A stretch of DNA of 64,000 bases from an uncultured Acetobacteraceae bacterium (GTDB lineage Bacteria; Pseudomonadota; Alphaproteobacteria; Acetobacterales; Acetobacteraceae), in contig CAIYDT010000247.1 of NCBI GenBank assembly GCA_903924985.1, positions 1 through 64,000 on the forward strand. Reading direction: 5' to 3'. Under the pieces are notes generated by a model. That model was not told the DNA's origin. It made no database searches and saw only the letters and a list, made by a program, of their open reading frames with translations. The translations under genes were made by a program, and so were the position numbers. How positions within the stretch are numbered: position 1 is the first letter of the stretch; the number at the start of each line of letters is the position of its first letter. Positions 1 through 64,000 of this stretch are shown here, piece after piece.

Positions 1-1177
1 TCAACGCACCAAGCTCGGTGGAGCTGAGCCCGCCAAGCTGGGTCGTGGTCAGGGCGCCGATGTTGGACGAGGTCAGCGCGGCGATGTTCGTCGTGCTCAA
101 AGAACCCAACTGCGTCGATGTCATACCGCCGAGCTGCGTGGTGGTCAGCGCGGCGATCTCCGCGGTTTTCAGGCCGCCAAGCTGGGTGGTGGTGAGCTCC
201 GCCACGCCCGTGGACGTGAAGTTGGCGAATTGGGTGGCACTGAGGGCGCCGAGTTGCGCCGCGGTCAGACCGTCGATTTGGGTGGTGGTGAGCGCTGCGA
301 TGTCGGTGGTGGTCAGGGCGCCGGCCTGAGACGTGCTCAGGGTGCCGAGTTGCGTGGACGTCAGGCTGCCCAACTGGGTGGTGGTCAGGGCGCCGATTTC
401 GGCGGATTTCAACCCCCCGATCTGCCCGGTGGTCAGCACCGTCAGTTCGGTGGTGGTGAGCCCGCCGAATTGGGTGGTGCTGAGTGCGCCCAGCTGTGTC
501 GATGTCAGCCCGCCAAGCTGCGTGGTCGTCAAAGCCGCGATCTCAGTGGTGATCAGGCCGCCGATCTGGCCGGTGGTCAGGCCGCCCAACTGCGTGGACG
601 TGAGCCCCCCGAGTTGCGTAGTGGTCAGGGTTCCGATGTTTGTACTGTTGATGCTGCCAAGCTGCGTGCCGGTCAGGGCGGTCAGTTGCGTGGTCGTCAG
701 GCCGCCAACCTGCGTGGTGGTCAGGGCCGCTATGTCGGTGGTCTTCAACCCGCTCACTTGCGTGGTGGTCAAGGTGCCGACGTCGGTGGATGTCATGTTG
801 CTGAATTGCGCGGCGGTCAGCGCCCCCATCTGGGTCGCCGTCAGGCCGCCCACCTGGGTGGTGGTCAGCGCCGCGACATCGGTGGTGGTCAGGCCCGCCG
901 TGGCGGCGGTGCTCAAAGCCCCCAATTGCGTCGACGTCAGGGTGCCGAACTGCGTCGTGGTCAGCCCCGACAGGGCGGTGGACGCGAAGGCCCCCGCCTG
1001 GGTGGTGCTTAGCAGCGGCAAATCGGTGGTGGTCAGGGCCGCCACCTGGCTGGCGTTCAGCACCGCGATCTGCGTCGCCGCGAAGGCCTGCACATCGGTC
1101 GTGGTCAGCGCGGCGATGACCGTGGTGGTCAGATTGGCGACTTGTGTTGTGGTCAGAGAGGTGACGATGGAGGTCAT
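1..1177 (-). CDS. Octapeptide-repeat protein (partial, runs off left edge)
   Basis: The reading frame starts at ATG 1177-1175 and stays open to base 2, giving 392 codons with no stop. After a 7-residue start (MTSIVTS) the protein is 48 back-to-back units of 8 residues, consensus LTTTQLGG or LTTTDIAA, with a hydrophobic residue at positions 1 and 6 and T/S plus Q/D/E between. The matching 24-bp DNA repeat leaves the other frames open too, but only this frame has a good ribosome site (GGGAGAG about 7 nt upstream) and a perfectly regular protein. There is no signal peptide at the N-terminus. Low-complexity T/L repeats of this kind occur in large proteins annotated as beta-strand-repeat or exported proteins, but I cannot assign a function. 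The C-terminus, which would carry any anchor or secretion signal, is outside the window. Confidence 0.8.
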   Translation of the reverse strand, partial: MTSIVTSLTTTQVANLTTTVIAALTTTDVQAFAATQIAVLNASQVAALTTTDLPLLSTTQAGAFASTALSGLTTTQFGTLTSTQLGALSTAATAGLTTTDVAALTTTQVGGLTATQMGALTAAQFSNMTSTDVGTLTTTQVSGLKTTDIAALTTTQVGGLTTTQLTALTGTQLGSINSTNIGTLTTTQLGGLTSTQLGGLTTGQIGGLITTEIAALTTTQLGGLTSTQLGALSTTQFGGLTTTELTVLTTGQIGGLKSAEIGALTTTQLGSLTSTQLGTLSTSQAGALTTTDIAALTTTQIDGLTAAQLGALSATQFANFTSTGVAELTTTQLGGLKTAEIAALTTTQLGGMTSTQLGSLSTTNIAALTSSNIGALTTTQLGGLSSTELGAL

Positions 1178-1474
1178 GGATCAGCTCTCCCGCATCGGAC
1201 GAGCGGACGGGGTAAACACCGAATTCGAAACGTACATGACCCTTCTCCTTGGCCAAAACCGGGCAACCGCCGTCGCGGGTGCCGTTCTGGCGCCTCGAGC
1301 GGGATCGTGTTTCTCGGGCGATTAGGTCAGGAAAAGGTTAACGAGGTACTAACGCGGACCGGAAAAAACGCGGTTGGCGAAAAAAATTACGCATGGCGGA
1401 GGTCTGAACCGGACATGGCGTTTCGGCCGGCGATCGGGTATGGGGACGCCGTTTACCAACAGGAGACTCCCCAC

Positions 1475-1840
1475 TTGCCGGCCTTCAAGCATGCCGACTT
1501 CACCGATCGCGCCTCCGCCGCCGCGAAAGCCAAACAAGCCCTGATCGAGAAATTCCGCGCCCGCCCGGGTCCGGACGACCCCGCCGTGCAGGCGAAAATC
1601 GCCGAACGCCTGGCCATCGCCGAAGCCCGCGAGAAGCGGGAGCAGGAGCGGAAGCTCGCCCGCGAGGCCGAAGCCGCCCGCAAAGCCGCCGAAGAATTGG
1701 AACGCCAGGCCGAAGCTGCCCGCAAGGCGGCGGAAAAGACCGAGGAAGAAAAGGCCCGCAAGGCAGACCTTCTCGCTCTGGAAGCCGAACGCAAAGCCGC
1801 CCGCGACGCGCGTTACGCCGCCCGCAAGGCGCGGCGTTAA
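1475..1840 (+). CDS. DUF6481 family protein
   Basis: This is a 121-residue, highly charged protein. It opens with PAFKHADFTDR and an Ala/Lys-rich stretch, then a long Glu/Arg/Ala/Lys region (about residues 45-121) that should form one continuous helix or coiled coil. The N-terminal pattern matches the DUF6481 family of alphaproteobacterial proteins, whose role is unknown. I chose the TTG at 1475 because AGGAGA ends 8 nt before it and the family begins here. An in-frame ATG at 1415 would add 20 unrelated residues and lacks a ribosome site. The stop codon overlaps that of the convergent leuD gene. Confidence 0.75.
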   Translation: MPAFKHADFTDRASAAAKAKQALIEKFRARPGPDDPAVQAKIAERLAIAEAREKREQERKLAREAEAARKAAEELERQAEAARKAAEKTEEEKARKADLLALEAERKAARDARYAARKARR

Positions 1841-2472
1841 CCCCCCGCGCTGGCGAACGCCCAGGGCCGCTCCGCGTTCGCTCGGCCCTCATAATCCGCG
1901 ATGTCGTCGACGCTGCGGAGCATGAAGCCGAGCTGATCGAGGCCTTCCATCAAAGGCAGGCGGCGATTGTCGGGGAGGTCGAACGTCACCGGCTCCATGC
2001 CGGACACCCGTAGCTCCCGCTTTTCCAGGTCCACCGTCAGTTCGGACGCGTTGGTGCGGGCCAGGCCTTTGGTCAGGCGTTCGATGTCCTCCATCGGCAC
2101 CCGCAGCGGCAGCAGGCCGTTCTGGAAGGCGTTGTCGTGGAAGATGTCGCCGAAGCTGGGGGCGATGACGCAGGCGATGCCGGCTTCCTGTAGCGACCAC
2201 ACGGCGGTCTCACGGGAGCTGCCGCAGCCGAAATTTTCCCCCGTTAGCAGGATGCGGGCGCCCTGGTAGCGGGGTTCTCCCAAGACGAAATCGGTCTTCG
2301 GCGTGCCGTCGGGGAAGTAGCGCAAATTGGCGAAGAGCTTGTCCTTGAAGCTCATGACGATGGCTTCCTCGGGCTTTTTGCCGGGGAAGTGGGAGGGCGC
2401 GATCAGGTCGGTGCTGATGTTGGGCATCGGGATCGGGGCCGCGACACCGGTCAGGACGGTGAATTTTTCCAT
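1837..2472 (-). CDS. leuD: 3-isopropylmalate dehydratase small subunit (LeuD-like)
   Basis: This 211-residue swivel-domain subunit pairs with the upstream LeuC to isomerise 2- to 3-isopropylmalate in leucine synthesis, or a related 2-hydroxyacid. It begins MEKFTVLTGVAAPIPMPNIS, typical of LeuD, and carries the FGCGSSRE loop. After this loop it reads TAVWSL where housekeeping LeuD has HAPWAL, and the PSHFPGKKPEE segment after the start also differs from the usual form. The ATG follows GGGAGGAAGCGAAA. It lies 14 bp downstream of leuC, so the two are co-transcribed. A LeuCD paralogue with another substrate is possible. Confidence 0.85.
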   Translation of the reverse strand: MEKFTVLTGVAAPIPMPNISTDLIAPSHFPGKKPEEAIVMSFKDKLFANLRYFPDGTPKTDFVLGEPRYQGARILLTGENFGCGSSRETAVWSLQEAGIACVIAPSFGDIFHDNAFQNGLLPLRVPMEDIERLTKGLARTNASELTVDLEKRELRVSGMEPVTFDLPDNRRLPLMEGLDQLGFMLRSVDDIADYEGRANAERPWAFASAGG

Positions 2473-2486
2473 TTTCGCTTCCTCCC

Positions 2487-3890
<1,404 letters not shown>

Positions 3891-4025
3891 GGTGCGGTTT
3901 CCCCCGATCGCTTGGATGCCATGCTACGGGCGGCGGTTGGGAATGGCGACCCCTGGTCACGCGCTCGCCGTGGATAGTCGCGGCGCGCCATTGGTGCGGT
4001 AACACATCCGGTTTCCCCGATGTTT

Positions 4026-4409
4026 TCAGCTTTCGTCGATCACGCTGACATGGGCGGCGACGATGCGCCAGCCCTCGGGCATGCGCACCCAGGTTTGCAT
4101 CTGGCGGCCGGTCTTGCCGGGGAGGGATACGCGGTTAAACAACGTCGAGACGGTGGCGAAGTCCCGGCCATACGTCGTGATGCGGGTGCGGGAGAGCGTG
4201 CGTGCCAGCCCCACCGCGGAGCGGGCGGAGCGGAAGGCGCCGATTTCCGCCCAGCTGTACAGGTTCTCGCCGATGCCGTAGCGGATCGTGTCGGGGCTGT
4301 TCCAGAACAGGGCCTGGAGCGCCGCCGCATCGTTCGCCATCAGCGCGGCTTCGTATCGGTCGTGCAGCGCTTCGACCTCGGCTGTTATTCCGGGGAGGTT
4401 TATGTCCAT
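4026..4409 (-). CDS. AtzH/HpxZ-like NTF2-fold protein (DUF3225)
   Basis: A 127-residue protein with the SnoaL/NTF2-like fold. The stretch RYEAALMANDAAALQALFW, the YGIGENLYSW segment and the C-terminal WVRMPEGWRIVAAHVS are characteristic of DUF3225 proteins such as HpxZ (oxalurate catabolism) and AtzH (subunit of the carboxybiuret hydrolase complex). It starts 12 bp after the amidase gene on the same strand and is clearly co-transcribed with it. By analogy with AtzE-AtzG-AtzH it probably partners with or stabilises that amidase. The substrate cannot be read from sequence. Confidence 0.8.
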   Translation of the reverse strand: MDINLPGITAEVEALHDRYEAALMANDAAALQALFWNSPDTIRYGIGENLYSWAEIGAFRSARSAVGLARTLSRTRITTYGRDFATVSTLFNRVSLPGKTGRQMQTWVRMPEGWRIVAAHVSVIDES

Positions 4410-4420
4410 TTCGGGGGTTC

Positions 4421-6034
4421 TCAGGTAATAAAGATATTGCTGGGTTCGTCGTGAAATTCCGGCGTCCGCTCCAGCCGGCCGGTCATTTCGTCGATATACG
4501 GCGCGGTGGCGCAGAGTTGCTCGAAATGGCGCTCATTCAGGGTCAGGCCGGCGCGCTGGCACAGGGCCGCGATCTCGTCCCGGCGGGTCTGGCCGATCGT
4601 TGCCTTTTCGGGTTCCGGCACGGGCGGTTGTTCGGGGGCGAACACGGCGTTGGGGTCGAGCGTCGGCCGCCGCCCGCGCCAGGGGGTTGCTTGTTCGTAG
4701 GCGTGCGCCACTTGCAGCACCGTCGCGTCGGCGAAGGGCCGGGCGTAGATCTGCATCGACAGCGGCAGCCCGCCATCCGTGTAGCCGATGCATTGCGCCA
4801 GGGCCGGGCCGCCCAGCACGTTGAACGGGGTGGTCAGGGACGCCTTTTGCCAGAAGCTGATCGTGCGCCACGCATCCAGGCGTCCTGCCGGGCCGGGGCC
4901 GGCCGTCAGAAACGCGTCGTATTTCGCGTAAAGCGGTTGCATGTCCGCGATCATCTTGCGCCGCTGGCGGTTGGCCTGCATGTAATCGGCGGAGGAAATC
5001 AATAGCGCGCCCAGCGTGCGGCCCAGAAAATCTTCCCCGAAATTATTTAATTGCGTGCGCAAGGCCGGCTCGTGCACGGCATAAAGTTCGCTCTCCGCGC
5101 TGGTGATTTTGACGTCGTGGTATTGCTGCGCCGGGCGGATGCGGACGTCCTCCAGGATTGCACCAAGGCCGCGCAGCACGTCGTAGGCCGCTTCCAGCGC
5201 CTGTTTCACGACCGGGGGCGTGGGGATGTCGTCTTCGTAGAGATGCCTGATAATCCCGATCCGCACCCCCTTCACCGACCCTGTCAGGCCGGCGCGATAT
5301 GGGGGGATTTCCCGGTCGGCGCTGGCGGGGTCCTTGGGATCGTGCCCGGCGATGGCTTGCAGCATGATCGCGCAGTCCTCGGCGGTCCAGGTCAGCGGGC
5401 CGGCGTGGTCGTAGCTGAAGGAGTTTGTGTAAACGCCGGAGCGGCTGACCAGCCCATAGGTCGGTTTCAAACCGATCAGCCCGCACAACGCCGCCGGGTT
5501 GCGGATCGAACCGCCGGTGTCCGAGCCCAGCGACCCCATCGTCAACCCAGTCGCGCCCGCGGCGCCCGAACCGGAGGACGACCCGCCCGTGACGTGGTCC
5601 CGGTTCCAGGGATTGCGCGCCGCCGGCCAGGGCAGGTCGAAGGAGGGGCCGCCGTGGGCGAATTCATGGGTGGATAGTTTCCCCAACAGCACCGCGCCGG
5701 CCTGGGTCAGCTTCGTCACGGTGGTGGCATCGAAATCCGGCACATAGTTCTCGCGGGTGCGGGAATGGCCGGTCGTGCGGATGCCGGCGGTGCAGTAAAT
5801 GTCTTTCAGCGCGTAGGGGATGCCATGCATCGGCCCCCGGTAGTTGCCGGCCGCGATCTCCTGTTCGGCGACCTTCGCCTGCGCCATCGCGCGATCGGCG
5901 GTGACCAACAGGTACGCGTTGAGCTGGGGGTCGAGTGCCGCGATGCGGTCGATGAATGTTCGGGTCAGCTCGACCGGGGAGAGTTTTCGGCATGCGATCA
6001 GGCGGGCCGCTTCGGCGATGGTCATGAAGTGCAT
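4421..6034 (-). CDS. Amidase-signature hydrolase with AtzG-like C-terminal tail
   Basis: A 537-residue amidase-signature enzyme (GatA/AtzE type). The Ser-cisSer-Lys triad is visible as Lys77 (YALKDIY), the GGSSSGSG loop at 150-157 and the nucleophile Ser176 in SDTGGSIR. It hydrolyses a C-N bond in an amide or urea-like compound. The last ~54 residues (484-537) are an extra helical module ending in DEPSNIF, resembling the separate small subunit AtzG (DUF4089). With the AtzH-like gene 12 bp downstream, this looks like an AtzE-G fusion plus H. The start follows GGAGG 7 nt upstream. A second in-frame ATG lies three codons in. Confidence 0.85.
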   Translation of the reverse strand: MHFMTIAEAARLIACRKLSPVELTRTFIDRIAALDPQLNAYLLVTADRAMAQAKVAEQEIAAGNYRGPMHGIPYALKDIYCTAGIRTTGHSRTRENYVPDFDATTVTKLTQAGAVLLGKLSTHEFAHGGPSFDLPWPAARNPWNRDHVTGGSSSGSGAAGATGLTMGSLGSDTGGSIRNPAALCGLIGLKPTYGLVSRSGVYTNSFSYDHAGPLTWTAEDCAIMLQAIAGHDPKDPASADREIPPYRAGLTGSVKGVRIGIIRHLYEDDIPTPPVVKQALEAAYDVLRGLGAILEDVRIRPAQQYHDVKITSAESELYAVHEPALRTQLNNFGEDFLGRTLGALLISSADYMQANRQRRKMIADMQPLYAKYDAFLTAGPGPAGRLDAWRTISFWQKASLTTPFNVLGGPALAQCIGYTDGGLPLSMQIYARPFADATVLQVAHAYEQATPWRGRRPTLDPNAVFAPEQPPVPEPEKATIGQTRRDEIAALCQRAGLTLNERHFEQLCATAPYIDEMTGRLERTPEFHDEPSNIFIT

Positions 6035-6091
6035 GGGGGACCTCCATGCACAGGCTACACCGGGTTTTTGCGGCGTGTCAGTCCCGCTGAT

Positions 6092-6238
6092 TCAATCGGG
6101 GGCGTCGTCGAACAGGATCCGGTTGGCGGCGCCCTCCAGGTCCTCGAACTGGCCGGTGCGCAGGGCCCAGAGGAATAAGGCCAACCCGCCCCCGCCCAGC
6201 ACCAGACTCGCGCCCAGGAGGTAAAGAATGACGGTCAT
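6092..6238 (-). CDS. ccoS: cbb3 oxidase maturation protein CcoS
   Basis: A 48-residue protein with one N-terminal membrane helix (about residues 4-25), followed by LWALRTGQFEDLEG and an acidic end (FDDAPD). The helix followed by GQFEDLEG and a nearby R-I-L-F/DD is the CcoS signature. CcoS is needed to insert the haem and copper cofactors of cbb3 oxidase. Its ATG overlaps the ccoI stop by 4 nt (ATGA), which shows translational coupling at the end of the cco operon. Confidence 0.9.
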   Translation of the reverse strand: MTVILYLLGASLVLGGGGLALFLWALRTGQFEDLEGAANRILFDDAPD

Positions 6239-8580
6239 GTGCGCCTCGCTCTAAAACTGTTCGCCATCACCAGCAGGGACGACGTGGACATCGCCGCCGC
6301 CGCCAGCCAGGGCGTGACCCAGCCGGCAACCGCGAGCGGCACCATCAGCACGTTGTAGCCGATCGCCATGATCAGGTTGGCGCGCATCACGGCGCGCGCT
6401 CGGCGGGCAGCCTCGATTGTCACGGCGATCGGCGAGAGATTGACGCCCTGGAAGACGACGTCGGCCACCGTCTGACTGATATCGGCGGCTGAGGCGGGGG
6501 AGGCGGAGACATAGGCCGCTGCCAGAGACGGGCTGTCGTTCAGCCCGTCGCCCACCATCAGGACCCGGTGGCCCTGCCGGGCGAGCGCCTCGATCATGGC
6601 GGCCTTTTGCACCGGGGAGCATCCGGCGTGCCAGTCGGAGATACCCACGATGCTCGCGACCGATCCGACAGCGTTCTGGTTGTCGCCGGAGATCAGTTGC
6701 ACGGACAGGCCGAGCGCGCGCAGTTCGGCGATGGTCGTGGCGGCATCGGGACGGGGGCGTTCGGCGAACGCGAAACGGACGGAGGTGCGGCCGGGGCGGG
6801 TGAACCAGAGTTCGGGGCCATCGATTGGTGTGGCGTTGGCGATGCCGCAGAAGGCGCGGCTGCCCAGTCGCGCACCCTGGGACGTGAGGCCTTGCCCGGG
6901 GACCTCGGTTACTTGCTCCGCCGCGACCACCGGTCCGGCAGCGGCCAGCAGCGAACGCGCGAGTGGATGGCGGCTGTGAGCGGCCAAGGCGGCAGCGGCG
7001 CGCAACGGTTCCGGGTCGATCCAACCGGGGACCAAAGCGAGGGCTGGTTCCGTGAGCGTGCCGGTTTTGTCGAATACCACGGTATCGACCTCCGCCAGAC
7101 GCTCCAGCGCGGTGCCGGATTTCAGCAGGATACCCAGTTTGAACAGGCGCGATGTCGTGATGACCTGCACCGCGGGGACGGCCAACGCCAAGGCGCAGGG
7201 GCAGGTGACGATCAGCACCGCGCAGGCGGTCAGCAAGGATTGGCCGAGCGGGGCGGATTCCGCGACATACCACCAGAAGAAGGTGAGGACGGCGGTCGCG
7301 TGCACGGCCGGTGCGTAAAGGCGCGCCACCCGGTCGGCGAGGACAACGAAACGGGATCGGCGCGCCTCGGCTGCTTCGATCAGCCGTACGCAATCGGCGA
7401 GTAGCGTGGTGTCGCCGGTCGCGGTGGCCCTGATAATTAACGGCTCGCCGAGATTCAGGGTGCCGGCGAACACCGCCGAACCGGGTTCGGCCGTTGCCGG
7501 CAGGCTTTCGCCGGTGACGAGGCTGGTGTCGAGCGGGGCGGTGCCGCGCTCCACGATGCCGTCGGCGCCGATCCGTTCACCCATGCCCACCAGCACGCGG
7601 TCGCCATGGACGATCGCCTGCTGGGCGCGCCGGTCCGTCGTTCCGTCCGGCAGCAGCACCGTCACGTCGGCGGCGCGCAAGGTCAGCAGTTGCTCCGCCG
7701 TCGCGCGCGCCTGACCACGGGCTTTATGGTCCAGCACGCGCCCGATCAGCAGGAAAAACAGCAGGGTGATGGCGGAATCGAAATAGGTGTGCTGGGCGTG
7801 CGCGATGGTCTCGGTCAGGCTCATGGCCGTGACCAGAGTCACCCCGACGCTGATGGGCACGTCCATGTTGGTATGGCCACGACGCAGCGCGGCGAACGCG
7901 GAATGGAAGAACGGCCGCCCAGCGTAAGCGATCGCGGGTAAAGCGATAAGGGCGGACACCCAGTGCAGCAGGTCCCGCGTCGCCGGTCCCATGCCGGTGA
8001 GCCAGCCCGCGGCCTCCCCAGCCCAAAGGCCGATGGAGATCAGCATCACGTTGCCCGCCGCGAATCCCGCCACGGCGAGGGCGCGCAGCAGCGTCCGGCC
8101 GGTGCGGTCCTGCGCGGCGGCGAGGGCTTGCGCGTCGAACGGGACCAGCCGGTAACCGAGGCGCTCCACCGCGGCGACCAGTTTGGCGGCGTTATCGGCG
8201 GTGCCGGTCCAGGATAGACGCAGTTGCCGGCTGGTCATGTTCACCCGGCCAGCGGTGACGTTGGGCTCACGGGCAAGGACCGACTCGACCAGCCACACGC
8301 AGGCGCCGCATTGCAGCCCATCCACCGCCAGCGACAGCGTGTGGGTGCCGTCGGGCGTGGTAACGACGTAGCGTAGCAGATCCAGATTGGCGTCCGCTTC
8401 GGGGCGCGGTGCTCGGGCCGTGGGATCGAACTGGCGCTGGCGGTAGTAGCGGCCGAGGCCCAGGCCTTGGATGGTTTCAAAGGCGACGGCGCAACCCGGG
8501 CAGCAGAACTGCTGGCCGGTCGCGGTTGCTTGTCCGCAATGGGCGCAGGCGCTTTCAGGGATGGTGAGAGCCGCGCTCAC
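6235..8580 (-). CDS. ccoI: Copper-translocating P1B-type ATPase CcoI/FixI
   Basis: A 781-residue P-type ATPase of the inner membrane that moves copper for cbb3 oxidase assembly. The N-terminus has a Cys-rich zinc-ribbon-like segment (Cys12, 15, 26, 27, 30), then an HMA domain with GLQCGACVW (Cys91, Cys94). Later come the TGES actuator motif, the CPC motif (VTCPCALAL), the phosphorylation site DKTGTLT and the hinge GDGLND. The start is GTG at 8580, sharing a GTGA overlap with the ccoH stop. It sits in the ccoGHIS maturation block, which fixes its role. Confidence 0.93.
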   Translation of the reverse strand: MSAALTIPESACAHCGQATATGQQFCCPGCAVAFETIQGLGLGRYYRQRQFDPTARAPRPEADANLDLLRYVVTTPDGTHTLSLAVDGLQCGACVWLVESVLAREPNVTAGRVNMTSRQLRLSWTGTADNAAKLVAAVERLGYRLVPFDAQALAAAQDRTGRTLLRALAVAGFAAGNVMLISIGLWAGEAAGWLTGMGPATRDLLHWVSALIALPAIAYAGRPFFHSAFAALRRGHTNMDVPISVGVTLVTAMSLTETIAHAQHTYFDSAITLLFFLLIGRVLDHKARGQARATAEQLLTLRAADVTVLLPDGTTDRRAQQAIVHGDRVLVGMGERIGADGIVERGTAPLDTSLVTGESLPATAEPGSAVFAGTLNLGEPLIIRATATGDTTLLADCVRLIEAAEARRSRFVVLADRVARLYAPAVHATAVLTFFWWYVAESAPLGQSLLTACAVLIVTCPCALALAVPAVQVITTSRLFKLGILLKSGTALERLAEVDTVVFDKTGTLTEPALALVPGWIDPEPLRAAAALAAHSRHPLARSLLAAAGPVVAAEQVTEVPGQGLTSQGARLGSRAFCGIANATPIDGPELWFTRPGRTSVRFAFAERPRPDAATTIAELRALGLSVQLISGDNQNAVGSVASIVGISDWHAGCSPVQKAAMIEALARQGHRVLMVGDGLNDSPSLAAAYVSASPASAADISQTVADVVFQGVNLSPIAVTIEAARRARAVMRANLIMAIGYNVLMVPLAVAGWVTPWLAAAAMSTSSLLVMANSFRARRT

Positions 8581-9044
8581 TTAACCACGATGCGGCGGGT
8601 TGCGGTGACATCGTGGCCGTTGACGGAGGCGGTTAGCAGTAATTCCCACTGGCCTTGCGCCGGTAGCGATACGTCGCCGGCGTAATGGCCCGGTGTCGTT
8701 TCGTGGAATGCGACGGACGTGGTTTGGGCGTCGCCCACCGGCCGGTCCGCCGTCGCGACGATGCGGGCGTGGGCCAAGGGGGTGTGGTCCGCGCCGCTCA
8801 TGGACAGGACTGGGTGGCCGCGCTGGTCGGATGCGGCGGTGATGGTCCAGCCCAAGGCGGCCTGGTCGTGCACCCGGTCGATTACGGCGTTGTAGCGGTT
8901 CGAAAGGTCGAAGCCCTCCCCGCCCGGGGCCTGACCGGGGAAGGTGCGCAGCGCGGTGGTGGCCATGAAGATGTTGACCGCAACGACCACCGCCATGCCG
9001 CCGGCCACATACCACGGATAGAAGCGCCAAGCCGAGGTTTGCAT
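8577..9044 (-). CDS. ccoH: cbb3 oxidase accessory protein CcoH/FixH
   Basis: A 155-residue FixH-family protein with one membrane helix at about residues 10-30 (PWYVAGGMAVVVAVNIFMAT) and a periplasmic beta-rich domain ending in GQWELLLTAS. FixH/CcoH interacts with the oxidase and with CcoI during assembly. The gene is embedded in the operon: its ATG overlaps the ccoG stop by one base (TGATG) and its own stop overlaps the GTG of ccoI. Confidence 0.9.
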   Translation of the reverse strand: MQTSAWRFYPWYVAGGMAVVVAVNIFMATTALRTFPGQAPGGEGFDLSNRYNAVIDRVHDQAALGWTITAASDQRGHPVLSMSGADHTPLAHARIVATADRPVGDAQTTSVAFHETTPGHYAGDVSLPAQGQWELLLTASVNGHDVTATRRIVVK

Positions 9045-10513
9045 CAGTTCCGAGCTCCGGTGTTGGGACCCATGAAAATCGAGTGGTAGACGGTCAATTC
9101 GCCGCTGCTGGTGTCGCGCAGGACGAAGTCGATGGGCGAGGAGCCTTCCCGCAGGATGGCCGGCTGGCCGCTGACGAAGACGTGGTAGGTGCCGACCGAG
9201 TCCGCCTTGACGGGCAGGCCGAGCTGATTGGCTGGGCCGAGGCCTTCGTCGGCTTCGGCGAGGATGGCGTTCGGCAGGCCGAGGGTGGACAGTTCGAAGA
9301 TAACCTGGGCCTGCGCCTTATTAACGATCTTGATGGTGTAGCCATTGCGCAGATCGCCGCTCGCCAGCCGCACGAACAGCGGCGCGCGATCGTGCTGCAC
9401 CGACAGGCCGATGCCGGGGCGCAACAGCAGGGCCGCGACCATGACGCCAGCGGCGACGACAAGAGCCGACAAATATATAACAGTGCGGGCTCGGAAGAAC
9501 CGGAATCCGGCGTGGGTGCCGGCGGCCTTGGCCGCCTGATCGGCGAGGGTGTCCCACGTGATCAGCCAGGCGGGCCGTCCGGTGCGCGCCATCACGTGGT
9601 TGCAGGCGTCGATGCACAGGCCGCAATTGATGCACTCCAACTGGATGCCATCGCGGATGTCGATGCCTGTGGGGCAGGCGGTGACGCAGGCGCCGCAATC
9701 GACGCAGTCACCGCCGGCGTTGTTGGCGCGCTTGCCGCGGGTGCGGGGCTCGCCGCGCCAGGTCTGGTAGGTGACGGTCAGGCTTTGCTCATCCAGCATG
9801 GCGGCCTGGAAACGGGGCCAGGGGCACATGTAGGTGCAGACCTGCTCGCGCGCCCAGCCGGCGAGCAGATAGGTGGTGGCGGTGAACAGGCCGGTGAAGA
9901 AATACACTTCCATGGATGCGGTGCCGGTCCAGAATTCCACCGTCACGGTGGGCGCATCGACGTAGTACATGATCCAGGCGCCGCCAGTCCAAAAGGCGAT
10001 GAAGAACCAGGCAGCGTGTTTAACGGTTTTGCGCCAGACGGTGTCGAAACGCATTGGCGCGGCATCGCGCTTCATACGTTCATTGCGATCGCCTTCTATT
10101 TTGGCCTCGATCCACATGAACAGGTCGGTCCAGACCGTCTGTGGGCAAGTGTAGCCGCACCACACCCGGCCGATCAGGCTGGTGACCAGGAACAGCGCCA
10201 CCGCGCCCATGATCAGCAGGCCGGTGAGGTAATAGATGTCCTGTGGCCAGAACTCGAGGTTAAAGAAGTAGAAACGCTCGTGGTAGATATCCAGCAGCAC
10301 CGCCTGGCTGGGCTGAGTCACGCCGCGCGACCAGCGCAGCCAGGGGAGCAGGTAATACAGGCTCAGGCAAAAGATCAGCACGGCCCATTTGAAACGCCGC
10401 ACCGGGCCGTGCACGGTCTTTGGATAGACACGCACACGGTTGGCAAAAAGGTGCTGACCGGCTTCCTCCTGCTCCAGTTGGCGTTGACGGTCGGCTTTGC
10501 TGATGTAGGACAT
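9044..10513 (-). CDS. ccoG: cbb3 oxidase accessory ferredoxin-like protein CcoG/RdxA
   Basis: A 489-residue polytopic membrane protein with two 4Fe-4S ferredoxin sites (CVDCGACVTACP and CINCGLCIDACNH) and further conserved Cys pairs (CGYTCPQ, CTYMCPW). CcoG family members reduce Cu(II) to Cu(I) for cbb3 oxidase maturation. A C-terminal immunoglobulin-like domain follows the last membrane helix. I chose the ATG at 10513 (MSYISKADR), 4 nt after the ccoP stop. An in-frame ATG 33 bp upstream would lie inside ccoP. Confidence 0.92.
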   Translation of the reverse strand: MSYISKADRQRQLEQEEAGQHLFANRVRVYPKTVHGPVRRFKWAVLIFCLSLYYLLPWLRWSRGVTQPSQAVLLDIYHERFYFFNLEFWPQDIYYLTGLLIMGAVALFLVTSLIGRVWCGYTCPQTVWTDLFMWIEAKIEGDRNERMKRDAAPMRFDTVWRKTVKHAAWFFIAFWTGGAWIMYYVDAPTVTVEFWTGTASMEVYFFTGLFTATTYLLAGWAREQVCTYMCPWPRFQAAMLDEQSLTVTYQTWRGEPRTRGKRANNAGGDCVDCGACVTACPTGIDIRDGIQLECINCGLCIDACNHVMARTGRPAWLITWDTLADQAAKAAGTHAGFRFFRARTVIYLSALVVAAGVMVAALLLRPGIGLSVQHDRAPLFVRLASGDLRNGYTIKIVNKAQAQVIFELSTLGLPNAILAEADEGLGPANQLGLPVKADSVGTYHVFVSGQPAILREGSSPIDFVLRDTSSGELTVYHSIFMGPNTGARN

Positions 10514-10517
10514 GAGG

Positions 10518-11381
10518 CTACTCGCCGCCACCCAGGCTGTGGACATACAGGGCCAGGCTCTTGATCATCGCGCTATCGAAGCGGGTGTTCCAGTTCGGCA
10601 TTACGCCCATTTGAGGGGTGGTGATCTGCGACACGACGGCTTCCCGGCTGTCGCCTTTCAGATGCACGCGCCCGGCCAGGCGAGGCGCGCCGACTTCCCG
10701 GTTGCCCTCGCCGCGATCGCCATGACAGGTAGCGCAATTGTCGGCGAAGAGCTTCTGGCCGGCCGCGGTGTTGTCGGTATTCTTGCCGTACAGTGACATG
10801 ACGTAATCCGCGACCTGCTCGATTTCCGCCGGTTTCAGAATGCCTTCGACGCCAAATTTCGGCATCTGGCTCTGGCGTGCGTCGTCCAATCCGCCGCGGA
10901 TACCGAAGGTGATGGTCTGTTGGATGTCGTCCAGCTTGCCGCCCCACAGCCAACTGCCCGCCGCCAAAGCGGGGTATCCGGGATTGCCGCCGCCGCCGGC
11001 GCCGTGGCAAGGCTGGCAGTTGTTGGCAAAGGTAATGCGGCCGGCTGTCAGCGCGATGGCCTGTAGTTGCGGATCCTTGCGGATGTCGTCGAACGACAGG
11101 GCCTTGATGCGGTCCATGTATCCGGCACGTTGTTTCAGCACCGCCGCGACGTCCTGATCGACCGCGGTGCGCTGCGAGTAACCCAGTACGCCATGGTAAT
11201 ATCCGGTGGGACCGGGCCATGAGGGGTACAGAACAAACCAGACCAGTGCCCAGGCGATGGTGGCATAGAAAATGTACACCCACCATTTTGGCAGCGGGCG
11301 GTTCAGCTCCTGCAGTCCGTCCCACACATGACCGGTGGTCATTTGGCCGGTGACGGAGTCCTTTTCGATCTTGGTTGGCAT
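10518..11381 (-). CDS. ccoP: cbb3 oxidase dihaem cytochrome c subunit CcoP
   Basis: A 287-residue membrane-anchored cytochrome c. There is one membrane helix at about residues 33-52 (WWVYIFYATIAWALVWFVL), then two c-type haem sites at 122-126 (CQPCH) and 216-220 (CATCH), each with a distal Met. It passes electrons from soluble cytochrome c to CcoO/CcoN. The ATG at 11381 follows ACAGGAG. A longer reading frame upstream overlaps ccoQ and is rejected. Confidence 0.94.
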   Translation of the reverse strand: MPTKIEKDSVTGQMTTGHVWDGLQELNRPLPKWWVYIFYATIAWALVWFVLYPSWPGPTGYYHGVLGYSQRTAVDQDVAAVLKQRAGYMDRIKALSFDDIRKDPQLQAIALTAGRITFANNCQPCHGAGGGGNPGYPALAAGSWLWGGKLDDIQQTITFGIRGGLDDARQSQMPKFGVEGILKPAEIEQVADYVMSLYGKNTDNTAAGQKLFADNCATCHGDRGEGNREVGAPRLAGRVHLKGDSREAVVSQITTPQMGVMPNWNTRFDSAMIKSLALYVHSLGGGE

Positions 11382-11395
11382 GCTATGGGCTCCTG

Positions 11396-11542
11396 TCAGC
11401 GATCGTCGTCGAGCGGGATGCGGGCGGCCTTTTCGAAGGTCGATCCGCTGCCCGGCCAGAACGTGGTCACCAGGATCATGACGAACACGGCGGCCATCAT
11501 CACCACTGAGTGGTGCTGCAGCCATTGGATGATTGCCATCAT
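11396..11542 (-). CDS. ccoQ: cbb3 oxidase small subunit CcoQ
   Basis: A 48-residue protein with one membrane helix (about 12-28, SVVMMAAVFVMILVTTFW) followed by a short cytosolic tail (PGSGSTFEKAARIPLDDD). Size, the F-W-P transition after the helix and the position between ccoO and ccoP identify CcoQ, which stabilises the complex. Two adjacent ATG codons (11542 and 11539) follow AGGAGGGG, and either could be used. Confidence 0.92.
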   Translation of the reverse strand: MMAIIQWLQHHSVVMMAAVFVMILVTTFWPGSGSTFEKAARIPLDDDR

Positions 11543-11551
11543 GGACCCCTC

Positions 11552-12268
11552 CTATTGCCGCAGGTTTTCGTTGGCGGGATCGGCGAAGTCGACCATGGTG
11601 CCCAGTACTTGCAGATAGGCGACCAAAGCGTCGAGTTCCGTGACGGTGCCGCCATGCCCGACCTGCACGGCTTTGGGATAGCGCGTCAGCAGCGCAGCGT
11701 TGTCCGCCGCCGGATCGGCCTGGGTAAGCAGATCGGCCTGGGCCTTGGCGATTTCCTCATCCGTATAGGGCACCCCAACGGCACGCTGCGCTTTGAGGCG
11801 GTTCATGAGGTCGTCGGTGTCCAGGGGGGTGCTCGCCAGGAAGGCGTAGTGCGGCATCAGCGATTCCGGCACGACGCTTTGGGCGTTGATCAAATGTGCG
11901 TAGTGCCAGTCGTTGGAGTATTTGCCGCCCACCCGAGCCAGATCGGGACCGATACGTTTGGAACCCCATTGGAAGGGGTGATCGTACATGCTCTCCGCGG
12001 CGATGGAGTAGTGGCCGTAGCGTTCCACCTCATCACGCAGTGCTCGTATCATCTGGCTATGGCAGACGTAGCAGCCCTCGCGGACGTAGATGTCACGTCC
12101 GCGCGATTCCAGCGGGGTGTAAGGGCGCACGCCCTTTACATGCTCCACGGTGGTTTCGATGGTGAACAGGGGAATGACCTCCACGATGCCGCCGATGGAG
12201 ATGACCAGCAGGGTCAGCACCAGCATCAGGAAGGCATTTTTCTCGATTGTTTCGTGGCGAATAAACAT
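11552..12268 (-). CDS. ccoO: cbb3 oxidase monohaem cytochrome c subunit CcoO
   Basis: A 238-residue subunit with an N-terminal membrane anchor (about 10-35) and one c-type haem site CYVCH at 66-70. The surrounding sequence [17 protein letters not shown] and the later [22 protein letters not shown] are standard for CcoO. It lies 4 bp after ccoN and belongs to the structural part of the operon. The length is normal for the family. Confidence 0.95.
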
Positions 12269-12272
12269 CGTC

Positions 12273-13724
12273 CTATTCTCCCGCCACGAGTGCGCCCATG
12301 GGCAGCGCTTCGTGTTTCGACGTGGATGGGCTGCGGACGGTTTGGATGAGATTGTAAACCATGATCAGCATCCCGATCAGGAACAGCACGCCGCCCAGCA
12401 TGCGGATGACGTAGTAGGGGTGCACCGCATTGACGGATTCCGCGAAGGAGTATTGCAGGAACCCGAAGGCATCGTAGGCGCGCCACATCAGGCCTTGCAT
12501 GATTCCCGCCACCCACATCGAGGTGATGTAGAACACGATTCCCAAGGTCGAGATCCAGAAGTGCCAGGAAGCCAGCGTCTTGGAGTACAGGCCTTCGCGT
12601 TTCCACAGCACGGGCACCAGGTAATACAGCGCACCGAAGGTGATGAAAGCCACCCAGCCCAATGTGCCGGAATGCACATGGCCAATGCCCCAATCGGTGT
12701 AGTGCGACAAGGCGTTGACGCTGCGGATCGACATCACCGGGCCTTCGAACGTCGACATGCCATAAAATCCAACGGCGGTGACGGAAAAGCGCAGGCCGGG
12801 ATCGGTGCGCAATTTATCCCAGGCACCCGACAAGGTCATGATGCCGTTGATCATGCCGCCCCAGGAGGGCATCCACAGCATGACCGAGAAGGCCATGCCC
12901 AGCGTTTGCGTCCAGTCCGGCAGCGCTGTCCAATGCAGGTGGTGCGGGCCGGCCCAGATGTACATGAACACAAGCGACCAGAAATGCACGATCGAAAGGC
13001 GGTAGGAGTAGATGGGCCGGCCGGACGCCTTGGGAATGAAGTAGTACATCATCCCCAGGAACCCCGCGGTCAGGAAGAACCCCACCGCGTTGTGTCCGTA
13101 CCACCACTGGATCATCGCGTTCTGCACGCCGGAGGCGACGTTGTAACTCTTAGCGGTAAACAGCGACACCGGCATCGCCAGATTGTCGCCCAGATGCAGC
13201 ACCGCGATCGTCAGGATGAATGCCATGAAGAACCAGTTGGCGACGTAGATGTGTGGTTCCTCCCGTTTGAAAACGGTGCCGATGAAGATGACCGCGTAGG
13301 TGACCCACACGACCGTCAGCCACAGGTCCAGATGCCACTCGGGTTCGGCGTATTCCTGGCCCTGGCTAAAGCCCATCACGTAGGACAAAGCCGCCATGAC
13401 GATGAAAAACTGGTAGCCCCAGAAGACGAAGTTGGCCAAAGCCTCACCGCCGAACAGGCGGGCCCGGCAGGTGCGCTGTACGATGTAGAACGATGTGGCG
13501 AACAGCGCGGAGCCGCCGAAAGCAAAGATCGCCGCAGACGTATGCACCGGCCGCAAGCGACCGAAATTGGTGAAGGACAGGCCCAGGTTCAGGGTCGGCC
13601 AAGCGAGCTGGGAGGCGATGACAACGCCTACCAGGAAGGCGACGACGCCCCAGAAGACCGTGGCGATGACGAACTTCTTGACGACGGCGTCGTTGTAGGG
13701 AAGAGCTGGGGCGTGATCAGACAT
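12273..13724 (-). CDS. ccoN: cbb3 oxidase catalytic subunit CcoN
   Basis: A 483-residue haem-copper oxidase subunit I of the C type, with about 12 membrane helices. The conserved [11 protein letters not shown] (copper-site His and cross-linked Tyr) and [11 protein letters not shown] segments are intact. It reduces oxygen at low concentrations and pumps protons. It is the first structural gene of ccoNOQP and overlaps the preceding 70-residue membrane-protein gene by 8 nt. An FNR-type box lies about 290 bp upstream of its start and probably drives the whole operon under oxygen limitation. Confidence 0.95.
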
Positions 13725-13929
13725 GCCAGTTCTCCCCGCGCTGATAGGCTTCGGCTTTGTCGTAGTGGCGGCGGATCAGGCCCACGACGAAGGCGGCGGC
13801 GAATCCGGCCAATGACAGGCCGAAGACGTACATTTCGTTATCGGTCGCACCTGATGCCAATACCAAGCCGATAAGGCCGAATACCAGCATCATCGCCCCA
13901 ACGACGATATCCCCTGTTTCCACTTCCAT
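13717..13929 (-). CDS. Small two-helix membrane protein heading the cco operon
   Basis: A 70-residue protein with two predicted membrane helices (about 9-26 and 35-52) and a basic-to-polar tail ([18 protein letters not shown]). Its 3' end overlaps ccoN by 8 nt, so the two are translationally coupled and it is the first gene after the FNR box. I do not recognise a named family. It is not CcoQ or CcoS, both of which are found elsewhere in the operon. An assembly factor or extra small subunit for the oxidase is a reasonable guess, based on position only. Confidence 0.75.
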
Positions 13930-14010
13930 GCTTTGTGCCCTCCGTGGCCCGATCATGGCCTCTGATGCCCGATTGTGGCAATAAGGTTCGTGTTTTGTCG
14001 CATTGCAGCA

Positions 14011-14024
14011 TTGACCCAGATCAA
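14011..14024. promoter_or_regulatory. FNR/FixK-type box (TTGACCCAGATCAA)
   Basis: The sequence fits TTGAY-N4-RTCAA with one deviation in the left half-site. It lies in the divergent region between the cco operon and the TauE-like gene. If it acts at -41.5 on the cco operon, transcription would start near 13976, leaving a sensible ~47-nt leader to the ATG at 13929. The same rule on the plus strand would put the start inside the TauE-like gene, so cco is the likely target. Confidence 0.8.
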
Positions 14025-14054
14025 TGCGCGGTCCGGCGGAGGGGAACGTATAGC

Positions 14055-14729
14055 ATGTTCGTGGACACATTGCTGGCTTGGTGCGGGACAATTCCGGCGG
14101 CGAATGGCACCGTGCTGGCACTGTTTGTCGCTGGCCTGGTCGGCGCCCCCCTGCATTGCGGCGCGATGTGCGGCGGCTTTGTGCTGGGGCAGGTGGCGGA
14201 CCGCATGGCATCGGTGCCCGCCGGCCGGCTGTGCGAGTGGCGACGAATCGGCGGCGGCGCCCTGGCGCCCTATCATTTGGGCCGGCTCACGACCTATGCG
14301 CTGTTGGGCGCGGTCGCGGGCGGCGGGTCCGCGGCTTTGTTGCCCCACTGGATGGCGACGGTTCTGCTGCTTCTGGGTGCGGCCCTGCTTCTGATGCGAG
14401 GCTTCTCCTATTCGCCCCGAATCTGGGGCCGAGCAGTTGCCAGCATGGCTCGGCGGGCCGGGGGAAACCGGTATGCTCTGGGTGTCGCGCTTGGGTTTCT
14501 GCCCTGCGGGTTCCTCTATGCCGCGCTGACGATCGCGGCGGCGGGGCAATCGGCGGCCGGTGGTGCCTTGGGCATGCTGGCGTTCGGGCTGGGGACGGTG
14601 CCAACGCTGGTGGCGGTCGGGATCGCGGGGCAAGTGGCGGGGCGGCGGTGGCAGCGACAGATCGCTCGCTGGGCGCCGGCGCTGATGGTGGTGAACGCGG
14701 TCCTGCTGGTCGGGCTGGCGATTGATTAG
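14055..14729 (+). CDS. Sulfite exporter TauE/SafE-like protein (COG2836 type)
   Basis: A 224-residue membrane protein with about six helices. The early APLHCGAMCGGF and the later GFLPCGFLYAAL motifs are typical of the COG2836 TauE/SafE-like proteins often found next to cbb3 oxidase genes. The paired Cys/Met residues suggest metal handling, possibly copper, but this is inference. The ATG at 14055 follows GGAGGGG by about 10 nt, and upstream in-frame codons have no ribosome site. It is divergent from the cco operon, and its stop overlaps that of the convergent ABC gene. Confidence 0.8.
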   Translation: MFVDTLLAWCGTIPAANGTVLALFVAGLVGAPLHCGAMCGGFVLGQVADRMASVPAGRLCEWRRIGGGALAPYHLGRLTTYALLGAVAGGGSAALLPHWMATVLLLLGAALLLMRGFSYSPRIWGRAVASMARRAGGNRYALGVALGFLPCGFLYAALTIAAAGQSAAGGALGMLAFGLGTVPTLVAVGIAGQVAGRRWQRQIARWAPALMVVNAVLLVGLAID

Positions 14730-15736
14730 CGCGGCGCCGTTTGCAGGTGGCAGCTCACCGCCCGCCCGCCGCCGAGGTCGGTCAAAAGCGGTGGGGTCGT
14801 CGCGCAGACCGCCATTGCGACCGGGCACCTCGTGTGGAACCGGCAACCGGAGGGCGGGGTCAGCGCGCTCGGGACCTCGCCGCTGACGATGTGGCGCGGC
14901 CTTGTCGCCTCGATCGCCGGGCTGGGGATGGGGATCGCGGCCAGCAGGGCTTGCGTGTAGGGGTGCAACGGCTTGGTATAGAGTTCCTCGCGCCGGGCGA
15001 TTTCGACGATTTGTCCGAGGTACATGACGGCGATGCGGTGGCTGATGTGGCGCACCACCGACAAATCGTGGGCGATGAAGATCATGCCGATGCCCATGCG
15101 GTCCCGCAGGTCCTGTAGCAGGTTCACGACCTGGGCCTGGATCGACACGTCCAGCGCCGACACCGGCTCATCGCAGATCAGCAGTGCCGGTTCCACCGCC
15201 AGTGCTCGGGCGATCGCGATGCGCTGACGCTGCCCGCCGGAGAATTCGTGCGGGTAGCGGCTGGCCATCTCCTCGGTGAGGCCGACGGTGGTCAGTAGCT
15301 GACGGACCTTTTCGCGGCGGTCGGACCGTTCGCCAATGGCATGCACCGCCAGCGGCTCGCCCACGATGCCGGCCACGGTCATGCGCGGGTTCAGGGAGCC
15401 GAACGGGTCCTGGTAGACCATCTGCATGCGCCGCCGGATCGGGCGCATTTGGGTGCGGTTGTGGGCGGTGATGTCCACGCCCTCGAACACGATCCGCCCG
15501 CCGGTGGGGTCCTGCATGCGCAGCACTGCCAGGCCGGTGGTGGATTTGCCGCAGCCGCTTTCCCCCACCAGGCCCAGCGTCTCGCCGGGTGCCAGGGTGA
15601 ACGATACGCCGTCGACCGCCCGTACCCGCCCGGTTTCGCGCGGCACCACGACGCCGGCCATGACCGGGAAATGGACTTGCAGGTCCTCGACCTGAAGAAG
15701 GGGGGCGTTAGGCGGCATGCAGGAAACAGGCGGCAT
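14726..15736 (-). CDS. Peptide ABC transporter ATPase (DppF/OppF type)
   Basis: A 336-residue ABC ATPase. Walker A is GESGCGKST, the signature is FSGGQRQR, Walker B is LLICDEP and the switch His is in FIAHDLS. The C-terminal oligopeptide-type extension contains the Cys-rich [14 protein letters not shown] element. It powers a dipeptide-type importer together with the neighbouring DppD-type ATPase. The gene overlaps the DppD-type gene by 29 nt. A start at 15718 (MPPNAPLLQ) is equally possible. Confidence 0.9.
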
Positions 15737-16685
15737 GGTGGTTGGCGGCGACCTCGGTCAGCGGCGGGACGCCGGTTTTGCAACGATCGTGCGCCCGGCC
15801 GCAGCGCGGCGCGAAGGAGCAGCCGGAGGGTAAAAAAGCGAGATCGGGCGGTTGCCCTTCGATGGCGGTCAATCGACTGCCGGCCTCGGAGTCGAGGCGC
15901 GGCACCGAGGCCATCAGGCCGATCGTGTAGGGGTGCGATGGCCGATCGTAGATGTCGTAGGCCGTTCCGGCCTCCACGATGCGCCCGCCGTACATCACCG
16001 CCACCCGGTCGGCGTAGCGCGCTACGACGCCGAGGTCGTGGGTGATCAGGATCAGAGCGGAACCGGTGTCGCGGGTGACCTCCTTCAGTAGGTCCAGGAT
16101 TTGCGCCTGCACCGTGACATCCAGCGCCGTCGTGGGTTCGTCGGCGATCAGCAGGCGGGGTTCGCAGGCCAGCGCCATGGCGATCATGGCGCGCTGGCGC
16201 ATGCCGCCGGAGAACTGGTGCGGCCAGGAATCCACCCGTTTCGCGGCATCGGGCACCCGCACGCGGGCCAGCAGCTTGCCCGCCATTTCGATCGCCTTTG
16301 TCCAGGGCGTGCCGCGATGCACGTTCAGCGGTTCCGCGATCTGCATCCCGATGGGGAGGGACGGGTTCAACGAGCTCATAGGCTCCTGAAAAATCATTGC
16401 GATGCGGTTGCCGCGGATGCGCCGCATCGCGGCTTCAGGCAGAGCGAGGAGATTCTCACCCTCGAACAGAACCTCGCCCGACACGATGCGGCCGGGCGGC
16501 ACCGGGATCAGACGCAGCAGCGATAGGGCGGTGACGCTCTTGCCCGATCCGGACTCACCGACGATGGCCAGGGTTTCTCTGGCGTGGACATCGAAGGACA
16601 CGCCATCGACCGCGCGCACCCGGCCTCGTTCGGTGCGGAATTCGGTCGTCAGGCCGCGGACGCTCAGGAGGGGCGGTTGGGACAC
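15708..16685 (-). CDS. Peptide ABC transporter ATPase (DppD/OppD type)
   Basis: A 325-residue ABC ATPase with Walker [10 protein letters not shown], signature FSGGMRQR and Walker B LLIADEP. The C-terminal [14 protein letters not shown] segment is typical of DppD/OppD subunits. The start is GTG at 16685, placed directly after the TGA of the binding-protein gene, so the two are coupled. It forms the importer with the DppF-type ATPase and the two permeases. Confidence 0.9.
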
Positions 16686-18368
16686 TCAGTGCCCCATCTG
16701 CTTTTTCATGTCCTGGTCGATCCATAGCCGAGCGTAGATAGGGCCGGGGCGCACGGCGCCGGCGCGGAGTTCGCCGCCATAATTCTTCACCCAGGGCCAC
16801 CAGGCGGTATAGTTATACGGGGTAGGCAACCAAATATACGGCGCCTTATCGAGGATTTCCCGCGTCAGCTCCTTGACGATCTTTTGGCGGGCTGGTTCGT
16901 CACGGGTGCGGTACATCTCCATCAGCTTGGCGTCATAGGCGGGGTCGGACCATTGGGAGGGGTTCCACACCTCCTTGGTGAAGAAGCTCTTGTGCAAGGT
17001 GCGCGTTGGGTTGGTGTGGCCGTTGTTCATGAAATAGCCGGGGGCGTTGGTCTTCGAGGTCATCGCCGACAGGAAGGCGGCGTATTCCATCGGCTGGATT
17101 TCCAGCTTCACGCCCACCTGTTCCAGGTAGGCCGCGACCAAGGGCAGCAGGTCCATGTGGTCGGCGTTGCAGGCGCAGACCTGGACTTTGAAAGTGAAAC
17201 CCTTGGGGTAGCCGGCCTCGACCAGCAGCTTTTTGGCCTTGTCCGGGTTATACTGGAATAACTCCTTGATGCTGTCCGGCATCTCAGGCAGCGGCTCAAA
17301 ATACCCCGTGTAATCGGGGTGCTGCGGGTAGCCGAACAATTCCGCGTTGCCGCCGTAGTAGGATGTCACGATTTCTTGCTTGTTCACGGCATAATTCAGC
17401 GCGCGCCGGACCCGGATATCGTCGAACGGTTTGGTATCGACGCGCATCGCCAGAAAGGTTCCGGACATGTTCAGCCAGCGCGACCATTTGAGCTGGGGGG
17501 CGCTTTTCTTCAGGCTTTCGACATTCTGCCAGCGGACCGTCTCCAGAATATCGAGTTTCCCGGTGCGTAAGGCTGCGATCTGTGTCGCTTCGTCCTTAAT
17601 GGTGTGATAAACGACCTTGTCGACGAATGGCAGTTTGTAGTCGGCGCCGTCGATGCGTTCCTTGTCCCAGTAGTTGGGGTTTTTGGTGTAGGTGTTGGAA
17701 TTGCCCTGCACGTAGTCGGTGAGCTGGAATGGGCCGGTGCCGACGGCGTTTTTCCAATTCTGGATGCCGGCATCGGCCAATTCCTTGGCGTAAATGGGGG
17801 AATAATAACCCCAGCCGAACCGGTAATCCCACTCGGCGTGGAATTCCTTGAAGGTGAAGACCACTTCATGCTTGCCGGTGGCTTCCACGTTGGACAGGTA
17901 ATCGAAATAGCCGGCCTGGGCCTTGGGGCTGCCGGCCAGGCGGTTGTAGCTGAAGACCACATCGTCGGCGGTCAATTCGCGCGCCTGCATGACGCCCGGT
18001 TTTTCCGGGAACATGACGCCCTGGCGGAGTTTGATATCCACCCTTAGCGGGTTTTCCTTCCACTCCCAGCTTTCCGCCAACTCGCCGCGGATGGCGTCGG
18101 TCGGCAGATAGGCGTCGGCGTAGAACGGGTGGGTGCCGCCGTTGCGGGTGCTTTTCGACAGGTCGGCGGCAAATAGCTGCTCCAGGTAGTTGCCGGTGTC
18201 GTGGTTCAGCTTCCAGTTCCAGTCGGCCGGGTCGAACGACAGAGCGGACAGGGTGATGTACACCGTGCCGACATCCAGGGTGCCGCCGGGCTTTGGTGCC
18301 TCCGCCGTGGCGGTGCCGGCCCATGCCAGCCCCAGCAGTCCGAACAGCGCGTTCCGCAGTTTGTTCAT
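16686..18368 (-). CDS. Peptide-type ABC transporter solute-binding protein (family 5)
   Basis: A 560-residue periplasmic binding protein of the DppA/OppA family. It has a Sec signal peptide (MNKLRNALFGLLGLAWAGTA, likely cleaved after TATA) and the SBP-family-5 body, with AESWEWKENPLRVDIKLRQG and DDIRVRRALNYAVNKQEI. It is encoded between the permease and ATPase genes of the same importer. The ligand is unknown. The neighbouring D-aminoacylase and hydantoinase genes suggest a modified or D-amino-acid-containing compound, which is inference. Confidence 0.9.
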   Translation of the reverse strand: MNKLRNALFGLLGLAWAGTATAEAPKPGGTLDVGTVYITLSALSFDPADWNWKLNHDTGNYLEQLFAADLSKSTRNGGTHPFYADAYLPTDAIRGELAESWEWKENPLRVDIKLRQGVMFPEKPGVMQARELTADDVVFSYNRLAGSPKAQAGYFDYLSNVEATGKHEVVFTFKEFHAEWDYRFGWGYYSPIYAKELADAGIQNWKNAVGTGPFQLTDYVQGNSNTYTKNPNYWDKERIDGADYKLPFVDKVVYHTIKDEATQIAALRTGKLDILETVRWQNVESLKKSAPQLKWSRWLNMSGTFLAMRVDTKPFDDIRVRRALNYAVNKQEIVTSYYGGNAELFGYPQHPDYTGYFEPLPEMPDSIKELFQYNPDKAKKLLVEAGYPKGFTFKVQVCACNADHMDLLPLVAAYLEQVGVKLEIQPMEYAAFLSAMTSKTNAPGYFMNNGHTNPTRTLHKSFFTKEVWNPSQWSDPAYDAKLMEMYRTRDEPARQKIVKELTREILDKAPYIWLPTPYNYTAWWPWVKNYGGELRAGAVRPGPIYARLWIDQDMKKQMGH

Positions 18369-18380
18369 GGCGGTTTCCCC

Positions 18381-19223
18381 CTAGTTTCTGCCGCGCATGC
18401 GGGGATCGAGCAGATCGCGCAGCGCGTCGCCGAACATGGCGATGGAATAGACGACGATCGTCAGGCACAGGCCGGGTGCCAGCGCCAGCCACGGGCCTTG
18501 ATACATATAGGCCCGCCCCGAACCGCTGAGCATCCCGCCCCAGGTGGGGGCCGGCGGCGGCACGCCAAAGCCCAGGAAGGACAGGCCGGACTCCGCCAGA
18601 ATCACCGCGCCCACCCGGTTGGTGAACAGCACGATCAAGGGCGGCATCACGTTGGGCAGGATATGCTGCCACAGAATGCGGAACGTGCCGGCCCCCATCG
18701 ATTGCGCGGCGTGGACGTACATGTTCTCGCGCACCGATACCACGGTGCCGCGCACGATGCGGGAGCCGCCGATGCCCAGCAGCAGGCCCAGGATGAAAAT
18801 GATCTGCACCATTCCCGGACCGACGACCGACACCACGACGATCAGGATGATGAGGTCGGGGAAGCTCATCCACGCATCGACGAAGCGTTGGGTGACCAGA
18901 TCGGTTTTGCCGCCGAGGTAGCCGCTGACAATGCCCACCACGGCGGAGATTATGGTTGCCAGCGCCGCGCCGCAGAACCCGATGATGACCGAGAGCTGCG
19001 CCCCGTACAGGCAGCGTGAGAGCACGTCCCGCCCCAGATTGTCGGTGCCGAAGGGGAAGGCCCAAGAGGGCGGCTTGAGCCGGTTGATCGGACTGATGTG
19101 GTTGAATCCGAACGGCGCGAGGACGTCGGCGAAGACCCCGCAGAACAGAAAGATCAGGAACACCACCGCGGCGGCGACGCCCAGCGGCTTCTGGCGGAAC
19201 AGGCGGGCGACCAGCTTTTTCAT
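18381..19223 (-). CDS. Peptide ABC transporter permease (DppC type)
   Basis: A 280-residue inner-membrane permease with about six helices. The N-terminal OppC-type domain (FADVLAPFGFN) and the FPFGTDNLGRDVLSR segment are diagnostic of DppC/OppC. The cytosolic coupling loop is near AAQSMGAGTFRILWQHILPN. It overlaps the dppB-type gene by 4 nt and precedes the binding-protein gene by 12 bp. Confidence 0.92.
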   Translation of the reverse strand: MKKLVARLFRQKPLGVAAAVVFLIFLFCGVFADVLAPFGFNHISPINRLKPPSWAFPFGTDNLGRDVLSRCLYGAQLSVIIGFCGAALATIISAVVGIVSGYLGGKTDLVTQRFVDAWMSFPDLIILIVVVSVVGPGMVQIIFILGLLLGIGGSRIVRGTVVSVRENMYVHAAQSMGAGTFRILWQHILPNVMPPLIVLFTNRVGAVILAESGLSFLGFGVPPPAPTWGGMLSGSGRAYMYQGPWLALAPGLCLTIVVYSIAMFGDALRDLLDPRMRGRN

Positions 19224-20176
19224 CGGTACCGCACCTTGGGGTCCAGGAACCCATAGCTGAGGTCCACCAGCAGGTTAATCACCTGCACCGCCACGCCGAC
19301 GATCAGGAACACACCCGTAATAATCGGGTAATCGCGCTGGCTGACGGCATCCAGCAGCATCAGCCCGGTGCCGGGGATGACAAAAATCTGCTCCATGATG
19401 ACGGCGCCGCCGATCAGAATGGGGGCTTGCAGGCCGATCAGCGTCACCACCGGGATCAACGCGTTGCGCAACGCGTGGCGCAGGACCACGAGACGTTCAT
19501 TCAGGCCCTTGGCCCAGGCGGTGCGGACGTAGTCCTGCCTAAGCACCTCCAGCATCATGGTGCGCGTCATCCGCATGGTCACCGCCGACAGGCCGCAGCC
19601 CAGGATGATGGCGGGGACAATCATCTGAGTCAGGTTGCGGATTGGGTCGATGAAGAAGCCGACATATTGTATTTCGGGCGACCAGCCCCACCATATCGAG
19701 GGGAACACCATCACCAGCGTGCCCAGCCAGAAGCTGGGGACCGCCAGCATCAGGATGGAGAAGGACCGCCCGACGTAATCCCCCAGCGTGTCCTGCCGGA
19801 TCGCCGCCCAGACCCCGATGGGGATGGCCACCGTCAGCGCGACGATCAGCGCCAGAAGGCCCAGTTCGAACGTCACCGGCATGCGCTGCGCGATCAACTC
19901 GGTCACCGGCGTGTTCTGCCACAGCGACCGCCCGAGGCTGCCCTGGAACAGGATGGCGCCGATCCACCGGACGTATTGGATGTGGATCGGCGTATCGATG
20001 CCGAGGGCGGCCTCCAGTTGGGACCTACTTTTCTTGTCGGCGCTGATGTCGTTCTGCGACAGCATGAGGTCGATGACGTCGCCGGGGATCATGCGCACGG
20101 TGACAAACACGATCAGGCTGGCGAACAGCAGGGTGGGGATGAGCGCCAAGATGCGGCGGATGGCGTAGGCGCGCAT
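19220..20176 (-). CDS. Peptide ABC transporter permease (DppB type)
   Basis: A 318-residue permease with about six membrane helices. The N-terminus RRILALIPTLLFASLIVF and the coupling loop VRTAWAKGLNERLVVLRHALRNALIP are typical of DppB/OppB. It is the first transporter gene, lying 9 bp after the enolase-superfamily gene on the same strand. That spacing suggests the importer and the catabolic enzymes share a transcript. Confidence 0.92.
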   Translation of the reverse strand: MRAYAIRRILALIPTLLFASLIVFVTVRMIPGDVIDLMLSQNDISADKKSRSQLEAALGIDTPIHIQYVRWIGAILFQGSLGRSLWQNTPVTELIAQRMPVTFELGLLALIVALTVAIPIGVWAAIRQDTLGDYVGRSFSILMLAVPSFWLGTLVMVFPSIWWGWSPEIQYVGFFIDPIRNLTQMIVPAIILGCGLSAVTMRMTRTMMLEVLRQDYVRTAWAKGLNERLVVLRHALRNALIPVVTLIGLQAPILIGGAVIMEQIFVIPGTGLMLLDAVSQRDYPIITGVFLIVGVAVQVINLLVDLSYGFLDPKVRYR

Positions 20177-20185
20177 GGGGTTGCC

Positions 20186-21292
20186 TCAGATGTCCACCCG
20201 CCGCTTTGTCAGTTCCGCTTCGTTGATGGTGAGTCCCAGGCCTGGTTCTTCGGACAGGTGGAACAGTCCGGCGATCGGTTTTGGCGGGTTTTCGAATATC
20301 GCGTGGGTACGGGTGGAGGGGTCGTTCCATTCCGCTGGTTTGGTGCCGTGCAGTTGGGCGGCCAGAATGTGCAGGTTGGCGGTGTGGCCGATCATGGGTT
20401 GGGTCTGGTGCGGCACGAGTTCGACGCCGTGAGCGTACGCCAGAGCGGCGCAGCGCAGCAGGCCGGTGATGCCGCCCATTTTCACGATGTCCGGCTGGAC
20501 CATGCGCACGCCGGCACTGATCAAATCGTTCAGGGCGGGCAGGGTGTAGGTTTGCTCCCCGGCGGAGACGGTGATGTCCAGGGCCCGCGCGACCTCCCCC
20601 ATCGCTTTGACGTGGTAATGCTGCACCGGTTCCTCGAACCACCAGAATCCCAAATCTTCCAGTGCTCGGCCCACGCGGATGGCACCGCCGGTCGTGTAAC
20701 AATTATTGGCGTCGAACGCGAGCGGGAAGCTGTTGCCTACCAGGTTGCGCACGGCGCGTGCCTTGGCGATGTCGTGCGGGATATCGGTGTCGAGCGTGGT
20801 ACGGTTGTTGTCGAAGCGGATTTTGATGGCGGCGGGCTGGTCTTTCAGGCGCTGTTCGACCACGCGCAAAACCTCATCGACGCCGCGGTCGCCGTTGCCG
20901 CCGATCGAGGCGTAGAAGGGCATCGCGGTTTTCCAGGCGCCGCCGAACAGCTTGTAGATGGGGAGCTTGGTGTATTTGCCTTTTAGGTCCCATAGGGCGA
21001 TGTCCAGGGCGGCGAGGGCGCCGGTCAGCGCGCCCTCCGGCCCCAGTTTCACCAGGGTGTGAATGGCCTGATCAAGCAGGACGGCGTGATCCAGCGGGTC
21101 CTGGCCGATCAGCAGCGGCGCGATGTCGTGCTTGATCATCGACAGGGACGCGAGGCCGCCTTGCATGGGGGAGGCTTCCCCATTGCCGATCAGCCCGTCA
21201 TCGGTGTGGACGCGGACGAAGGCGCTACGCTGGGACGGCTTGTCACCCGGCGCCCAGGCGACCTGGAATGCGTCGATTTTGGTGATTTTCAT
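20186..21292 (-). CDS. Enolase-superfamily enzyme (mandelate racemase / muconate cycloisomerase family)
   Basis: A 368-residue protein with an N-terminal capping domain and a (beta/alpha)7 barrel. Metal ligands are visible as Asp in AFDANN, Glu in WFEEPV and Glu in SAGEQ. One base motif reads IKIRF instead of K-x-K, and a His occurs in LVPHQTQPMIG after QPDIVKMGGIT. This pattern fits the mandelate-racemase subgroup (racemase or dehydratase) better than muconate cycloisomerases. The ATG at 21292 follows CGGAGG by 7 nt; longer upstream frames run into the lysE-type gene. The substrate is unknown; the context suggests an acylated amino acid or dipeptide. Confidence 0.85.
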   Translation of the reverse strand: MKITKIDAFQVAWAPGDKPSQRSAFVRVHTDDGLIGNGEASPMQGGLASLSMIKHDIAPLLIGQDPLDHAVLLDQAIHTLVKLGPEGALTGALAALDIALWDLKGKYTKLPIYKLFGGAWKTAMPFYASIGGNGDRGVDEVLRVVEQRLKDQPAAIKIRFDNNRTTLDTDIPHDIAKARAVRNLVGNSFPLAFDANNCYTTGGAIRVGRALEDLGFWWFEEPVQHYHVKAMGEVARALDITVSAGEQTYTLPALNDLISAGVRMVQPDIVKMGGITGLLRCAALAYAHGVELVPHQTQPMIGHTANLHILAAQLHGTKPAEWNDPSTRTHAIFENPPKPIAGLFHLSEEPGLGLTINEAELTKRRVDI

Positions 21293-21309
21293 GACGTTGC
21301 CTCCGTGGC

Positions 21310-21906
21310 TTAGTCGGCAGTCAACACCGGGATCAGGGACGCGGCAAGGAGCAATGCCATCGCGAGGTTGAAGAACCGCACGCGGACGGGGGATCGCAGC
21401 AGGTTTCTTACGGTGGTGCCGAGGAGAACCCAAGGGAGCATGCAGGGGATGGAGACCGCCAGGAACACCACTCCGATCTGGATAAGTTGTTGCGGGATCG
21501 GGAGGTCCGCCCTTGTGAACTCGCTGGCAACGGCGAAAGCGATGAGCCAGCCCTTGGGGTTGATCCATTGGAAGGCCATGGCGCCGAAGAAGCCGAGGAC
21601 GCGGGTCGGGCCCGATGTGCCCGGCGGCGGGGCGGTCGCGATTTTCCAGGCCAGATACAGCATCCAGGCGGCGCCGCCCCAACGCATGAAGGGCAGCAGG
21701 CTTGGGGTGGCGAGCAAGGTGGCACCCAGACCGGCATCCACCAGCACCAGCATCAACGCGAACCCGGCCGCGATGCCCAGCATGTGGGGGATGGTGGCGC
21801 GCAGTCCGTGGCTCGCGCCCGAACTGGCGAGCATCGTGTTGTTGGAGCCGGGCGAGATGTACATCGCCACCGCGAAGCCCGTCAGGGACAGCAGGGTGGC
21901 GTCCAT
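21310..21906 (-). CDS. LysE/RhtB-family exporter
   Basis: A 198-residue membrane protein with five to six helices. The N-terminal SPGSNNTMLASSGASHGLRAT is the conserved LysE/RhtB motif. Members export amino acids or derivatives. It lies 17 bp upstream of the enolase-superfamily gene and 2 bp downstream of the D-aminoacylase gene. It may therefore relieve accumulation of an amino acid released by this pathway, which is inference from position. Confidence 0.87.
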   Translation of the reverse strand: MDATLLSLTGFAVAMYISPGSNNTMLASSGASHGLRATIPHMLGIAAGFALMLVLVDAGLGATLLATPSLLPFMRWGGAAWMLYLAWKIATAPPPGTSGPTRVLGFFGAMAFQWINPKGWLIAFAVASEFTRADLPIPQQLIQIGVVFLAVSIPCMLPWVLLGTTVRNLLRSPVRVRFFNLAMALLLAASLIPVLTAD

Positions 21907-21908
21907 GG

Positions 21909-23354
21909 TTATTTGTTGCGTGTCACTAACCGACCGGCCCGTTCGGCGGTGGCGCCTTTTCCGTAGGCGTAGGTGGACCGGCCGTTGACCCAGGTTTCGA
22001 CAATGCCCTCGGATACTTTGGTGGGGGCGTCGTAGGTCGAGGCGTCTTTTACGGTTGCTGGATCGAATAGTACCAGATCGGCGCAGGCGCCGGCTTTGAT
22101 AACGCCCCGGTCGGTCATGCCGAAGACTTCCGCCGTGTGGCCGGTCATTTTGTGGACGGCGGTTTCCAGGCTGAACAGGCCGAGGTCGCGGGCGTAATGA
22201 CCCAGCACTCGGGGGAAGGTGCCCCAGAGGCGGGGGTGGGGGTAGGAGTCGTGCGGCAGCCCGTCGCTACCGATCATCGACAGGCGGTGGGCCATGATTT
22301 TCTGGACGTCGTCCTCTTCCATTTGGAAGTAGATCGCGCCAGCGGGTAGTAAGCGTTCCGCCGCGTCCTTTTCCGAGGTGTTCCAGCCGCGGGCGATGTC
22401 GGACAGCATTTTTCCGGCCATTTCCGGGTGAGGGACCGACCAGGTTAGTTGCACTTTGACATCGGGCCGCAGCCGGAATGGCATCAGCACGGTGGAGCCG
22501 GCGGGGTAGGGGTAGACGTCGAAATCCACCTTTTGGCGCAGGGACGCTCTGTCGATCGCGGGCAGCGTTTCGGCCGAGCGCCCGAAATTCTCGGGCATCG
22601 CGCATTTGTGGTGGCTGATGACGACGGGCGATCCCGTGTCTCGGCCGATTTTGAGCGTCTCCTCGATCGACAGCATGACGTCGTTGGCTTCGTCCCGCAT
22701 GTGGGTGACATAGATGCCGCCGGCTTTTCTGAGCGCCTCGGCGACGGCGATGACTTCCTGCGTGGGGGCCATGCCGTTGGGGGGGTAATACAGGCCGGTG
22801 GAGAAACCCGAGGCGCCCTCGGCCAGGGCTGCCGCCAGCCGCTGGCGCATGTGTTCCGCTTCTTTGTCGGTCGCGGCGCGCTGGGTGTCGCCGTTCATCG
22901 CCTCGACCCGCAACGACATGTGGCCGATCAGCGCGTAGGTGTTCACCGGCGAGGGATCGCGGGCGAGGCGGTCGGCGTATTCTCCGAAACTATCGAAGGC
23001 GAACCAGGATTCGTCGCCAAGCAGGTCCAATGGCGGCACGGGGCGTGATTTCATGCGAACTGGCGAAAGACTGATGCCGCAGTTGCCGACCACCACCGTG
23101 GTGACGCCTTGCGACATTTTGCACAGCATGCACGCCGGCCCGCACAACACCGCTCGGTCGTCGTGGGTATGGGCGTCGATGAAGCCGGGGGCTATCGCTT
23201 TGCCGGTGGCGATTACTTCGCGGTCGGCGGTTGAGGCACTCAGGTCGCCGACGGCGACGATGCGGTCGCCGGTGACGCCGATATCGGCCTGGAAGCGAGG
23301 TTTGCCGGTGCCGTCGAACACGGTGGCGTCACGGATGATCAGGTCGCAGCGCAT
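21909..23354 (-). CDS. N-acyl-D-amino-acid deacylase (D-aminoacylase family)
   Basis: A 481-residue amidohydrolase-superfamily enzyme. Zinc-site elements are visible: IDAHTHDDR, the Cys in GNCGIS, the His in YVTHMRDE and the His pair in SHHKCAM. The catalytic Asp lies in GSDGLPHD. This set matches D-aminoacylases, which release D-amino acids from N-acyl forms. The C-terminus holds the usual small beta-domain. It lies 4 bp after hyuB in the same operon and links the cluster to use of N-acyl or D-amino compounds. Confidence 0.9.
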   Translation of the reverse strand: MRCDLIIRDATVFDGTGKPRFQADIGVTGDRIVAVGDLSASTADREVIATGKAIAPGFIDAHTHDDRAVLCGPACMLCKMSQGVTTVVVGNCGISLSPVRMKSRPVPPLDLLGDESWFAFDSFGEYADRLARDPSPVNTYALIGHMSLRVEAMNGDTQRAATDKEAEHMRQRLAAALAEGASGFSTGLYYPPNGMAPTQEVIAVAEALRKAGGIYVTHMRDEANDVMLSIEETLKIGRDTGSPVVISHHKCAMPENFGRSAETLPAIDRASLRQKVDFDVYPYPAGSTVLMPFRLRPDVKVQLTWSVPHPEMAGKMLSDIARGWNTSEKDAAERLLPAGAIYFQMEEDDVQKIMAHRLSMIGSDGLPHDSYPHPRLWGTFPRVLGHYARDLGLFSLETAVHKMTGHTAEVFGMTDRGVIKAGACADLVLFDPATVKDASTYDAPTKVSEGIVETWVNGRSTYAYGKGATAERAGRLVTRNK

Positions 23355-23358
23355 GGTT

Positions 23359-25071
23359 TCAGGCCCTCAGTTTCGTGGTGGCGGCGGGGTCGTTGACGAC
23401 CACTTTGTAGAGCGCTTTGGCGTTGTCAGCCGAAACCAATCCATCGCGCACGTCTCGTTCCACTGCGTCGGGATCGCGGGTCGTGGGATCGCCCATGCCG
23501 GCGCCGCCGGGCAACTCCAGGATCAGGCGCTCGCCGTCGGGGATGACCTGGTAGCCCTTGGTGCGGAGTACCTTGCCGGATTTCATCGTGACGACGCCGC
23601 GGCCGCCGTCGAGGCCGCCCTCGCGGCCCTTTGGGGCGTGGCCGATCCGGTCGAACGATGCGTTGACCGCGAATTCCAGGTCGCCCTTGGTGGCGAATTC
23701 CATGATCTGGCCGACACCTCCCCGGGTGCGGCCCGCGCCGCCGGAGTCCGGCTTCAGTTCCTTGCGCCAGATGATCAGGGGGGCGACATTTTCGGTCGCC
23801 TCCACCGGCATGGTGCGCACGCCCGAGGGGAAGGCGGTCGCGTCCAGCCCGTCGGCGGTGGGGCGGGCGCCGGTGCCGCCGGAATTGAACGTGATGATTT
23901 CGAAATCGCCGATGACTGGCTTGTTGCCTCGGGATTGTCCCGACACGGACGACCCGCCGCGCAACGGCGGGTTCCACAGCGACGACGCGCCCTCGGCCGT
24001 GACGCGGTCGGGGACGGCCTGATGCAAGCAGCCCATCATGAGGTCGGGCAGCAGATGGCCGATGACGTGGCGGACGGAGACGGGGTAGGGGCGGGGGGCG
24101 TTCAGGATGCAGCCCTCCGGTATTTTCATCCGGAACGGGGCGAGAGAGGCCCAGTTGTTGGGGATTTCCGGCGCCACCACACATTTGATGCCGAAGCTGG
24201 CGTAGGCGCGGCAATAGGCGGGGGGAACGTTGATGCCGCGTGACGACAGGCCGGAGGTGCCGGCGAAATTTACTTCAATTGCGTCGTCCAGGATGGTCAT
24301 TTCCGCTTGCAGTTTGACGGGTTCTTCATAGCCGTCGGACCAGATTTCTCCGCCGTACACCCCCCGCGGCAGGCGTGCGATTTCGGCCAAAGTGGCGCGG
24401 CCGGAGAGATCGAAGATGAACTCGGCCAGAGGATCCAGAGAATCCATTTCGAATTCGTCCATCATCTCGATCAGGCGGCGGGCGCCGGCATCGTTGCAGG
24501 CACACAGCGAATAAATGTCGCCTTCGAGTTCCACCGGCAGACGCGAGCCGGCGCGCATGAAGTCGAAGAATGTTTCGTTCGGTTCGCCCTGGTCGAAGCA
24601 TTTGACGATGGGGATGTACATGCCCTCCTCGAACACCGACCGTCCCTCCGGCCCCATGCCGAGGCCGCCGATGTCGATGACATGCGCCGTATTGGCGAAG
24701 ACGCCGACCGCTTCGCCATTATGGAAGGCGGGCGTGACGACGGTCAGATCGTGCAAATGGCCGGTGCCGAGCCAGGGGTCGTTGGTGATGTAGTGGTCGC
24801 CGGGGCGCATGGTTTCCAGGGGGAATTTGCGCAGGAAATGCCCGACGCTTTCGGCCATGGAGTTGACGTGACCGGGCGTGCCGGTGACGGCCTGTGCCAT
24901 CATGCGGCCGTGCCGGTCGAAGATGCCAGCGGACAGGTCGCCGGCTTCGCGCACGGTGGTGGAGAAGGCGGTGCGGATCATGATCTGCGCCTGCTCCTCG
25001 ACCACGGCAATCAGGCGGTTCCACATGATCTGGCGCTGGATTTGCGCCAGGGCGTTGGTTTCGTGGGACAT
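23359..25071 (-). CDS. hyuB: Hydantoinase B / oxoprolinase family subunit
   Basis: A 570-residue HyuB-type subunit. The N-terminal ETNALAQIQRQIMWNRLIAV, the DHYITNDPWLGTGHLHD segment and the C-terminal GGAGMGDPTTRD are family hallmarks. With HyuA it hydrolyses hydantoin-like or 5-oxoproline rings using ATP. The ATG at 25071 follows CAGGAGGCC. It is separated from hyuA by a toxin-antitoxin pair. Longer upstream frames overlap the toxin gene and lack a ribosome site. Confidence 0.92.
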   Translation of the reverse strand: MSHETNALAQIQRQIMWNRLIAVVEEQAQIMIRTAFSTTVREAGDLSAGIFDRHGRMMAQAVTGTPGHVNSMAESVGHFLRKFPLETMRPGDHYITNDPWLGTGHLHDLTVVTPAFHNGEAVGVFANTAHVIDIGGLGMGPEGRSVFEEGMYIPIVKCFDQGEPNETFFDFMRAGSRLPVELEGDIYSLCACNDAGARRLIEMMDEFEMDSLDPLAEFIFDLSGRATLAEIARLPRGVYGGEIWSDGYEEPVKLQAEMTILDDAIEVNFAGTSGLSSRGINVPPAYCRAYASFGIKCVVAPEIPNNWASLAPFRMKIPEGCILNAPRPYPVSVRHVIGHLLPDLMMGCLHQAVPDRVTAEGASSLWNPPLRGGSSVSGQSRGNKPVIGDFEIITFNSGGTGARPTADGLDATAFPSGVRTMPVEATENVAPLIIWRKELKPDSGGAGRTRGGVGQIMEFATKGDLEFAVNASFDRIGHAPKGREGGLDGGRGVVTMKSGKVLRTKGYQVIPDGERLILELPGGAGMGDPTTRDPDAVERDVRDGLVSADNAKALYKVVVNDPAATTKLRA

Positions 25072-25135
25072 GGTGGGGGCCTCCTGATGGGGAGTTTCTG
25101 GTAGTTTGGGGGATTGGGCAACGTGGGTTTGGCGT

Positions 25136-25429
25136 TTATTCCTGGGAAGGCCAAAGCATCGCGCCGTGCAGCACGCGTAAAATCGCGACTTGATCGAATG
25201 TGACGCCATAGACGATCAGGTAGGGATAGCGGGGAACGCCGAGTTCCCTGGTATCTGGGACACGCCCCGGTTTGCCGAGCAACGGGTGCTCGGTCAGGTG
25301 TTCGACGGTATCGAGAATGTGGCGGCCGACCCGTGCCGCGGCTTGGGGATCGCGGGCTTGAAGCCATTCCACGATACCGAGAAAATCGGTGTTCGCTGGA
25401 TCGGTCCAGCGAACGGTGGCCGAGGTCAT
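25136..25429 (-). CDS. RelE/ParE-family toxin
   Basis: A 97-residue protein of the RelE/ParE fold: an N-terminal beta strand and helices (VRWTDPANTDFLGIVEWLQAR), the central HPLLGKPGR, and the C-terminal RYPYLIVYGV...ILRVLHGAMLWP pattern. Such toxins act on gyrase (ParE) or ribosome-bound mRNA (RelE); I cannot tell which. It overlaps the antitoxin gene by 4 nt (ATGA), the usual antitoxin-first arrangement. Confidence 0.87.
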   Translation of the reverse strand: MTSATVRWTDPANTDFLGIVEWLQARDPQAAARVGRHILDTVEHLTEHPLLGKPGRVPDTRELGVPRYPYLIVYGVTFDQVAILRVLHGAMLWPSQE

Positions 25430-25620
25430 GGGGTTCGGGCGATGAGGTGTTCGAACGCGCTGACGACGGCGGTGTGGTCGACGAGGCGGCCCTCACGCAG
25501 GGCTTGCTGGCCTTCGGCGACTGCGGCGCGGAATTGTTGGTCGGTCTCGACGTGCGAACGGGCCGGCCCGACAGGAGGCAGGGCTGGTTCAAAGGCTGGG
25601 GCGATGGTCGGCATGTCCAT
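25426..25620 (-). CDS. Antitoxin of RelE/ParE pair
   Basis: A 64-residue protein with a Pro/Ala-rich N-terminus and a C-terminal AVAEGQQALREGRLVDHTAVVSAFEHL. The EGxxALxxGxxVDHxxVxxxF pattern is common at the toxin-binding end of antitoxins paired with ParE-like toxins. No ribbon-helix-helix DNA-binding domain is evident, so it may be a short antitoxin that does not regulate its own promoter. Coupled to the toxin by a 4-nt overlap. Confidence 0.78.
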   Translation of the reverse strand: MDMPTIAPAFEPALPPVGPARSHVETDQQFRAAVAEGQQALREGRLVDHTAVVSAFEHLIARTP

Positions 25621-25834
25621 TGGAGTAGGTTCCGCTTCGGGATGGGGACAAGTCTATGCTTTCGGCCGGGGTTCAGCAATTGTATTCGGGCCAATGGGGA
25701 GCGGGTTCATATGCGAATAGACCCCATGCTGCGGGCGGGTGAGCAATGCTGTCACCGAGTTGGTGTTGGCGACACGGGCCCGTGACAGCGCCCTTGATCG
25801 GTTTCCCAGCGGAAATATGCAGGAAAGTCGTGGG

Positions 25835-25854
25835 TCCTCAGCCTTCGCTGAGGA
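25835..25854. repeat. Short intergenic palindrome (TCCTCAGC-CTTC-GCTGAGGA)
   Basis: The arms TCCTCAGC and GCTGAGGA are perfectly complementary with a CTTC loop. It sits in the 276-bp gap (25621-25896) just downstream of hyuA. It could help end hyuA transcription, though no T-run follows. The flanking context (GGTCC...GATGACA) looks like the dispersed palindromic repeats common in this group. The rest of the gap holds nothing else I can identify apart from a probable antitoxin promoter. Confidence 0.6.
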
Positions 25855-25896
25855 TGACACGGCAGGAGTCGAAGTTCAGCCTTCTCTATTGGCGCG

Positions 25897-27972
25897 CTAC
25901 CCCCGCTCCAACTCTAAATACCCCAGCGTATTCACCATCCCCGACCACCCCGGCCCGACCAGCGTGGACGTCTCATCCTCCGTCACGATCGCCGGCCCGA
26001 CGATCCGTGTCCCCGGCACCAGCGACGACCGCGGATAAATCGACCAGAGGGACACCTCCCCGGTCACGGTGTCGCGCACGGGTTGCGTGCGTTCGGCGAG
26101 AACCTCCGGCACGAACAGGCCGCCGCTGTCGGGCAGGGGGTCCGGTTCGTCCGTCACGGTGGCGACCACCACGGCGTAGCTCATGATTTCCACGTCCGAC
26201 CCCGGCACCGGCCGGTCGTAAAACCGCGCGTATTCCCGGTCGTACGCCGCTCGGATGTCCGCCACATCGTCCGGACCGAGAACCCGCAACGGCAGCGGCA
26301 CCGGGATTTCGTGGCCCTGGCCGACGTAGCGCATGTAGGCCGTGCGGGTTTCCGTCAGCTCCGCGTCGAAGCTGCCCGGGCGCACCGCCGCGATGGCTTC
26401 CTCCCGCATGGCTTCCAGCAGGGCGTTCACCGCTTGTGCGTCGAAGGTGGAGAACCGCTGATACAGGCTGCGCACCACCTCATATCCCACCGGCGCGCGC
26501 AGGAAGCCGATCGCCGACCCCACCCCGGCGCCGGAGGGCACCAAAACCCGGGAAATGCCGATTTTCTCCGCCACCCGGCACGCGTGTACCGGGCCGCCGC
26601 CGCCGAATGCGATCAGGGTGCGGCCGTCGTAGGTTTTTCCGGATTCGATGGCGTGCACGCGGGCGGCGTTGGCCATGTTCTCGTCGACCATCTCCACCAC
26701 GCCGAGCGCGGCCATGTCGGAGGTCAACCCCAACCGGCTTCCGACCTCGGCCAGCAGGGCGTCGTGCGCCGCCGCCGCGTCCAGCGTCATGGTCCCCCCG
26801 GCGAAACGTGCCGGGTCGTACCGTCCCAGCGCCAGATTGGCATCCGTGACCGCTGGCCGCCGTCCGCCGCGCCCGTAGCACGCCGGCCCCGGATCGGCCC
26901 CGGCACTTTCCGGCCCCACGGCGATGCGGCCCAGGCTATCCACGTGCGCGATGGAGCCGCCGCCGGCGCCGATCTCCACCATCTCGATCACCGGAATGCG
27001 GAGCGGCAGGCCGGAGCCTTTGCGGAAGCGGCCGACCCGCGCGACCTCGAACGTGCGGGCGGTCTGCGGCTTGTAATCGTCGATCAGGCAGATTTTGGCG
27101 GTCGTCCCGCCCATGTCGAACGACAGCACGTTCGCCAGCCCGGACTGGCGGGCGATGAAGGCGGAGAAAATGGCGCCGCCCGCCGGCCCGCTTTCCACCA
27201 GGCGGATGGGGAAGCGGCAGGCGGTCTCAATGGTCGTCAGCCCGCCGCCGGACATCATCAGGAACAAGGGCGCGGCGGCGCCGATGCCGCGCAAATCGGC
27301 CTCCAGGCGGCGCAAATACCGCGCCATCATCGGCTGGACGTAGGCATTGGCCACGGTGGTGGAGAAACGCTCCCACTCCCGCATTTCCGGGGATACTTCG
27401 GACGACAGGGACACGGGGATGCCTGGCAGTTCCTCCTCCAGGATCGCTCGGACGCGCCACTCATGGTCGGGATTGACGAAGGCGTGCAGGAAGCCGACCG
27501 CGATGCTCTCGATTTTTTCCGCGCGCAGCGTGGGAATGAGCGCTCGCACCGCCGCTTCGTCCAGCGGGCGCAGCACCTTGCCGGTGTTGTCCAGCCGTTC
27601 CGGCACCGGCAGGCGCAAATGCCGGGGCACCAGCGGCTCGGGCAGCACGATATTCAGATCGTACTGGTCGTAACGGCTCTCGTTGCCCATCGCGATGACG
27701 TCGCGGAAACCCTCGGTGGTGAGAAGGGCCGTCTTGGCGCCCTTGCGCTCGATCACCGCGTTGGTGGCCAGGGTGGTGCCGTGGATGATCAGCTCGATGT
27801 CCTCGGCTTTGACGCCCGAGGTGGCAAGGATGGTGCGGACGCCGTCCAGGACGCCCTTCTCGGGTGCGGCTTGCGTGGTCAGCACCTTGATGGTGGTTCG
27901 GCCGCCGGGATGCTCCAGCGCGAGGTCGGTAAAAGTGCCGCCGATATCGACGGCGAGGCGGGCCGATGGCAT
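25897..27972 (-). CDS. hyuA: Hydantoinase A / oxoprolinase family subunit
   Basis: A 691-residue HyuA-type subunit. The N-terminal AVDIGGTFTDLALE is the ATP-binding P-loop-like motif of the ASKHA fold, and LIIHGTTLATNAVIERKGAKTALLTT and FGGGGPVHACRVAEKIG are family signatures. It supplies ATP-dependent ring activation to the HyuB partner encoded about 0.8 kb downstream. It starts divergently from lysA with a 123-bp shared promoter region. The length is normal for N-methylhydantoinase A relatives. Confidence 0.92.
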   Translation of the reverse strand: MPSARLAVDIGGTFTDLALEHPGGRTTIKVLTTQAAPEKGVLDGVRTILATSGVKAEDIELIIHGTTLATNAVIERKGAKTALLTTEGFRDVIAMGNESRYDQYDLNIVLPEPLVPRHLRLPVPERLDNTGKVLRPLDEAAVRALIPTLRAEKIESIAVGFLHAFVNPDHEWRVRAILEEELPGIPVSLSSEVSPEMREWERFSTTVANAYVQPMMARYLRRLEADLRGIGAAAPLFLMMSGGGLTTIETACRFPIRLVESGPAGGAIFSAFIARQSGLANVLSFDMGGTTAKICLIDDYKPQTARTFEVARVGRFRKGSGLPLRIPVIEMVEIGAGGGSIAHVDSLGRIAVGPESAGADPGPACYGRGGRRPAVTDANLALGRYDPARFAGGTMTLDAAAAHDALLAEVGSRLGLTSDMAALGVVEMVDENMANAARVHAIESGKTYDGRTLIAFGGGGPVHACRVAEKIGISRVLVPSGAGVGSAIGFLRAPVGYEVVRSLYQRFSTFDAQAVNALLEAMREEAIAAVRPGSFDAELTETRTAYMRYVGQGHEIPVPLPLRVLGPDDVADIRAAYDREYARFYDRPVPGSDVEIMSYAVVVATVTDEPDPLPDSGGLFVPEVLAERTQPVRDTVTGEVSLWSIYPRSSLVPGTRIVGPAIVTEDETSTLVGPGWSGMVNTLGYLELERG

Positions 27973-28095
27973 CCGGTTTCCTTCACAGGGTTTGTTGAGG
28001 CAAGTTTAGCAGACGGGAGGTCGTTCGCCCATGCGTGTGGAACCTGGCCTTAATCCCCCTGACCTGACCCGAACGCCCGTGCTAACCTCCGCCGC

Positions 28096-29427
28096 ATGGC
28101 ATCGCACGACACCTCCTTCGACCCTTCCGACGACCCTTCGCCAGCCGAGTTGCTGGCGGGTCGGCCGAACCTGAAACAGCACGCTATGGACGGGCTTGTC
28201 CTGGACGGGGTTCCGCTCAACCGGATCGCCGATGCGGTGGGGACGCCGACGTGGGTTTACTCGGCGGGGACGTTGCGGTCACGGTATCGGGCGCTGGCGA
28301 AGGCCTTGAAAGAGGCTGGGTTGGATGCGCAGCCGCATTATGCGGTGAAGGCCAACGACCACCTCGCCATCCTCGCCACCCTGGCCAAAGAAGGCGCCGG
28401 GGCCGACGTTGTCAGCGAGGGGGAGCTTCGCCGCGCCCTTAAGGCGGGCATTCCGGCTGACCACATCGTCTACTCCGGCGTGGGCAAGTCGGCGCGGGAA
28501 CTGCGTCTCGCCGTCACCGAAAATATCAGCCAGATCAACGTAGAAAGCGCGGAGGAGCTGGCGATGCTCTCCGCTATCGCCTCCGGCATGGGCCGCACGG
28601 CGCGGGTGGCATTGAGGGTCAACCCCGACGTCGAGGCCGGCGGGCACGAGAAGATCTCGACCGGGCGGGCGACCGACAAGTTCGGCATCGCGTTCGACCA
28701 CGCGGCGGAACTCTATGCCCACGCCGCCACGCTGCCGGGGATCGAACCCATCGGTGTCGCCACCCATATCGGCAGCCAGATCCTGGACCTCGCGCCATAC
28801 CGAGCGGCGTACGCCCGTATCGCCGACCTCGTCCGCACGATCCGAAACGCCGGCTACCGCGTCGAGACCGTCGATTGTGGCGGCGGCCTCGGCATCCCCT
28901 ACCGCAACGAGCCCGCCCCCAGTCCGACCGGCCTCGCCGGCACCATCAAGGCGGCCTTCCACAACCTGGACGTCCGCATCGCGTTGGAGCCCGGCCGCTG
29001 GCTCGTCGGCCCCGCTGGGCTGCTGCTGGCCTCGGTCGTGCTGGCGAAGCAGACGCCGTCGACCCGCTTCGTGGTGCTGGACGCGGCGATGAACGATCTG
29101 GTGCGGCCGGCGATGTACGATGCCTGGCATGGGATCCTCCCCGTGTCGGCCACAGATGCCGTGGCGCCGCTCAGCCCCTGCGACGTGGTCGGGCCGGTGT
29201 GCGAAAGCGGTGACACCTTCGCCCGTTCGCGCGCTTTGCCGCCGCTGTCCCCGGGCGCCCGTGTCGCCATCCTGGACGCCGGCGCTTATGGGTCCGTCAT
29301 GAGTTCCCCCTACAACGCCCGCCCCCGCGCGGCGGAGGTGATGGTCGACGGGGACACCTGGACGGTGATCCGGGAACGCCAGACGCATGAAGACCTCTGG
29401 GCCGGGGAGGTCGTGCCAATCCCATGA
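28096..29427 (+). CDS. lysA: Diaminopimelate decarboxylase
   Basis: A 443-residue PLP enzyme that makes lysine from meso-diaminopimelate. The PLP lysine is Lys85 in HYAVKAN. The DCGGGLGIPY loop, the ALEPGRWLVG segment and the C-terminal DAGAYGSVMSS active-site loop are intact. The N-terminal ~25 residues are a short extension. Its stop overlaps the start of the TIGR02302-type gene (ATGA), so the two form an operon, as commonly seen in alphaproteobacteria. Confidence 0.93.
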   Translation: MASHDTSFDPSDDPSPAELLAGRPNLKQHAMDGLVLDGVPLNRIADAVGTPTWVYSAGTLRSRYRALAKALKEAGLDAQPHYAVKANDHLAILATLAKEGAGADVVSEGELRRALKAGIPADHIVYSGVGKSARELRLAVTENISQINVESAEELAMLSAIASGMGRTARVALRVNPDVEAGGHEKISTGRATDKFGIAFDHAAELYAHAATLPGIEPIGVATHIGSQILDLAPYRAAYARIADLVRTIRNAGYRVETVDCGGGLGIPYRNEPAPSPTGLAGTIKAAFHNLDVRIALEPGRWLVGPAGLLLASVVLAKQTPSTRFVVLDAAMNDLVRPAMYDAWHGILPVSATDAVAPLSPCDVVGPVCESGDTFARSRALPPLSPGARVAILDAGAYGSVMSSPYNARPRAAEVMVDGDTWTVIRERQTHEDLWAGEVVPIP

Positions 29428-31943
29428 TGAACCTGGACAAACCGCGGTTCCTGGCGCGTTGCGCGCTTCTGATCGAGGCGGTTTGGCCGGCGTTGTGGCC
29501 TCCCCTGGGCGTGGCCGGGCTGTTTCTGTGCGCGGCACTGTTGGACCTGCCGCCGATGCTGCCGGGGTGGGCGCATGTTGGGGTGCTGGTGGCGACCGGC
29601 GCTGCGATCTTCGGGCTGCTTTACCGGGGGCTGCGGCGGGTTCGGCTACCGGATCAGGCGGCGGCGGACCGGCGGTTGGAGGGGGCGTCGGGCCTGTCGC
29701 ACCGGCCCCTTTCGGTGTTGTCGGATACCCCGGCCCGCATGGATGAGGCGGGGATGGCGCTGTGGGCGGCGCACCGCGCTCGGGCGGAAAGCCAACTCAA
29801 GGGGTTGAAGGTCGGCAGTCCCCGCCCGGGGCTGCCGCGCAAGGACCCTCGGGCGCTGCGGGCAGCGGTGATCCTGGGGTTGGTGGCGTGTTTCACGGTG
29901 GCCGGGCGGGATGCGCCGGGGCGGATCGCGGCGGCGCTGCACCCGGCTCTGGCGGTTTCGGCCCCGGCGGCGGCGCCGGAGTTGCGGGCGTGGATCACCC
30001 CACCAGCCTATACGCGGCTGCCGCCGGTGTTCCCGCGGGTTGAGACCTCCGCCGTTTCCGTGCCGGTCGGGTCGCATTTGACGGTTAGCCTGACGGTTAG
30101 CCTGATGGGGGCCGCTGGTGGGCCGGCTTTGTCGGTCGGTGGCAGGGAAGAGCCCTTCCGCGCGCTGGATACGGCCAGTTTCCAGGCGGATCGGGACCTG
30201 ACGGAATCCGGGCGGATGGACGTAGTGTCGGGCGGGGCGATCCTCCGGCATTGGGATATGACGGTGGTGGCGGATCGGCCTCCGGAGGTGGCGTGGAACG
30301 CGCCGCCTGGTAAGGCCCAGGGCAGCCAGCAGACCAGGCTGCCCTGGAAAGTCGAAGACGATTACGGTGTCGTTTCGTTGCAGGCCGAGCTGCGGCTGGA
30401 GGCTCGGCCGGATGCGCCGGCTTTGAGCGTGGCCATTCCGGTGCCCAGCGGGGGGGCCAAGGCGGCGAAGGGGGTCAATCAGCAGGACCTGACGGCTCAC
30501 CCTTGGGCGGGTCTGACGGTGGTGGCCACTTTGGTGGGGCGGGATTTTCCCGGGCAGGTTGGCACCAGCGACGCCGCCACCTTCGTGCTGCCCGAACGGC
30601 CGTTTTTGAACCCGATCGCGCAGGCGCTGATCCAGGTGCGGAAGGGGCTGTCCCTGCACCCGGACGACCGCGGGGACGGGATGGCGGCTCTGGACGACCT
30701 GCTCCAGAAGCCGGAGGCGTTTGGGGACGACCTCGGTGCGGTGCTGAACCTGAGCGGCATCTACCACAAATTGGTGCGCGACCTCTCCTTGGAAGGAGCG
30801 GTGGAGGCGCAGGAGCGGCTTTGGCAATTGGCGCTCCATATGGAGGAGGGGCAGACCGAATCGACCGCCCGCGCGCTCGAAGAGGCTCGGGAGGCGGCGC
30901 GGGAGGCGTTGGAGGCGTTGCTGAAAGACCCCACCCAGGCCAATCGGGATGCTTTGGATGCGCGGCTGAAGGAGGTGCAGGAGGCCATCGACCGCCACAT
31001 GCAGTCGCTGATGGAGGAAGCTCGGCGCAATGGCGAGCTGCCGCCGATGGGTCCGGACGCGAAGCCGTTGAATGAGCATGACATGCAGCGGCAGGCGGAT
31101 CGGACCCGCGATGCCGCGAAGACGGGGACTCCCGATGAGGCGCAGCGCCGCATGGCCGAGTTGGAGCGCATGCTGGACCAGCTCCGCAACGCCAAACCCG
31201 GCCAGCAGAACCAGCGCAACGCCGAGCAACGGCAGCGCGGGCGGCAGCAGATGGGCGCCGTGCAGGACATGGTCGGGCGGGAAGGCGGGCTGCTGGACCA
31301 CACCGAAAGCCGGGTGGATCAGGCGATGCCCCCGCGGTCGCCCTCGGGTGCGGATCCGAACGAGGCGCGGGAGGCCGACCGGCGGGTGCAGCAGGCGCTT
31401 CGGCGGTCCCTCGGGGAGCTGATGCAGCAGTTCGGCGATCTGACGGGGGAGATTCCCCCCAGCCTGGGGGAGGCGGATCAGGCCATGCGGGACGCCGGTC
31501 GCAGCCTGGGGCAGGGGCGCGACAAGGCCGCGGGTGATTCCGTGCAGCAGGCGATCGAGGCCCTGCAGAAGGGCGCGCGGGAGATGGGCCAGGCCATGGC
31601 CAAGAAGTTTGGACCGCCCCAGCCGGGGTCGGGCGAGGGTGAGGGCGAGGGGGATGAGAGCCTGTTCGGCATGACCCTGCCCGGTGGCCAGCAGGCGGGG
31701 CGGGGGGATGGACCCCTGCCGCGGGAGCCTGGGCACGCCGATTCCCGCGGGCGCGACCCGCTGGGACGCCAGACCGGCAACGGCACCGCGGGCGAGGACG
31801 AGGGCGACGACGTGACCGTGCCCGAGGAGCGGGAACGGCAAAAAACCATGGCAATTCAAGAGGAACTGCGGCGGCGAGGGGCGGAGCGGGGGCGGCCTCA
31901 GCCGGAGCTGGATTATATTGACCGGTTGTTGAAGCAGTTTTGA
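29424..31943 (+). CDS. TIGR02302/DUF4175-type membrane protein
   Basis: An 839-residue protein. Two N-terminal membrane helices (about 20-36 and 46-66) are followed by a third near 145-162, then a large beta-rich region (about 180-400). The long C-terminal part is helical and rich in Gln, Met, Glu and Arg, with stretches such as DRTRDAAKTGTPDEAQRRMA, and ends in a low-complexity Gly/Glu segment. This architecture, and the position directly behind lysA, match the TIGR02302 family of alphaproteobacteria. Function is unknown; an envelope role is likely. Confidence 0.85.
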   Translation: MMNLDKPRFLARCALLIEAVWPALWPPLGVAGLFLCAALLDLPPMLPGWAHVGVLVATGAAIFGLLYRGLRRVRLPDQAAADRRLEGASGLSHRPLSVLSDTPARMDEAGMALWAAHRARAESQLKGLKVGSPRPGLPRKDPRALRAAVILGLVACFTVAGRDAPGRIAAALHPALAVSAPAAAPELRAWITPPAYTRLPPVFPRVETSAVSVPVGSHLTVSLTVSLMGAAGGPALSVGGREEPFRALDTASFQADRDLTESGRMDVVSGGAILRHWDMTVVADRPPEVAWNAPPGKAQGSQQTRLPWKVEDDYGVVSLQAELRLEARPDAPALSVAIPVPSGGAKAAKGVNQQDLTAHPWAGLTVVATLVGRDFPGQVGTSDAATFVLPERPFLNPIAQALIQVRKGLSLHPDDRGDGMAALDDLLQKPEAFGDDLGAVLNLSGIYHKLVRDLSLEGAVEAQERLWQLALHMEEGQTESTARALEEAREAAREALEALLKDPTQANRDALDARLKEVQEAIDRHMQSLMEEARRNGELPPMGPDAKPLNEHDMQRQADRTRDAAKTGTPDEAQRRMAELERMLDQLRNAKPGQQNQRNAEQRQRGRQQMGAVQDMVGREGGLLDHTESRVDQAMPPRSPSGADPNEAREADRRVQQALRRSLGELMQQFGDLTGEIPPSLGEADQAMRDAGRSLGQGRDKAAGDSVQQAIEALQKGAREMGQAMAKKFGPPQPGSGEGEGEGDESLFGMTLPGGQQAGRGDGPLPREPGHADSRGRDPLGRQTGNGTAGEDEGDDVTVPEERERQKTMAIQEELRRRGAERGRPQPELDYIDRLLKQF

Positions 31944-32010
31944 GGGGGGTGTTTTTTGGGGCGCGGGGGGCGCCCCCGGCGCATCATTCGCCGGAGTACC
32001 TTTCCGTCAC

Positions 32011-32029
32011 CCTTGGGCTTGGCCCGAGG
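32011..32029. repeat. Intergenic palindromic repeat (CCTTGGG-CTTGG-CCCGAGG)
   Basis: A 7-bp stem (one G-T pair) with a CTTGG loop sits in the 230-bp gap between the TIGR02302-type gene and the tRNA, inside the phrase GTCACCCTTGGGC...GAGGGCCCATTC. It resembles dispersed GTCACCC...GGGTCCA repeats of alphaproteobacterial intergenic regions. It may also help end the upstream transcript. An AT-rich stretch at about 32040-32070 could hold the tRNA promoter. Confidence 0.5.
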
Positions 32030-32173
32030 GCCCATTCTCGGTATAAATCATTGTATTTCAAGGTATTAAAGGTTGGTCTGTGCTGGTGGCGGCGCTCAGG
32101 TCAGGCCCCGTTGCGATCCAGTCGGAGAAGCAGGCTTCCGTTCGGCGGGGATTGTCTGTATGAGGGTGCCACT

Positions 32174-32250
<77 letters not shown>

Positions 32251-32371
32251 ATCTTTTCAATGAATTAGAGAAAGACGGCGAAGGCGGCGGAAAGGCCTAG
32301 GTAGCGCATAGGTAGCAGGATCGGGGGCAAGTTGCCGTCATCCGCCACCTCCGTCAGGCGCGCGCCAACAG

Positions 32372-32616
32372 GTGCCGCACCGTGCTGTCGTGCAAGCCTC
32401 CCTTCGCCCCGCCACTTTAGACGAAGTCGCCGAGGCCCTATCCTTCGCACTGCGGTATAATGGGGGGCCGCGGTTTACGACGCGGATGCGGTCATGGCGC
32501 GGATTACGGCAGACCGGCTTGTGAGCCATCTGACCGCGTCAGGCTTCGTGCTGATGAAGGCGCCGGCGGCGGCAGCGCCCAGCAACTCGGGAATGCCGTC
32601 ACCCGTGCGGGACTGA
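32372..32616 (+). pseudogene. Frameshifted remnant of a small conserved protein
   Basis: Two frames carry consecutive parts of what looks like one protein: TLDEVAEALSFALRYNG in one (about 32414-32463), then VMARITADRLVSHLTASG and FVLMKAPAAAAP in another, ending at 32616. Joined, they read like a compact helical protein (LxEVAxALxFALR...ARITADRLVxHLxxSGFVxMK) that I have seen as a hypothetical in related genomes but cannot name. One base change near 32465-32480 would restore the frame. It lies 122 bp beyond the tRNA. Confidence 0.4.
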
Positions 32617-32807
32617 TACATCAGCAATTAGCCGTCCCCCTCTCCTGGCAGGCTGAGAACGCCGGTGCGGCAAATGCACAGCGAATGGCATGTGCCCCCT
32701 ATGGTCCCTATGCGATGGCGGCACCATTGGGGCAGGGATGTCCCGCCGGATGTTGAAATAGCCTAGGCGGCGTTGCCCGCCTTGAGCCGGTAGGCTTGGG
32801 GAGTCGA

Positions 32808-33304
32808 ATCCTCACAGGAAAGCAATTTGGCCTAAAGGAAGCCGGTGAAGCCCGCCATATGCGCCGCCGGCTGCGCGGTCACATGATCGGCTTCGTGTTC
32901 CAGCATCATCTCTGGTGATCTCGGCGTTCACCGCAACGGAGAACGTGATGATGCCGCTGCTGGTGGATCGCGGCCTCCCCGACGCGGCGATGGCGGCCTG
33001 CGCGTATGACCTGATGGCGCGTGCCGGGCTGGAGAAATTCACCGGCAACCTGGCGATGAATCTGTCGGGCGGTCAGCAGCAGCGGGTTGCCGTGGCGCGG
33101 TCTCTGGCCATGAACCCCGATCTGGTGCTGGCGGACGAGCCAACCGGGAACCTGGACAGCAAATCGGCGGATGGCGTGTTCGAACTAATGCGGCAGGGGA
33201 ACCGCGAGAGCGGCACGAGCTTCCTGCTGGTCACCCACAACATTGGGCTGGCGTGCCGCTGCGACCGCATCGTCGAGGTGGTAGACGGACGGATTCAGGC
33301 GTGA
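32808..33304 (+). pseudogene. Truncated, frameshifted LolD/MacB-type ABC ATPase
   Basis: The first frame reads [20 protein letters not shown] (Q-loop region) and then hits a stop. The next frame takes over at about 32910 with [15 protein letters not shown], the signature [16 protein letters not shown], the Walker [14 protein letters not shown] and the switch His in LLVTHN. The N-terminal Walker A (GxxGxGKS) is missing, so even after frame repair it could not bind ATP normally. No permease partner is nearby. It is clearly the relic of a lipoprotein-export or macrolide-type ATPase. Confidence 0.75.
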
Positions 33305-33395
33305 GGCGGGTCATCGCGCCTTCGGTCGTGGCGCCCCTTGCCCAGTCCTTTCCGCTCATGGATTGGATCAGGGGTGGGTCGTTGGCGCCCCAACG

Positions 33396-33530
33396 TCAGA
33401 CCTTGGCGCAGGTCTGGATGATGGCGTCAGGACTGGCCCGGACGAAGCCCGAGAGCTTGCCGGCACGCGCGTATCCGCAGACCTTGTCCATCGGGTTCAA
33501 TTCGGGGGCATCGGGCTGATCCAGATCAAT
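33396..33530 (-). mobile_element. IS630-type transposase C-terminal remnant
   Basis: The minus strand encodes DAPELNPMDKVCGYARAGKL followed by SGFVRASPDAIIQTCAKV and a stop. This matches the end of IS630-family transposases, where APELNPxExVWxYLRxNKL contains the last catalytic acidic residue region. Only about 42 residues remain and the upstream part of the frame is unrelated, so the element is dead. No terminal inverted repeats are recognisable. The 33304-33696 stretch otherwise holds no gene. Confidence 0.65.
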
Positions 33531-33642
33531 GCGCCCAATCTTTATGGCTGTTAGGCGATGGTCGTTCGAATGCTGTTGGCCATACCGACACGTTGTCGCA
33601 GAGCCGCAGAGTGAACCGAGCCCCAAAATCCCCAGGGGCGAC

Positions 33643-33674
33643 AGAAGTGGAAAACGATAGAAGTGGAAAACGAT
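33643..33674. repeat. Perfect 16-bp tandem duplication (AGAAGTGGAAAACGAT x2)
   Basis: The unit at 33643-33658 is repeated exactly at 33659-33674, immediately upstream of the entericidin-like gene. It may be a recent slippage event or a duplicated regulator site. The end of the second copy creates an in-frame ATG at 33673. Confidence 0.75.
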
Positions 33675-33696
33675 GAAATCCAAAAAGGATCCCAGC

Positions 33697-33852
33697 ATGT
33701 TCAAAACATTCACACTTGGTTTGACCGTGCTATGGCTGGTGGCCGCTGTGCCCCTGCTGAGTGCTTGTCACACCACCGCGGGCGCGGGTGAGGATATCTC
33801 TCGCACCGGCAAGGCCATCGAGAAATCGGCTGAGCGTAATACACCTAGGTAG
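33697..33852 (+). CDS. Entericidin-like small lipoprotein
   Basis: A 51-residue protein with a lipoprotein signal (MFKTFTLGLTVLWLVAAVPL, lipobox LLSAC with Cys24). The mature part, CHTTAGAGEDISRTGKAIEK, matches the entericidin A/B family (GxGxDIxxxGxAIxxAA). These are small membrane lipoproteins linked to stress in other bacteria. The ATG at 33697 follows AAGGA. A 24-bp longer start at 33673 is possible but would precede the signal peptide with KSKKDPS. It is the first of six small envelope genes on this strand. Confidence 0.85.
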   Translation: MFKTFTLGLTVLWLVAAVPLLSACHTTAGAGEDISRTGKAIEKSAERNTPR

Positions 33853-33926
33853 CGCGAAGCTGACCTGATATGGGCGCCGGTCGGGGGTCGACCGGCGTGG
33901 CTGCATCCCCGACCTGGAGGTGATCC

Positions 33927-34097
33927 GTGGGCACGGTCGTCATCATCATCCTGCTGATCCTGCTGCTCGGCGGCGGGGGTGGTTACTATGGCTACAATCG
34001 CTACGGCCGATCAGGGCTGGGGGGTGTTCTTAGCATTGTACTAATCGTCTTGCTCGTGTTGTGGCTGTTGGGGGGCGTGCCGTCCTACCAGCGCTGA
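33927..34097 (+). CDS. Small DUF3309-like membrane protein
   Basis: A 56-residue protein with two hydrophobic stretches (VVIIILLILLLGGGGG and VLSIVLIVLLVLWLLGG) around a Gly/Tyr/Arg linker (GYYGYNRYGRSG). This is the layout of the small DUF3309-type proteins found in many alphaproteobacteria. The start is GTG at 33927 after GGAGG (6 nt). Function is unknown, but the family is often seen with stress-related genes. Confidence 0.75.
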   Translation: MGTVVIIILLILLLGGGGGYYGYNRYGRSGLGGVLSIVLIVLLVLWLLGGVPSYQR

Positions 34098-34151
34098 CCG
34101 CGAATCGCCGTGACTGTGAAGCATGTTCCATTAACACATCAGGAGGCTCTG

Positions 34152-34391
34152 GTGGGCCGTTTCGGAATGAGTGGCGGGACGATGGTCGGGACGGTCTTGG
34201 TGCTGCTCGGTCTGTTCGGATTCGCGGTCCCCGTCTTTACGACGCACGAGACGAAGGACCTGGCCAAGATCGGGGACCTGAAGATCCAGACGACGGAAGA
34301 TAGATCTTACGCCATCCCCCAGCTTCTGAGCGGAGGCGCGGTGATCGTTGGTGTCGTCCTGATCGGAGCCGGTTTCTTTCAGAGGCGCTGA
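34152..34391 (+). CDS. Small two-helix membrane protein (DUF3185-like)
   Basis: A 79-residue protein. A first helix (VGTVLVLLGLFGFAVPVF) is followed by a short extracytoplasmic loop (THETKDLAKIGDLKIQTTED), then IPQLLSGGAVIVGVVLIGAG and a basic end (FFQRR). The K/E-DLGxLxxxxxxxxxIPxxxxGxxxxxG pattern resembles DUF3185-type proteins. GTG 34152 is chosen because AGGAGG lies 5 nt upstream; a GTG at 34110 is in frame but has no ribosome site. Confidence 0.65.
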   Translation: MGRFGMSGGTMVGTVLVLLGLFGFAVPVFTTHETKDLAKIGDLKIQTTEDRSYAIPQLLSGGAVIVGVVLIGAGFFQRR

Positions 34392-34544
34392 AGCGAACAC
34401 GGCTGGCGGCAACGATGCGCGAAGAGGGGCACCATCCAGCCCCGGGCCACCGGCGGTGGCATGTTCGACACGATGAGGGACACAGCCGCCGACACAGAAA
34501 CCCATGCGAGAGGGGTGGATGAACCACCCAATCGGAGGTATAAC

Positions 34545-34787
34545 ATGAAACGAATGAGCTTGACGACCGCCTTGCTGTTCGCGCTGGCTGCGCTCGGCGG
34601 GTGCGGCCGCACCACAGGCGAGCGAGCCATCAGTGGTGCCGGCATCGGCGCCGGTGCCGGTGCGCTTGGCGGATGGATGGTCGGTGCCCCCCTGGAGGGC
34701 GCGCTGATCGGCGGCGCCGTTGGCGCTGGTACTGGCGCGCTCACCAGTCCCCATCAGATCAATCTTGGTCGGCCGATCTGGCGGTAG
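34545..34787 (+). CDS. Glycine-zipper lipoprotein
   Basis: An 80-residue protein with a lipoprotein signal (lipobox LAALGGC) followed by a repeated small-residue zipper, ISGAGIGAGAGALGGWMVG and ALIGGAVGAGTGAL. Glycine zippers of this type insert in or pack against membranes. The ATG at 34545 follows CGGAGG by 7 nt. Neighbours on both sides encode other small envelope proteins. Distant relatives include the YMGG-like and SlyB-like outer-membrane lipoproteins. Confidence 0.8.
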   Translation: MKRMSLTTALLFALAALGGCGRTTGERAISGAGIGAGAGALGGWMVGAPLEGALIGGAVGAGTGALTSPHQINLGRPIWR

Positions 34788-34880
34788 CGCGTAATCGCAT
34801 GAGGCCTGCTTGGGCCATCGGCGTGAATGACGAGCTCAAACACACAATCAAAACACGGTCGGAAGACAACGGAGGTCACA

Positions 34881-35360
34881 ATGTCTCAATCCACGAATAT
34901 CCTGCGAGCCTGTGTCGCCACACTCGCGCTTTCCATGGTGGCTGGATGCGCTCAGCAAGCCGCCCAGCCGGCATGGCAGCCGCCGCCGGCCACCGAGGCG
35001 ACCAGCCCTGAGCTGACCGGCGCCTGGTACCAAGTCTACTTCGATACCAACAGTGTCGCGATCAACGCGCGCGGGCAGATGATCGTCAAGAACGTCGCCT
35101 ATGTCGTCGCCAACAACAGCGCGACGCGTGTGACGGTTATTGGCAAGACCGATCGGGTCGGCGCGCCATCCGCCAATATGGCTCTGGCCCAGAAGCGGGC
35201 GGACGCGGTGCGCGATGCGCTGACCGCCGCCGGGGTCCCGGCCGCCCGTATCGACACAAGCTGGACCGGCGAAAGCAGGCCACAGGTGGCGACGCGCGAC
35301 GACGCCAGCGAACCCCGCAACCGGGTCGTTGACATCACCGTGGTCAAGGAGACGCCTTGA
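34881..35360 (+). CDS. OmpA-family peptidoglycan-associated lipoprotein
   Basis: A 159-residue protein with a lipoprotein signal (lipobox MVAGC) and a C-terminal OmpA-like domain. VYFDTNSVAINARGQMIV starts the domain; GKTDRVGAPSANMALAQKRA is a variant of the usual GHTDxxGxxxxNxxLSxxRA; RNRVVDITV ends it. It should anchor the outer membrane to peptidoglycan. The ATG at 34881 follows GGAGG. It lies within the small-envelope-gene run and its stop is 24 nt before the next start. Confidence 0.87.
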   Translation: MSQSTNILRACVATLALSMVAGCAQQAAQPAWQPPPATEATSPELTGAWYQVYFDTNSVAINARGQMIVKNVAYVVANNSATRVTVIGKTDRVGAPSANMALAQKRADAVRDALTAAGVPAARIDTSWTGESRPQVATRDDASEPRNRVVDITVVKETP

Positions 35361-35383
35361 CCGTCCCTGATGGAAGGCTCCGG

Positions 35384-35584
35384 ATGAAACCGGCACTGGT
35401 TACGCTGTTGCTGCTCTCCCTCGCGCTCACTGGTTGCATCGTTGAGTCAGGCGGTGGTTACGGCTCTCGCGGCTACGGCGACCGCGGGGGGGAACACCAG
35501 GACCGTGGCGAGCATGACCGGGGAGACCGTGATCGCGCCGGGACGCACAACGATCAGGGACCGCTCGGTAATTGGGGCCGCTAG
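35384..35584 (+). CDS. Small Gly/Arg/Asp-rich lipoprotein
   Basis: A 66-residue protein with a lipoprotein signal (MKPALVTLLLLSLALTGC) and a hydrophilic tail rich in Gly, Asp, Arg and His (GDRGGEHQDRGEHDRGDRDR). The tail contains degenerate HDRG-type repeats and is probably disordered. No family is recognised. The ATG at 35384 follows GGAAGG. It is the last gene of the envelope cassette, ending 3 bp before a perfect palindrome. Confidence 0.75.
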   Translation: MKPALVTLLLLSLALTGCIVESGGGYGSRGYGDRGGEHQDRGEHDRGDRDRAGTHNDQGPLGNWGR

Positions 35585-35587
35585 ATC

Positions 35588-35614
35588 ATGATCGGGTCAG
35601 GCTGACCCGATCAT
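35588..35614 (+). terminator. Perfect palindrome ending the envelope-gene cassette
   Basis: Arms ATGATCGGGTCA and TGACCCGATCAT are fully complementary (12 bp) with a GGC loop. It begins 3 bp after the last lipoprotein gene. A transcription terminator or mRNA-stabilising hairpin is most likely. No long T-run follows, so factor-independent termination is uncertain. Confidence 0.7.
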
Positions 35615-35654
35615 GTTGCCTGACGGCGTCATGCTCGCCCCCGACGATCACGCA

Positions 35655-35903
35655 TTATCGAAGCAGCCCGGCCGTGCGAAAGGATCGTATCGCCCCCGGG
35701 TGCAGCGGGGCGACCGCGTCGTTTGCCACAAGACTATCGGTCTTCAGCAAGAACAGCGACGGGTGAAGCCGACGAAAATCGGTGAAGTTCTCCAGCACGG
35801 CCGTGACGACGGCCCCGATCAGCGCGTCGGGTCGCCGAACCGAGGTCACTAGCAGGGTTTGCGTGCCGAACGTTTCGAGATCGTCGAGATTGCCGTCAAC
35901 CAC
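35655..35903 (-). pseudogene. TAXI-type TRAP binding-protein C-terminal remnant
   Basis: An 82-codon frame whose end reads LENFTDFRRLHPSLFLLKTD and APLHPGAIRSFRTAGLL. The ENFxDFxxLHPxxxxL...APLHPGAxxYY pattern is the C-terminus of TAXI-family TRAP solute-binding proteins. The N-terminal ~240 residues, the signal peptide and the TRAP permease genes are absent, so it is a dead fragment. Confidence 0.55.
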
Positions 35904-36279
35904 GTGGCTACGGTGCTGATCACGCCGGACCTAGATGGCCCACCGGAGCAGCGAATCGTCTCGTGATCGATCACCGGGCAATGCATGGGTGGTGCCCCTC
36001 CGGATTTCCAGCCTCAGGTGCCGGTCGCCGGGGGGGGGCTGCCAAGCCACGGCCGGGCACAGTGCCCAGCCAGCGACGATCCAGTAGGCCTTGGCCCTGA
36101 CTTCCGCGACATCCAGTGCCGTTTCACTTCGGCACCCTGACCCGGCAGCGGATATGAGACAGAAATCGGTGCGGCTGAGGGCCGGGCGGAAATGGGGGGG
36201 TAACGGAGGCAGTCTCACACCAGCTGCGTTCTCCCGGTCGTGACGCGACACTGTGGGTCGCAACACATGGGAGACTGTC
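35904..36279. other. Gene-free stretch
   Basis: No supported gene is visible in these 376 bp. A 116-codon minus-strand frame crosses it but shows no ribosome site or recognisable family. A run of nine G residues (about 36029-36037) and biased composition suggest decaying non-coding DNA between two pseudogenes. Confidence 0.5.
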
Positions 36280-36504
36280 ATGCCCTTTGCCGCCGATCCC
36301 GCCCTACTCCCAATCCGTGCTCAGTTCGAGCGCGAGGTTGTCGCGGAAATGGACCGCGTCGGCCCGGCTGGCTTCCGGGAGCAGGCAATTGTTAACCGCT
36401 AGCTGCATGCCGGCGCCAGCCGCGCCACGTTGTGGCGGTGGCTCCGTCATATGAAGGACGACGGCGCACTCAGCCCACATTTTGCGGCCCACAGTGCACG
36501 TTGA
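36280..36504 (+). pseudogene. Amber-interrupted DNA-binding-like ORF
   Basis: Starting at ATG 36280 the frame encodes MPFAADPALLPIRAQFEREV, then EMDRVGPAGFREQAIVNR, a TAG at 36400-36402, and continues in frame with AGASRATLWRWLRHMKDD to a TGA at 36502. The second half looks like a helix-turn-helix of the kind in phage or transposon regulators (GxSRATLxRWL). The amber codon sits where a residue is expected, so this is probably a broken gene. It could be two accidental ORFs. Confidence 0.4.
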
Positions 36505-36757
36505 GAGAGTGGAGTCTCGCCACAACCGGTTCGTTTATTTCGAAACGGACCCTTAGTTTTGGCAGTCGTCGATGCGTACGGTTGCCTTCTTCTTTCTGTC
36601 TGAAAATGGAACTGATGGACGCGATGGATTGTCACCCGCCGGATTTATCAATGTCATGGCTCGCCGGCGATGGCGCGAGAATCGGGCTCAGGGCGGCCAC
36701 CCCCTTGCCCTCCCGCCCCCAATCCCCGAATCTCCCCCCGACCGAACGGGGGGAACC

Positions 36758-38029
36758 ATGCGCATCGAGATCATTTGCACCGGCGATGAGGTGCTGACCG
36801 GCAAGATCACCAACACCAACTTCAGCTACATGGCGCAGAAGCTGGAAGACGTCGGCCTGTCCGTCGTCTGGGAAACCACCGTGGGTGACGACCGCGACAC
36901 CTTGCTCGCCGCGTTCAAACTGGCGGGCACGCGGGCCGACGCGGTGATCGTGAACGGCGGCCTCGGCCCGACCGTGGACGATCTGTCGCAGGAAATCGCT
37001 GCCCAGGCCGCCGGGGTCGAACTCACACTGAACCAGGAATGGCTGACCATCATGGAGGCGTTCTTCACCAAGCGCGCCCGCGTCATGCCGCCGAACAACG
37101 TCAAGCAGGCGATGCTGCCCTCAACGGCGGAGATGATCGACAACCCGATCGGCACCGCCTGCGGCTTCGCCGTCGACATCGGCAAGGCGCGCTTCTTCTT
37201 CACCCCCGGCGTGCCGCGCGAGATGCGGCGCATGCTGGAAGAACAAGTGATCCCCCGCATTCTCGCCCGCTCCGGCGCGCCCGCATCGATCTACCTGAAG
37301 CGCTTTCACTCTTACGGCATCGGCGAGTCGCACGCCGATGAGATGCTGAAGGGCGTCGAGGACCTCGATCCCACCGGCGGGGTGAAGCTGGGATTCCGGG
37401 CGCACTACCCGCAGCTTGAAACCAAGCTGACCGTGCGCGGGACCGACATGGACGACGTGCACAGAAAGCTGGCGCCGATCGCCGCCGAGGTGCGCAAGCG
37501 CCTGGGCAACTTCATCATGGCCGAGGATGACCGGACCCTGGAGGGCGTGGTCCTGGCCGAACTGACGGCACAGCAGGGCACGCTGTCAGTGGTGGAAAGC
37601 TTCACCAGCGGTGCCATCGCCGGGCGCTTCGGGCATTTGCTCACCGCCGAACACGTGTTCCGCCGCGGCCTCGTGGTGCGGCATTTCGCCGATCTGCACG
37701 CGGTCTACGGCCTGAAGGATGTCTCCCTGGCTGGTGAGATGACCGAAGATGCCGCCGCCGCCGTGGCCCGAGCGGCGCGCGAGCAAACCGGCGCGACGCA
37801 CGCCTTGGTGTCGCTGATCGACCTCGACCAGGGTGCCGACCGCATCGACTTCGGCGGCACTATCTGGACGGGCATCGCCACCGCCGACGACGTGGTGGTG
37901 CGCCGGTCGCGCATCCTGGGTGGGCGCGAATGGGTCCGGCTGGGAGCGGTCGAAATGGCCCTCGATTGCCTGCGCCGGAAGCTGCAAGGGTTGCCCGTCG
38001 TCGAGAGGATCGACTTCGAGCGGACTTGA
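36758..38029 (+). CDS. cinA: CinA-family protein (MoCF-biosynthesis plus CinA-C domains)
   Basis: A 423-residue two-domain protein. The N-terminal MoCF/MoaB-like domain (1-170) has TGDEVLTGKITNTNFSYMAQ and VNGGLGPTVDDLSQE. The C-terminal CinA/PncC-like domain starts near 265. Its active-site segment reads VVESFTSGAIAGRF in place of the usual AESCTGGxxA, and the following YSNxxK-type segment is replaced by VRHFADL. The NMN-deamidase function may therefore be altered or lost. The ATG at 36758 follows GGGGGGAACC. It sits upstream of an MFS gene on the same strand. Confidence 0.82.
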   Translation: MRIEIICTGDEVLTGKITNTNFSYMAQKLEDVGLSVVWETTVGDDRDTLLAAFKLAGTRADAVIVNGGLGPTVDDLSQEIAAQAAGVELTLNQEWLTIMEAFFTKRARVMPPNNVKQAMLPSTAEMIDNPIGTACGFAVDIGKARFFFTPGVPREMRRMLEEQVIPRILARSGAPASIYLKRFHSYGIGESHADEMLKGVEDLDPTGGVKLGFRAHYPQLETKLTVRGTDMDDVHRKLAPIAAEVRKRLGNFIMAEDDRTLEGVVLAELTAQQGTLSVVESFTSGAIAGRFGHLLTAEHVFRRGLVVRHFADLHAVYGLKDVSLAGEMTEDAAAAVARAAREQTGATHALVSLIDLDQGADRIDFGGTIWTGIATADDVVVRRSRILGGREWVRLGAVEMALDCLRRKLQGLPVVERIDFERT

Positions 38030-38067
38030 GGGGCAGTCATGTCGTCCCACCCCACCCCCCGCGCGTC

Positions 38068-39363
38068 ATGGCCAACCATGACGGTGGGGGCATGGGCATG
38101 ACCCGGGAAATCGACTCCCCCTACGCCTGGTTTCGCCTGGGCATCTGCATGCTGATTTCCACCATCGGTGGGGTCGGCATGTGGTCGGTCGTCGTCTCCC
38201 TTCCGGCCGTCCAGGCCGATTTCGGCATTGCCCGAGGCGCGGCATCGGTGCCTTTCACCCTCACCATGATCGGATTCGGGGTCGGTGGCGTGCTGATGGG
38301 CCGCATCAGCGACAAGATCGGCATCGTCATCCCCGTTGCCATCGGCGGACTGTCCCTGGCCATCGGCTACGCCGCCGCCGCCTTCACGCATGACGTCTGG
38401 ACCTTCGGCATCCCCTACGCCCTGTTTGCCGGCATGCTCGGCACCGGCGCCAGTTTCGCGCCCCTGATGGCCGACATCTCGCACTGGTTCGAGAAGCGGC
38501 GCGGCCTCGCGGTATCCCTCTGCGCCTCCGGCAATTATCTCTCCGGGGCTATCTGGCCAACGGTGGTGGAGCACCTGATCCGCGATTACGGCTGGCGGCA
38601 CACCTATATCGGCATCGGCCTGTTCTGCGCCGCTACGATGATCCCCCTGGCGCTGCTGCTGCGCGCGCCCGCGCCCGTTCACAAAATCGGCATCGTCGCC
38701 GCGCCCTCGGGCAACATGGGCACGATGGGATTATCGCCGAAGATGTTGCAAACCCTGCTCGCCGTAGCCGGCCTCGCCTGCTGCGTCGCGATGTCCATGC
38801 CTCAGGTGCATATCGTCGCCTACTGCGGCGACCTTGGCTACGGAGTCGCCCGGGGTGCCGAAATGCTGGCGCTGATGCTCGGCTGCGGCATTATCAGCCG
38901 CATCGCCTCTGGTTTCGTGGCGGACCGGATCGGCGGTATGAAAACGATGTTGATCGGTTCCGTTATGCAAATGACGGCATTATCGCTGTACTTGACGATG
39001 AACGGCTTGGCTTCGCTATACGTTATTTCCGCGCTGTTCGGCCTGTTTCAGGGCGGATTGGTGCCAAGTTATGCGATCGTCATACGGGAGTGTTTTTCGG
39101 CCAAGGAAGCCGGAACTCGTGTCGGAGTTGTCATGATGATGACCTTGCTCGGCATGGCGCTGGGGGGCTGGATGTCGGGGGTCATCTTCGACGCCACGGG
39201 ATCGTACCGAGCGGCCTTCGCGAACGGGGTGGTGTGGAACGCGGCGAACGCGGCTATCGTGTTGTTTTTATTGGTTCGCCGGGGCCGGTTCGTCGGCCGC
39301 CGAGCAACATTGCGTGAGGAAACGGGTATCCCCAACTTAGGGCATTCCAAACTGGTTCGGTAA
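38068..39363 (+). CDS. MFS transporter (monocarboxylate/oxalate-formate type)
   Basis: A 431-residue protein with 12 predicted helices. The SLPAVQADFGIARGAASVPFT region after helix 1, the loop MGRISDKIGI and the long central loop fit the MFS subfamily of oxalate/formate and monocarboxylate transporters. Substrate unknown. ATG codons at 38092 and 38098 (MTREIDSPYAW) are also possible starts and have a better ribosome site (GGTGGGGG). It begins about 40 bp after cinA and may be co-transcribed. Confidence 0.85.
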   Translation: MANHDGGGMGMTREIDSPYAWFRLGICMLISTIGGVGMWSVVVSLPAVQADFGIARGAASVPFTLTMIGFGVGGVLMGRISDKIGIVIPVAIGGLSLAIGYAAAAFTHDVWTFGIPYALFAGMLGTGASFAPLMADISHWFEKRRGLAVSLCASGNYLSGAIWPTVVEHLIRDYGWRHTYIGIGLFCAATMIPLALLLRAPAPVHKIGIVAAPSGNMGTMGLSPKMLQTLLAVAGLACCVAMSMPQVHIVAYCGDLGYGVARGAEMLALMLGCGIISRIASGFVADRIGGMKTMLIGSVMQMTALSLYLTMNGLASLYVISALFGLFQGGLVPSYAIVIRECFSAKEAGTRVGVVMMMTLLGMALGGWMSGVIFDATGSYRAAFANGVVWNAANAAIVLFLLVRRGRFVGRRATLREETGIPNLGHSKLVR

Positions 39364-39518
39364 CTCGTAGGACGAAAGGCGTGCTGGCTCGGGGTCGGCG
39401 GCGATGGAGGCGGTCGTGGGTTCTGGTTTGCCGCGGCAGGCAATGCCTCTGGCCCGCGCGGGGTGACAGAGGCGCGTTTCCGTGCCTAACCTGGGGGCCA
39501 GAACAACGGAATCCACGC

Positions 39519-40469
39519 ATGTACCTCAACACCTTCGCCCAGGGCAGCGAACCGCTGGACATGACCGGTTCGGAGGAGTTCCGCAGCCTGCTGGCCAGCG
39601 CCACGGACCTCGGCATCCCGCATGCGCCTTCGGTGCCGTACCGATCCTGCAATATCGTGCTGCGCCAACAGCGTTTTCACTTTCTGGAGTGGGGCGCGCC
39701 AGACGCGCCGCCCGTGGTGCTGCTGCATGGCGGGCATCAGTCGGCGCATTCGTGGGATCTGGTGAGCCTGCATTTGGCGCGGAGATACCGCGTTCTCGCG
39801 CTGGATCAGCGCGGCCACGGCGACAGCGAGTGGTCGCGCGACGTGAGTTACTCCAACTACGAAATGTCGCTGGACGCCGAGGCGTTCATCGCCGCGATGC
39901 GCCTGCACAAGCCGCTATTGATGGGTCATTCCATGGGCGGGCGCAATTCGATGCTGATGACCAAGCGCGACCCGTCGAGGCTGCGGGCGCTGGTCCTGGT
40001 CGATATCGGGCCGGAGCTATCAGGCCGCGGGCGAGAGGTGATTGCCGGCTTCGTGAATGCCAATGAGGAATTCGATAACCTCGAACATTTCGTTGCCAAC
40101 GTGCGTAAATACGACCCCTACCGGTCGCGCGAGCACATCGAGCGCACGGTGAAATACAACATGCTGGAACGGGCCGACGGCAAATACGTCAGCAAGTGCG
40201 ACAGCAACCCCCGGCGGCTGGGCATCGTGCGCGGGCAGGGGCCGCTGGAGAACATTACGTTGCAGGAGGCCGGGGCGTTCGATCTGCCGGTGATGATCGT
40301 GCGCGGCGCGAATTCAAACATTCTGACGGCGGATGCGGCCGAGCGGTTCCGCGACGCGCTGCCGCACGGCATGCTGGTGACGGTGCCGGATTGCGGCCAC
40401 AACGTGCATGGTCAGAACACGAAGGGGTTTATCGCGGGGATCGAGGGGTTTTTGGCGGCGAACTCGTAG
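39519..40469 (+). CDS. Alpha/beta-hydrolase
   Basis: A 316-residue alpha/beta-fold hydrolase. The oxyanion HGGHQSAHSWD, the LDQRGHGDSEW strand-turn, the nucleophile elbow MGHSMGGRN (Ser) and the C-terminal catalytic His in DCGHNVHGQN are all in order, and an Asp in VDIGPELSG-type loops precedes the cap. It should hydrolyse an ester, lactone or C-C bond; the substrate cannot be named. An upstream reading-frame extension has no ribosome site. Convergent with purB, 3 bp apart. Confidence 0.87.
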   Translation: MYLNTFAQGSEPLDMTGSEEFRSLLASATDLGIPHAPSVPYRSCNIVLRQQRFHFLEWGAPDAPPVVLLHGGHQSAHSWDLVSLHLARRYRVLALDQRGHGDSEWSRDVSYSNYEMSLDAEAFIAAMRLHKPLLMGHSMGGRNSMLMTKRDPSRLRALVLVDIGPELSGRGREVIAGFVNANEEFDNLEHFVANVRKYDPYRSREHIERTVKYNMLERADGKYVSKCDSNPRRLGIVRGQGPLENITLQEAGAFDLPVMIVRGANSNILTADAAERFRDALPHGMLVTVPDCGHNVHGQNTKGFIAGIEGFLAANS

Positions 40470-40472
40470 ATA

Positions 40473-41810
40473 CTACGCCCGCCCAAAAACCCGCTCAAAA
40501 ATCCGGTCGACCGACCGCAAGTGGATCGCCGGGTCCATCGCGGCGTCCAGCACAGCGGCCGGCACGCGCTTCGAAACCTCCTGGTCGGCTTCCAGGTTCT
40601 GCCGGAAGCTCCGCCCTTCCGGCGTGCCCAACTTCGTCCAGGTCTCCATCGCGCAGGCTTGCACGATGCGGTAGGCATCTTCGCGGGAGATGCCGGACCG
40701 GGTTAACGCCAGCAGTACTTCGCCGGAGTGCACCACACCACCCAGGCTTTCCAGATTGGCCAGCATGCGGTCGGGGTAAATCACCAGCCGTTCCATCATC
40801 CCCGCCAGCCGCATCAACGCGAAGTCCAGCGCCAGCGTGGTATCCGGCCCGATGACGCGTTCGACGGAGGAGTGGCTGATATCCCGCTCGTGCCAAAGCG
40901 TTACATTTTCCAATGCCGGCACCACGGCGGCGCGCACGATGCGGGCCAGGCCGGTCAGGTTTTCGCTCAACACAGGGTTCCGCTTGTGCGGCATCGCCGA
41001 GGAACCCTTTTGTCCCGCGTGGAAGAATTCTTCGGCCTCCCGCACTTCGCTGCGCTGGAGGTGCCGCACCTCGGTGGCCAGCCGTTCGACGCCGCTGGCA
41101 ATCACCCCCAGCGTGCAGAAGAACGCCGCGTGCCGGTCGCGCGGGATCACCTGGGTGGAGACGGTCTCGGCGGTCAGCCCAAGCCGCAGGGCGACATATT
41201 CCTCAACCTCGGGGTCCAGATGCGCGAAGGTGCCAACCGCGCCGGAGATCGCCACGGTGGCGATTTCGGCGCGCGCATGCACCAGCCGGTCTCGGTTGCG
41301 GGCAAATTCGGCGTAGTGGCCGGCGAGCTTGATCCCGAACGTGGTGGGTTCGGCGTGGATGCCATGGCTGCGCCCGATGGTCAGGGTGTTCTTGTGCTCC
41401 AGCGCGCGCGTCTTCAGCGCCGCCATCACCGCATCGATGTCCTTCAGCAGCAGATCGGCGGCCTGCGTCATCTGAACGGCCAGGCAAGTGTCCAGCACGT
41501 CGGAGCTGGTCATGCCCTGATGCACGAAGCGGCTGTCAGGGCCGATTCCCTCGGCCAGCCAGGTCAGGAAGGCGATGATGTCGTGGCGCGTTTCCCGCTC
41601 GATCTCATCGATGCGGTCCAGGTCGGCCTGGGTGATATGCGCGACCTTGGCGTTCCCCTTTTCGCGGATATTGCGCGCGGCTTCCTCGGGGATGGCGCCC
41701 ATGCGGGCCATGCCCTCGGCGGCCAGGGCCTCGATCTCGAACCAGATGCGGAAGCGGTTCTCGGGCGCCCAGATCGCGGCCATTTCGGGACGGGTGTAAC
41801 GCGGGACCAT
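40473..41810 (-). CDS. purB: Adenylosuccinate lyase
   Basis: A 445-residue fumarase/aspartase-superfamily enzyme. The superfamily signature SSAMPHKRNPVLSENL contains the catalytic Ser loop, and HQGMTSSDVLDT and RSHGIHAEPT supply the other active-site segments. It acts twice in purine synthesis (SAICAR to AICAR, adenylosuccinate to AMP). It starts MVPRYTRPEMAAIWAPENRF, the usual bacterial PurB N-terminus. It stands alone on this strand. Confidence 0.94.
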   Translation of the reverse strand: MVPRYTRPEMAAIWAPENRFRIWFEIEALAAEGMARMGAIPEEAARNIREKGNAKVAHITQADLDRIDEIERETRHDIIAFLTWLAEGIGPDSRFVHQGMTSSDVLDTCLAVQMTQAADLLLKDIDAVMAALKTRALEHKNTLTIGRSHGIHAEPTTFGIKLAGHYAEFARNRDRLVHARAEIATVAISGAVGTFAHLDPEVEEYVALRLGLTAETVSTQVIPRDRHAAFFCTLGVIASGVERLATEVRHLQRSEVREAEEFFHAGQKGSSAMPHKRNPVLSENLTGLARIVRAAVVPALENVTLWHERDISHSSVERVIGPDTTLALDFALMRLAGMMERLVIYPDRMLANLESLGGVVHSGEVLLALTRSGISREDAYRIVQACAMETWTKLGTPEGRSFRQNLEADQEVSKRVPAAVLDAAMDPAIHLRSVDRIFERVFGRA

Positions 41811-41887
41811 GGCGGCGCTTTCCTATGACAACGGCGGGCTTCTGGACCCGCCGGCCCCGTCTTGCAAGCAGAGTTAGGCAAGTCGTT

Positions 41888-42178
41888 TCAGGAACCCAGC
41901 ACCGCCGCGCGCAGCATGTCGTTGGCGCGCGTCTGCCAGCCAGGGCCGGAGGCACGCAGGCGTTCCAGCACCTCGCGTTCGATGCGCAGGGATACGAGTT
42001 CCTTGGTCGGCTTCTTTTGCGGCCCCCGCGACCGGCGCCACGCGGCGACCAGGTCGGGCGCGATTTCAGCGGCGGGGCGGGCTCGTGCGAAGTCTTCCGC
42101 GGTCCATTCCGGGTTGTCAGGGTCCCGCGCGATGCCGGCCTGGATGGCGGCTTCCTTTTCAGCGGAATGCGGCTTCAT
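41888..42178 (-). CDS. brnA: BrnA-type antitoxin
   Basis: A 96-residue protein ending in KELVSLRIEREVLERLRASG and WQTRANDMLRAAV, the ribbon-helix-helix DNA-binding domain of BrnA antitoxins. The N-terminal DPDNPEWTAEDFARARPA element is also typical and would contact the toxin. Its start overlaps the brnT gene by 20 nt, giving the toxin-first order characteristic of brnTA. The ribbon-helix-helix domain implies autoregulation of the operon. Confidence 0.9.
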   Translation of the reverse strand: MKPHSAEKEAAIQAGIARDPDNPEWTAEDFARARPAAEIAPDLVAAWRRSRGPQKKPTKELVSLRIEREVLERLRASGPGWQTRANDMLRAAVLGS

Positions 42179-42434
42179 AAAACGCCCTTTCCTTGATGCT
42201 CGCCAATCTGGCGCTAATCACTCGTGTCGCCCGATCCCGGTTGGTGTAAACGATGACGACCACCACGCACGTGCCAAGAACCCCGATTGCCCGCCAGCGC
42301 TGTTCGCCGTAGTCGCGGCGTTTATCCCCCTGGATCAGCGCCGAGTCCCAGTCGAACGACCGGACATCTTCGAAGTCCACGCCGTGCTTGATCAGATTGC
42401 TGGCCCGCTTGGCCTCGTTCCATTCGTAGATCAC
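42159..42434 (-). CDS. brnT: BrnT-type ribonuclease toxin
   Basis: A 91-residue RelE-fold toxin. VIYEWNEAKRASNLIKHGVDF is the standard BrnT opening, followed by GDKRRDYGEQRWRAIGVLG and the C-terminal TRVISARLASIKERAFYE. I chose GTG at 42434 because family members begin here. A TTG at 42461 is in frame and would add nine residues. The toxin gene precedes and overlaps the antitoxin gene, as usual for brnTA. Confidence 0.88.
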   Translation of the reverse strand: MIYEWNEAKRASNLIKHGVDFEDVRSFDWDSALIQGDKRRDYGEQRWRAIGVLGTCVVVVIVYTNRDRATRVISARLASIKERAFYEAAFR

Positions 42435-42581
42435 CTGCCGACCAACAGAATATAGATACAATTAGCCTGACCGCGCAAGCGAATTCGCGCGCGCCAAATC
42501 GATTGTGCCGACGAAGTGTTGAGGAATGGTTAACGGCGGCCGAGAAAATCAGGCCGCGAGACGTGGCTCGGCGCTGGTCCG

Positions 42582-42755
42582 ATGCAGGCGGTAGGACATC
42601 CCCCCGTCGACAGCGATGTCGAGGATCGCCGGTTGGTCGCCGGTTTCGACGGGCAGGTCAGATCGGTCGATACGCCGGAACCAGCCAGCATTGTCTCGTT
42701 TGGTGCCGGCCTGTTTGGGCTCATCCTGGTGCGCCGGCGGTGTGACTGCGCCTGA
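42582..42755 (+). pseudogene. PEP-CTERM sorting-signal fragment
   Basis: A 57-codon frame whose last part reads VDTPEPASIVSFGAGLFGLI followed by LVRRRCDCA. The PEPAS motif, one membrane helix and an Arg cluster are the PEP-CTERM surface-sorting signal recognised by exosortase. There is no signal peptide or body domain upstream, so this is most likely the surviving tail of a larger exported protein. The remaining 42462-42829 gap holds only the tetR control region. Confidence 0.6.
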
Positions 42756-42800
42756 CGCCACCGTATGACCGCGGCTCATGAGTACTTGCCGCTCTTGATT

Positions 42801-42814
42801 ACCGGCCAGCCGGT
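42801..42814. promoter_or_regulatory. Palindrome ACCGGC-CA-GCCGGT, candidate TetR operator
   Basis: A perfect 6-2-6 inverted repeat ends 15 bp before the tetR ATG. Position and symmetry fit an autoregulatory operator for the first gene of the efflux operon. This is inference from position. Confidence 0.5.
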
Positions 42815-42829
42815 CATTAATTGTCCCGC

Positions 42830-43459
42830 ATGCAGGCCACAGGTTCCCAACCCAGACGCCGCCGCAAGGACGCCCGTCCCAGCGAAATAGCCGACGCCGC
42901 TCTGGCTTTGTTCAGTGAGCGCGGATTCGCCGCGACCCGGCTGGAGGATGTTGCTCTGAGAGCGGGCGTGAGTAAGGGCACCCTCTACCTCTACTTTCCG
43001 ACCAAGGAAGACCTGTTCCGAGCGGTTCTTCGCCAAGGCTTGCTGCCCAATCTGGAAGCTATGGAGCAAGCGGTAGCCGCCCATCATGGATCGACCCCCG
43101 ATCTGCTGCGCCAGATCGCGACGCATTTGCTGGTCGTGCTGGACACCGATCTGACTGCGATCCCCAAGCTCGTTCTCGCCGAATCCGGCAATTTTCCCGC
43201 CATCGCCCGTCTTTACGCGGATGAGGTGGTGAAGCGCGCGATGGCGTTGCTGACCGGTATTCTGCGGCGCGGTATCGAACGGGGGGAACTGCGTCCGGTC
43301 GATCCGCAATCGGCGATCCCGTCCTTTATCGGCCCCTTCCTGATGATGGCGCTGTGGAAGCACTCCCTCGGGCAGCATACCGAAATCGCATTGAACCCCA
43401 AGGCCGTGATGGAAACCCATATGGATTTGCTGCTGCACGGTCTGGAGTCACGGTCATGA
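42830..43459 (+). CDS. TetR/AcrR-family regulator
   Basis: A 209-residue repressor. The N-terminal helix-turn-helix includes IADAALALFSERGFAATRLE and VALRAGVSKGTLYLYFPTKE, a classic TetR domain. The C-terminal ligand domain has the AcrR-type layout. It heads an operon with an HlyD-like protein, an ABC ATPase and a permease, and probably represses it until an exported compound binds. The ATG at 42830 is preferred to a TTG three codons upstream. Its stop overlaps the next start (ATGA). Confidence 0.92.
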   Translation: MQATGSQPRRRRKDARPSEIADAALALFSERGFAATRLEDVALRAGVSKGTLYLYFPTKEDLFRAVLRQGLLPNLEAMEQAVAAHHGSTPDLLRQIATHLLVVLDTDLTAIPKLVLAESGNFPAIARLYADEVVKRAMALLTGILRRGIERGELRPVDPQSAIPSFIGPFLMMALWKHSLGQHTEIALNPKAVMETHMDLLLHGLESRS

Positions 43460-44430
43460 AGATCGGTGCCATTCTGGCGGGACTGGTGTTGCTGATCGCC
43501 GCTGGTGCCGCCTGGTGGTGGTTTCCGCGGACGCCGGCGCCCAACACCTGGCAGGGCTACGTCGACGCGGAGTTCGTGCGCATCGGACCGCCGCTGCAAG
43601 GCCTGTTGACCCAGGTTCCGGTTAAGGCCGGCGATACCGTCAAAGCCGGGCAACTGCTGTTCGCGCAGGACGACGCCAACGATGCTGCGTCCCGTGACGA
43701 AATCGCCGCCCGCGTGACCGAGGGGGAGGCGCGTCTGGCCAATCTGCAAGCCGCCGGCCGCGACACCGAGATCGCCCAGGCCGAAGCCACCCTCGCCGAT
43801 AATAAGGCGAGCCTTCAGCGCGTCGCGAAGGACCTGGCGCGTGCCGAGACATTGGTGAAAACCCAGTCCGTCAGCGTGCAACTGCGGGATCAGGTGCGCG
43901 CGGACATGCTGTCGGCGGCCGCCAAAGTGCAGGCGGCCGAGGCGGCGCTGGCTCTCAAACGGTCCCCCACTGGGCGGGAGCAGGAAATCGGGGCGCAAAT
44001 CGCCGTGCTGGCGGCAAATCGGGCACAACTGGCGCAGGCAACATGGCGGCTGGCACAGCGGCGGATGGTTGCTCCTGCCGGGGGGCTGATCTCCGATATC
44101 TACGCCCGCCCGGGCGAGACCCCGAACGCCGGCGTACCCGTTGTGTCGCTGCTGCCGCCGGAAAATGTGCTGATCCGATTCTTTGCGCCGGAAACCGTGC
44201 TGCCTTTGTTGCACAGCGGTGTTCGGATCGGCGTGACCTGCGACGCCTGCCCCGTGGGGCTAACGGCCACCGTGTCGTTCGTTTCGCCACGCGCGGAATA
44301 CACCCCGCCAGTCATCTACAGCGAGGTCACGCGCAGCAAGCTGGTTTACATGGTCGAGGCCCGCCCCACGCCGCCCGACTTCGCGGTGTTAAAACCGGGC
44401 CAGCCGGTTACCGTCCAAATTCTGCCATGA
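43456..44430 (+). CDS. HlyD/YbhG-type membrane-fusion protein
   Basis: A 324-residue periplasmic adaptor with one N-terminal membrane helix (about 4-22). A lipoyl-like half (YVDAEFVRIGPPLQGLLTQV), a long coiled-coil hairpin (about 75-185, Ala/Gln/Glu-rich) and a closing beta domain follow. It should link the ABC permease to an outer-membrane channel, as in the YbhGFSR-type systems. It overlaps both neighbouring genes by 4 nt. Confidence 0.9.
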   Translation: MKIGAILAGLVLLIAAGAAWWWFPRTPAPNTWQGYVDAEFVRIGPPLQGLLTQVPVKAGDTVKAGQLLFAQDDANDAASRDEIAARVTEGEARLANLQAAGRDTEIAQAEATLADNKASLQRVAKDLARAETLVKTQSVSVQLRDQVRADMLSAAAKVQAAEAALALKRSPTGREQEIGAQIAVLAANRAQLAQATWRLAQRRMVAPAGGLISDIYARPGETPNAGVPVVSLLPPENVLIRFFAPETVLPLLHSGVRIGVTCDACPVGLTATVSFVSPRAEYTPPVIYSEVTRSKLVYMVEARPTPPDFAVLKPGQPVTVQILP

Positions 44431-45347
44431 GCCCGCTCGCCATCGACGTGCATGGGCTGTGCAAGCGCTTCGGCACGCGGCAGGTCGTCTCGGGTCTGGA
44501 TTTGCAGGTGCCGGAGGGGGAGATTTGCGGCTTCCTCGGCGGCAACGGCAGCGGCAAGACCACCACCATCCGCATGCTGTGCGGGCTGTTGAAGCCGGAT
44601 GCCGGCGGCGGCACCTGCCTCGGGTTGGACGTTATCGGCCAGAGCGCGGAGATACGCTTACAGGTCGGCTACATGACCCAGCGTTTCAGCTTTTATGGCG
44701 ACCTGACGGTCGAAGAAAACCTCGACTTCGTTGCTCGTCTCTATCAACTTCCGGATCGCACCAAAATCGTCGCCGATACCATGGAGCGGATGGAACTGAG
44801 CAACCGAGCGGATCAATTCGCCGGGAATTTGTCCGGTGGGTGGAAGCAGCGCATGGCGCTCGCCGCCTGTGTCATGCACCGGCCGAAACTTCTGCTGCTG
44901 GATGAACCCACAGCCGGCGTGGACGCCAAGGCCCGCCGCGAATTCTGGGACCTGATCAACGACATGGCGGGGGAGGGGATGACGGTGCTCGTCTCCACCC
45001 ACTATATGGACGAAGCCGAACGCTGCAAACGGGTGGTGTATTTGTCCGGCGGCAAGCTGATCGTGCAGGGCACCGCCGAGGACGTGGTGCGCGATGCCAA
45101 GCTGATCGTTTTCGAACTGACCGGTAACGGGATCGACAAAATATCGAAAAAACTGCGTGGTGCGAAGGGTGTAGAAAGCGCCACCATCTTCGGTCAGGCG
45201 CTGCGGGTGGTCGGGCTGGACCGAGCGGCGCTGGAGGGATCGATCGCCGCGCAAGGAAAACAGGCGGGTATTGTCACCGAGGAGGTGCCGGCCCGCCTCG
45301 ACGATGTCTTCATCCACCTGCTGCAGGATCAGGAGGAGACGCGATGA
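44427..45347 (+). CDS. ABC exporter ATPase (YbhF/CcmA type)
   Basis: A 306-residue ATPase. Walker A is GGNGSGKTT, the signature reads LSGGWKQR, Walker B is LLLLDEP and the switch His is in VSTHYMDEAERC. The C-terminal 80 residues form the regulatory beta domain seen in drug-type exporters. Only one nucleotide-binding domain is present, so two copies must pair. The start codon overlaps the hlyD-type stop (ATGA). Confidence 0.92.
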   Translation: MSPLAIDVHGLCKRFGTRQVVSGLDLQVPEGEICGFLGGNGSGKTTTIRMLCGLLKPDAGGGTCLGLDVIGQSAEIRLQVGYMTQRFSFYGDLTVEENLDFVARLYQLPDRTKIVADTMERMELSNRADQFAGNLSGGWKQRMALAACVMHRPKLLLLDEPTAGVDAKARREFWDLINDMAGEGMTVLVSTHYMDEAERCKRVVYLSGGKLIVQGTAEDVVRDAKLIVFELTGNGIDKISKKLRGAKGVESATIFGQALRVVGLDRAALEGSIAAQGKQAGIVTEEVPARLDDVFIHLLQDQEETR

Positions 45348-46471
45348 AAGGCTTCTCCTTCCGCCGCTTCCTGGCAGTGCTGAACAAAGAAACGCTGGAG
45401 ATGCGGCGGGACAAGGCAACCATTGGCCTGACGGTGATGCTGCCGCTGATCCAGCTTTTTCTATTTGGCTACGCACTGAATGCCAACCCGAGGCATCTCC
45501 CCACCGGCGTACTGGCAGCCGAGGAATCACGCTACACCCGCGACCTGGAAGCCGCGCTCAACAACACCGGCTATTTCGACCTGCGTCGCTTCACCAGCGA
45601 ACAGCAAGCCGACGATGCCCTGAAACGCGGGGAGGTGCTGTTCGTGGTGAATATCCCGCCCGGCTTCACCCGCGATGTGGACACCGGGCAGCACCCCTCC
45701 ATCCTGATGGATGCCGACGCCACCGACCCCACCGCCATCGCCCAGGCCAGCGCCGCGGTGAACGCGCTGAACGGCACGGCGTTCCAGCGCGATTTGCCGG
45801 TCGCCCTGCAGAACCTCGCGATGTCGGTGCCGTTCCAGGTCATGGTGCACGCTCGCTACAACCCGGAAGCGATCACTGCCTTGAACGTGGTCCCCGGCCT
45901 GATTGGCGTGATCCTGAGTTTCTCGACACTCGTCATCACCGCTTTGTCGATGACACGGGAGCGGGAGGCCGGGACGATGGAGAACCTGCTGTCCATGCCC
46001 GTCCGACCGCTGGAGGTGATGATGGGCAAAATCATGCCCTATGTCGGCCTGGGCTATATACAGGTGTTCTTGATCCTGGCCGTCGCCGTCGCGGTGTTCG
46101 GCGTCCCGGTGCACGGATCGATCCCGCTGCTGCTCGCCGTGCTGGGATTGTTCATCGCGTGCAATTTGGCACTGGGATTCACCTTTTCGACGATCGCTCG
46201 CACCCAGATGCAGGCGCAGCAAATGGCGCAATTCGCGCTGCTGCCGTCGATGATGTTGTCCGGTTTTATCTATCCATTCGCCGGCATGCCGCTTTGGGCG
46301 CGGGCGATCGGGGAGATGCTGCCCTTGACCCATATCATTCGCATTTGCCGCGGTATCCTGTTGAAAGGCAACGGGCTCGCCGATATCGCCCAGGACATCT
46401 GGCCAATGGCGATCTTCGCCGCGATCGCCACCACGGTCGCGGTGTGGTCGTACCGCGAAACCCTGGATTGA
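45344..46471 (+). CDS. ABC-2 type permease (YbhS/YhhJ family)
   Basis: A 375-residue membrane protein. An N-terminal helix (LTVMLPLIQLFLFGYALN) is followed by a large extracytoplasmic domain (about 55-180) and five C-terminal helices with MTREREAGTMENLLSMPVRP. This is the ABC2_membrane_3 layout of YbhS/YhhJ. It forms the membrane part of the efflux pump with the preceding genes. No second permease follows, so it probably acts as a homodimer. Confidence 0.9.
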   Translation: MKGFSFRRFLAVLNKETLEMRRDKATIGLTVMLPLIQLFLFGYALNANPRHLPTGVLAAEESRYTRDLEAALNNTGYFDLRRFTSEQQADDALKRGEVLFVVNIPPGFTRDVDTGQHPSILMDADATDPTAIAQASAAVNALNGTAFQRDLPVALQNLAMSVPFQVMVHARYNPEAITALNVVPGLIGVILSFSTLVITALSMTREREAGTMENLLSMPVRPLEVMMGKIMPYVGLGYIQVFLILAVAVAVFGVPVHGSIPLLLAVLGLFIACNLALGFTFSTIARTQMQAQQMAQFALLPSMMLSGFIYPFAGMPLWARAIGEMLPLTHIIRICRGILLKGNGLADIAQDIWPMAIFAAIATTVAVWSYRETLD

Positions 46472-46512
46472 CCGCGTAATCGGGCCTATCGTCCGATCAG
46501 GAGGACACCGCC

Positions 46513-47991
46513 ATGTTGAACACCGTCTCTTCGTTGAACCTCACCGACCCCACGCTTTTCCGTCAGGCCAATTACCTGGACGGCAAATGGGTGCAGGCGG
46601 ATGGGGGAAAAACCATCGTCGTGAAGAACCCCGCTACGGGGGAGCCGATCGGCGAGGTGCCAGCCATGGGCACCGCCGAAACCCGCCGCGCGATCGAGGC
46701 GGCGAACAAGGCCTGGCCAGCGTGGCGGGCGATGCTGGCGAAGGAACGCTCAGTCATCCTGCGCAAGCTGTCCGACCTGATGCTGGCGAACACCGACGAT
46801 CTCGGTGCCATCATGACGGCCGAACAGGGCAAACCTTTGGCCGAGAGCAAGGGCGAGATCGCCTACGCCGCCAGCTTCATCGAGTGGTTCGCCGAGGAAG
46901 GGCGCCGGGTCTACGGCGACACCATCCCGCAGAATGCGCGCGGCCGCCGCATCCTGGTGACCAAGGAGCCGATCGGCGTGTTCGCCGCCATCACCCCCTG
47001 GAACTTCCCGGCCGCTATGATCACCCGTAAGGCCGGTCCCGGCTGGGCCGCCGGCTGCACCGGGGTGATCCGGCCGGCGAGTCAGACTCCTTTTTCCGCG
47101 CTTGCCATCGCTGTTCTCGCGGAACGTGCGGGGATGCCGGCTGGCGTGTGCAACGTGCTGACCGGTCCCTCCGGCCCGATGGGCGAGGAACTCACCGGCA
47201 ACCCGCTGGTGCGCAAACTGTCCTTCACCGGCTCGACCGAGGTCGGATCCAAGCTGCTGGCGATGTGTGCGCCGACGGTGAAGAAAACCAGCATGGAGCT
47301 GGGTGGCAATGCCCCCTTCATTGTGTTTGACGACGCCGACCTGGATCAGGCCGTGCTGGGCGCCATGGCGTCGAAATACCGCAATACCGGGCAAACCTGC
47401 GTCTGCGCCAATCGCTTGCTGGTGCAGGACGGGGTCTATGACGCGTTCGCCGCCAAGCTGAAGGTTGCCGTGGAGGCCATGAAAGTCGGCAACGGCATGG
47501 AACCGGGCGTGAGCCAGGGCCCACTGATCAACGCCGACGCGGTGGCAAAGGTGGAAGAACACATTGCCGACGCAATCGGCCGCGGTGCCACCATCGTCAC
47601 CGGCGGCCACCGCCACGCCCTGGGCGGCACCTTCTTCGAACCCACCGTGCTGGCGGACGTGCCGCGCGAGGCCCTGATCTTCCGCGAAGAAACCTTCGGC
47701 CCGGTCGCCCCGCTATTCCGGTTTAGTACCGAGGAAGAGGCCATTCAGATGGCCAACGACACCGAATTTGGATTGGCGTCGTATTTCTACGCGCGCGACG
47801 TCGGCCGCATCTTCCGCGTCGCCGAGGCGCTGGAATACGGCATCATCGGGGTGAATGAGGGCATCATCTCCACCGATGTGGCGCCGTTCGGCGGGATGAA
47901 ATCGTCGGGTCTGGGACGCGAGGGTTCCAAGTACGGCATCGAAGACTACCTCGAAATCAAATACATCGCGCTCGGCGGCATCGGGACGTAA
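46513..47991 (+). CDS. gabD: Succinate-semialdehyde dehydrogenase (GabD type)
   Basis: A 492-residue aldehyde dehydrogenase very similar in motif order to E. coli GabD. The catalytic Cys lies in TGQTCVCANR, the general base Glu in SMELGGNAPF, and EYGIIGVNEGIIS and APFGGMKSSGLGREG are present. The cofactor segment reads CTGVIRPASQTP where GabD has VLKPASQTP. This replaces the Lys that helps bind the NADP phosphate with Arg. It oxidises succinate semialdehyde to succinate in GABA or related catabolism. The ATG follows CAGGAGG. Confidence 0.9.
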   Translation: MLNTVSSLNLTDPTLFRQANYLDGKWVQADGGKTIVVKNPATGEPIGEVPAMGTAETRRAIEAANKAWPAWRAMLAKERSVILRKLSDLMLANTDDLGAIMTAEQGKPLAESKGEIAYAASFIEWFAEEGRRVYGDTIPQNARGRRILVTKEPIGVFAAITPWNFPAAMITRKAGPGWAAGCTGVIRPASQTPFSALAIAVLAERAGMPAGVCNVLTGPSGPMGEELTGNPLVRKLSFTGSTEVGSKLLAMCAPTVKKTSMELGGNAPFIVFDDADLDQAVLGAMASKYRNTGQTCVCANRLLVQDGVYDAFAAKLKVAVEAMKVGNGMEPGVSQGPLINADAVAKVEEHIADAIGRGATIVTGGHRHALGGTFFEPTVLADVPREALIFREETFGPVAPLFRFSTEEEAIQMANDTEFGLASYFYARDVGRIFRVAEALEYGIIGVNEGIISTDVAPFGGMKSSGLGREGSKYGIEDYLEIKYIALGGIGT

Positions 47992-48503
47992 TGTTCGCAT
48001 TGAGGCGGGCGGCGGAAGCCGACCTGCCTTTCATCATGGAAACCGAACGGCTGCCGGGCTACGAAGCCTTCATCGGCCGTTCGGACGAAGCCCAGCATCG
48101 CGCTCGCCTGGCAAACGACCGTTGCGCCCATTTCATCGCGCTCGACGAAGATCGGCCGGTGGGCTTCGCGATCTTGCGCGACTGGAATGCCGCGAACGGA
48201 ATCACGCTGCTGATGCGGATCGCGGTGACCGAACCAGAAAAGGGCCACGGCAAAGCATTCGTGCGCGCCCTGACCGACCACGTATTCACCCAAACCCCAT
48301 GCCATCGCTTCTGGCTCGGCCAATTCCCGGACAACGCCCGTGCCCGGCATGTTTATGAATCATCCGGCTTCATCGCCGAGGGCGTCGCGCGTGGCAACGT
48401 ATTTTTGTTCGGCAGGCATCGCGACGAATTAATTCTGGCCATTCTGCGCCCGGAGTGGGAGGCTCTACCGGCCCGAAATTCAGCTTCCGGCAACGTCGTG
48501 TGA
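47991..48503 (+). CDS. GNAT-family N-acetyltransferase
   Basis: A 170-residue acetyltransferase. The acetyl-CoA loop is the degenerate EPEKGHGKAFVRAL (usual QxxGxG), and LGQFPDNARARHVYESSGFI gives the final NxxAxxxYxxxGF motif. It begins on the last base of gabD (TAATG), so it is translationally coupled. The acceptor substrate is unknown. Its 3' end overlaps the convergent binding-protein gene by 24 nt. Confidence 0.87.
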   Translation: MFALRRAAEADLPFIMETERLPGYEAFIGRSDEAQHRARLANDRCAHFIALDEDRPVGFAILRDWNAANGITLLMRIAVTEPEKGHGKAFVRALTDHVFTQTPCHRFWLGQFPDNARARHVYESSGFIAEGVARGNVFLFGRHRDELILAILRPEWEALPARNSASGNVV

Positions 48504-49487
48504 TTCCTCGAAAAACATATCCTGCCAGCGTGGCGCGGTGCGCTTGATACGGCCCACTTTCTTCATGAATTCAGCGAATGCCATCGTCTGTAGGGGCACG
48601 GTGGTATATTCCACGTCCGGGTCTTGCACCCATTGAGCGAACTGGTCGACGCCCACCTGCTTATCGCCGGTCATGGCCAAATAGAGTTCCGCCGTTTTTC
48701 GGGGTTCGGCTTTGATGAAGGCGTTTGCCTCTTTCTGTGCGCCCAGCACGGCGGCGCAGATTTTCGGGTTGGCGTCGTGGAATTTCTTGGCCGCGAGCAG
48801 CACGCCGTTTGTGTGTTTACCGCCGGTCACGTCGTACGATTTCATCACCTGGTGCATGCCGGGCATCGCAAGTTCGTAATAATAGAACGGGGAACTGGCG
48901 AGGTGGCAGGTAATCTCAGACATGCCTCCGACGATCGCCGCCATGGCATCGGGGTGCGCCAGCGTAACGGTCAGCGGATCCAGGCGGGCATACTGGTCGA
49001 ACCCCCATTTCTGCGCAGCCGCCATTTCCAGGGTCAGCGCGTGGCCGGTGATTTTGACCCCAGGCAGCGCGATGCGGTCCTTTTCGGTCAGGTCTCCGAT
49101 CGAGCGGATGCGATCCTGCCGGGTCACCATCACGAAGGGCATGCATTGCAACGCGGATAACGCCCGCACTTCCTGCGGGGTGCCGGCGGTTTTGTCCCAC
49201 AGCGTGGCCAGCGTGGTGCCACCTGGCCCGATAAAATCGGCTTGTCCCGCCAGCAGCGCGTCGATCTGCGGGCCGGGACCGCCGAGCACGGACCACTCGA
49301 CTTTGAGGCCGGGGATGCCGACGCGAGCGGCGTGTTGTTCGACCAGACCTTGGCGCTCCATCACCATCATCGACATGTAGCCGAGGCCGTATTGCTTGGA
49401 GATGCGCACGACCGGGGCTTCCGCTCGTGCTGGGCGGATCAGGGTGGGGAGGGCGAGAACGGCGGCTCCGAAATCGCGGCGGCGCAT
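48480..49487 (-). CDS. NitT/TauT-type ABC solute-binding protein (orphan)
   Basis: A 335-residue periplasmic binding protein. It opens MRRRDFGAAVLALPTLIRPARA, a twin-arginine-like signal peptide. The body matches SsuA/TauA-type proteins (QYGLGYMSMMVMERQGLVEQ, GQADFIGPGGTTLA). These bind taurine, sulfonates, nitrate or similar small molecules. No permease or ATPase of that type is adjacent, so it must share a transporter elsewhere. The ATG at 49487 follows AGGAG. Confidence 0.87.
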   Translation of the reverse strand: MRRRDFGAAVLALPTLIRPARAEAPVVRISKQYGLGYMSMMVMERQGLVEQHAARVGIPGLKVEWSVLGGPGPQIDALLAGQADFIGPGGTTLATLWDKTAGTPQEVRALSALQCMPFVMVTRQDRIRSIGDLTEKDRIALPGVKITGHALTLEMAAAQKWGFDQYARLDPLTVTLAHPDAMAAIVGGMSEITCHLASSPFYYYELAMPGMHQVMKSYDVTGGKHTNGVLLAAKKFHDANPKICAAVLGAQKEANAFIKAEPRKTAELYLAMTGDKQVGVDQFAQWVQDPDVEYTTVPLQTMAFAEFMKKVGRIKRTAPRWQDMFFEESHDVAGS

Positions 49488-49571
49488 GGCTGGTACTCCT
49501 GGACGGTGCGTGACCTTGCCACGCTGGCGGTGCGGCCACAAATTGGGCGGATCAAGAGAAGGATGGCCAAG

Positions 49572-50939
49572 ATGGACTTCGACCTGTTCGTGATCGGCGG
49601 CGGCTCGGGCGGCGTACGGTGCGCGCGCATCGCGTCCGGCCATGGCGCGCGCGTGGGCGTCGCGGAGGAGCGGTTCTGGGGCGGCACCTGCGTCAACGTC
49701 GGCTGCGTGCCGAAGAAGTTGCTGGTGCAGGCGGGCGAGTATGGCGCCTGGGCCGACGATGCGGCGGGTTTTGGCTGGACGATCAAGAAGGGCCCGCACG
49801 ATTGGGACAAGCTGATCGCGGCCAAGGACAAGGAGATCAACCGCCTGAACGGCATCTACCGCCGCCTGTTGGATGGCGCCGGCTGCAAGATCTTCGATGC
49901 TCGGGCGACTTTCATCGACGCGCATACGCTGGATGTCGGTGGGCAGCGCATCACCGCCGAACATATCGTTATCGCGACGGGCGGGCATCCGGAGCGGGTT
50001 CCGGTTCCGGGCGCCGAACTGGCGATCATTTCAGATGATACGTTCTATTTGCCGGTCATGCCGAAGAAGATCGCCATCGTCGGATCGGGTTTCATCGCGG
50101 TGGAATTCGCCGGCATTTTCCAGGCGCTGGGCGCGGAGGTGCATCTGATTTACCGCCAGCCGCTGCCGTTGCGCGGGTTCGACCAGGACCTCCGCGAAGG
50201 CTTGGCGGAAGCTTTGGCGACACAGGGCGTTACCCTGCACCCGTCCTGCAACCCGGAGAAAATCGAAGCCAACGGCGAGGGCCGCATCCTGACCTATGGT
50301 GGCGGGCAAAAGCTGGAGGTGGACACGGTTTTCTTCGCCACCGGCCGCCGCGCGGCCACGGAGCGCATGGGGCTGGAAAACGCCGGCGTGACCGTGAACA
50401 AAGCCGGCGCCGTGGTCATCGACACCAAACTCCGCACCGCGCAGCCGAACATCTACGCCATCGGCGACGTAACGGACCGGATCAACCTCACGCCCTTCGC
50501 GATTGCCGAGGGCCACGCGCTGGCGGACTCCCTGTTCGGTAAGAACCCGCGTTCGGTGTCGCTGGCGAACGTCCCGGCGGCGGTGTTCTCCACCCCGCCC
50601 ATCGGAACCGTTGGGCTGACGGAAGAACAGGCCGCGTTGGAGGGGCCGGTCGATGTCTACGTCGCCAAATTCACCCCGATGCGGCACACCCTGTCCGGTC
50701 GCGCCCGCAAGACCATGATGAAGTTGGTCGTAGATCAGGCGACGCAGAAAGTTGTCGGCGCCCATATGCTGGGGGAGGACGCGCCAGAGCTGATCCAGGG
50801 CATTGCCATCGCCGTGGTCATGGGTGCCACCAAGGCCGATTTCGACCGCACCATCGGGATACACCCAACGGCGGCGGAAGAATTCGTCACCATGCGAACC
50901 CGCACACGCGTAGCGGGGGTCGCGCAAGCCGCTGAATAG
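49572..50939 (+). CDS. gor: Glutathione-disulfide reductase
   Basis: A 455-residue FAD-dependent disulfide reductase. The FAD site is FVIGGGSGGVR, the redox pair is Cys40 and Cys45 in GTCVNVGCVPKK, NAD(P)H binding is at VGSGFIAVEFAGI and the C-terminal active-site His lies in GIHPTAAEE. The pattern matches plant/bacterial glutathione reductases. ATG 49572 is preferred because AGAAGG sits 9 nt upstream; ATG 49563 directly abuts that ribosome site. Confidence 0.9.
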   Translation: MDFDLFVIGGGSGGVRCARIASGHGARVGVAEERFWGGTCVNVGCVPKKLLVQAGEYGAWADDAAGFGWTIKKGPHDWDKLIAAKDKEINRLNGIYRRLLDGAGCKIFDARATFIDAHTLDVGGQRITAEHIVIATGGHPERVPVPGAELAIISDDTFYLPVMPKKIAIVGSGFIAVEFAGIFQALGAEVHLIYRQPLPLRGFDQDLREGLAEALATQGVTLHPSCNPEKIEANGEGRILTYGGGQKLEVDTVFFATGRRAATERMGLENAGVTVNKAGAVVIDTKLRTAQPNIYAIGDVTDRINLTPFAIAEGHALADSLFGKNPRSVSLANVPAAVFSTPPIGTVGLTEEQAALEGPVDVYVAKFTPMRHTLSGRARKTMMKLVVDQATQKVVGAHMLGEDAPELIQGIAIAVVMGATKADFDRTIGIHPTAAEEFVTMRTRTRVAGVAQAAE

Positions 50940-50968
50940 AGCGGTTATCGCTACAGGGAGGGAGCATA

Positions 50969-52540
50969 ATGAAAAGACGTACATTCCTCGCCACCGCGGG
51001 GGTCGCTGCTTTGGCGCGGCCGGCTATCGGGGCCACCGCGAAAACACTGATCTTCGTGCCGCAAACCAACCTCACCAGCCTGGACCCGGTGTGGACCACG
51101 GCCACCGTCACCCGCAATTTCGCGCTGATGGTTTACGAGGGCCTGTACGGCCGCGATCAGGCGTTCAACCCGAAGCCGCAAATGGTGGAGGGCCACGTCA
51201 TCGACAACGACGGCCTGCGCTGGACGATGAAGCTGCGGGCGGGCCTGTTCTGGCACGACGGCACGAAGGTGCTGGCACGCGATTGCCTCGCGTCGTTGCA
51301 GCGCTGGCTGAAGCGCGATCCCACCAGCGTGATCATCGACGCCCGCGTCGCGGAGATTACCGCGCCGGACGACCGCACCCTGGTCTGGCGCCTGAAAAAG
51401 CCATTCCCGCTATTGGCGCATTTCCTGTCCAAGGTGCAGCCGCAGCCCGTGATGATGCCGGAGCGTCTGGCCGCCACCGACCCATTCAAGCAGATCACCG
51501 AAATCGTCGGCTGCGGCCCGTTGCGCTTTCTGAAAGATGAGTTCGTGTCGGGCGCACACGCCGGTTTCGCTCGGTTCGACAAGTACACGCCTCGGCAGGA
51601 ACCGCCGTCCTACACCGCCGGCGGGCACAAGGTGAACGTGGACAGGGTGGAATGGCGGGTGATCCCCGACTCCGCCACCGCCGCCAATGCGCTTACAGCG
51701 GGGGAGGTCGATTGGGTCGAGCTGCCGCAGCCCGATCTGATCCCGATGCTGAAGAAGGCGTCTGGTGTGACCACCGGGTTGATCGATCTCTACGGCACCG
51801 TCTCCCTGTTGCGCCCGAACCATCTGCACGGGCCCACCAACAACCCGGGCGTCCGGCGTGCCATGCTGGCGGCCATCGATCAGCGGGAGACGATGACGGC
51901 GGCGATGGGCGATGATCCGACGACCTGGAAAGCGCCGATGGGATTCGTGGTGCCGGGTTCGCCCTCGGCGTCCGAAGCGGGGATGGAGAATGTGCGCGTT
52001 CGTAAGAGCATCGATGAGCTCAAGCGTATGCTCGATCGGGCGAAGTATGGCGGGGAAACGCTGGTGTTGATGCACCCGACCGACCAGCTGATTTATCACG
52101 CGGTCGCCACCGTGGCGGCGGACGCTTTCCGCAAGATCGGCATGACCGTGGACGACCAGTTGGTGGACTGGGGCACGGTCGTGCAGCGCCGCCCCTCGAA
52201 GGAGCCGCCGGATAAAGGTGGCTGGGGGATGTTCCCCGCCGGTGCACCCGGGCCGGAGTTCGCCGACCCGTTGCTGCCCAATCCCATGCGCAGCAACGGC
52301 GCCAAGGCCTGGTTCGGATGGCCGGACGATCCGCGGATCGAGACTGCCTACGAAGCCTGGATTGACGCCAGGTCCGACGCGGAACGCCGCAAGCTGGAGG
52401 CCGATTATCAGCTCGCGGCGTTCGACTCGGTGCCGATCATCCCCTGCGGGCAATACCTGCCGCATGCGGCCTGGCGGTCGAACCTGACGGGATTGGTGAA
52501 GGGCTCCGCACCCGTCTTCTGGGGGGTGGAGAAGGGGTAG
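50969..52540 (+). CDS. ABC solute-binding protein, family 5 (orphan)
   Basis: A 523-residue DppA-like binding protein. The signal MKRRTFLATAGVAALARPAI looks twin-arginine-like. The body begins FVPQTNLTSLDPVWTTATVT, and includes QMVEGHVIDNDGLRWTMKLR and NNPGVRRAMLAAIDQRE. It resembles the minus-strand protein at 56351-57919 in layout, so the two are paralogues. No permease genes lie next to either. A GGGAGGGAG ribosome site precedes the ATG. The ligand is unknown. Confidence 0.88.
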   Translation: MKRRTFLATAGVAALARPAIGATAKTLIFVPQTNLTSLDPVWTTATVTRNFALMVYEGLYGRDQAFNPKPQMVEGHVIDNDGLRWTMKLRAGLFWHDGTKVLARDCLASLQRWLKRDPTSVIIDARVAEITAPDDRTLVWRLKKPFPLLAHFLSKVQPQPVMMPERLAATDPFKQITEIVGCGPLRFLKDEFVSGAHAGFARFDKYTPRQEPPSYTAGGHKVNVDRVEWRVIPDSATAANALTAGEVDWVELPQPDLIPMLKKASGVTTGLIDLYGTVSLLRPNHLHGPTNNPGVRRAMLAAIDQRETMTAAMGDDPTTWKAPMGFVVPGSPSASEAGMENVRVRKSIDELKRMLDRAKYGGETLVLMHPTDQLIYHAVATVAADAFRKIGMTVDDQLVDWGTVVQRRPSKEPPDKGGWGMFPAGAPGPEFADPLLPNPMRSNGAKAWFGWPDDPRIETAYEAWIDARSDAERRKLEADYQLAAFDSVPIIPCGQYLPHAAWRSNLTGLVKGSAPVFWGVEKG

Positions 52541-52645
52541 CGTCCGACCGGCATTTATACCGTCATGGTCGGCACCGGTTCGCCGCCGCTTCCTGAGCCA
52601 ACCACCGGCGGTTACACTTCGCCCACTCGGCCAGGGGAAACCACT

Positions 52646-54256
52646 ATGCAAGCAGATTACGTGATTGTCGGCGCCGGTTCGGCGGGTTGCGTCCTCGCGA
52701 ATCGTTTGACCGAGGACCCCGCCACGCGGGTCATTTTGATCGAGGCCGGTGGCCGCGACCTCAATCCGCTGATCCACATTCCGGCCGGTTACATCAAGCT
52801 GCTGGATCACCCCACATTGACCTGGGGTTACAAGGCCGAACCGGATGAGGGCATCAACGGCCGTTCCATCAATTATCCGCGCGGCAAGGTGCTGGGCGGA
52901 TCGTCGTCCATCAACGGCATGATCTACGTGCGCGGCCAGCCCGAGGATTTCGACCACTGGTCGCAGCTCGGCAACCGCGGTTGGTCCTGGGACGATGTGC
53001 TGCCCTACTTCAAGAAGGCGGAAAACTGGGAGGGTCAGGCCGACGGCGTGCATGGTAAGGGCGGCCCGTTGTACACATCGCGCACCGCCGACATGCCGCT
53101 GCTGTGCCAAGCGGCGATCGAGGCAGGGCAGCAGCTTGGCCTCGCGTACCGCGCAGACGTCAACGATCTGCCGGCGGGGTTCGGCGATCATATCGGCTGG
53201 GTGCAGCAAACCCGCGGCGGGCGTTTCCGTGCCAGCGCGGCGCGATCGTACCTGCGGCCGGCGATGACGCGGCCGAATTTGCAGGTTATTACCAAGGCGA
53301 TGGTGCACCGCGTGTTGTTCGACGGTACGCGCGCAACCGGCGTCGAATTTTCTCGCGGCGGGGTCATCGATCGTGCCGATGCGTCCGGTGAGGTGATCTT
53401 GTCGGCCGGGGCAATCGGCTCCCCGCACATCCTGCAACTCTCGGGCGTCGGCGATCCCGATCACCTCGAACGGGTCGGCATTCCGTTGCATCACGCGCTG
53501 AAAGGCGTGGGTAAGAATTTCCAGGACCATTTTCTTGCCCGGTTATCTTGCGACGTCGAAGGTGCGCCGTCTCTGAATCAGAAATCCCGCGGCCTGGGAC
53601 TGGTGCAGGAGGTCTTGCGTTATGTGCTGACCGGCAAAGGCATCCTGACCTATGCCGCGTCGCTGGTGGCGGCATCGGTGAAAGTGCTGGAGGAGTCGGC
53701 GACTCCCGATGTGCAGGTGGTGTTCGCCAATGCCAGCTACGCGCCAGGGGCGACGCGGGTGTTGGACCACGTGCCCGGTATGACCGCCGGCATGTGGCAG
53801 ATGCGCCCGCTCAGCCGGGGCTACGTGGAGGCGAGGTCGCCTCGGCCGGAGGATCAACCGGCCATCAACCCCCGTTACCTCGCCGACGAACGGGACCGCC
53901 GTGCGGCGATTGGGGGATTGCGCTTCATCCGGCGTTTGTTCGCGGCGCCGGCGTTGGCGCGATATGTCGTTCGGGAAACGCCCGCCAGCGCGGACCTGCA
54001 AACCGATGACGAGTTGCTGGAATACCTGCGCGAGACCGGCTCGACCGTGTTTCACGCAACGTGTTCATGCCGCATGGGGCCCGATTCGATGTCGGTGGTG
54101 GACGATCAATTGCGGGTGCACGGATTGCAGGGGTTACGGGTGATCGATGCCTCTGTGATGCCGGCGGTGACATCGACCAACACCAATGCGCCGACCATCA
54201 TGATCGCGGAAAAGGGTGCGGCGATGGTGCGAGCGGCGGCACGCGCGACGGCCTAG
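52646..54256 (+). CDS. GMC-family oxidoreductase (choline-dehydrogenase-like)
   Basis: A 536-residue flavoenzyme. The FAD dinucleotide site is VIVGAGSAGCVLANRL, with GMC signature 1 at GKVLGGSSSINGMIYVRG and signature 2 at SAGAIGSPHILQLSGVG. The catalytic His is in GSTVFHATCSCRMG and the partner Asn in STNTNAPTIMIAEKGA. It oxidises an alcohol; the substrate is not predictable. The ATG at 52646 follows CAGGGGAAA. A longer in-frame start upstream has no ribosome site. Confidence 0.9.
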   Translation: MQADYVIVGAGSAGCVLANRLTEDPATRVILIEAGGRDLNPLIHIPAGYIKLLDHPTLTWGYKAEPDEGINGRSINYPRGKVLGGSSSINGMIYVRGQPEDFDHWSQLGNRGWSWDDVLPYFKKAENWEGQADGVHGKGGPLYTSRTADMPLLCQAAIEAGQQLGLAYRADVNDLPAGFGDHIGWVQQTRGGRFRASAARSYLRPAMTRPNLQVITKAMVHRVLFDGTRATGVEFSRGGVIDRADASGEVILSAGAIGSPHILQLSGVGDPDHLERVGIPLHHALKGVGKNFQDHFLARLSCDVEGAPSLNQKSRGLGLVQEVLRYVLTGKGILTYAASLVAASVKVLEESATPDVQVVFANASYAPGATRVLDHVPGMTAGMWQMRPLSRGYVEARSPRPEDQPAINPRYLADERDRRAAIGGLRFIRRLFAAPALARYVVRETPASADLQTDDELLEYLRETGSTVFHATCSCRMGPDSMSVVDDQLRVHGLQGLRVIDASVMPAVTSTNTNAPTIMIAEKGAAMVRAAARATA

Positions 54257-54278
54257 AGCGCCTTCCGCTGCTCTTCGC

Positions 54279-55916
54279 TCAGCCCCCCATCGCCAGTTGC
54301 ACCACGCGAACAACGACCATGCCGACCGCCAGCAGCAGGTAGCCCCGCAGCACGCTCATCCACATGCGGGTCGCGCCCGTCATCGGAGTCGGTTGCAACT
54401 GGCTCAATGGCCGCATCCGCCAAATCGGGCGCAATGCGCGGTCGACGGGCCGTTGGGTCGCCGGTTTGCGCAATGTCAGCGTCACACCGGTGGCGATCGC
54501 GGCGAGCACCGTTCCGCTACCGAGGATCCACAGGATTTGTTCCCCGGATATAGACGGATACAGCACGGACGCGGTCAGAATAACCGACAGCATGACCAAC
54601 ACCGCGATCACAGACCCGGTAAACACATTGGTCCAGCGCCCGTTCACCCAGGGTCCGAGCACTACGGGGTCATTGCACAATAGCAGCAGGAAGACGGTAG
54701 CGGAGGGCAGCAGAACGCCGGCCAGTGTCTGCACCGCTTCGGTCATCAACCCCAGCGGCGCATTGGGGATCAGCACCAGGGCCGCGGCGGCGGCGATCAG
54801 GCCGCAATATACCAGGTAGAAACCGCGCGCGTCCCCGGCGCTCCGGTGCAACGAATGTTTCAGCGACAGCGTATCGCCCAGGGCATAGGCGGTGGACAGC
54901 GAGACCGCCGCCGCGCCGATAATGCTGGCGTCGATCAGCACCATGGCGAACAGGGTCGCCGGAACCTTGCCGGCATATTTGGCCAATCCCGCCGCGATGC
55001 CGCCGGCATCGGTGAAGTTGCCGGCCTCGGGATGTCCGGCAAAGGTGCCGGCGCAGAATGCCATCATCGCCGCCGCGCCGACGATCACCATCACAACGCC
55101 AATGCATAAATCGGCCTTCTCATAGGGGATGAAGCGGGGCGTGATGTGTTTGTCGATCACATAGCTCTGTTGAAAGAATAATTGCCAAGGCGCGACGGTG
55201 GTGCCGACGATGGCGATGATCAGGAGCAGCACGTCGGACAGTTTCCCACCCGCCGGCATGCGCGGTATCACCGTATCCCGAGCGATGTCGCCGATTGGGG
55301 CGTGCACCATGACGACGATGGGGACCAGCAGCAGGCTGCCGAGGCATAGCAGCAAGGCGAAACGTTCGAACCGGCGGAAGTTGCCGGTGGTGGCGGCCAG
55401 CATGGTAACGCCGGCCGCGACAACCACGCCCCACAGTTTCGGCAGACCGAGGGCGTCCAGACCCAGGCTAATGCCGATAAACTCGGTGACAATGGTCAAA
55501 CCGTTCAGGATGAACAGGTCGATGACGCTGAACGCGCCCCAGAACTTGCCGAAGCGCTCCAGGATCAGGCGGGCATGACCAACGCCGGCGACAGCGCCGA
55601 GGCGCAGCACCATCTCCTGGTTCACATACAGCACGGGCACCAGCAGCAGCAGCGTCCACATCAGGGCGGTGCCATAATTCTGGCCCGCCTGGGTGTAGGT
55701 GGCGAAGGCGCCGGCATCGTTATCGCCCACCATGACGATGATGCCGGGACCGACGATCGCCGCGAGGGTCTTGAGCCTGGAGCGCCAGGTGGCGCCGGTG
55801 CGGTGGCCGCCTTGATAAATGCTGCCCAGCGCGCCGTGGATGTCGCCGACATGGGCGGCGTCCAGAGCGGCGTTCAGCGGGCGGGGCAGCAATTGTGCCA
55901 GGTTGGTGTTGGGCAT
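54279..55916 (-). CDS. Nramp-related divalent metal transporter
   Basis: A 545-residue membrane protein with about 11 helices of the Nramp fold and a cytosolic N-terminal extension of ~50 residues. The helix-1 metal motif is VGDNDAGAFATYTQAG rather than the DPGN of Mn/Fe transporters. The helix-6 motif is TTVAPWQLFFQQS, in which the conserved metal-binding Met of MPH is Ala. These changes resemble the magnesium-transporting Nramp relatives, so Mg or another hard divalent ion is more likely than iron. A 434-bp structured leader with a short ORF precedes it. Confidence 0.87.
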   Translation of the reverse strand: MPNTNLAQLLPRPLNAALDAAHVGDIHGALGSIYQGGHRTGATWRSRLKTLAAIVGPGIIVMVGDNDAGAFATYTQAGQNYGTALMWTLLLLVPVLYVNQEMVLRLGAVAGVGHARLILERFGKFWGAFSVIDLFILNGLTIVTEFIGISLGLDALGLPKLWGVVVAAGVTMLAATTGNFRRFERFALLLCLGSLLLVPIVVMVHAPIGDIARDTVIPRMPAGGKLSDVLLLIIAIVGTTVAPWQLFFQQSYVIDKHITPRFIPYEKADLCIGVVMVIVGAAAMMAFCAGTFAGHPEAGNFTDAGGIAAGLAKYAGKVPATLFAMVLIDASIIGAAAVSLSTAYALGDTLSLKHSLHRSAGDARGFYLVYCGLIAAAAALVLIPNAPLGLMTEAVQTLAGVLLPSATVFLLLLCNDPVVLGPWVNGRWTNVFTGSVIAVLVMLSVILTASVLYPSISGEQILWILGSGTVLAAIATGVTLTLRKPATQRPVDRALRPIWRMRPLSQLQPTPMTGATRMWMSVLRGYLLLAVGMVVVRVVQLAMGG

Positions 55917-55976
55917 GTCGGCCTCGGGGTCGTTTGGTCGTGAGTCGGAATGGCTGGCGGGTGCGATGAGCGCCTA

Positions 55977-56039
55977 TCAGCCAAACGGATCGCGTCCCGA
56001 GGACGAGGACAGTCGGACGACGTTGAGAAAGGCGGCCAT
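55977..56039 (-). CDS. 20-residue leader ORF upstream of the Nramp-type gene
   Basis: A perfect AGGAGG lies 5 nt before an ATG that opens MAAFLNVVRLSSSSGRDPFG followed by TGA, ending 60 nt before the transporter start. The ribosome site is stronger than that of most genes here, so it is probably translated. It may act as a leader peptide that couples translation to transporter expression. No known leader-peptide family is recognised. Confidence 0.6.
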   Translation of the reverse strand: MAAFLNVVRLSSSSGRDPFG

Positions 56040-56071
56040 TGGCGCCTCCTGTTGCCTAAGTGTTGACTTAA

Positions 56072-56214
56072 GCTCGGGAGGACTGGCCGCCGGGGCCTCG
56101 GCGCGTTAGCGGCGCGCGGGCCTGAGCGGGATCATGCGCTCCCGAACACGGATCCAGTCCAGGGAAGGGGTCGAAGCGGGCGCTAAGCGCCTACTGTCGC
56201 CTTCCGGGGACTGG
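56072..56214 (-). promoter_or_regulatory. Structured RNA leader with alternative pairing, riboswitch candidate
   Basis: On the minus strand, CCAGTCC (56214-56208) pairs with GGACTGG (56160-56154). Inside lie GGAAGG/CCTTCC and a GGCGC-TTA-GCGCC hairpin. A second CCAGTCC (56086-56080) can compete for the same GGACTGG. GTTCGGGAG (56147-56139) can pair with CTCCCGAGC (56080-56072), which crosses the competing helix. Thus two mutually exclusive folds exist just upstream of the leader ORF, as expected for a riboswitch or attenuator. By eye it does not match the M-box or yybP-ykoY consensus. Confidence 0.55.
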
Positions 56215-56307
56215 CTGCTGGATCGAGGTCTCATGGGGTCCCTACCGAAGGTTGAAAAAGCCGCCGCGCACCGAGCCGATTCCGCCGCGCAGCAGACTCG
56301 CCAGTAG

Positions 56308-56325
56308 ACCGGTCGGTGGACCGGT
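56308..56325 (-). terminator. Hairpin ACCGGTC-CACC-GACCGGT after the binding-protein gene
   Basis: A perfect 7-bp stem with a 4-nt loop lies 25 nt after the stop of the upstream binding-protein gene. It probably ends or stabilises that transcript. No T-run follows. Confidence 0.5.
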
Positions 56326-56350
56326 TCAAGCGAAAAATTGGAGTCTCATT

Positions 56351-57919
56351 TTACCCGACCGGCCGCACATTCCATGGATATGGCCCGATGCCCTGCAAGA
56401 TGCCGGTGATGCTGCTTCGGTAGGCGGTTTTCAGGAAAAATTGGCCCAGCGGGACCGTCGCGACCTCATGGAGGGCCAGGTTGTTGATGGCGGTGGCGAT
56501 GCGTTTTTGCTCCGCGGGGTCGGAGGTCGCGATCCAATCTCGCACCATGTCCTCGGCCTTGGGGCTGTTCCACCAGCCGAACCATCCCTTGGCGCCCTGG
56601 CCGCGCGTCAACGTGGAAATGACGGGGTTGGAGTAGGACACCGCCGGCCCGGTTGTGTGGAACATGCTCCAGCCGCCTTTTTCCACCGGCTCCCGGCTGG
56701 TGCGGCGCTGCAAGACCGAACCCCAGTCCATTTCCTGCAAATCGACGTTCATGCCGATCTTGCGCAGAGCCTCGGCGGTGACGCTGCCCAGGGGGCCGAT
56801 GACCGGGAAGTCGGTGGGGCTAATAATCACGACGCGCTGCCCGGCATACCCGGCCTCATCCAGCATGCGGCGGGCGGCGGTCAGGTCGCCTGTCATCAGG
56901 CGTTTGCCTTCGTCTTCGGTGGTGAAGCGCGTGCCGCAGACGAACAGGCTGTGGCACGTCCGCCAGAGGCTGGTGTCGTCGCCGATGGTGGCGCGCATAT
57001 AGTCTTCCTGTTTCACCGCCGTCATCACCGCGCGCCGTATCCGGACATCGTCGAACGGTGGTTGTAAATGATTCATTCTCAGCAGGCTGAGGCGCCCGGA
57101 TGGGTCGTGGATCATGGTGCGGATGTTCGGATCGCGCTCCAGACCCGGTATCAGGTCGTTCAGCGGGCGTTCCCACCAATCGGCTTCGCCTTTCAGCAGC
57201 GCCGCGGACGCGGTGGCCGGGTCCGGGATAATGTTCCATTCCACCCGCGGGAAGTGCGCGATCTTGGCACCTGAGGCCCAGTCCGGCGGTTCGGATCGGG
57301 GAATGTATCCGTTGAAACGTTCGTAGGCCACATGGCTGCCGTTGATGTATTCGTCGGGCAGAAACCGGTAAGGCCCGGAGCCTATTGCCTCCGTTATCGC
57401 CTTCATCGGATCGGTACGCGCCATGTGTTCCGGCATGATAAAAGGCACAGCGGCTTCCGGTTTCGCCAGCGCGTCCAGCACCAGTGCGAAGGGCCGTATC
57501 AAATGCAACTCAAGCGTCTTGTCGTCGGGTGTTGCCCATTGTTCTACAACCGCGTCAAGAAGTTGCCCAAGCGGATCGCGTTTGCACCAGCGCTGGATGC
57601 TGAGCGAGCAGTCGATGCTACGGACAGGTGTATTGTCGTGGAATTTCAACCCATCACGAAGACGAAACCGCCAGACTCTCTGATTGCTCGAGATTTCATG
57701 GCCCGCTGCCATTTGTGGTTGCGGGCGTAACTGGCTGTCCGCGGAATAGAGCGTATCGAACACATGGTAGCCATGCGTGCTGGACACGGTGGCGGTGGAC
57801 CAGATGGGGTCCAGCACGCTCAGATTTGTTTGCGGAATGAGCCGCAAGGTGGCGATATTCGCCGCGCGCGCGGCAAAGGGGGCGGCAAGAGCGGTGGTCA
57901 GTAAGGTGCGGCGTTGCAT
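56351..57919 (-). CDS. ABC solute-binding protein, family 5 (orphan)
   Basis: A 522-residue DppA-like binding protein with a signal peptide (MQRRTLLTTALAAPFAARAA) and the opening LIPQTNLSVLDPIWSTATVS. Later NQRVWRFRLRDGLKFHDNTP and DDVRIRRAVMTAVKQEDYMR are family-5 landmarks. It is a paralogue of the protein at 50969-52540. No transporter subunits are adjacent. ATG 57919 is chosen because CAGGAG lies about 9 nt upstream; a TTG six codons earlier is in frame. Confidence 0.88.
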   Translation of the reverse strand: MQRRTLLTTALAAPFAARAANIATLRLIPQTNLSVLDPIWSTATVSSTHGYHVFDTLYSADSQLRPQPQMAAGHEISSNQRVWRFRLRDGLKFHDNTPVRSIDCSLSIQRWCKRDPLGQLLDAVVEQWATPDDKTLELHLIRPFALVLDALAKPEAAVPFIMPEHMARTDPMKAITEAIGSGPYRFLPDEYINGSHVAYERFNGYIPRSEPPDWASGAKIAHFPRVEWNIIPDPATASAALLKGEADWWERPLNDLIPGLERDPNIRTMIHDPSGRLSLLRMNHLQPPFDDVRIRRAVMTAVKQEDYMRATIGDDTSLWRTCHSLFVCGTRFTTEDEGKRLMTGDLTAARRMLDEAGYAGQRVVIISPTDFPVIGPLGSVTAEALRKIGMNVDLQEMDWGSVLQRRTSREPVEKGGWSMFHTTGPAVSYSNPVISTLTRGQGAKGWFGWWNSPKAEDMVRDWIATSDPAEQKRIATAINNLALHEVATVPLGQFFLKTAYRSSITGILQGIGPYPWNVRPVG

Positions 57920-57970
57920 CGTCTTGTACTCCTGCAATCGCTGGATGCTGGAGCGATTGTAGGGACCGAA

Positions 57971-58006
57971 CCCCCTCCCGTCACGGTGTGCCGGACGGGA
58001 AGGGGG
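57971..58006 (-). terminator. Strong GC hairpin after marR
   Basis: CCCCCTCCCGTC and GACGGGAAGGGGG pair over 12 bp with one bulged base around an 11-nt loop. It lies 20 nt after the MarR gene and ahead of the binding-protein gene, so it should separate the two transcripts. Confidence 0.6.
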
Positions 58007-58025
58007 AGCGGGAAGTCAGGTGCGA

Positions 58026-58409
58026 TTAGCCGGCGGCGCGACGGCCCGCGGGAGCGGCCTTCTTTTCGCCAGCGGCGGCTTTCGCCATGATCGTCTTGAT
58101 ATCGCGCAAGAACGCTGAACCCTTTGGGGTCTTTTGCACGAGGATGCTGCGGCGATCGGCCGGATCCGTCTTGCGGCGGGCGAGGTCGAACTCGCCGAGA
58201 CGGTCGAGCGCACGGGTAATCGCCGGCTTCGACACGTCCAGATCGGCCGCCAGGCCGCGCACGGTGTGACCGCCTTCGACCAGATAGCAGGTCAAAAATA
58301 CAGCGAGCTGACGAGCGGTCAGATCGGGTCCGTCGCGCCGAACGAGGGAGACGACGGTGCCACGCAGCAGGTCAACCTGCTGGTCGGTGGCGGAGGGTGC
58401 TGTTGCCAT
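58026..58409 (-). CDS. MarR-family regulator
   Basis: A 127-residue winged-helix protein. PDLTARQLAVFLTCYLVEG, the recognition region LAADLDVSKPAITRALDRLG and the wing DLARRKTDPADRRSILVQKT are typical of MarR. The C-terminus is a short Lys/Ala-rich tail without the usual last dimerisation helix, so the protein is slightly short. The target is unknown; neighbours are an aminopeptidase gene upstream and an orphan binding-protein gene downstream. GGATAATAA precedes the ATG. Confidence 0.87.
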   Translation of the reverse strand: MATAPSATDQQVDLLRGTVVSLVRRDGPDLTARQLAVFLTCYLVEGGHTVRGLAADLDVSKPAITRALDRLGEFDLARRKTDPADRRSILVQKTPKGSAFLRDIKTIMAKAAAGEKKAAPAGRRAAG

Positions 58410-58516
58410 TTATTATCCTTTCCCGGATGGCCGCGATATTGCAGCCGTATCGTGCGGCGTTGAATAAACCGAAGATAGTTCTAAGTCAAGCTTATTGCGC
58501 ATCGGGCGATGTAACA

Positions 58517-59908
58517 TTATTCGGTTCGGCAAAGCCGTTCCTTTACGGCCTGGAACACGGCCCGCAACGTCTGTGCTTCGCCGCCTTCCGGGCGCCCGGG
58601 TCTCGATTGGTCGTTCCAGGCGTAAAGATCGAGATGTATCCACGGCACGTCTTTTGACAGAAATCGCTTCAAGAACAGTGCCGCCACAACCGCCCCAGCA
58701 TGCGGCCGAGATGACACATTGTTCAAGTCGGCGACAGGGCTTTTTAGCCAATCGTCGTAACCGGACCACAACGGAAGGCGCCACATCGGATCGTGTTCGG
58801 CGGTGCCGTTCCGCAACAGAGAATCGGCCCAATCGTCGTCGGTGCAGAACAGTGCCGGCAGGTCTGGGCCGACAGCTACTCGCGCAGCACCGGTCAGGGT
58901 TGCGCAATCCAGCAGCAGGGAAGGTGACTCGCTCGACGCATCGTGCAGCAGATCGCACAGCACGAGTCGCCCTTCCGCATCGGTATTTCCGACCTCCACC
59001 GTCAGCCCGCTTCTGGTGCGAATCACATCCAATGGACGCATCGCGGTGCCGGATACCGAATTTTCCACGCATCCGATTCGGGTAACCAGCCGCAACGGCA
59101 GATCGGCTTCCATGATAATTCGGGACAAACCAAGAACGGTTGCCGCGCCGCCCATGTCCTTTTTCATCCGCAGCATACCGGACGACGGTTTCAGGTCGTA
59201 GCCGCCGGTATCGAAGCACACGCCTTTGCCGCAGAGCGAGACCAGCGGGGAGGCATCGGTGGCCTTGCTGCCGCGCCAGCGGAATGTCACGACCCGAGCG
59301 GGGCGGGCGGAGCCGCGCCCGACGGCGGCGACGGTGGGGTATGCGGCGTCCAGTTCGGCCCCCTCGACCACGGTGGCTACCGCCCCATGCCGGGTGGCGA
59401 GACCCACGGCGATATCCCCCAGCTCCACGGGGCCCAGTACGTTGGCGGGGGTATTGATCAGGTCGCGCACCATGGCGATGGCACCGGCCTGAGACACCGC
59501 CGCCGCTTGCCCTTCGGGTGCGACCAGACGGGCGGGTGTACGTTCCGCGGATTTGAAGGCGGCGTAGCGGTAGGTGCCGAGGCAGTAGCCAAGGGTGGCG
59601 GCGGCCGGATCGTAATCGCCGGGTTGCAGCGTCCAGGCGGTGCCCTCCGGCAGGCGCGATGCCAGGTCGCCGAACGCCCAAGGGGAGCGGTCGCTGCCAA
59701 GTCCCAGCACGGCGCCGGCCAGACCTTCCGGGGCCGGCAGCAAGACCAACTCCTGCGCCTTGGCGGCGAAACCGGTGGCCTTGAGGTAGGCGGCCTGCGC
59801 CGCCGGCAGGGAGTCCAGCAGGCCGGCCAATCCATCCGGCCGCACCGCATGCAGCGTGTGCGCGTCCGCCGCGTCGTTCACCAGACTGTCGAATGGCTGA
59901 TCCAGCAT
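58517..59908 (-). CDS. M17-family leucyl aminopeptidase
   Basis: A 463-residue two-metal aminopeptidase. The C-terminal catalytic domain has the metal/Lys segment GKGVCFDTGGYDLKPSSGM, MKKDMGGAA, and the M17 signature NTDAEGRLVLCD. The N-terminal ~150 residues are a variable domain. It trims N-terminal residues from peptides in the cytosol. ATG 59908 is preferred as AAGGA lies about 10 nt upstream; ATG 59917 directly abuts it. The sequence falls in the PepA/PepB-related group but is shorter than PepA (~500). Confidence 0.9.
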   Translation of the reverse strand: MLDQPFDSLVNDAADAHTLHAVRPDGLAGLLDSLPAAQAAYLKATGFAAKAQELVLLPAPEGLAGAVLGLGSDRSPWAFGDLASRLPEGTAWTLQPGDYDPAAATLGYCLGTYRYAAFKSAERTPARLVAPEGQAAAVSQAGAIAMVRDLINTPANVLGPVELGDIAVGLATRHGAVATVVEGAELDAAYPTVAAVGRGSARPARVVTFRWRGSKATDASPLVSLCGKGVCFDTGGYDLKPSSGMLRMKKDMGGAATVLGLSRIIMEADLPLRLVTRIGCVENSVSGTAMRPLDVIRTRSGLTVEVGNTDAEGRLVLCDLLHDASSESPSLLLDCATLTGAARVAVGPDLPALFCTDDDWADSLLRNGTAEHDPMWRLPLWSGYDDWLKSPVADLNNVSSRPHAGAVVAALFLKRFLSKDVPWIHLDLYAWNDQSRPGRPEGGEAQTLRAVFQAVKERLCRTE

Positions 59909-60005
59909 GTGCGTCATTTCCTTGGTTGGCTTGTCATGAAACGGACTTTTGCCGGGCAACGTTCGCGGCGGCTAGACTATTACCCCAGTCAATGGGGATG
60001 CGGGC

Positions 60006-60554
60006 ATGCAACAGGACGCAATCGCGACCATCGCCGAACTGATCGACGGCAAGGGGGGGCGTCAGTATGGCCTGTCCAGCATCAATCAGCGTGCTCATGC
60101 GCTTCAAGCGGCGTTGTTGGCGGAGCAGGCGGGGTGCGACTTGCCGCTGATCGTCGCGGCGCTGGTGCACGACATCGGCCACATGGTGCACGGTCTCGGC
60201 GAGGACCCGGCCGAGGACGGCATCGACGACCACCACGAGGACCTCGGCGCTGCCTGGCTGGCCGGGCGCTTCGGGCCGGCGGTGACGGAACCGGTGCGGC
60301 TGCACGTGGCGGCGAAGCGGTATTTGTGCGGCAAGGAGCCCGAGTATTTCGGCCGCCTGTCCCCGGATAGCGTCCGCAGCCTGGCCTTGCAGGGCGGCCC
60401 GATGTCCACGGCGGAGATCGCGGCGTTCGAAGCCCTGCCGCATTACGCCGAAGCGGTGCGGCTCCGCCGGTTCGACGAAGGCGCCAAGGTAAAAGGATTG
60501 GCGACCCCGGATGTGACGCACTACGTGCCCCACATCCGGGCTTGCCTAACCTAA
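60006..60554 (+). CDS. HD-domain protein (PhnZ-like)
   Basis: A 182-residue HD-domain protein. NQRAHALQAALLAEQAG, ALVHDIGHM, DDHHEDLGAAWLAGRFG and LHVAAKRYLC supply the His/Asp metal ligands in the order seen in PhnZ-type diiron oxygenases, and the tail LQGGPMS is also PhnZ-like. The Tyr-x-x-Glu lid of PhnZ reads YGLS here, so the Glu is missing. The phosphonate oxygenase activity is therefore uncertain. It stands alone, divergent from the aminopeptidase, with no phosphonate genes nearby. Confidence 0.78.
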   Translation: MQQDAIATIAELIDGKGGRQYGLSSINQRAHALQAALLAEQAGCDLPLIVAALVHDIGHMVHGLGEDPAEDGIDDHHEDLGAAWLAGRFGPAVTEPVRLHVAAKRYLCGKEPEYFGRLSPDSVRSLALQGGPMSTAEIAAFEALPHYAEAVRLRRFDEGAKVKGLATPDVTHYVPHIRACLT

Positions 60555-60655
60555 GGGGCCGTCCAACAATAGCGGGTTATGCGTCCGGCGGGCTCGTCTG
60601 GTCATGCTCGCTCCTGATACCCGGCATCGTCGCCGCTTTCAGGCAGAAATCCCAC

Positions 60656-60709
60656 TTAGACCATGATCGTTTGAGGTTGTATCAACCGCCGTGTCCGATC
60701 ATGGTCTAA
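60656..60709. repeat. Perfect 14-bp inverted repeat
   Basis: TTAGACCATGATCG (60656-60669) is repeated inverted as CGATCATGGTCTAA (60696-60709) with a 26-bp spacer. It lies in the 264-bp gap between the convergent HD gene and uvrC, so it may be a bidirectional terminator. A second imperfect inverted repeat (GCGTGATtcacGCC...GGCgATCACGC) follows at about 60724-60764. The pair may be the ends of a small dead insertion element. Confidence 0.65.
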
Positions 60710-60818
60710 TTCTTTGTTCGATCGCGTGATTCACGCCTTCGACGGGTCAACCTCAGGCGATCACGCTAACGCGCTGTCCGAATTTCCCCGGCCACCTCTG
60801 AATGACGGACAGGCTCGA

Positions 60819-62708
60819 TTAAACCCCCTCCTCCATTCGCACCCCCGGATGGAAATGCGCGTAAACACGCCGTGCCGTCTCCCGGCTGATACCCGGAGCG
60901 GCCTCCAAATCCCCCAGCCCCGCCATCTTCACTCCTCGGGAAGACCCGAAATGGTTCAGGAGTGCCCGTTTTCGTGCCGCTCCAATCCCGGCAATCTCGT
61001 CCAACTCGCTGACACGGATCGCCTTCGACCGCCCGGCCCGATGGGTGGTAATGGCGAAACGATGTGCCTCGTCCCGCAGTCGCTGCAAAAAATACAACAC
61101 GGGGTCCCGAGGCGGCAGTTGGAACGCTGTCATCCCATCCGTGTGGAACCACTCCCGTCCGGCGTCGCGGTCCACGCCTTTGGCGATGGCGATCAGTTTC
61201 ACGTCGGATACGCCGAGTTCGTCCAGCACCGACCGCGTCGCCGACAACTGCCCCGCCCCGCCGTCGATCAGTACTATGTCGGGCCAGTCCTCGGCTGGGG
61301 CGCCCTCCGCCCGCTCTTTTAACCCGCGGGTAAACCGGCGGGTCAGGACTTCCTTCATCATGGCAAAATCGTCGCCGGGGGCGATGGGGCCGCGGATGCC
61401 GAATTTTCGGTAGCCCGCCTTCACGAAACCCTCTGGCCCCGCGACGACCATCACGCCGTATGGGTTGGTGCCCATGATGTGGGAGTTGTCGTAGATCTCG
61501 ATCCGTTGCGGTGGCGCCGGCAGCCCGAACAACGTAGCCACACCCTCCAGCAATTTCGCCTGCCCGGCGCTCTCCGCCAGCTTTCTTTCCAGGGCTTCCC
61601 GAGCATTGGTGTGCGCATGCTCGACGACGGCGTGCTTTTCGCCGCGCTGGGGGACCAGGATTTCCACTCGCCTGCTCGCCTTCAATGACAAAGCCTCCGC
61701 CACCAAATCCTGCTCGGGTACCGCATGGCTGAGCAACAAAACCGGTGGAGGCGGCTTGTCGTCGTAGAACTGTGCGATGAAGGCCCCCAGGACCTCCGGC
61801 GTTTCTTCTGCTCGGGCGTGCGTGGGAAAGAACGCGCGGTTGCCGTTGTTGCGGCCGCCGCGGACGAAGAAGACCTGCACGCAGGTTTGGCCGGCGCTCT
61901 GCCAGGCGGCGATGACGTCGGCGTCCTCCAGGCTGGCGGGGTTCACCACGTCGTTGCCCTGCACGAAGGTCAGTGCGCGAATGCGGTCGCGCACGGCGGC
62001 GGCGTGCTCGAACTCCAGCCCATCGGCCGCGCGTTCCATCTCTGCCGCCAGCTCCTGCTGCACGGCGCCGGATTTCCCCGCGAGGAACGCCTTCGCCTGA
62101 CCGACCAGAATTGCGTAGTCGGCTTCGGATATCCGTCCGACGCAGGGCGCCGAGCAGCGTTTGATTTGGTGAAGCAGGCAGGGGCGGGTGCGGTTGGAGA
62201 ACACGGTGTCGGCGCAGGACCGCAGCAGAAACACCCGCTGCATCGCCGTCACCGTCTGGTTTACCGCCCAGGCGGAGGCGAACGGCCCCCAGTAGCTGGC
62301 TTTGCGGGTGCGAGCGCCGCGGTGCTTGGCGATCTGGGGGTAGGGGTGGTCCTCGGTCAGCATCAGCCAGGGGTAGGACTTGTCATCCCGCAGCACGATG
62401 TTGAAGCGCGGCTTCAGCCGCTTGATCAGGTTGGCCTCCAGCAGCAGCGCCTCGGCCTCGGTATGGGTGGTGATGATCTCCATCGACACGGTTTCGGACA
62501 CCATGCGGCGCAGGCGTTCCGATAGGCGTGCGATCTGGGTGTAGGAGACGACGCGCTTTTTCAGGCTGCGGGCTTTGCCGACATAGAGGGCATCCCCCTT
62601 GGCATCAAGCATCCGGTACACGCCGGGGTTGGCCGGCATGGTTTCCAGCGCGGTCTCAATGACCGTGACCCCCTTGACGGGGGCTGGGACGGGTTCGGTT
62701 TCGCTCAT
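60819..62708 (-). CDS. uvrC: UvrABC excinuclease subunit C
   Basis: A 629-residue nuclease of nucleotide-excision repair. The N-terminal GIY-YIG domain ([20 protein letters not shown]) makes the 3' cut. The UVR motif near 215-250 contacts UvrB. The RNase-H-like domain ([26 protein letters not shown]) makes the 5' cut, and C-terminal helix-hairpin-helix motifs ([20 protein letters not shown]) bind DNA. The length is normal. The AT-richer 268-bp gap upstream (62709-62976) should hold its promoter. Confidence 0.95.
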
Positions 62709-62976
62709 TCTGCTATGATCAAAGGCAAATTGGCTGATTGTTCAAGGGGTTCGGCAATGACTCATGGGCAGGGCAGATTTCATCCACCGAAGCTGTGGAT
62801 AAGTTTGTGGGTTAAGTGCCGGTGAGCACCCTGTCAGCGGCGCCTTTCCTGGATTGGTTAAACATTGCGGGAAATTTAGGCAATTTTCAACTCATTGATT
62901 TTGCGGCATTTTGCTGAAGTCCCTGTCATCAAACGAAAACATTCCCCGTGTTATCGTTAGCATCTGCACAAAACGG

Positions 62977-63381
62977 TCAACTGGTGGATAAATCTCGCTG
63001 ATGCCGCTCGATTTCCACCCCGGCGGAGGCCGCGTCGGCAAAGATGTCAAGCTTCTCGACCCGAACCCGAACCAGCCGCACGCGCTTGTCGGCCAGGCAG
63101 GCGGCGGCGATGCGTTCGGCCAGAGTCTCGGCCAGCCGCACATGGCCGGAGGCGACGATGGTGCGCACGCTGTTGGCGACCTTCTCGTAATCCACCACCC
63201 GCGGAAGTTCGTCCGGGCCGACGGCTTCGGGCGTGTCCTCCACCCCCAGGTCGACGTTGATCCGCACCCGCTGCTTCGCGGTGTGCTCATGGGCATAGAC
63301 GCCGATGCTGGCGGGCATGACCATGTCACGCACGAAGACGTGGCGGATGCCGGCGGCGCGATCGGCGATGGTGGAGGGCAT
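62977..63381 (-). CDS. folB: Dihydroneopterin aldolase (FolB)
   Basis: A 134-residue FolB-family enzyme of folate synthesis, converting dihydroneopterin to hydroxymethyl-dihydropterin and glycolaldehyde. VFVRDMVMPASIGVYAHEHT carries the conserved Gly-x-x-x-x-E region (here YAHE), VDYEKVANSVRTIV and HVRLAETLAERIA hold the catalytic Glu helix, and VRVRVEKLDIF ends the fold. It starts 3 bp after the SDR gene stop, with GGAGGAG upstream, so the two pterin genes are co-transcribed. Confidence 0.88.
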   Translation of the reverse strand: MPSTIADRAAGIRHVFVRDMVMPASIGVYAHEHTAKQRVRINVDLGVEDTPEAVGPDELPRVVDYEKVANSVRTIVASGHVRLAETLAERIAAACLADKRVRLVRVRVEKLDIFADAASAGVEIERHQRDLSTS

Positions 63382-63384
63382 GGT

Positions 63385-64000
63385 CTACTCCTCCAGCGAC
63401 GGGACGTTGCGAACCGAACCCCATTGCATGTGCTGGCCCCCGTCGAGCGCGATCATCTGCCCCGTCATCGCCGGCAGCGACAGGATTGCCAAAGCGGCGC
63501 GCCCCACTTCATCGGGCGTGGTGCCATGTCCCAGCGGCATGGAGGCCGCCTGCCGGTCGAACTGCTCCTGCGACTGACGGGCGCTGGGCAAGGCGGGGCC
63601 GGGGCCGATGCCGTTCACCCGAATGCGTGGCGCCAGCGCCAGCGCCATGCTTTGGGTCAGCGCCCAGAGGCCGGCCTTCGACACGGTGTAGGAGATAAAA
63701 TGCGGCGTCAGCGACCACACCCGCTGGTCCAGCATGTTGATGACCGCGCCTTCGGCGTTTGCCGGCAGGGCCTTGGCGAAGTGCTGCATCAGCAAGAAGG
63801 GCGCGCGCAGGTTGGGTTCCAGGTGAAAATCCCAGGTTTCGCGGGTGGTGTCGTGCCAGGAGTCCCGCTCGAACGTACTGGCATTGTTTACCAGTACCCC
63901 GATTGGCCCCAGCGCCGCCTGTGCTCTTGGGATTAGGCCAGCCGTCTCGGCTTCCACGGAAAGATCAGCCTGGAGAATCACCGCGCGGCGGCCAAGAGTG
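63385..64000 (-). CDS. FolM-like short-chain dehydrogenase (partial, runs off right edge)
   Basis: At least 204 codons of an SDR protein; the frame continues past base 64000 (ALGRRAVILQADLS-type reading at the edge). VNNASTFERDSW, SYTVSKAGLWALTQSMAL (Tyr-x-x-x-Lys) and RIRVNGIGPGPALPS match the pteridine-reductase/FolM-like group rather than ordinary SDRs. The Rossmann glycine motif lies outside the window. Placed directly before folB, it probably reduces dihydropterins or dihydrofolate. Confidence 0.85.
   Translation of the reverse strand, partial: TLGRRAVILQADLSVEAETAGLIPRAQAALGPIGVLVNNASTFERDSWHDTTRETWDFHLEPNLRAPFLLMQHFAKALPANAEGAVINMLDQRVWSLTPHFISYTVSKAGLWALTQSMALALAPRIRVNGIGPGPALPSARQSQEQFDRQAASMPLGHGTTPDEVGRAALAILSLPAMTGQMIALDGGQHMQWGSVRNVPSLEE

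Follow-up and report, generated by a model that had tools for sequence, protein, structure and literature searches.

What is the purpose of a long, structured stretch of DNA ahead of a metal transporter gene? In the window analysed here (64,000 nt from an uncultured Acetobacteraceae bacterium), a gene for an Nramp-related transporter lies on the minus strand behind a gap of 434 nt. A reading of the sequence alone, here called the sequence-only reading, had taken this gap for an undescribed metal- or translation-responsive leader with nested and competing helices and a 20-codon leader ORF, and had proposed to check it by covariation among homologous leaders, by Rfam searches and by the conservation of the leader ORF. 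The elements that it named are all present on the minus strand of the gap. Its interpretation is partly supported by the comparison of leaders described here, which also points to a second leader ORF that it had not noticed.

The transporter gene and its leader

The transporter gene (54279-55916, minus strand) encodes a protein of 545 amino acids that matches PF01566 (E 1.5e-75). Among solved structures, the top match was 7QIA (E 9.6e-47; the runner-up had E 6.2e-16), which is EleNRMT, an Nramp-related Mg2+ transporter that is described as taking up Mn2+ as well (PMC8806188). The NRMT signature given in that paper consists of DxxG and TxxA/T. The window's protein has TTVA, which fits TxxA/T and is followed, as in EleNRMT, by Trp, but DAGA where the signature has DxxG; several homologues behind the same leader have DAGG. 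Among solved structures the transporter is closest to a proven NRMT, and Mg2+ is its predicted substrate. An ORF with both DNDAG[AG] and TT[VI]APW comes next after 65 of the 69 leaders that we compared, the four others being L134, whose contig ends, L136, L156 and L160.

The surroundings of related genes contain further elements with links to metals. The transporter is followed by an MgtC-family gene in L161 and by a gene for an MgtE_N protein in L178. An Rfam scan that took in 40 of 80 orthologous loci found an M-box ahead of the NRMT-like gene, up to about 620 nt 5' of it, in four (L048, L073, L078 and L079, from records titled Leifsonia, Streptomyces, Arthrobacter and Actinobacteria bacterium) and none in the other 36, including L049, L081 and L082 of Streptomyces and L061 of Cellulomonas. 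For comparison, NrmT of Clostridium acetobutylicum is described as being under M-box control in the work that established this class as Mg2+ transporters (Shin et al., PMC4072509).

Relatives of the CsoR/RcnR/FrmR-type repressor gene of L105 were seen in 37 loci (among them L105, L120, L074 and L191), a count that includes duplicates and some loci without the leader studied here. The three such genes tested belong to PF02583 and do not reach the FrmR and RcnR cut-offs of NCBIfam. This repressor family is not known to sense Mg2+. Such neighbours speak for an additional metal input, perhaps a different one, in some species.

The leader folds more stably than its dinucleotide shuffles (z -3.05 over 429 nt and z -4.37 over the conserved 229 nt). 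No Rfam family matched the leader or eight homologous loci at gathering score, and this includes the covariance model of the M-box (RF00380) and, for the leader, those of yybP-ykoY and all other families; a permissive search of the leader returned just two matches, to unrelated families (E 3.6 and 5). On this evidence the description of an undescribed leader with competing helices before a metal transporter stands, and in the published open-licence literature we found nothing on this leader or on the control of alphaproteobacterial NRMT genes.

A DNA search of 98 relatives detected the leader upstream of the same gene in other genomes. Within this sample, a protein search found orthologues with at least 60% identity in 17 genomes, the window's own included, and the leader precedes all 17 (nhmmer E 1e-22 or better). 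Ahead of three further Nramp genes, with about 40% identity, it was clear in L119 (E 6e-13), marginal in L116 (E 0.001) and not found in L117. A covariance model of the leader's 5' half gave matches in 68 of the 299 family genomes searched (E 0.01) and in 12 of 385 genomes of the class, 10 of the 12 lying outside the family. Among the out-of-family matches, those in G598, G675, G568 (twice) and G366 share the uORF1 type described below, G061 is the already counted L105, and the match in G447 falls within a 525-aa ORF; the remaining four have E above 0.004. G134, G166, G276 and G349 each have two or three strong matches.

Several local features of the gap were also noted. A consensus scan for promoters and terminators over 55880-56420 gave nothing on either strand. 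Just 3' of a TTGAAC lies an inverted repeat, ACCGGTC-CACC-GACCGGT (56325-56308), and none of 29 other leaders compared showed it. Further along the minus strand, at 56287-56262, about 26 nt match the coding sequence of GGIGSVRG in a gene of L093 and L098, from other genomes of the family, that we take to be a branched-chain amino acid permease, and this segment is possibly a gene remnant within the leader. An ATACCC..GGGTA-like palindrome was observed 5' of uORF1 in 11 of the 69 leaders.

Leader reading frames and alternative helices

Our comparison is based on an alignment (A3) of 69 leaders, the window's copy included, each found with nhmmer at E no higher than 1e-16 over at least 190 nt. 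Removal of near-duplicates left 70, of which L169 was omitted by hand because its match is partial; weaker matches were not counted.

The ORF missing from the sequence-only reading, which we call uORF1 (MRPRSSSQSPEGDSRR..., 42 codons, 56106-56234, minus strand), overlaps the hairpins and is more conserved than the 20-codon ORF. Its ATG is at 56234-56232, its codon 16 ends at 56187, and AGGGA (56239-56243, minus strand), in a purine-rich stretch aligned in A3, is its likely ribosome-binding site. The start is ATG in 68 of 69 leaders and TTG in one. The uORF1 frame is open beyond the switch arm, a helix strand defined below, in all 69 leaders, compared to 0 and 4 for the other frames. It spans 38-46 codons and stops 27-54 nt past the start of the arm, and in 60 of 69 leaders the distance from its ATG to the arm is divisible by 3.

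Peptide-level constraint differs between two parts of uORF1. In 67 of the 69 leaders (two with a codon insertion were omitted), the synonymous share of differing codons in codons 2-16 was 0.335, compared to 0.300 in column shuffles, none of which reached it in 300 trials; the other frames showed no such excess, as 296 and 281 of 300 shuffles reached their values. Codons 17-29 showed no synonymous excess in the uORF1 frame (300 of 300 shuffles) and a small one in frame +2 (0.102 versus 0.089, 0 of 300). The constrained peptide, codons 2-16 after the Met, reads M[N/K]PRSSSQPxExxSRR, with Pro3, often Pro9, and, in this consensus, no acidic residue before position 11. Judged by codon changes, it is uORF1 that bears a sign of peptide-level selection, rather than the 20-codon ORF that had been called translated-looking, although leader ORFs are indeed conserved.

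The hairpins overlapped by uORF1 are conserved in part. P1, in which CCAGTCC (56208-56214) pairs with GGACTGG (56154-56160) on the minus strand, is paired in 85.8% of cells among the 69 leaders and has two-sided changes in six of its seven pairs. The apical stem P2, formed on the same strand by GTAGGCG (56188-56194) and CGCCCGC (56176-56182), is paired in 85.6%. Of the three-tier hairpin described earlier, all of which is present in the window, the outer and apical stems are thus conserved, while GGAAGG/CCTTCC is paired in just 50.3% of cells, shows 0 compensatory events and was rejected as a conserved tier. The second CCAGTCC is also present. The candidate competing helix that it forms is paired in 63.9% of cells, and slid two-helix versions score nearly as high.

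Further downstream, two helices compete for the strand that faces a ribosome-binding site. The helix here termed ON, which had been noticed in the window before, pairs the switch arm within uORF1 (minus strand 56139-56147, GTTCGGGAG as DNA and GUUCGGGAG as RNA) with a strand at 56072-56080 (minus; CTCCCGAGC as DNA, CUCCCGAGC as RNA) that overlaps the anti-Shine-Dalgarno strand. It is conserved in the 69 leaders: 87.1% of cells are paired, seven of nine pairs have two-sided changes, 33 cells are two-sided, its covariation score was reached by 0 of 500 shuffles, and slid versions are 22.6-61.2% paired. The OFF helix joins CCUCC (56081-56077; CCTCC, minus strand) to GGAGG (56049-56045), which hides the AGGAGG of SD2 (56045-56050, minus strand), the ribosome-binding site predicted to be regulated. 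This CCTCC is paired with GGAGG in 87.5% of cases, and a hairpin, GCTTAA/TTAGGC (56054-56073, minus strand), which is stacked inside the helix, in 84.1%; together, OFF helix and hairpin are paired in 85.7% of cells, 38 of them two-sided. ON and OFF both need CUCCC (56080-56076) and are mutually exclusive. At the regulated start codon, TGGCCGCC (56031-56038, minus strand) can pair with GGCGGCCA (56091-56084). This pairing, found in 64-73% of cells, has moderate support from comparison of the leaders, since its four compensatory events were reached in 11 of 300 simulations.

Shuffles ignore relatedness, and we therefore also counted compensatory events on the leaders' own tree, against 300 simulations with the observed site rates over 234 of 278 columns. 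P1 had 12 events compared to 1.4 expected, P2 7 compared to 1.0, the ON helix 7 compared to a mean of 1.1, the OFF helix 3 compared to a mean of 0.2 and the GCTTAA/TTAGGC hairpin 8 compared to 1.1, and no simulation reached any of these values. For the second-CCAGTCC helix, 6 events compared to 1.5 expected were reached in 2 of 300. By these counts P1, P2, ON, OFF and the hairpin covary. When the null took no account of site rates, the values were reached in 0 (P1), 2 (P2), 7 (ON), 53 (OFF) and 0 (hairpin) of 300 simulations, so that ON is weaker, OFF is not exceptional, and support for the OFF helix comes partly from conservation of the ribosome-binding strand. A stricter, tree-aware search covering each of the 26,565 column pairs gave none at E < 0.05, the best being a hairpin pair at E 0.05. 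RNAalifold, applied to 17 leaders, predicted 33 pairs, 15 with two-sided changes, in a structure that lacks the ON helix; the latter was tested on its own.

Behind AGGAGG begins uORF2, the ORF of the sequence-only reading, which has 20 codons in the window (55977-56039, minus strand) and stops 60 nt before the transporter. Its start is conserved (ATG in 68 of 69 leaders, GTG in one) but its length is not. A separate uORF2 exists in 62 leaders, with 40-75 codons in 46, fewer in 10 (the window's included) and more in six. A W..GR..W ending is found in 35 of the 62 by a strict pattern and in 40 by a loose one, and the window's uORF2 is a short member without it. Pfam assigned no family to two uORF2 peptides from this leader type. 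In the other seven leaders (L087, L107, L143, L146, L153, L155 and L175), the AGGAGG start shares the transporter's reading frame, and the switched start can therefore be that of the transporter itself. The uORF2 stop has 4 nt in common with the closest candidate start of the transporter in L042, L132, L152 and L168. The conserved helices are thus positioned to govern translation initiation at the start behind AGGAGG.

Three single-contig genomes of one genus (G171, G227 and G269, with leaders L136, L145 and L154) keep uORF1, the switch and uORF2, yet a search at E 1e-10 found no Nramp gene in them. Their uORF2 varies by in-frame insertions, and the small protein it encodes may serve a separate function.

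A Rhizobiales form of the leader was observed in 13 loci (L005, L020, L024, L028, L030, L034, L046, L054, L057, L069, L071, L072 and L074), of which seven are titled Bradyrhizobium. Its uORF1 begins with MGSS in nine, MGSI in two and MGSR in two, and its uORF2 has a similar C.W...W ending; a Pfam match of one such uORF2 was sub-threshold and taken as chance. CUCACC has two possible partners there, GGUGAG at the ribosome-binding site and GUGAG after uORF1. Six of the seven OFF pairs form in 12-13 of the 13 loci and the outermost in 5, and the five ON pairs form in 8-13 each, with little variation. These pairings are no more than suggestive of a related two-helix switch. A pattern search for the Rhizobiales-form uORF1 in the 385 class genomes gave one match. 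L020, from Bradyrhizobium, has GGCGACAGTAGRC in common with the Acetobacteraceae form and carries a Rhizobiales-2 RNA (RF01723, L020:469-554) about 460 nt 5' of uORF1. Apart from these 13 loci, L021, titled Methylobacterium jeotgali, has tandem uORF1-like ORFs before its NRMT gene (1255-1377 and 1753-1887, beginning MNPRSRPSSS... and MTGRSSSTVEPPSR...) with a uORF2-like ORF in between.

A possible attenuator and its alternatives

The two leader ORFs, the pair of alternative helices and the association with an NRMT-like gene are established by comparison of the leaders. The leader probably controls magnesium uptake. We consider it fairly probable that it is a translational attenuator controlled by uORF1, with low Mg2+ as the likely cue; its pause site, the direction of control, the Mg2+ cue and the relay through uORF2 are parts that we infer. 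Ribosomes would translate uORF1, whose second half holds the switch arm GUUCGGGAG. A pause or abort within the conserved first 16 codons would leave the arm uncovered to pair with CUCCCGAGC, and this ON pairing would block CCUCC/AGGAGG, free SD2 and allow translation of uORF2 or of the transporter itself. Ribosomes running through uORF1 would instead cover the arm, let the CCUCC/GGAGG hairpin form and so hide SD2. In most species uORF2 would relay initiation to the transporter, either through coupling or by protecting the RNA against Rho. Low cytosolic Mg2+ would raise transporter output, and Mg2+ is favoured as the cue because of the kinship with EleNRMT, the M-box on four of 40 orthologous loci and the MgtC and MgtE_N neighbours.

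Folding simulations agree with some of these steps. In the whole leader at equilibrium, OFF prevailed over ON (0.83 versus 0.11, means over 69); a ribosome placed on the first codons raised ON to no more than 0.30, one placed at codons 27 to 38 left none of it, and OFF was favoured on average at each ribosome position simulated. When the RNA was cut before the ribosome-binding site, ON reached 0.59 without a ribosome and 0.59-0.72 with one at codons 1-24, and almost vanished with one at codons 27-35. Without forcing, ON was rare (0.01) in the cut RNA of the window. Forcing ON left the regulated AUG more unpaired than in OFF (0.64 versus 0.41) but did not free SD2 on average (0.24 versus 0.28 unpaired, more open in 35 of 69), while in the window's own leader SD2 was 0.28 unpaired with ON forced versus 0.17. 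The simulated ribosome positions agree with late ribosomes excluding ON but lend no support to a release of SD2. One interpretation of these values is that the structure merely sets the translation rate or mRNA stability, with no switching, as the average preference for OFF at all ribosome positions and an SD2 no more open with ON forced would suggest. However, two overlapping, exclusive helices that are both conserved with compensatory changes are unexpected for a static element, and we hold a constitutive leader to be very unlikely.

Alternatively, the 5' domain, with P1, P2 and its conserved loops, could bind a ligand, perhaps a metal ion, as a riboswitch in which uORF1 is incidental. The domain is compact, its stems covary, its loop bases are highly conserved, an M-box is found on other members of the transporter family, and a weak closing helix takes in the uORF1 start. 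This closing helix, which would join GCAUGUGACC to the region around the uORF1 start, was weak in both registers tried, 69.6% of cells being paired in one of them, with five events that were reached in 4 of 300 simulations. Its pairing is broken by single changes in 100 of 120 cases, which argues against the riboswitch. Moreover, the conserved domain begins at a ribosome-binding site and start codon with frame 0 open in 69 of 69 leaders, and codons 2-16 are under a peptide-level constraint that an aptamer does not need. A riboswitch is, in our judgment, unlikely. There is a similarly small chance that the attenuator just described, with which this alternative overlaps, responds to a cue other than Mg2+, such as a transition metal, the supply of an aminoacyl-tRNA or an inhibitor of elongation. 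The CsoR/RcnR/FrmR-type gene at many loci, the Ser and Arg codons conserved in uORF1 and the Mn2+ uptake described for EleNRMT (PMC8806188) would fit such a cue, whereas the kinship with EleNRMT, the M-box before some orthologues and the MgtC and MgtE neighbours speak for Mg2+.

Several observations count against the uORF1-controlled attenuator, namely the dominance of OFF, the failure of ON to free SD2 on average, the rarity of ON in the window's own RNA, the null result over all column pairs, the weaker figures for OFF and ON under the null without site rates and the non-acidic start of uORF1, together with the CsoR/RcnR/FrmR-type genes, the three genomes that lack Nramp and the absence of an M-box from 36 of 40 loci. 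A more far-reaching version, which we put forward only tentatively and on balance doubt, is that these leaders form a family of Mg2+-sensing leader peptides. The nascent uORF1 peptide would pause ribosomes at low Mg2+ and open the NRMT switch, as an independently evolved alphaproteobacterial counterpart of the M-box on orthologous actinobacterial genes, with a diverged Rhizobiales form (MGSSxSG) and with uORF2 as a conserved small protein of the regulon. If true, different RNA devices, a peptide-coding switch and the M-box, would have evolved for one job on the same gene. The leader would then offer a compact, testable system for ribosomes that report Mg2+, and natural variants exist where the transporter itself can begin at the switched start codon.

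Comparison with known leaders of magnesium transporter genes

Short ORFs whose translation, within a structured leader, affects a Mg2+ transporter gene have precedents in enterobacteria. The leader of mgtA contains one, mgtL, and the leader studied here would resemble those of mgtA and corA in this respect. The corA leader is described as combining a short ORF with Rho-dependent transcription termination (PMC11552253), unlike the present leader, whose conserved helices address a ribosome-binding site.

The M-box is similar in its location before orthologous NRMT-like genes, at four of the 40 loci scanned, and in its reported use as a translational platform, since in Mycobacterium it is described as controlling a small conserved uORF (PMC12810186). 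This could be a precedent for the relay ORF. The leader differs from RF00380 in that it has no Rfam match and its first domain is coding.

A further parallel is mgtQ in the leader of Salmonella mgtB, a short ORF that is described as overlapping alternative stem-loops, one of which hides and the other frees the ribosome-binding site of the Mg2+ transporter gene, and whose translation promotes expression (PMC8092293). As with mgtQ and mgtL, uORF1 overlaps alternative structures that would hide or free a downstream site, here as seen by comparing leaders. According to the same paper, mgtQ has 8 codons, lies between two genes and has Asp2 and Glu5, which destabilise ribosomes. In contrast, uORF1 has 38-46 codons, lies in a 5' leader, is usually followed by a second ORF before the transporter and encodes a different conserved peptide, M[N/K]PRSSSQPxE, without Asp or Glu at the corresponding early positions. 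On the best reading, the leader would work in the manner of mgtQ, with another peptide in its place.
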